From assembly GCA_900770015.1 (NCBI GenBank), contig CAAGIU010000314.1, forward strand, positions 1 to 11,039: 11,039 bases of DNA, written 5' to 3'. A program made the translations under genes and the position numbers. Below the pieces are notes generated by a model, which saw only the letters and a program-made list of their open reading frames with translations, had not been told where the DNA came from and did no database searches. The DNA comes from an uncultured Oscillospiraceae bacterium (lineage in GTDB: Bacteria; Bacillota_A; Clostridia; Oscillospirales; Oscillospiraceae). Shown here in pieces: positions 1 through 11,039 of this stretch (within the stretch, counting starts at the first letter, position 1; each line of letters starts with the position of its first letter).

Positions 1-4
1 CAGC

Positions 5-74
5 CGAAAGTACTGAAATTGTGGGAATACTTTGTGTATTTCCCAATTTCAGTACTGCACGGATGAGGCAAAAG
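5..74. repeat. Hairpin repeat, copy 1
   Basis: This is the first of two 70-bp copies; the second starts 126 bp downstream at 131. The two align without gaps and differ at about 13 positions. Positions 9-56 fold into a hairpin: a 12-bp outer stem (arm AGTACTGAAATT), a GT bulge, a GGGAA/TTCCC inner stem and a loop region containing ACTTTGTGTA that is identical in both copies. The tail GGCAAAAG is also conserved. There is no U-tract on either strand, so it is not a standard terminator. It lies downstream of the rnf operon's last gene. Confidence 0.8.
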
Positions 75-130
75 GCCCGCTGTTCAGCCGCAGACGAATT
101 ATTCAGAGGTTCCCTAGATTTTGACCCAAG

Positions 131-200
131 CGAAAGTATGGAAAATGCGGGAACACTTTGTGTATTTCCCATTTTTCATACTGCACGATTGGGGCAAAAG
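131..200. repeat. Hairpin repeat, copy 2
   Basis: Second copy of the 70-bp repeat, with a hairpin at 135-182 (outer arm AGTATGGAAAAT). Compared with copy 1, three stem pairs have changed on both sides while keeping pairing (C-G to T-A, T-A to G-C, T-A to A-T). A fourth became G-T, which pairs only in a plus-strand transcript. This conserves structure rather than sequence. The copy ends about 44 bp past the stop codon of the last operon gene, so it would lie in the 3' untranslated part of the operon mRNA or serve as an intergenic element. Confidence 0.8.
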
Positions 201-243
201 ATTCGCCGAAGCCCGCAGCTCCCATTGTGCGGTGTTGCCTCAG

Positions 244-582
244 TTATCTCAGCTCCACAGCGACGCCGTGGGGGAGGCAGACGATGATGCCAACAGTATC
301 CTCGCTCAGGGGCGGCGTATAGACGCATACCTGATTGCTGCAGTCGGCCTCAATGATGGCCGCCCTGCCGTTTTTGATTTCCAGCAGGTTATACCAGCTG
401 TTGTCCTCACCGGTGATTTTGACGGTCTGATCTTTGCGCAGATCGTAGGTGCCGTACTCCCGGCCATTCACCGTGACCAGCACCTGCGCACCCGCCGGGC
501 GCAGAAGCCAGACAGCGGCTCCCGCAGCCACGGCGATGACAAGGATCAGAGAAACAAAGAGAATCAGTTTGCGGTTGCTCAT
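244..582 (-). CDS. NusG domain II-containing membrane-anchored protein
   Basis: A 112-aa protein with one N-terminal membrane segment (about residues 5-27) followed by an outward-facing domain of about 80 residues. The second half has the NusG_II (PF07009) pattern: a DCSNQVC stretch (C81, C86), then a hydrophobic VGIIVCLPH strand (C102) close to the end. The family is not the transcription factor NusG. In Firmicutes such proteins are commonly encoded beside Rnf, FMN-binding or ApbE-type genes, and their function is not established. The gene begins 3 bp after the stop of the large reductase gene and has no clear RBS of its own, so its translation is probably coupled. It is the last gene of the operon. 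A role in assembly or flavin/redox handling at the outer membrane face is only a guess from context. Confidence 0.82.
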   Translation of the reverse strand: MSNRKLILFVSLILVIAVAAGAAVWLLRPAGAQVLVTVNGREYGTYDLRKDQTVKITGEDNSWYNLLEIKNGRAAIIEADCSNQVCVYTPPLSEDTVGIIVCLPHGVAVELR

Positions 583-585
583 GGA

Positions 586-3500
586 TTATTCTGCGGTGGC
601 ATACTCCGTGGCATTGGCGCCGGCGATGCGGCCGAAGACAACGATATCCGCCACGGCATTACCGCCGATGCGGTTGCCGCCGTGGACACCGCCGCAGACC
701 TCACCGGCCGCGAACAGGCCGGGGATGATCTCGCCGTCGGTGTTGATGACGTGGGTTTCGGTATCGATCTTGACGCCGCCCATGGTGTGATGGATGCCGG
801 GGGCGATCTTGATGGCGTAGTAGGGAGCCACAGACAGGTCGTGCTCCATGCCGGTGGTGCGGCCGAAGGCGGTATCCTCACCGGCTGCAACAGCGGCATT
901 CCAGTCGGACAGCGTCTGGCTCAGGACTGCGGGATCCATTCCCAGCGCCTCGGCCAGAGCTTCGATGGTCTCCGCTTCGGTGACGATGCCGTTCTTGATG
1001 TACTTCTCGGTGGCCTTCAGGCCCTCGCGCAGGCGCTGGTCGAAGATGATATAAGCATAGCAGCCCTCCTGCTCCAGCTCAGCGGCGGAGACCACATCCC
1101 GGGTCAGCAGCTCGTTGGTGAAGCGGACACCGGACTGATTGACCAGAATAGCGCCGTCGCCCCGGACACTCTCGGTGACCATGATGCTGGTGGTCTGCTC
1201 CACGGTGGGATGCAGCTGAATCTGCTCGATGTCCACCAGGTCGGCGCCTACGGACTGCGCCAGGACAATGCCGTCGCCGGTGGCACCGGGTGCATTAGTG
1301 GTGACGGTACCCTTCAGGTCGGGACGGTAGGTGCAGTACATTTCCTCGTTGGCGCCGAAGCCGCCGGTGGCCAGAATGACTGCCTTGGCATGGATCGTGT
1401 AGTCGCAGTCGGCACCCTCGGCCATAACGCCGCAGGCTGTGCCGTCATTCATAAGGATGGAAACGGCCTTTGTCTCCAGCAGGACTTCGATGCCCATCTG
1501 ATCCAGGATGCCGGAGAAGGCATTCACCAGATACTCACCCACACCGCTGCCGTCGGCAGGAGCATGGATGCGGTTGACGGAAGCGCCGCCGGAGAAGGAG
1601 ACCTTGGGCAGCGGTGCGCCCAGCTCATCCAGCCATTCGATGGCATCAGCAGAGTTTTCGGCCATGGTGGTGACCAGGTCGATGTTGTTGATCTCGTGGC
1701 CGCCCTTCATGGTGTCGGAGACGAACAGCTCCACGCTGTCCTCAATGCCCTGTTCCTTCTGATAATGGGTTTCGGCAGCATTCATGCCGCCGGTGGCCTT
1801 GGTGGTGTTGCCGCCCACATAGGGCATCTTTTCCAGCACCAGGACGTTCATGCCTGCCTGCTTGGCGGTGATGGCGGCGGACATACCGGCGCCGCCTGCG
1901 CCGACGATGACCACGTCCACATCCCGAACCTCGGCGGTTCTGGCAGCTTCACCCTGATTTTCGGTGCCGGTGAGGGCAGCCGCGTCCACGTTGGCCTGGG
2001 CCAGCGCGTCGGTGAAGGCCTTGCAGATGGCGTTGCTGGAAACCGTGGCGCCGGAGACGGCATCCACATCCAGGGACTGTGCCGCCAGCAGCTTGCCGGG
2101 CAGCTTCTCCACGGCAACGGAGCCCAGGCCTGCGGTCTCGCTGTCGCCCACGGCCTTCACGTCGGTGATTTTGCCGCCGGTCAGGGTGACATCCACGGTG
2201 ATGTCGCCGCCAAAGCCCTTGGCGGTGGCGCTGTAGGTTCCGTCAGCGGCCTCGGAAAGGGAGATGAAGCTCTGTGCAGTCTCAGTTTCAGAGGCAGCAC
2301 CCAGCGCGGCCATGCCTTCTGCGATCAGGGCATCGGCCTTATCCAGGCATTCATAGGCCAGCTTGGAGTTGTGGGCGCCCTCGCTGTTCTCCACATACTG
2401 ATAGTCGAAGAACCACTGGGCATGACGGTGGATGGTGCGGATGTTGTTCAGGTCTTCCTCCGCCCAAGTGCCGGAGGCCACGGCCTCGGCCAGGGCTTCC
2501 TTGAACGCGGCCAGCTTGTTGCCGACCTCGGTCTCCCGGGCGGTGACCTCCGCCTGGATGGTATGAACCTTTTCGGCCATATCCACGCCCTTATGGCAGG
2601 TGGCGCAGGTCTCCAGGATGGCGGGGCTGTCCAGAGGACTGACCAGGGTATGGCTGGTATAGGTGGCTTCGCCGGTGACCTTTTCCATATGGCAGGAGGC
2701 GCAGCTCATGCCCATGGAGGCATGGATGCTGCCGTTGAGGTAGGTCTCCATTTCGGGGTGCTGCGCCTTCAGCAGGCCGGTGCCGGTGGAGGGCTGGGTC
2801 CAGTCGGAGAAGCCGATGGCGTCATAGTACTCCAGCATGGCCTCGGGGGTCATTCCGGCAACACTGGTGTAGGGAACGGTGGTGGCCTTGGTGTCAGGCT
2901 CGAAATAGTACTCGATGTGGCACTGGCCGCAGGACAGGGTGGCAGCGTCGATGGTATCCATTTCGCTGCCCAGCTTGTCGATGATATAGTCGTGGGTGAC
3001 CACCAGCTCGCCGGTTTCTGCCTTATCTGCATGGCAGTTGTAGCAGCCCACATTCTCGGTCATGGAATCAATGATCTCATTAAAGTCCAGGCTGTAGGCG
3101 CTGACGCCCTGGGCCTGCACCAGCTCGGTGAAGTCGGAGGTCTTGCAGGTCATGCAGTTTGCCAGAGGATGGGGACGGGCAGTCTCCTTCAGATCCTCCA
3201 GGCAGTACTCATGGCCACGGGCGCTGCCGTACTGCTTGGCAAAGCCGAAGCCCTCGTACAGGCTGACAAGATAGGGATCGGTTTCCAGATAATCCACAAT
3301 GTAGTCGTTATCCTTGTTGGCAGTATAGCTTGCCATGATCTGCGCCAGGGCAGGGCCGGATGCGGCTGCCTCGGCGGCTTCTTCCGCAGAAGCTTCGGTG
3401 GTTTCCTCAGCGGGAACATAGAGACCCGCCTGCTCCAGGGCGCTGTTCACCGCAGCCCGGACGGCATCGGCGGTGATGGTGGCGCCTGCCATGGCGTCCA

Positions 3501-3825
3501 CGTCGGCGGACTGGGCCTCCAGGATTTTCGCAGGCATCTCCTCCAGGACAACACCGCCCAGAGAGGGAGTCTCATCCGCGCCGGTGAGCTTGACATCCAC
3601 GATCCTGCCGTCGTCCACCGTGACTTCCGCCACGATGTCGCACATCATGCCCTTGGCTGTCCCGGTGAACACCTGGCCTTCCACGGCCTTGGGAGCCGTC
3701 GTGTTGTTGTAAACACAAACACACAACCCCAGAATCGCCGCGCTGACAACAAAGCCGACGATCCATTTCAGCAGATCATTCAGGACGGTTTTCATGGGAT
3801 TTCCATGATTGCTATTCACGTTCAT
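586..3825 (-). CDS. Fused FMN / NrfA-type pentaheme cytochrome / FMN / FAD reductase
   Basis: A 1079-aa exported redox enzyme. Order: membrane anchor (about 16-38, no lipobox); FMN-binding domain (about 48-133, motif D110-AMAGA-T116); NrfA-like cytochrome c552 (about 165-510); second FMN-binding domain (about 528-610, D588-AVSGA-T594); FAD domain of the fumarate reductase/flavocytochrome c type (about 634-1070, GxGxxG at 642-647, E665). Hemes: C224MTCK228, C261YNCH, C299GQCH, C375ASCH, C407ATCH. The CxxCK site, RGH at 203-205, EYYF after heme 3, KAQH (353-356), AQWFFDY (469-475) and a late His (484) match NrfA. H872, T884/E885, R909, H1013 and R1052 match fumarate reductases. The start is uncertain: AAGGAG lies only 2-3 nt before this ATG but about 8 nt before an in-frame GTG at 3819; Met11 (3795) is possible but weak. 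Likely reactions are nitrite to ammonium and fumarate to succinate; substrates are inferred. It follows rnfB by 59 bp. Confidence 0.88.
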   Translation of the reverse strand: MNVNSNHGNPMKTVLNDLLKWIVGFVVSAAILGLCVCVYNNTTAPKAVEGQVFTGTAKGMMCDIVAEVTVDDGRIVDVKLTGADETPSLGGVVLEEMPAKILEAQSADVDAMAGATITADAVRAAVNSALEQAGLYVPAEETTEASAEEAAEAAASGPALAQIMASYTANKDNDYIVDYLETDPYLVSLYEGFGFAKQYGSARGHEYCLEDLKETARPHPLANCMTCKTSDFTELVQAQGVSAYSLDFNEIIDSMTENVGCYNCHADKAETGELVVTHDYIIDKLGSEMDTIDAATLSCGQCHIEYYFEPDTKATTVPYTSVAGMTPEAMLEYYDAIGFSDWTQPSTGTGLLKAQHPEMETYLNGSIHASMGMSCASCHMEKVTGEATYTSHTLVSPLDSPAILETCATCHKGVDMAEKVHTIQAEVTARETEVGNKLAAFKEALAEAVASGTWAEEDLNNIRTIHRHAQWFFDYQYVENSEGAHNSKLAYECLDKADALIAEGMAALGAASETETAQSFISLSEAADGTYSATAKGFGGDITVDVTLTGGKITDVKAVGDSETAGLGSVAVEKLPGKLLAAQSLDVDAVSGATVSSNAICKAFTDALAQANVDAAALTGTENQGEAARTAEVRDVDVVIVGAGGAGMSAAITAKQAGMNVLVLEKMPYVGGNTTKATGGMNAAETHYQKEQGIEDSVELFVSDTMKGGHEINNIDLVTTMAENSADAIEWLDELGAPLPKVSFSGGASVNRIHAPADGSGVGEYLVNAFSGILDQMGIEVLLETKAVSILMNDGTACGVMAEGADCDYTIHAKAVILATGGFGANEEMYCTYRPDLKGTVTTNAPGATGDGIVLAQSVGADLVDIEQIQLHPTVEQTTSIMVTESVRGDGAILVNQSGVRFTNELLTRDVVSAAELEQEGCYAYIIFDQRLREGLKATEKYIKNGIVTEAETIEALAEALGMDPAVLSQTLSDWNAAVAAGEDTAFGRTTGMEHDLSVAPYYAIKIAPGIHHTMGGVKIDTETHVINTDGEIIPGLFAAGEVCGGVHGGNRIGGNAVADIVVFGRIAGANATEYATAE

Positions 3826-3852
3826 CTCTCCTTTTTTTCATTCTATTCTGTC

Positions 3853-3879
3853 CGGCGGCGGAGCAGGGCTTCGCCGCCG
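3853..3879 (-). promoter_or_regulatory. Strong intercistronic hairpin between rnfB and the reductase gene
   Basis: An 8-bp all-GC stem (CGGCGGCG at 3853-3860 with CGCCGCCG at 3872-3879) extends inward by three more pairs past one mismatch to a 3-nt loop. It lies 5 bp past the rnfB stop and about 20 nt upstream of the RBS of the next gene. The transcript after it reads GACAGAATAGAATG, with no U-run, so it is not a normal intrinsic terminator. It could be an mRNA stabiliser, a processing site, or a partial attenuator setting the reductase level relative to Rnf. Confidence 0.7.
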
Positions 3880-3884
3880 AAAAA

Positions 3885-4673
3885 TCAGACATACTGGATT
3901 GCCTTGGTGGGGCACTTCTCCACGCACTTGCCGCAGGCGACACACTTCTCGGGATCGACCCGGGCCACATTGTTTTCCAAAGTGACGGCGCCCTGTTCGC
4001 ACTGCTTGACGCAGATGCCGCAGCCGATACAGCCGGCGGAGCAGACCTTCTTCACCGCAGGGCCTCTGTCCTTATTGGAGCAGCGGACGCTGACGGCGGC
4101 AGCGCGGTCGTGCATGCCGATGATGCCCTTGGGGCAGGTCTTGGCACAGAGGCCGCAGCCGATGCACTTGCGCTTATCCACCACAGCCACGCCATCCACA
4201 ATGGAAATGGCCTGCTGGGGGCAGATCTTCACGCAGCTGCCCAGACCCAGGCAACCATATTCGCAGCTCATGAAGGGCAGACCGCTGAGGGCGGCGGCAC
4301 GGCAGTCATGAATGCCCACATAGTTTGCCTTTGCCTTGGTGGCATTGCAGGTGCCTGCGCACTGGACAAAGGCCACCTGGGGGTCCTGATCCACGGACTC
4401 GATGTTCATAATGGCGGCAATTCTGGCGATGTTCTCGGAGCTGTTGCCGGGGCAGGCATCCGCATGGGCCTCGCCCTTGACAATGGCTTCGGCAACGGCA
4501 TCGCAGCCTGCATAGCCGCAGGCGCCGCAGTTGCTTCCCCGGAGACAGTCGCGCACCTGGGGAATCCGCTCATCCACTTCCACATAGAACTTCTTGCCGG
4601 CAGTGACCAGCGCCAGGCCCAGAACCAGACCCACCAGTCCAACCACCAGGGTAGAAATCAGAATCAGACTCAT
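3885..4673 (-). CDS. rnfB: Rnf complex iron-sulfur subunit RnfB
   Basis: A 262-aa ferredoxin-type subunit, the usual entry point for electrons from reduced ferredoxin into Rnf. An N-terminal membrane helix (about 3-26) is followed by a Fes-type [4Fe-4S] domain (C49, C52, C57, C74) and a Cys-rich section (C105, C109, C124, C137-C151). Then come ferredoxin motifs CIGCGLCAKTC (170-180), CIGCGICVKQC (215-225) and CVACGKCVEKC (244-254). The ATG at 4673 is preferred over an in-frame GTG at 4682, because the GAGGAGG ribosome binding site overlaps that GTG and sits about 8 nt before the ATG. The gene starts 13 bp after the rnfA stop and is the last canonical rnf gene of the operon. Confidence 0.95.
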   Translation of the reverse strand: MSLILISTLVVGLVGLVLGLALVTAGKKFYVEVDERIPQVRDCLRGSNCGACGYAGCDAVAEAIVKGEAHADACPGNSSENIARIAAIMNIESVDQDPQVAFVQCAGTCNATKAKANYVGIHDCRAAALSGLPFMSCEYGCLGLGSCVKICPQQAISIVDGVAVVDKRKCIGCGLCAKTCPKGIIGMHDRAAAVSVRCSNKDRGPAVKKVCSAGCIGCGICVKQCEQGAVTLENNVARVDPEKCVACGKCVEKCPTKAIQYV

Positions 4674-4686
4674 TCCGGTCACCTCC

Positions 4687-5262
4687 TCAGGACAGGCCGC
4701 TGAAGCCCATGAAGGCCATGGCCATCAGGGTTGCGCACAGCAGCACAATGGGAGCGCCCCGGAAGGGAGCGGGGATCGCTTCCTCATCCAGGTGCTCACG
4801 GACAGCAGCCAGCAGGACAATGGCGACGGTAAAGCCGATGGCGGTGCCGAGGCCGGCAGTCACACCCTCGATCAGGTTGTAGCCGTTCTGCACATTGGTC
4901 AGCGCCACGCCCAGCACCGCGCAGTTGGTGGTGATGAGGGGCAGGTAGATGCCCAGGCTCTGGTAGATGGCGTGGGCGTTCTTCTTCAGGAACATCTCCA
5001 CCATCTGCACCAGGGCGGCAATGACCAGGATGAAGACGATGGTCTTCAGGTAGTCCAGGTTCAGCGGCGCCAGAACATAGGTATACAGCAGGGATGCCAC
5101 CGCGGAAGCCGCCACCAGAACCACAGTGACCGCCATGCCCAGAGAGAAGGATGCTTTCTTCTGCTGGGACACGCCCAGGAAGGAGCAGATGCCCAAAAAC
5201 TGGCTCAGAACAACGTTGTTCACCAGTGCGGTGGTCACAATAATCGTAATGAGACTTTTCAT
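4687..5262 (-). CDS. rnfA: Rnf complex membrane subunit RnfA
   Basis: A 191-aa integral membrane protein of the RnfA/NqrE family, with about six membrane helices and family length. The two conserved half-channel motifs are visible: NNVVLSQFLGICSFLG (C26) near the N-terminus and YLPLITTNCAVLG (C114) mid-protein. In this family these cysteines, with those of RnfE, bind an intramembrane [2Fe-2S] cluster that carries electrons across the membrane. The start codon overlaps the rnfE stop (ATGA), and an AAAGGAGG site lies about 7 nt upstream inside rnfE, so expression of the pair is tightly coupled. rnfB follows immediately. Confidence 0.96.
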   Translation of the reverse strand: MKSLITIIVTTALVNNVVLSQFLGICSFLGVSQQKKASFSLGMAVTVVLVAASAVASLLYTYVLAPLNLDYLKTIVFILVIAALVQMVEMFLKKNAHAIYQSLGIYLPLITTNCAVLGVALTNVQNGYNLIEGVTAGLGTAIGFTVAIVLLAAVREHLDEEAIPAPFRGAPIVLLCATLMAMAFMGFSGLS

Positions 5263-5927
5263 ACGTTAGCCTCCTTTTTGTCGCAGGCGGAGCTGCAGCT
5301 TGCGCAGCAGCCGTCGCAGCCCTCGGTGATCTTGTTGGCCCGGGTCTTGATGCCGATGGCGTTCATGATGGCCACCAGGATGGCCAGCACCAGGAACGCC
5401 CCGGGGGCACGGACGAAGAAGGCAATTGGCTCAAAGAAACCGATCTGGAAGCCGAAGATGCTGCCCGCGCCCAGCAGCTCCCGGATGGCGCCGATGATGA
5501 CCAGCGCGCCGGTGAAGCCCAGACCCATACCCAGGCCGTCGAACAGACTCAGCAGCGGGGGATTCTTGGAAGCAAAGGCTTCGGCTCTGCCCAGGATGAT
5601 GCAGTTGACCACGATCAGGGGAATATAGATACCCAGAGCGGCATACAAAGACTCCATGTAGGCCTCCATCAGCAGCTCCACCACCGTAACGAAGGACGCC
5701 ACCACGACGATGAAGGCGGGAAGCCGGACTTCATCGGGGATGATTTTGCGCAGCAGGGAGATGACCACATTGGAAATGGCCAGAACCACCAGAGAGCTCA
5801 GGCCCATGCCCAGGCCGTTGATGGCGGAGGTCGTGACTGCCAGCGTCGGGCACATGCCCAGCATCAGGATCAGCGCCGGGTTTTCCTTAAAAATACCGTT
5901 TGTAATTCGTTCCCAATAAGCTTTCAT
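5259..5927 (-). CDS. rnfE: Rnf complex membrane subunit RnfE with Cys-rich tail
   Basis: A 222-aa membrane protein homologous to RnfA (NqrD/RnfE family), with about six helices. The conserved motifs are NPALILMLGMCPTLAVT (C26) and YIPLIVVNCIILGRAEAFA (C109); these cysteines pair with those of RnfA for the membrane [2Fe-2S] centre. The N-terminal WERITNGIFKENP stretch is typical of the family. The last 20 residues carry five cysteines in a CxxCCxxCxxxC pattern (204-215) after the final helix; this tail could bind metal or an Fe-S cluster, but no role is known to me. The RBS AAGGAGG is about 7 nt upstream, starting at the stop of the preceding rnfDG gene. Confidence 0.96.
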   Translation of the reverse strand: MKAYWERITNGIFKENPALILMLGMCPTLAVTTSAINGLGMGLSSLVVLAISNVVISLLRKIIPDEVRLPAFIVVVASFVTVVELLMEAYMESLYAALGIYIPLIVVNCIILGRAEAFASKNPPLLSLFDGLGMGLGFTGALVIIGAIRELLGAGSIFGFQIGFFEPIAFFVRAPGAFLVLAILVAIMNAIGIKTRANKITEGCDGCCASCSSACDKKEANV

Positions 5928-5939
5928 GTCTTCCCCTCC

Positions 5940-7463
5940 TTACTTCAGATTTTCGGAATAGAAGCGCAGCGCCGCGTTGACCGCGTTCACCACGGAATTG
6001 GATGTGACGGTGGCGCCGTTGACGGCATCGATGCCGTCGGGGCCGGAGGAAGCGCCGCCCTTGTTCAGGGTGAACTGCTCGGCCTGGGCACCGACGAACT
6101 GATCCATGAACTCCGCCTCGCCGCAGCGCATACCCATGCCGGGAGTCTCGTGCAGCTCGGTGAAGGCGATGCCGTTGAGGCTGCCGTCGGCACGGATGCC
6201 CACCACCAGCGCCAGACCGCCGTCGAAGGAATCGGAGTTGGACACATGGACCACATAGCCCACCACATTGCCGGATGCATCCTTGCCCACCACGGCGTTT
6301 TCGATGGTCACGCTGCCGTAGGTGCCCTGAGCATTTTCAATGGCAGAGCGGATGGCATCGTCCTTGTCAAAGGAAGCGGCATCGGGAACCACCTCCAGGA
6401 AGGCTGCCTGGTTGGCGTTTTCCTTGTTCTGCGCAATCCGGTCGGCGGTCATCACATACACACCGCTCAGAGCCACGCCTGCAACCAACGTGATGCACAG
6501 CAGGATGATAACGGGCTTGGGAATGGCCTTCTTGCGCTCCTTGGGGATGTAATAGGCATAGGGAATGGGGACAAACAGGTCATCGATGACCGGTCCCACC
6601 AGGTCCGCCAGCAGCACCGCGTAGGTGGTGGAGTCGGCGGAAGCGCCCTTGACCCGGAACAGGCCGATCAGGATGCCGGTGAAGGCGCCGAAGATCAGCT
6701 GGCCCTTGGTGGTGGAGGGACTGCTGACGGGATCGGTGGCCATGAAGAAGGCCGCCATCAGCAATCCGCCGCCCAGGATCTGGGGCAGAATGTACGCGGC
6801 AGACAGGCCATGACCGCCGAAGATGGCCACAAAGGCGGTGAAGGAGACGATTATGGAGGTGGGAATCTCCCAGGTGATGCCGCCGGAGAGCAGCAGATAG
6901 ATGCCGCCGACCAGCAGACCCAGAGCGGAGCTGCCGATGACGCCGCTGGTATTGCCGATGCACAGCGCCAGCAGATCCACGGTCTGGCCCGCAGCCACCT
7001 GCGCCAGAGGCGTTGCACCGGCCACGGAATCCAGGGTGTAGCCCGTCATGGCGGTGCCGAAGGAAATCAGCAGGAAGCTGCGGCCTGCCAGGGCGGGGTT
7101 CATGATGTTGTGGCCCAGGCCGCCGAAGAGGCACTTGACCACGAGAATGGCAAATACCGCGCCCAGCACCGGGATATACACCGGCACTCTGGCGGGCAGC
7201 GTCAGGGCCAGCAGCAGGCCGGTGACGATGGCGCTGCAGTCGCCGATGGTATTTTTTCTTTTGGTGACTTTGTCAAACAGGTACTCGGTGAGCACGGCGG
7301 CGGCAATGGACACGGCGATGATCATGGCAGAGTAAGCACCGTGGGCCCAGATGCCCAGAACCGTGGTGGGCAGCAGCGCAATCAGCACATCCCGCATCAC
7401 CGCTTTGGTGGAAAGCGGATTGCGGATGTGGGGGCCGCTGGAAATATTCAGAACTTCACTCAT
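5940..7463 (-). CDS. rnfDG: Fused RnfD-RnfG flavoprotein subunit
   Basis: A 507-aa protein joining two Rnf subunits normally made separately. Residues 1 to about 312 are RnfD: a multi-helix membrane protein of the NqrB/RnfD family with the flavinylation motif D145-SVAGA-T151 and the MATDPVSSPST segment. Residues about 313-507 are RnfG: one membrane helix (about 316-338) and an outward-facing FMN-binding domain with HETPGMGMRC (438-447) and D479-AVNGA-T485. The linker is very short (PKERKKAIPK), and there is no stop, RBS or start codon between the halves. The chosen start at 7463 has TAAGGAGGG about 8 nt upstream, overlapping the rnfC stop; the open frame extends further upstream, but only antisense to the real rnfC frame. 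Both covalent FMNs would need an ApbE-type flavin transferase, absent from the window. Confidence 0.93.
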   Translation of the reverse strand: MSEVLNISSGPHIRNPLSTKAVMRDVLIALLPTTVLGIWAHGAYSAMIIAVSIAAAVLTEYLFDKVTKRKNTIGDCSAIVTGLLLALTLPARVPVYIPVLGAVFAILVVKCLFGGLGHNIMNPALAGRSFLLISFGTAMTGYTLDSVAGATPLAQVAAGQTVDLLALCIGNTSGVIGSSALGLLVGGIYLLLSGGITWEIPTSIIVSFTAFVAIFGGHGLSAAYILPQILGGGLLMAAFFMATDPVSSPSTTKGQLIFGAFTGILIGLFRVKGASADSTTYAVLLADLVGPVIDDLFVPIPYAYYIPKERKKAIPKPVIILLCITLVAGVALSGVYVMTADRIAQNKENANQAAFLEVVPDAASFDKDDAIRSAIENAQGTYGSVTIENAVVGKDASGNVVGYVVHVSNSDSFDGGLALVVGIRADGSLNGIAFTELHETPGMGMRCGEAEFMDQFVGAQAEQFTLNKGGASSGPDGIDAVNGATVTSNSVVNAVNAALRFYSENLK

Positions 7464-7477
7464 TCGCGCATCCCTCC

Positions 7478-8800
7478 TTACCGTTTTTTGGCGGCCATGA
7501 TCTCGGCCTTGGTCAGCTTGAACAGCTGCATCAGAGGCCGTCTGGCAGGGCAGATGTAGCTGCAGCAGCCACAGGCGATGCACTCCAGGCCGTAGAGCTT
7601 CTTCTCGTAGCGCTCGTAGTCCTTCCGGTTGGCGGCGACCTGCATCAGCTGGGGAGAAAGGCCCAGGGGACAGACGCGGCTGCACCGGCCGCAGCGCAGG
7701 CAGGCGGTCATATTGGCCTCCGCCTCCTCCACCTCGTCAAAGGTCAGGGCGGTGATGGCATTGTTGTTCTTGCAGATGGCGCAGTCCAGCGTCGGCAGGG
7801 CAATGCCCATCATGGGGCCGCCGAAGAGGATCTTGCGGGTGCCTTCCTTCAGGCCGCCGCAGGCTTCCACCAGCTCGGAGGCAACGGTGCCCACCCGGAC
7901 CATGAAGTTGCCGGGGTTCACCACGGCATCACCCGAGACGGTGACGCTGCGCTCGATGAGGGCTTCGTTCCACTTGACGGCGCGGTAGATGGCCCGAATG
8001 GTGGCCACATTGTCCACCACGCAGCCCACATCCGCAGGCAGCTGGGTGGCCTTGATGCTGATATCCGCCACCACCTTGATCAGGCTGCGCTCGCCGCCCT
8101 GGGGGTACTTGGTCTGCACAGGCATGACGCTGATGTTGCCGGAGCAGGCAGCCTGCATGGCCGCGATGGCTTCGGGCTTGTTCTTTTCGATGACGATGAC
8201 GCCCTTGGCATTGGGGAACAGCCGCAGCATGATCTCCATGCCGCCGACAATTTCCGAGGCCTTGGTGCGCATCAGCTGGTCATCGCAGGTGATGCAGGGC
8301 TCGCACTCGGCACCGTTGGCGATGACATACCTGATCTTGTCGGGCTCCTTGGGGCTGAGCTTGACGTTGGTGGGGAAGCCTGCGCCGCCCATGCCCACGA
8401 TGCCGGCGGCCTTGACCCGGTTCAGGATCTCCTGATTGCTCAGGGAAGCCACATCGGTCTCCTGGCCGAAGCCCTCCACGGTGGTGTAGGCGCCGTCATT
8501 GGCAACGACGATGGCCTGACCCATGGCTCCGGTGGCTGTGGGCCGGGGCTCGATGGCTTTCACAGTGCCGGAAACGGAGCTGACCACATTGGCCGAGATG
8601 AAGCCGCTGGCTTCCGCGATGATCTGTCCCACCAGGACAGGGTCTCCCTTCTTGACCACGGGAACCGCGGGTTTGCCGATGTGCTGGCTGGTCATGAAGA
8701 CCAGATCGCCCACCGGAGCATAGGGGGTCAGAGGAATTTCCTTTGTCAATTCCTTCCATCCATCGGGATGGACGCCGCCCCGGAATGTTCTATCTCCCAT
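7478..8800 (-). CDS. rnfC: Rnf complex peripheral subunit RnfC
   Basis: A 440-aa cytoplasmic subunit that binds NADH/FMN and passes electrons between NAD and the rest of Rnf. Visible features are the N-terminal TFRGGVHP motif, the Gly-rich nucleotide/flavin loop GMGGAGFPTNVKL (136-148), the NGAECEPCITCDD segment (162-174), GGPMMG (327-332), and two C-terminal [4Fe-4S] motifs: CLRCGRCSRVCP (367-378) and CIACGCCSYICP (407-418). The ATG at 8800 is preferred: an AAGGAG site is about 8 nt before it but only 2 nt before the ATG at 8806. It is the first gene of the operon, about 70 nt after the predicted transcription start, and rnfDG follows with a 14-bp gap. Confidence 0.96.
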   Translation of the reverse strand: MGDRTFRGGVHPDGWKELTKEIPLTPYAPVGDLVFMTSQHIGKPAVPVVKKGDPVLVGQIIAEASGFISANVVSSVSGTVKAIEPRPTATGAMGQAIVVANDGAYTTVEGFGQETDVASLSNQEILNRVKAAGIVGMGGAGFPTNVKLSPKEPDKIRYVIANGAECEPCITCDDQLMRTKASEIVGGMEIMLRLFPNAKGVIVIEKNKPEAIAAMQAACSGNISVMPVQTKYPQGGERSLIKVVADISIKATQLPADVGCVVDNVATIRAIYRAVKWNEALIERSVTVSGDAVVNPGNFMVRVGTVASELVEACGGLKEGTRKILFGGPMMGIALPTLDCAICKNNNAITALTFDEVEEAEANMTACLRCGRCSRVCPLGLSPQLMQVAANRKDYERYEKKLYGLECIACGCCSYICPARRPLMQLFKLTKAEIMAAKKR

Positions 8801-8837
8801 AGACATCTCTCCTTACTGATATGTTCTGGAAACGCCC

Positions 8838-8863
8838 CGGCGGGCTGGGGACACACCCCGCCG
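8838..8863 (-). promoter_or_regulatory. Hairpin in the rnf 5' untranslated region
   Basis: Inverted arms CGGCGGG and CCCGCCG (7 bp, all GC) enclose a 12-nt loop that can also form a competing GGGG/CCCC mini-stem. The hairpin lies between the predicted start of transcription (about 8870) and the rnfC RBS (about 8809-8813). No U-run follows, so it is not a standard terminator. It may stabilise the 5' end of the mRNA or take part in regulation. Confidence 0.5.
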
Positions 8864-8876
8864 AGTTTACGAATAC

Positions 8877-8905
8877 ATTATAATTACAAATTCGCCAAAT
8901 TGCAA
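8877..8905 (-). promoter_or_regulatory. Predicted sigma-A promoter of the rnf operon
   Basis: On the minus strand there is a TTGCAA -35 box (8900-8905), a 17-bp spacer and a perfect TATAAT -10 box (8877-8882). This puts the transcription start near 8870 and gives a leader of about 70 nt to rnfC. It is the best promoter match in the gap. The -35 box sits beside repeated TTGC/GCAA half-sites, and a GATTTT-TGC-AAAATC dyad (8921-8935) lies 15 bp further upstream, a plausible activator or repressor site. Confidence 0.75.
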
Positions 8906-9084
8906 TTGCGTTCGCAGAGTGATTTTGCAAAAATCCGCTTCCAATTTTTGTGCACTTTCCATGTATAATGGCAAAAGCGCAAACGTTTGATATGCTTTTA
9001 TCAATAAAAATGCATCGAATGCCCGATTCGCACAATTCTTTTGATATAAATACAATAAATATGATATACGAAAGTCAAATACTC
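8906..9084. promoter_or_regulatory. AT-rich intergenic control region with several dyads
   Basis: This stretch between the divergent rnf operon and the small plus-strand ORF is much richer in A/T than the genes around it. It holds three dyads: GATTTT/AAAATC with a 3-bp centre (8921-8935), a perfect CAAACGTTTG palindrome (8980-8989), and CGAAT-GCCCG-ATTCG (9016-9030). These look like regulator binding sites; the neighbouring AraC-type protein is a candidate for one of them, without direct evidence. I see no gene or tRNA here. Confidence 0.45.
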
Positions 9085-9093
9085 TGGTATACT
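9085..9093 (+). promoter_or_regulatory. Predicted extended -10 promoter of the small ORF
   Basis: TGGTATACT is a good extended -10 element (TGn followed by TATACT). No convincing -35 box lies 17 bp upstream, which is acceptable for an extended -10 promoter. A start near 9100 would give a leader of about 38 nt to the ATG at 9138. The TRIC gene promoter has a very similar TGGTATAAT element. Confidence 0.5.
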
Positions 9094-9137
9094 CACGCCG
9101 CAAACCAAGCAAACCCTTTTTCAGGAGGAAAACCAAA

Positions 9138-9248
9138 ATGAAGCTGTTCCAATTCATGAAACATTCCGGCAACCGTGAGGAAATGCGTCAGGACGCCAAG
9201 GTGCGCTGCTATGTGTGCATCAACGGCATCATCATGCCCGTGCTATAA
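9138..9248 (+). CDS. Small 36-aa protein with a CxxC motif, function unknown
   Basis: A 36-codon ORF (begins MKLFQFMKHSGNREEM, ends with a hydrophobic INGIIMPVL tail) preceded by a perfect AGGAGG ribosome binding site (9123-9128, 9 nt from the ATG) and an extended -10 promoter. I do not recognise the family. Residues 24-27 form CYVC, which could bind metal or be redox-active. There is no signal peptide or long membrane segment. It is divergent from rnfC. Its stop lies inside the 3' end of the convergent araC-type gene (6-bp overlap), with no terminator before it. It could be a true microprotein, a peptide precursor, or a translated leader; the strong RBS is the main support for coding. Confidence 0.55.
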   Translation: MKLFQFMKHSGNREEMRQDAKVRCYVCINGIIMPVL

Positions 9249-9992
9249 GGCATCCCCGGCCGAAGCATAACGGCTGCGGTATTCCCTGGGCGTCATGCCG
9301 GTGGCTTTCCGGAACACACTGGTAAAGTGGCTCTGGGAGCAAAAAGCCAGATAATTTGCAATGTCCGAGTAGCTGTAGTCGCTGTAGCGGAGCATTCCCT
9401 CCGCCGCCTCGACCCGGCGATGGCGGATATAGTCGGAGACCGCTTTGCCGGTCTCCTTTTTAAATAATACGGACAGGTAGCTTTCGTTGAGTCCCACGGC
9501 AGCCGCCAGGTCCGTCAGCCTGATCTGCTCATACAGGTGATTGCCGATGTAATCGATGCAGTCCTTCACCTGTTTGGAGCAGATTCTCTGTTTTTTGACG
9601 GCGGTCATTTCCTTCAGGTAAAATTCCAGCATATCCCGATGGAGGGCGATGACCTCCTCCTCGGTCTGAAGCTCGTCCATTTTTCGGATATAGAGGTCGC
9701 TGGCGTTGTAGGCCCGCTCCTCGTCCATGCCGCCGTCCATGCAGGCCCGGCAGCACAGGGTGATGCTGGAAACAAAGAGATACTTGTAATTGCGTACCGG
9801 GTCCTCAGACAAGTGCCCCTGGATTCCGGCGCAGAAGGACTCCGTCCCCAGCTCCACAGCCTGGGGGTTGGCATCGCGCAAAAGCGCAAAGGGCAGCAGC
9901 TCCCGCCTGTGGCCCGGATGGTGGAAGTTGTTCTCCCGATTGAGAAATTCCAGATAAAACAGCTGCTTTTCCCGGATCGTCAGTTCCCGCAT
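9243..9992 (-). CDS. AraC-family transcriptional regulator
   Basis: A 249-aa DNA-binding regulator. The C-terminal 100 residues hold the two helix-turn-helix units of the AraC/XylS fold: the first at about 157-178 (LTDLAAAVGLNESYLSVLFKK), the second at about 207-229, ending in the signature FRKATGMTPREYR. The N-terminal part (about 1-135) resembles a sensor region found in other Clostridia AraC proteins (EDPVRNYKYLFVSSITL, then GGMDEERAYNASDLYI) and is unusually Cys-rich here (C54, C80, C81, C84). The ATG at 9992 is preferred over the one at 9998, because GGGAGG is about 8 nt from the former and 2 nt from the latter. Its target is unknown; the rnf operon, the small ORF or the TRIC gene are the nearest candidates. 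Confidence 0.88.
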   Translation of the reverse strand: MRELTIREKQLFYLEFLNRENNFHHPGHRRELLPFALLRDANPQAVELGTESFCAGIQGHLSEDPVRNYKYLFVSSITLCCRACMDGGMDEERAYNASDLYIRKMDELQTEEEVIALHRDMLEFYLKEMTAVKKQRICSKQVKDCIDYIGNHLYEQIRLTDLAAAVGLNESYLSVLFKKETGKAVSDYIRHRRVEAAEGMLRYSDYSYSDIANYLAFCSQSHFTSVFRKATGMTPREYRSRYASAGDAL

Positions 9993-10021
9993 GGGCATCG
10001 CCTCCCTGGTTGGATGCGATC

Positions 10022-10050
10022 ATTTTATCACAGACCCAAGGATTCTGCAA
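10022..10050 (-). promoter_or_regulatory. Possible promoter of the AraC-type gene
   Basis: On the minus strand, TTGCAG (10045-10050), a 17-bp spacer and TAAAAT (10022-10027) lie about 30 bp upstream of the preferred start codon. The -35 box matches the consensus only in its first three bases, so this is a moderate prediction. Confidence 0.45.
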
Positions 10051-10111
10051 TCGGCGTTTTCTTCCAGCGGAGGCATGGGGCAATTCTTTTGGTCCATTCA
10101 CCGCAACGCAC

Positions 10112-10140
10112 TTGTGTTTGCGCAAGTTTCGTGGTATAAT
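10112..10140 (+). promoter_or_regulatory. Predicted promoter of the TRIC-family gene
   Basis: TTGTGT (10112-10117), a 17-bp spacer and TATAAT (10135-10140) preceded by TGG make an extended -10 promoter about 35 bp before the start codon. An imperfect dyad, ACTTGTGTT/TGCGCAAGT (10110-10127), overlaps the -35 box and part of the spacer and could be an operator. Confidence 0.7.
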
Positions 10141-10174
10141 TTCCCGGAACTCCACCGGAAGGGACGGTCTTGCC

Positions 10175-10813
10175 ATGCCCTGGACACTCTTGTCATTTTT
10201 TGATCTCGTCGGCACCATTGCCTTTGCCATCTCCGGCGCCTTTGTGGCAATCCGCAACGATATGGATCTTTTCGGCGTCAACGCTCTGGCCGTCACCACC
10301 GCCTGCGGAGGCGGCATGATCCGGGATATGATCGTGGGGCAGATTCCGCCGATGATGTTCCGCAACCCCACCTATGTGCTGGCGGCGGCGGTGGTTGCCA
10401 ACATTGTCTTCCTGCTGTCGTACCTGCACCGCCATATGCCCCGGAGGTTCGCCCCGGTCTACGATATGACCCTGTTCTGGTTCGACACGCTGGGCCTGGC
10501 CGCCTTCACCGTGGACGGCGTCATGGCGGGGGTCAATGCCGGATTTGCCGACAATGCCTTCCTGCTGGTGTTTCTGGGCTTCATGACCGGCGTGGGCGGC
10601 GGAACCGTCCGGGATATGATGGCAAACCGGATCCCCGATATCTTCGTCAAGCACATCTATGCCGTGGCCTCCATCGCAGGCGGCATTCTGATGGTCTTCC
10701 TGCTCCGGCACACGGACTCCCGGGAAATCGCCATGATCGGCGGCTTTCTGGTCATCCTGATCCTGCGCAATCTGGCCCGCCACTTCCGCTGGAATCTGCC
10801 GAAGGTCAAATAA
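10175..10813 (+). CDS. TRIC-family (YadS/UPF0126-type) membrane protein
   Basis: A 212-aa hydrophobic protein with about seven membrane segments, made of two related halves. Each half carries the TRIC signature GGGxxRD: GGGMIRDMIVGQIPP at 45-59 and GGGTVRDMMANRIP at 141-154. The start of each half is also similar (FFDLVGTIAFAISG at 8-21; FWFDTLGLAAFTVDG at 101-115). Bacterial members form trimeric cation channels in structural studies, but the physiological role in bacteria is poorly defined; the family was previously annotated UPF0126 or glycine transporter-like. The start at 10175 is the first ATG after the promoter; the upstream GGAAGGGACGG is a mediocre RBS. The gene stands alone and is probably not part of the redox operon. 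Confidence 0.9.
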   Translation: MPWTLLSFFDLVGTIAFAISGAFVAIRNDMDLFGVNALAVTTACGGGMIRDMIVGQIPPMMFRNPTYVLAAAVVANIVFLLSYLHRHMPRRFAPVYDMTLFWFDTLGLAAFTVDGVMAGVNAGFADNAFLLVFLGFMTGVGGGTVRDMMANRIPDIFVKHIYAVASIAGGILMVFLLRHTDSREIAMIGGFLVILILRNLARHFRWNLPKVK

Positions 10814-10818
10814 AAACC

Positions 10819-10853
10819 AAATGCCGAAGGAACGAATGGCTCCTTCGGCATTT
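10819..10853 (+). terminator. Hairpin terminator after the TRIC gene
   Basis: A perfect 13-bp stem (AAATGCCGAAGGA at 10819-10831 with its complement at 10841-10853) encloses a 9-nt loop and begins 6 bp after the stop codon. On the plus strand the T-run after the stem is short. Read on the minus strand the stem is followed by GGTTTTTATTTG, so it may also stop transcription arriving from the right. Confidence 0.75.
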
Positions 10854-10925
10854 CTATATACTGTAATGTGCGGATCGGCCAGGCGCAGCGGAAAGGTAAA
10901 TTGGAATTTGGCGGGGTGCGCCAAA

Positions 10926-11039
10926 GGCTCCCTCTGCGAGGGAGCTGGCCGCGAAGCGGACTGAAGGAGAGAGCGTTGGTCGACCACCAGCGCTTCATAC
11001 GATACCGCATCAAAAAATCCGGGGCTCTCTCCCTCAGTC
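10926..11039. repeat. Inverted-repeat intergenic element, left part
   Basis: From 10926 there are three consecutive structures. The first is a 9-bp hairpin, GGCTCCCTC-TGC-GAGGGAGCT (10926-10946). The second is CCGC-GAA-GCGG (10949-10959). The third is a 16-bp arm at 10959-10974 that is complementary at 15 of 16 positions to the last 16 bases of the window (11024-11039). Between the outer arms lies a 49-bp centre with a perfect TGGTCGACCA palindrome (10977-10986). The order of structures suggests a symmetrical, MITE-like element whose right half lies beyond the window. I see no gene between 10814 and 11039. The core GCTCCCTCTGCGAGGGAGC resembles an intergenic repeat I associate with gut Clostridia. 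Confidence 0.65.

Follow-up and report, generated by a model that had tools for sequence, protein, structure and literature searches.

A gene from an uncultured Oscillospiraceae bacterium joins, in one reading frame, an anchor helix, an FMN domain, a nitrite reductase domain of the NrfA type, a second FMN domain and a fumarate-reductase-type flavoprotein, and it is preceded by a complete rnfC-DG-E-A-B operon. We consider it fairly probable that its product is an extracytosolic, membrane-anchored dual reductase fed by the RNF complex of its own operon, a reading supported by the domains of the protein, the active-site residues that both halves retain, the operon setting, the repeated occurrence of the fusion and searches of 14 draft genomes of relatives, in which no NrfH/NapC-type or NrfD partner and no menaquinone marker exceeded the cut-off.

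Domain architecture of the fused protein

The fused gene lies at positions 586..3825 on the minus strand of the window (the whole stretch of 11,039 nucleotides analysed), and encodes 1079 aa from an ATG start. It begins with a membrane anchor (residues 10-42; 3700..3798), hydrophobic in translation and helical in the predicted model, followed by FMN domain 1 (residues 45-135; 3421..3693), the pentahaem NrfA domain (residues 172-522; 2260..3312; Cytochrom_C552, E 4e-77), FMN domain 2 (residues 537-608; 2002..2217) and the fumarate-reductase-type FAD domain (residues 637-1058; 652..1917; FAD_binding_2, E 2e-88), all on the minus strand. The Pfam FMN_bind profile matched the protein in two stretches, with an E value of 7e-31 for the protein as a whole, and the limits given for FMN domain 1 are BLAST segment boundaries. 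An earlier note, made from the sequence of this DNA, had claimed an anchor/FMN/pentahaem/FMN/FAD order in a single open frame, and the open reading frame, the Pfam domain search and a scan for haem motifs bear this out; its assignment of the two halves to NrfA and to the fumarate reductase type agrees with Pfam and with matches to solved structures. A structure model of the whole chain was weak (pLDDT 66.9, pTM 0.50), inadequate in the haem half and built without cofactors, so no cofactor distances are claimed from it, and a model of the NrfA domain by itself was usable.

Active sites of the two halves

NrfA is the textbook example of a nitrite reductase that forms ammonia. The pentahaem domain has the NrfA fold and five haem-binding motifs, one CxxCK followed by four CxxCH, and matches the solved structures 3ubr (E 4e-48) and 1gu6 (E 8e-46). 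With the NrfA family (PF02335; 1gu6 from E. coli, 3ubr from S. oneidensis, 1fs7 from W. succinogenes) it shares the fold, the number of haem motifs, the leading position of CxxCK and the catalytic Arg/Tyr/His, along with three residues of the EYYF and KAQH motifs (E, K and Q). Alignment to 1gu6 and 3ubr predicts the catalytic residues to be R217, Y306 and H356, R217 corresponding to R106 in E. coli numbering. Arginine, tyrosine and histidine are the active-site residues described for NrfA (PMC8840924). The hallmark motifs named in the earlier note for both halves are all present in the translation, with one correction in role: R203, the R of RGH, is excluded as the catalytic arginine by the alignment to 1gu6, and 12 of the 113 aligned homologues have Ile or Val at its position, whereas R217 is invariant. 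The CxxCK motif, R217, Y306 and H356 were kept in all 13 fused rows of the homologue alignment and in 113/113 rows overall. The substrate of this half could be hydroxylamine, NO or sulfite rather than nitrite.

The flavin half matched the flavocytochrome c3 fumarate reductase 1qo8 with an E value of 2e-128, and the HPT, TE, TRD, HHTMGG and NRxGGN residues are all found in its FAD domain, as H872, T884, E885, R909, H1012, H1013 and R1052. Its identity was 46-48% to Fcc3 structures vs 39% to urocanate reductase; its substrate could be another enoate. The protein resembles Fcc3/FccA of Shewanella (1qo8, 1d4c) in this FAD domain, in its active-site motifs and in carrying a haem domain upstream of it. 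The haem domain of Fcc3, however, is a tetrahaem wire, and no such c3-type N-terminal domain was found here: the haem part is a Cytochrom_C552 domain carrying five motifs, and two FMN domains and a membrane anchor are added.

Both FMN domains carry a GAT acceptor motif (DAMAGAT at residue 110, DAVSGAT at 588). The first has Ala directly before GAT, a departure from the usual FMN_bind motif at the position preceding G. ApbE would attach the flavins covalently, and one ApbE is present in each of the two closest genomes; for the source organism, ApbE, ccsA and the absence of quinone markers are read from relatives, all of them draft genomes.

The RNF operon and related loci

The context overlooked in the earlier note is the RNF operon upstream of the fused gene. 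All six RNF subunit domains (RnfA, B, C, D, G and E) were found, on the minus strand, D and G sharing one ORF: rnfC (7478..8806; RnfC_N, Complex1_51K, SLBB and Fe-S domains), rnfD fused to rnfG (5940..7463; NQR2_RnfD_RnfE plus FMN_bind, 507 aa from the Met taken as start), rnfE (5259..5927) and rnfA (4687..5262), both of the Rnf-Nqr family and told apart by gene order, and rnfB (3885..4682; Fe-S). This operon probably supplies electrons to the fused protein.

In the two closest loci, L004 and L050, the same slot is occupied by an FMN-NrfA gene lacking the fumarate reductase, in at least one relative (L015) by the two halves as separate genes of one cluster, and in one further relative by the halves fused in reverse order, and the fumarate-reductase module is a stand-alone gene in many related loci. 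Among 19 testable loci, rnfB was not directly upstream of nrfA in five (L015, L066, L068, L069 and L071). Searches of the 14 draft genomes with RNF-NrfA loci for the NrfH/CymA/NapC family and for NrfD gave 0/14 above cut-off in either case, NrfA itself being the only sub-threshold match. No menaquinone marker (menB, MqnA/D) exceeded the cut-off in the same genomes, the menB-like matches in two of them scoring 137-138 bits vs a cut-off of 342.7.

Recurrence of the fusion

The closest relatives of the source bacterium are uncultured Clostridia. Two other clusters share the architecture over the full length, P0003 at 99% identity (78 member sequences) and P0004 at 96%, making a frameshift or a chimeric join very unlikely. 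The two halves are fused in 11 of the 120 homologue clusters listed, in both orders: two more clusters place NrfA ahead of the fumarate reductase (64 and 68% identity in best local alignments), and others have the order swapped. Trees indicate that NrfA and the fumarate reductase were joined repeatedly; what had been treated as a lone oddity is recurrent and modular. The fusion itself is rare: no match spanning both halves was among those listed for 200 genomes of the family of genome G001 (three candidates scored per genome), nor among those listed for 101 genomes from each of the genera of G001 and G002 (E <= 1e-60, up to seven candidates scored per genome), two sets made up largely of the same genomes.

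Proposed electron route and alternative explanations

In the dual reductase that we propose, RNF would oxidise cytosolic ferredoxin or NADH on its RnfB/RnfC side, and covalent flavins of the fused RnfD-RnfG would carry the electrons to the outer face, from where they would pass to FMN domain 1 and on to the five haems. The Lys-ligated haem would be the site where nitrite is turned into ammonium; other electrons would continue from the haems through FMN domain 2 to FAD, where fumarate would become succinate. We infer this route and its direction, covalent flavinylation, both activities and the coupling of ion pumping to electron export; the two sites might work at the same time. The earlier suggestion that two acceptors draw on a shared electron supply fits the active-site residues of both halves retained in the 13 fused rows examined, with a Ser for T884 as the single exception; the activities themselves are predicted from sequence.

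Could the fused frame be an accident of assembly, frameshift or annotation that joined two neighbouring genes? L015 does have the halves as separate genes of one cluster, but full-length sequences nearly identical to the fused protein fall in separate clusters, and the more distant NrfA-first clusters and the reverse-order fusions are independent cases, which in practice rule out this explanation. An unlikely, though weightier, reading takes the pentahaem domain as a mere wire, the protein being a fumarate reductase that uses an NrfA-derived cytochrome for the tetrahaem domain of Fcc3, with nitrite chemistry incidental. Fcc3 likewise joins a multihaem cytochrome to the same FAD domain, and 879 genes with fumarate reductase-like and cytochrome domains are reported in the main text of PMC8238504; a plain wire, however, would not need the Lys-ligated haem motif and catalytic residues that every fused and unfused row retains, and L004 and L050 keep the FMN-NrfA gene with no fumarate reductase to serve.

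Slightly less likely still is that nitrite is detoxified rather than respired, RNF electrons leaking to NrfA for the removal of nitrite or NO, with the fumarate half being the one relevant to energy. Gut Clostridia encounter nitrite chiefly as a toxic product of other organisms, and no nitrate reductase was found among the nine window proteins scanned for domains, a weak point in its favour, as it covers those nine proteins; against it, the operon ties NrfA to an ion pump, and this reading departs from the preferred one in physiology while sharing its mechanism. It is improbable that the FAD domain runs in reverse, oxidising succinate, or reduces a different enoate such as urocanate or acrylate, with electrons entering or leaving the haems to match. 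Fcc3-type enzymes prefer fumarate reduction over succinate oxidation, and the residues of this type are present, together with the greater identity to Fcc3 than to urocanate reductase. Enzymes of PF00890 do have many substrates (main text of PMC8238504), and a flavoprotein feeding electrons into the haem module was among the ideas of the earlier note; that idea finds no support, because the active site is of the fumarate reductase type and many related loci encode the module on its own.

Relation to known systems

The three known redox partners of NrfA, namely NrfH, CymA and NrfB, are all quinol-linked according to a 2025 review (PMC12285233), whereas in the fused protein the partner's role seems to fall to FMN domains and RNF, and a second reductase is attached. 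On a broader proposal our judgement is evenly divided: that this is quinone-free nitrite respiration, in which RNF exports the electrons and flavinylated domains stand in for NrfH/NrfB as a fourth kind of NrfA partner, the fused members splitting the flow between nitrite (six electrons) and fumarate (two electrons), so that either acceptor would keep the pump turning.

RNF with a flavin/multihaem protein has already been published (Meheust 2021). The Christensenellales case (PMC8238504, Fig. 6H) is alike in combining an RNF cluster with an extracytosolic, multi-flavinylated/multihaem 'RnfG', proposed as a second electron outlet, and its hosts probably belong to the same broad group as the source bacterium; in the section that describes it, that 'RnfG' is not identified as NrfA and has no fumarate reductase fused, and there is no discussion of a resB-ccsA link, of a fusion between RnfD and RnfG or of a missing quinone route. 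FrdA of Listeria is also extracytosolic, with FMN_bind and a fumarate reductase domain, but its FMN-binding domain replaces the cytochrome domain, and the description of it in PMC8238504 mentions no RNF operon link. In Methanosarcina acetivorans a c-type multihaem cytochrome works with RNF and likewise leads electrons outward, but as an archaeal electron conduit rather than a nitrite reductase (PMC12174285, which cites it as MmcA in a reference title).

In agreement with the claim that the architecture was undescribed, we found neither an RNF-linked NrfA nor an NrfA-fumarate reductase fusion in the main texts searched, although entries of this kind may be included in Supplementary file 3 of PMC8238504. 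By word search, Rnf, FMN, flavin, Clostridi- and NrfH are absent from the main text of PMC12998184, Rnf, flavin and FMN from that of PMC12285233, and nitrite from those of PMC12174285 and PMC10979944. If the proposal is true, fermenting Clostridia without menaquinone would respire nitrite and pump ions through a flavin link between NrfA and RNF, with NrfH absent and haem attachment genes present in relatives, and this would probably matter for the feeding of nitrate to curb rumen methane and for the fate of nitrite in the gut. The repeated fusion suggests that evolution keeps bringing nitrite and fumarate together at one electron outlet, and the fused protein offers a single polypeptide for a direct test of transfer from RNF to acceptor.

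Downstream end of the window

A small NusG domain II protein is encoded 3 nt past the fused gene (244..582, minus strand). It also neighbours the FMN-NrfA gene in L004 and L050, where it is followed by the cytochrome c maturation genes resB-ccsA; these are absent from the 243 bases of the window that remain after it. No RNA family reached its gathering threshold in the window, and two 70-nt repeats occupy the end beyond the NusG domain II gene.

Domain architecture of the fused protein

The ORF for the fused protein lies on the minus strand of the window (586-3825, 1,079 aa), and its product carries two FMN_bind stretches, a Cytochrom_C552 domain (residues 172-522, E 4e-77) and a FAD_binding_2 domain (residues 637-1058, E 2e-88) according to Pfam. 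There are five haem motifs, a CxxCK and then four CxxCH, and residues 10-42, N-terminal to the first FMN domain, are hydrophobic in the translation and a helix in the predicted model. Because ORF, domains, haem motifs and predicted anchor helix agree, the architecture that the earlier note had proposed, with an NrfA-type nitrite reductase and a fumarate-reductase-type flavoprotein (FRD) in one anchored polypeptide, was right except that the strand was left unstated and that an RGH motif was named as an NrfA hallmark. Alignment with E. coli NrfA placed the catalytic residues at R217, Y306 and H356, so the arginine of RGH is not the catalytic one; an excerpt of PMC8840924 names Arg, Tyr and His as the NrfA active site. 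The fused protein is a variant built from known modules and not a wholly new kind of enzyme.

Recurrence of the fusion

The fusion is real and recurrent, and not an accident. Protein searches found full-length matches to the fused protein in clusters P0003 (99% identity, 78 member sequences) and P0004 (96% identity), and both halves shared one chain in 11 clusters among the best 120 of 351 (P0003, P0004, P0009, P0011, P0016, P0030, P0037, P0038, P0039, P0041 and P0049). Searching again with a profile built from five fused proteins recovered the identical 11 among the 120 clusters listed. NrfA is N-terminal to FRD in 4 of these 11 and C-terminal in the other 7, and an additional fusion, at locus L032, also has NrfA after FRD. 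In trees built by a quick method, in which a label change may be either a gain or a loss, the fused label switches four times for NrfA (at least three forced by well supported branches) and six times for FRD (at least five so forced). The NrfA tree holds 59 of 113 rows, near copies of unfused rows having been dropped and every fused row retained, and the FRD tree 41; the 113 rows exclude incomplete domains, locus rows at ≤45% identity and loci beyond L079.

A conserved RNF operon around nrfA

Upstream of the fused gene, on the same strand, are rnfC, a single ORF for RnfD and RnfG (5940-7463, minus strand), rnfE, rnfA and rnfB, and 3 nt downstream is a gene for a NusG domain II protein (NusG_II). 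With the starts chosen here, the gaps from rnfC to NusG_II are 14, 12, -4, 4, 59 and 3 nt in order, and because of these short gaps the genes are likely to form one transcript. An AraC-family gene upstream of rnfC (9243-9998, minus strand) could encode the operon's regulator, and on the opposite strand lies a PF03458 membrane protein gene (10010-10813, plus strand).

The operon around NrfA is conserved, as judged from 22 NrfA ORFs among 79 related loci. RnfB is encoded immediately 5' of nrfA in 14 of the 19 ORFs with at least 800 bp upstream, and also in L032 (754 bp upstream); FRD and NusG_II genes intervene in L015, no rnfB is found at this position in L066, L068, L069 and L071, and L044 and L070 are outside the count. 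RnfD and RnfG are fused in 16/21 RnfD ORFs of related loci and, within NrfA-bearing loci, in 14/15, the remaining one ending at a contig end; L014 and L052, both without NrfA, encode them separately.

ResB is encoded within 600 bp 3' of nrfA in 17 of the 21 ORFs with at least 1.5 kb downstream, and in L004, L073, L076 and L078 resB-ccsA is located elsewhere in the same cluster. These cytochrome c maturation neighbours fit a functional NrfA, because for the CXXCK haem W. succinogenes relies on NrfI, which is encoded in the nrfHAIJ operon and is a CcsAB fusion homologue (excerpt of PMC12285233). In the window, the position that resB-ccsA takes in L004 and L050, directly 3' of NusG_II, holds two 70-nt direct repeats (5-74 and 131-200; 83% identical), each with a palindromic core.

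The slot after rnfB is variously filled: FMN-NrfA in L004, FMN-FMN-NrfA in L050, separate genes for FMN-FMN-FRD, NusG_II and NrfA in L015, and single chains FMN-FMN-FRD-FMN-NrfA in L032 and FMN-NrfA-FMN-FRD in the window. L027 and L049 have the RnfD-RnfG fusion, multi-FMN proteins and an FRD gene, and NrfA was not found within either locus; in G001 and G002, the closest genomes, an unfused FRD-type gene with 53% identity lies on a different contig. Such a series is the expected pattern if NrfA and FRD are both outlets of one RNF.

Electron supply and proposed route

Partner and quinone genes were sought in 14 draft genomes with RNF-NrfA loci and 14 controls. NrfH/NapC, NrfD, menB and MqnA/D scored above cut-off in 0/14 of the former, and in 1, 4, 7 and 4 of the controls, respectively. 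Sub-cut-off matches in the 14 genomes were one for NrfH/NapC, inside nrfA of G001, two for menB (137-138 bits, cut-off 342.7) and one for MqnA/D. As these relatives' genomes are drafts and one gene stood for each menaquinone route, absence of quinone is likely rather than proven. RnfD was present in 13/14, as a single copy in 12 and split over two contig pieces in one; it was not found in G299, whose NrfA contig begins at rnfB. NrfA, RnfD, ApbE and CcsA are single-copy in G001 and G002, where NrfA, RnfD and CcsA share one contig.

The best reading of the operon is that RNF is a quinone-free donor to NrfA, a stronger claim than the fusion itself. RNF would take up electrons from ferredoxin or NADH and pass them through the RnfD-RnfG flavins at the outer face to FMN1 and on through the haems and FMN2 to FAD, an order paralleled by the domains of the fused chain; the Lys-ligated haem would be the site of nitrite reduction and the FAD that of fumarate reduction, with direction, flavin attachment and both activities being putative.

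Excerpts of Meheust et al. 2021 (PMC8238504) describe RNF proteins of Christensenellales that are multi-flavinylated and have a multihaem domain, and for which a second electron outlet was proposed; the term NrfA is absent from that paper, and nitrite reductase comes up twice, both times as NirS next to NapH-like proteins. The available text of a 2025 NrfA review (PMC12285233) lists three known partners, NrfH, CymA and NrfB, and lacks the words Rnf, flavin and FMN. Searches of open-licence papers listed no title or abstract opening that describes an RNF-linked NrfA or this NrfA-FRD fusion.

Other NrfA and FRD variants

In an NrfA-like group in which no FMN domain was detected (L066, L068, L070, L071, L076, L078, P0055, P0066 and P0067), the RGH arginine is replaced by Ile or Val, all three catalytic residues (Arg, Tyr and His) are retained, and some members have two NrfA domains in tandem. 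Two complete NrfA domains with ten haem motifs per chain occur in P0006, P0043, P0044, P0053-P0055, P0066 and P0067, with or without FMN domains. Clusters P0005, P0007, P0008, P0010, P0012-P0036 and P0040, apart from the NrfA fusions P0016 and P0030 within that range, are large FRD proteins, the majority of which have three or four FMN domains N-terminal to the FAD domain and one C-terminal to it; where comparable, their FAD domains are 81-83% identical to the window's. L001 (7594-11665) and L002 (2911-6982) hold a mini-cluster of rnfC, rnfD and an FMN-fumarate reductase, beside which rnfG, E, A and B were not found within these loci; their FRD domains share 79% and 76% identity with that of the window, respectively.
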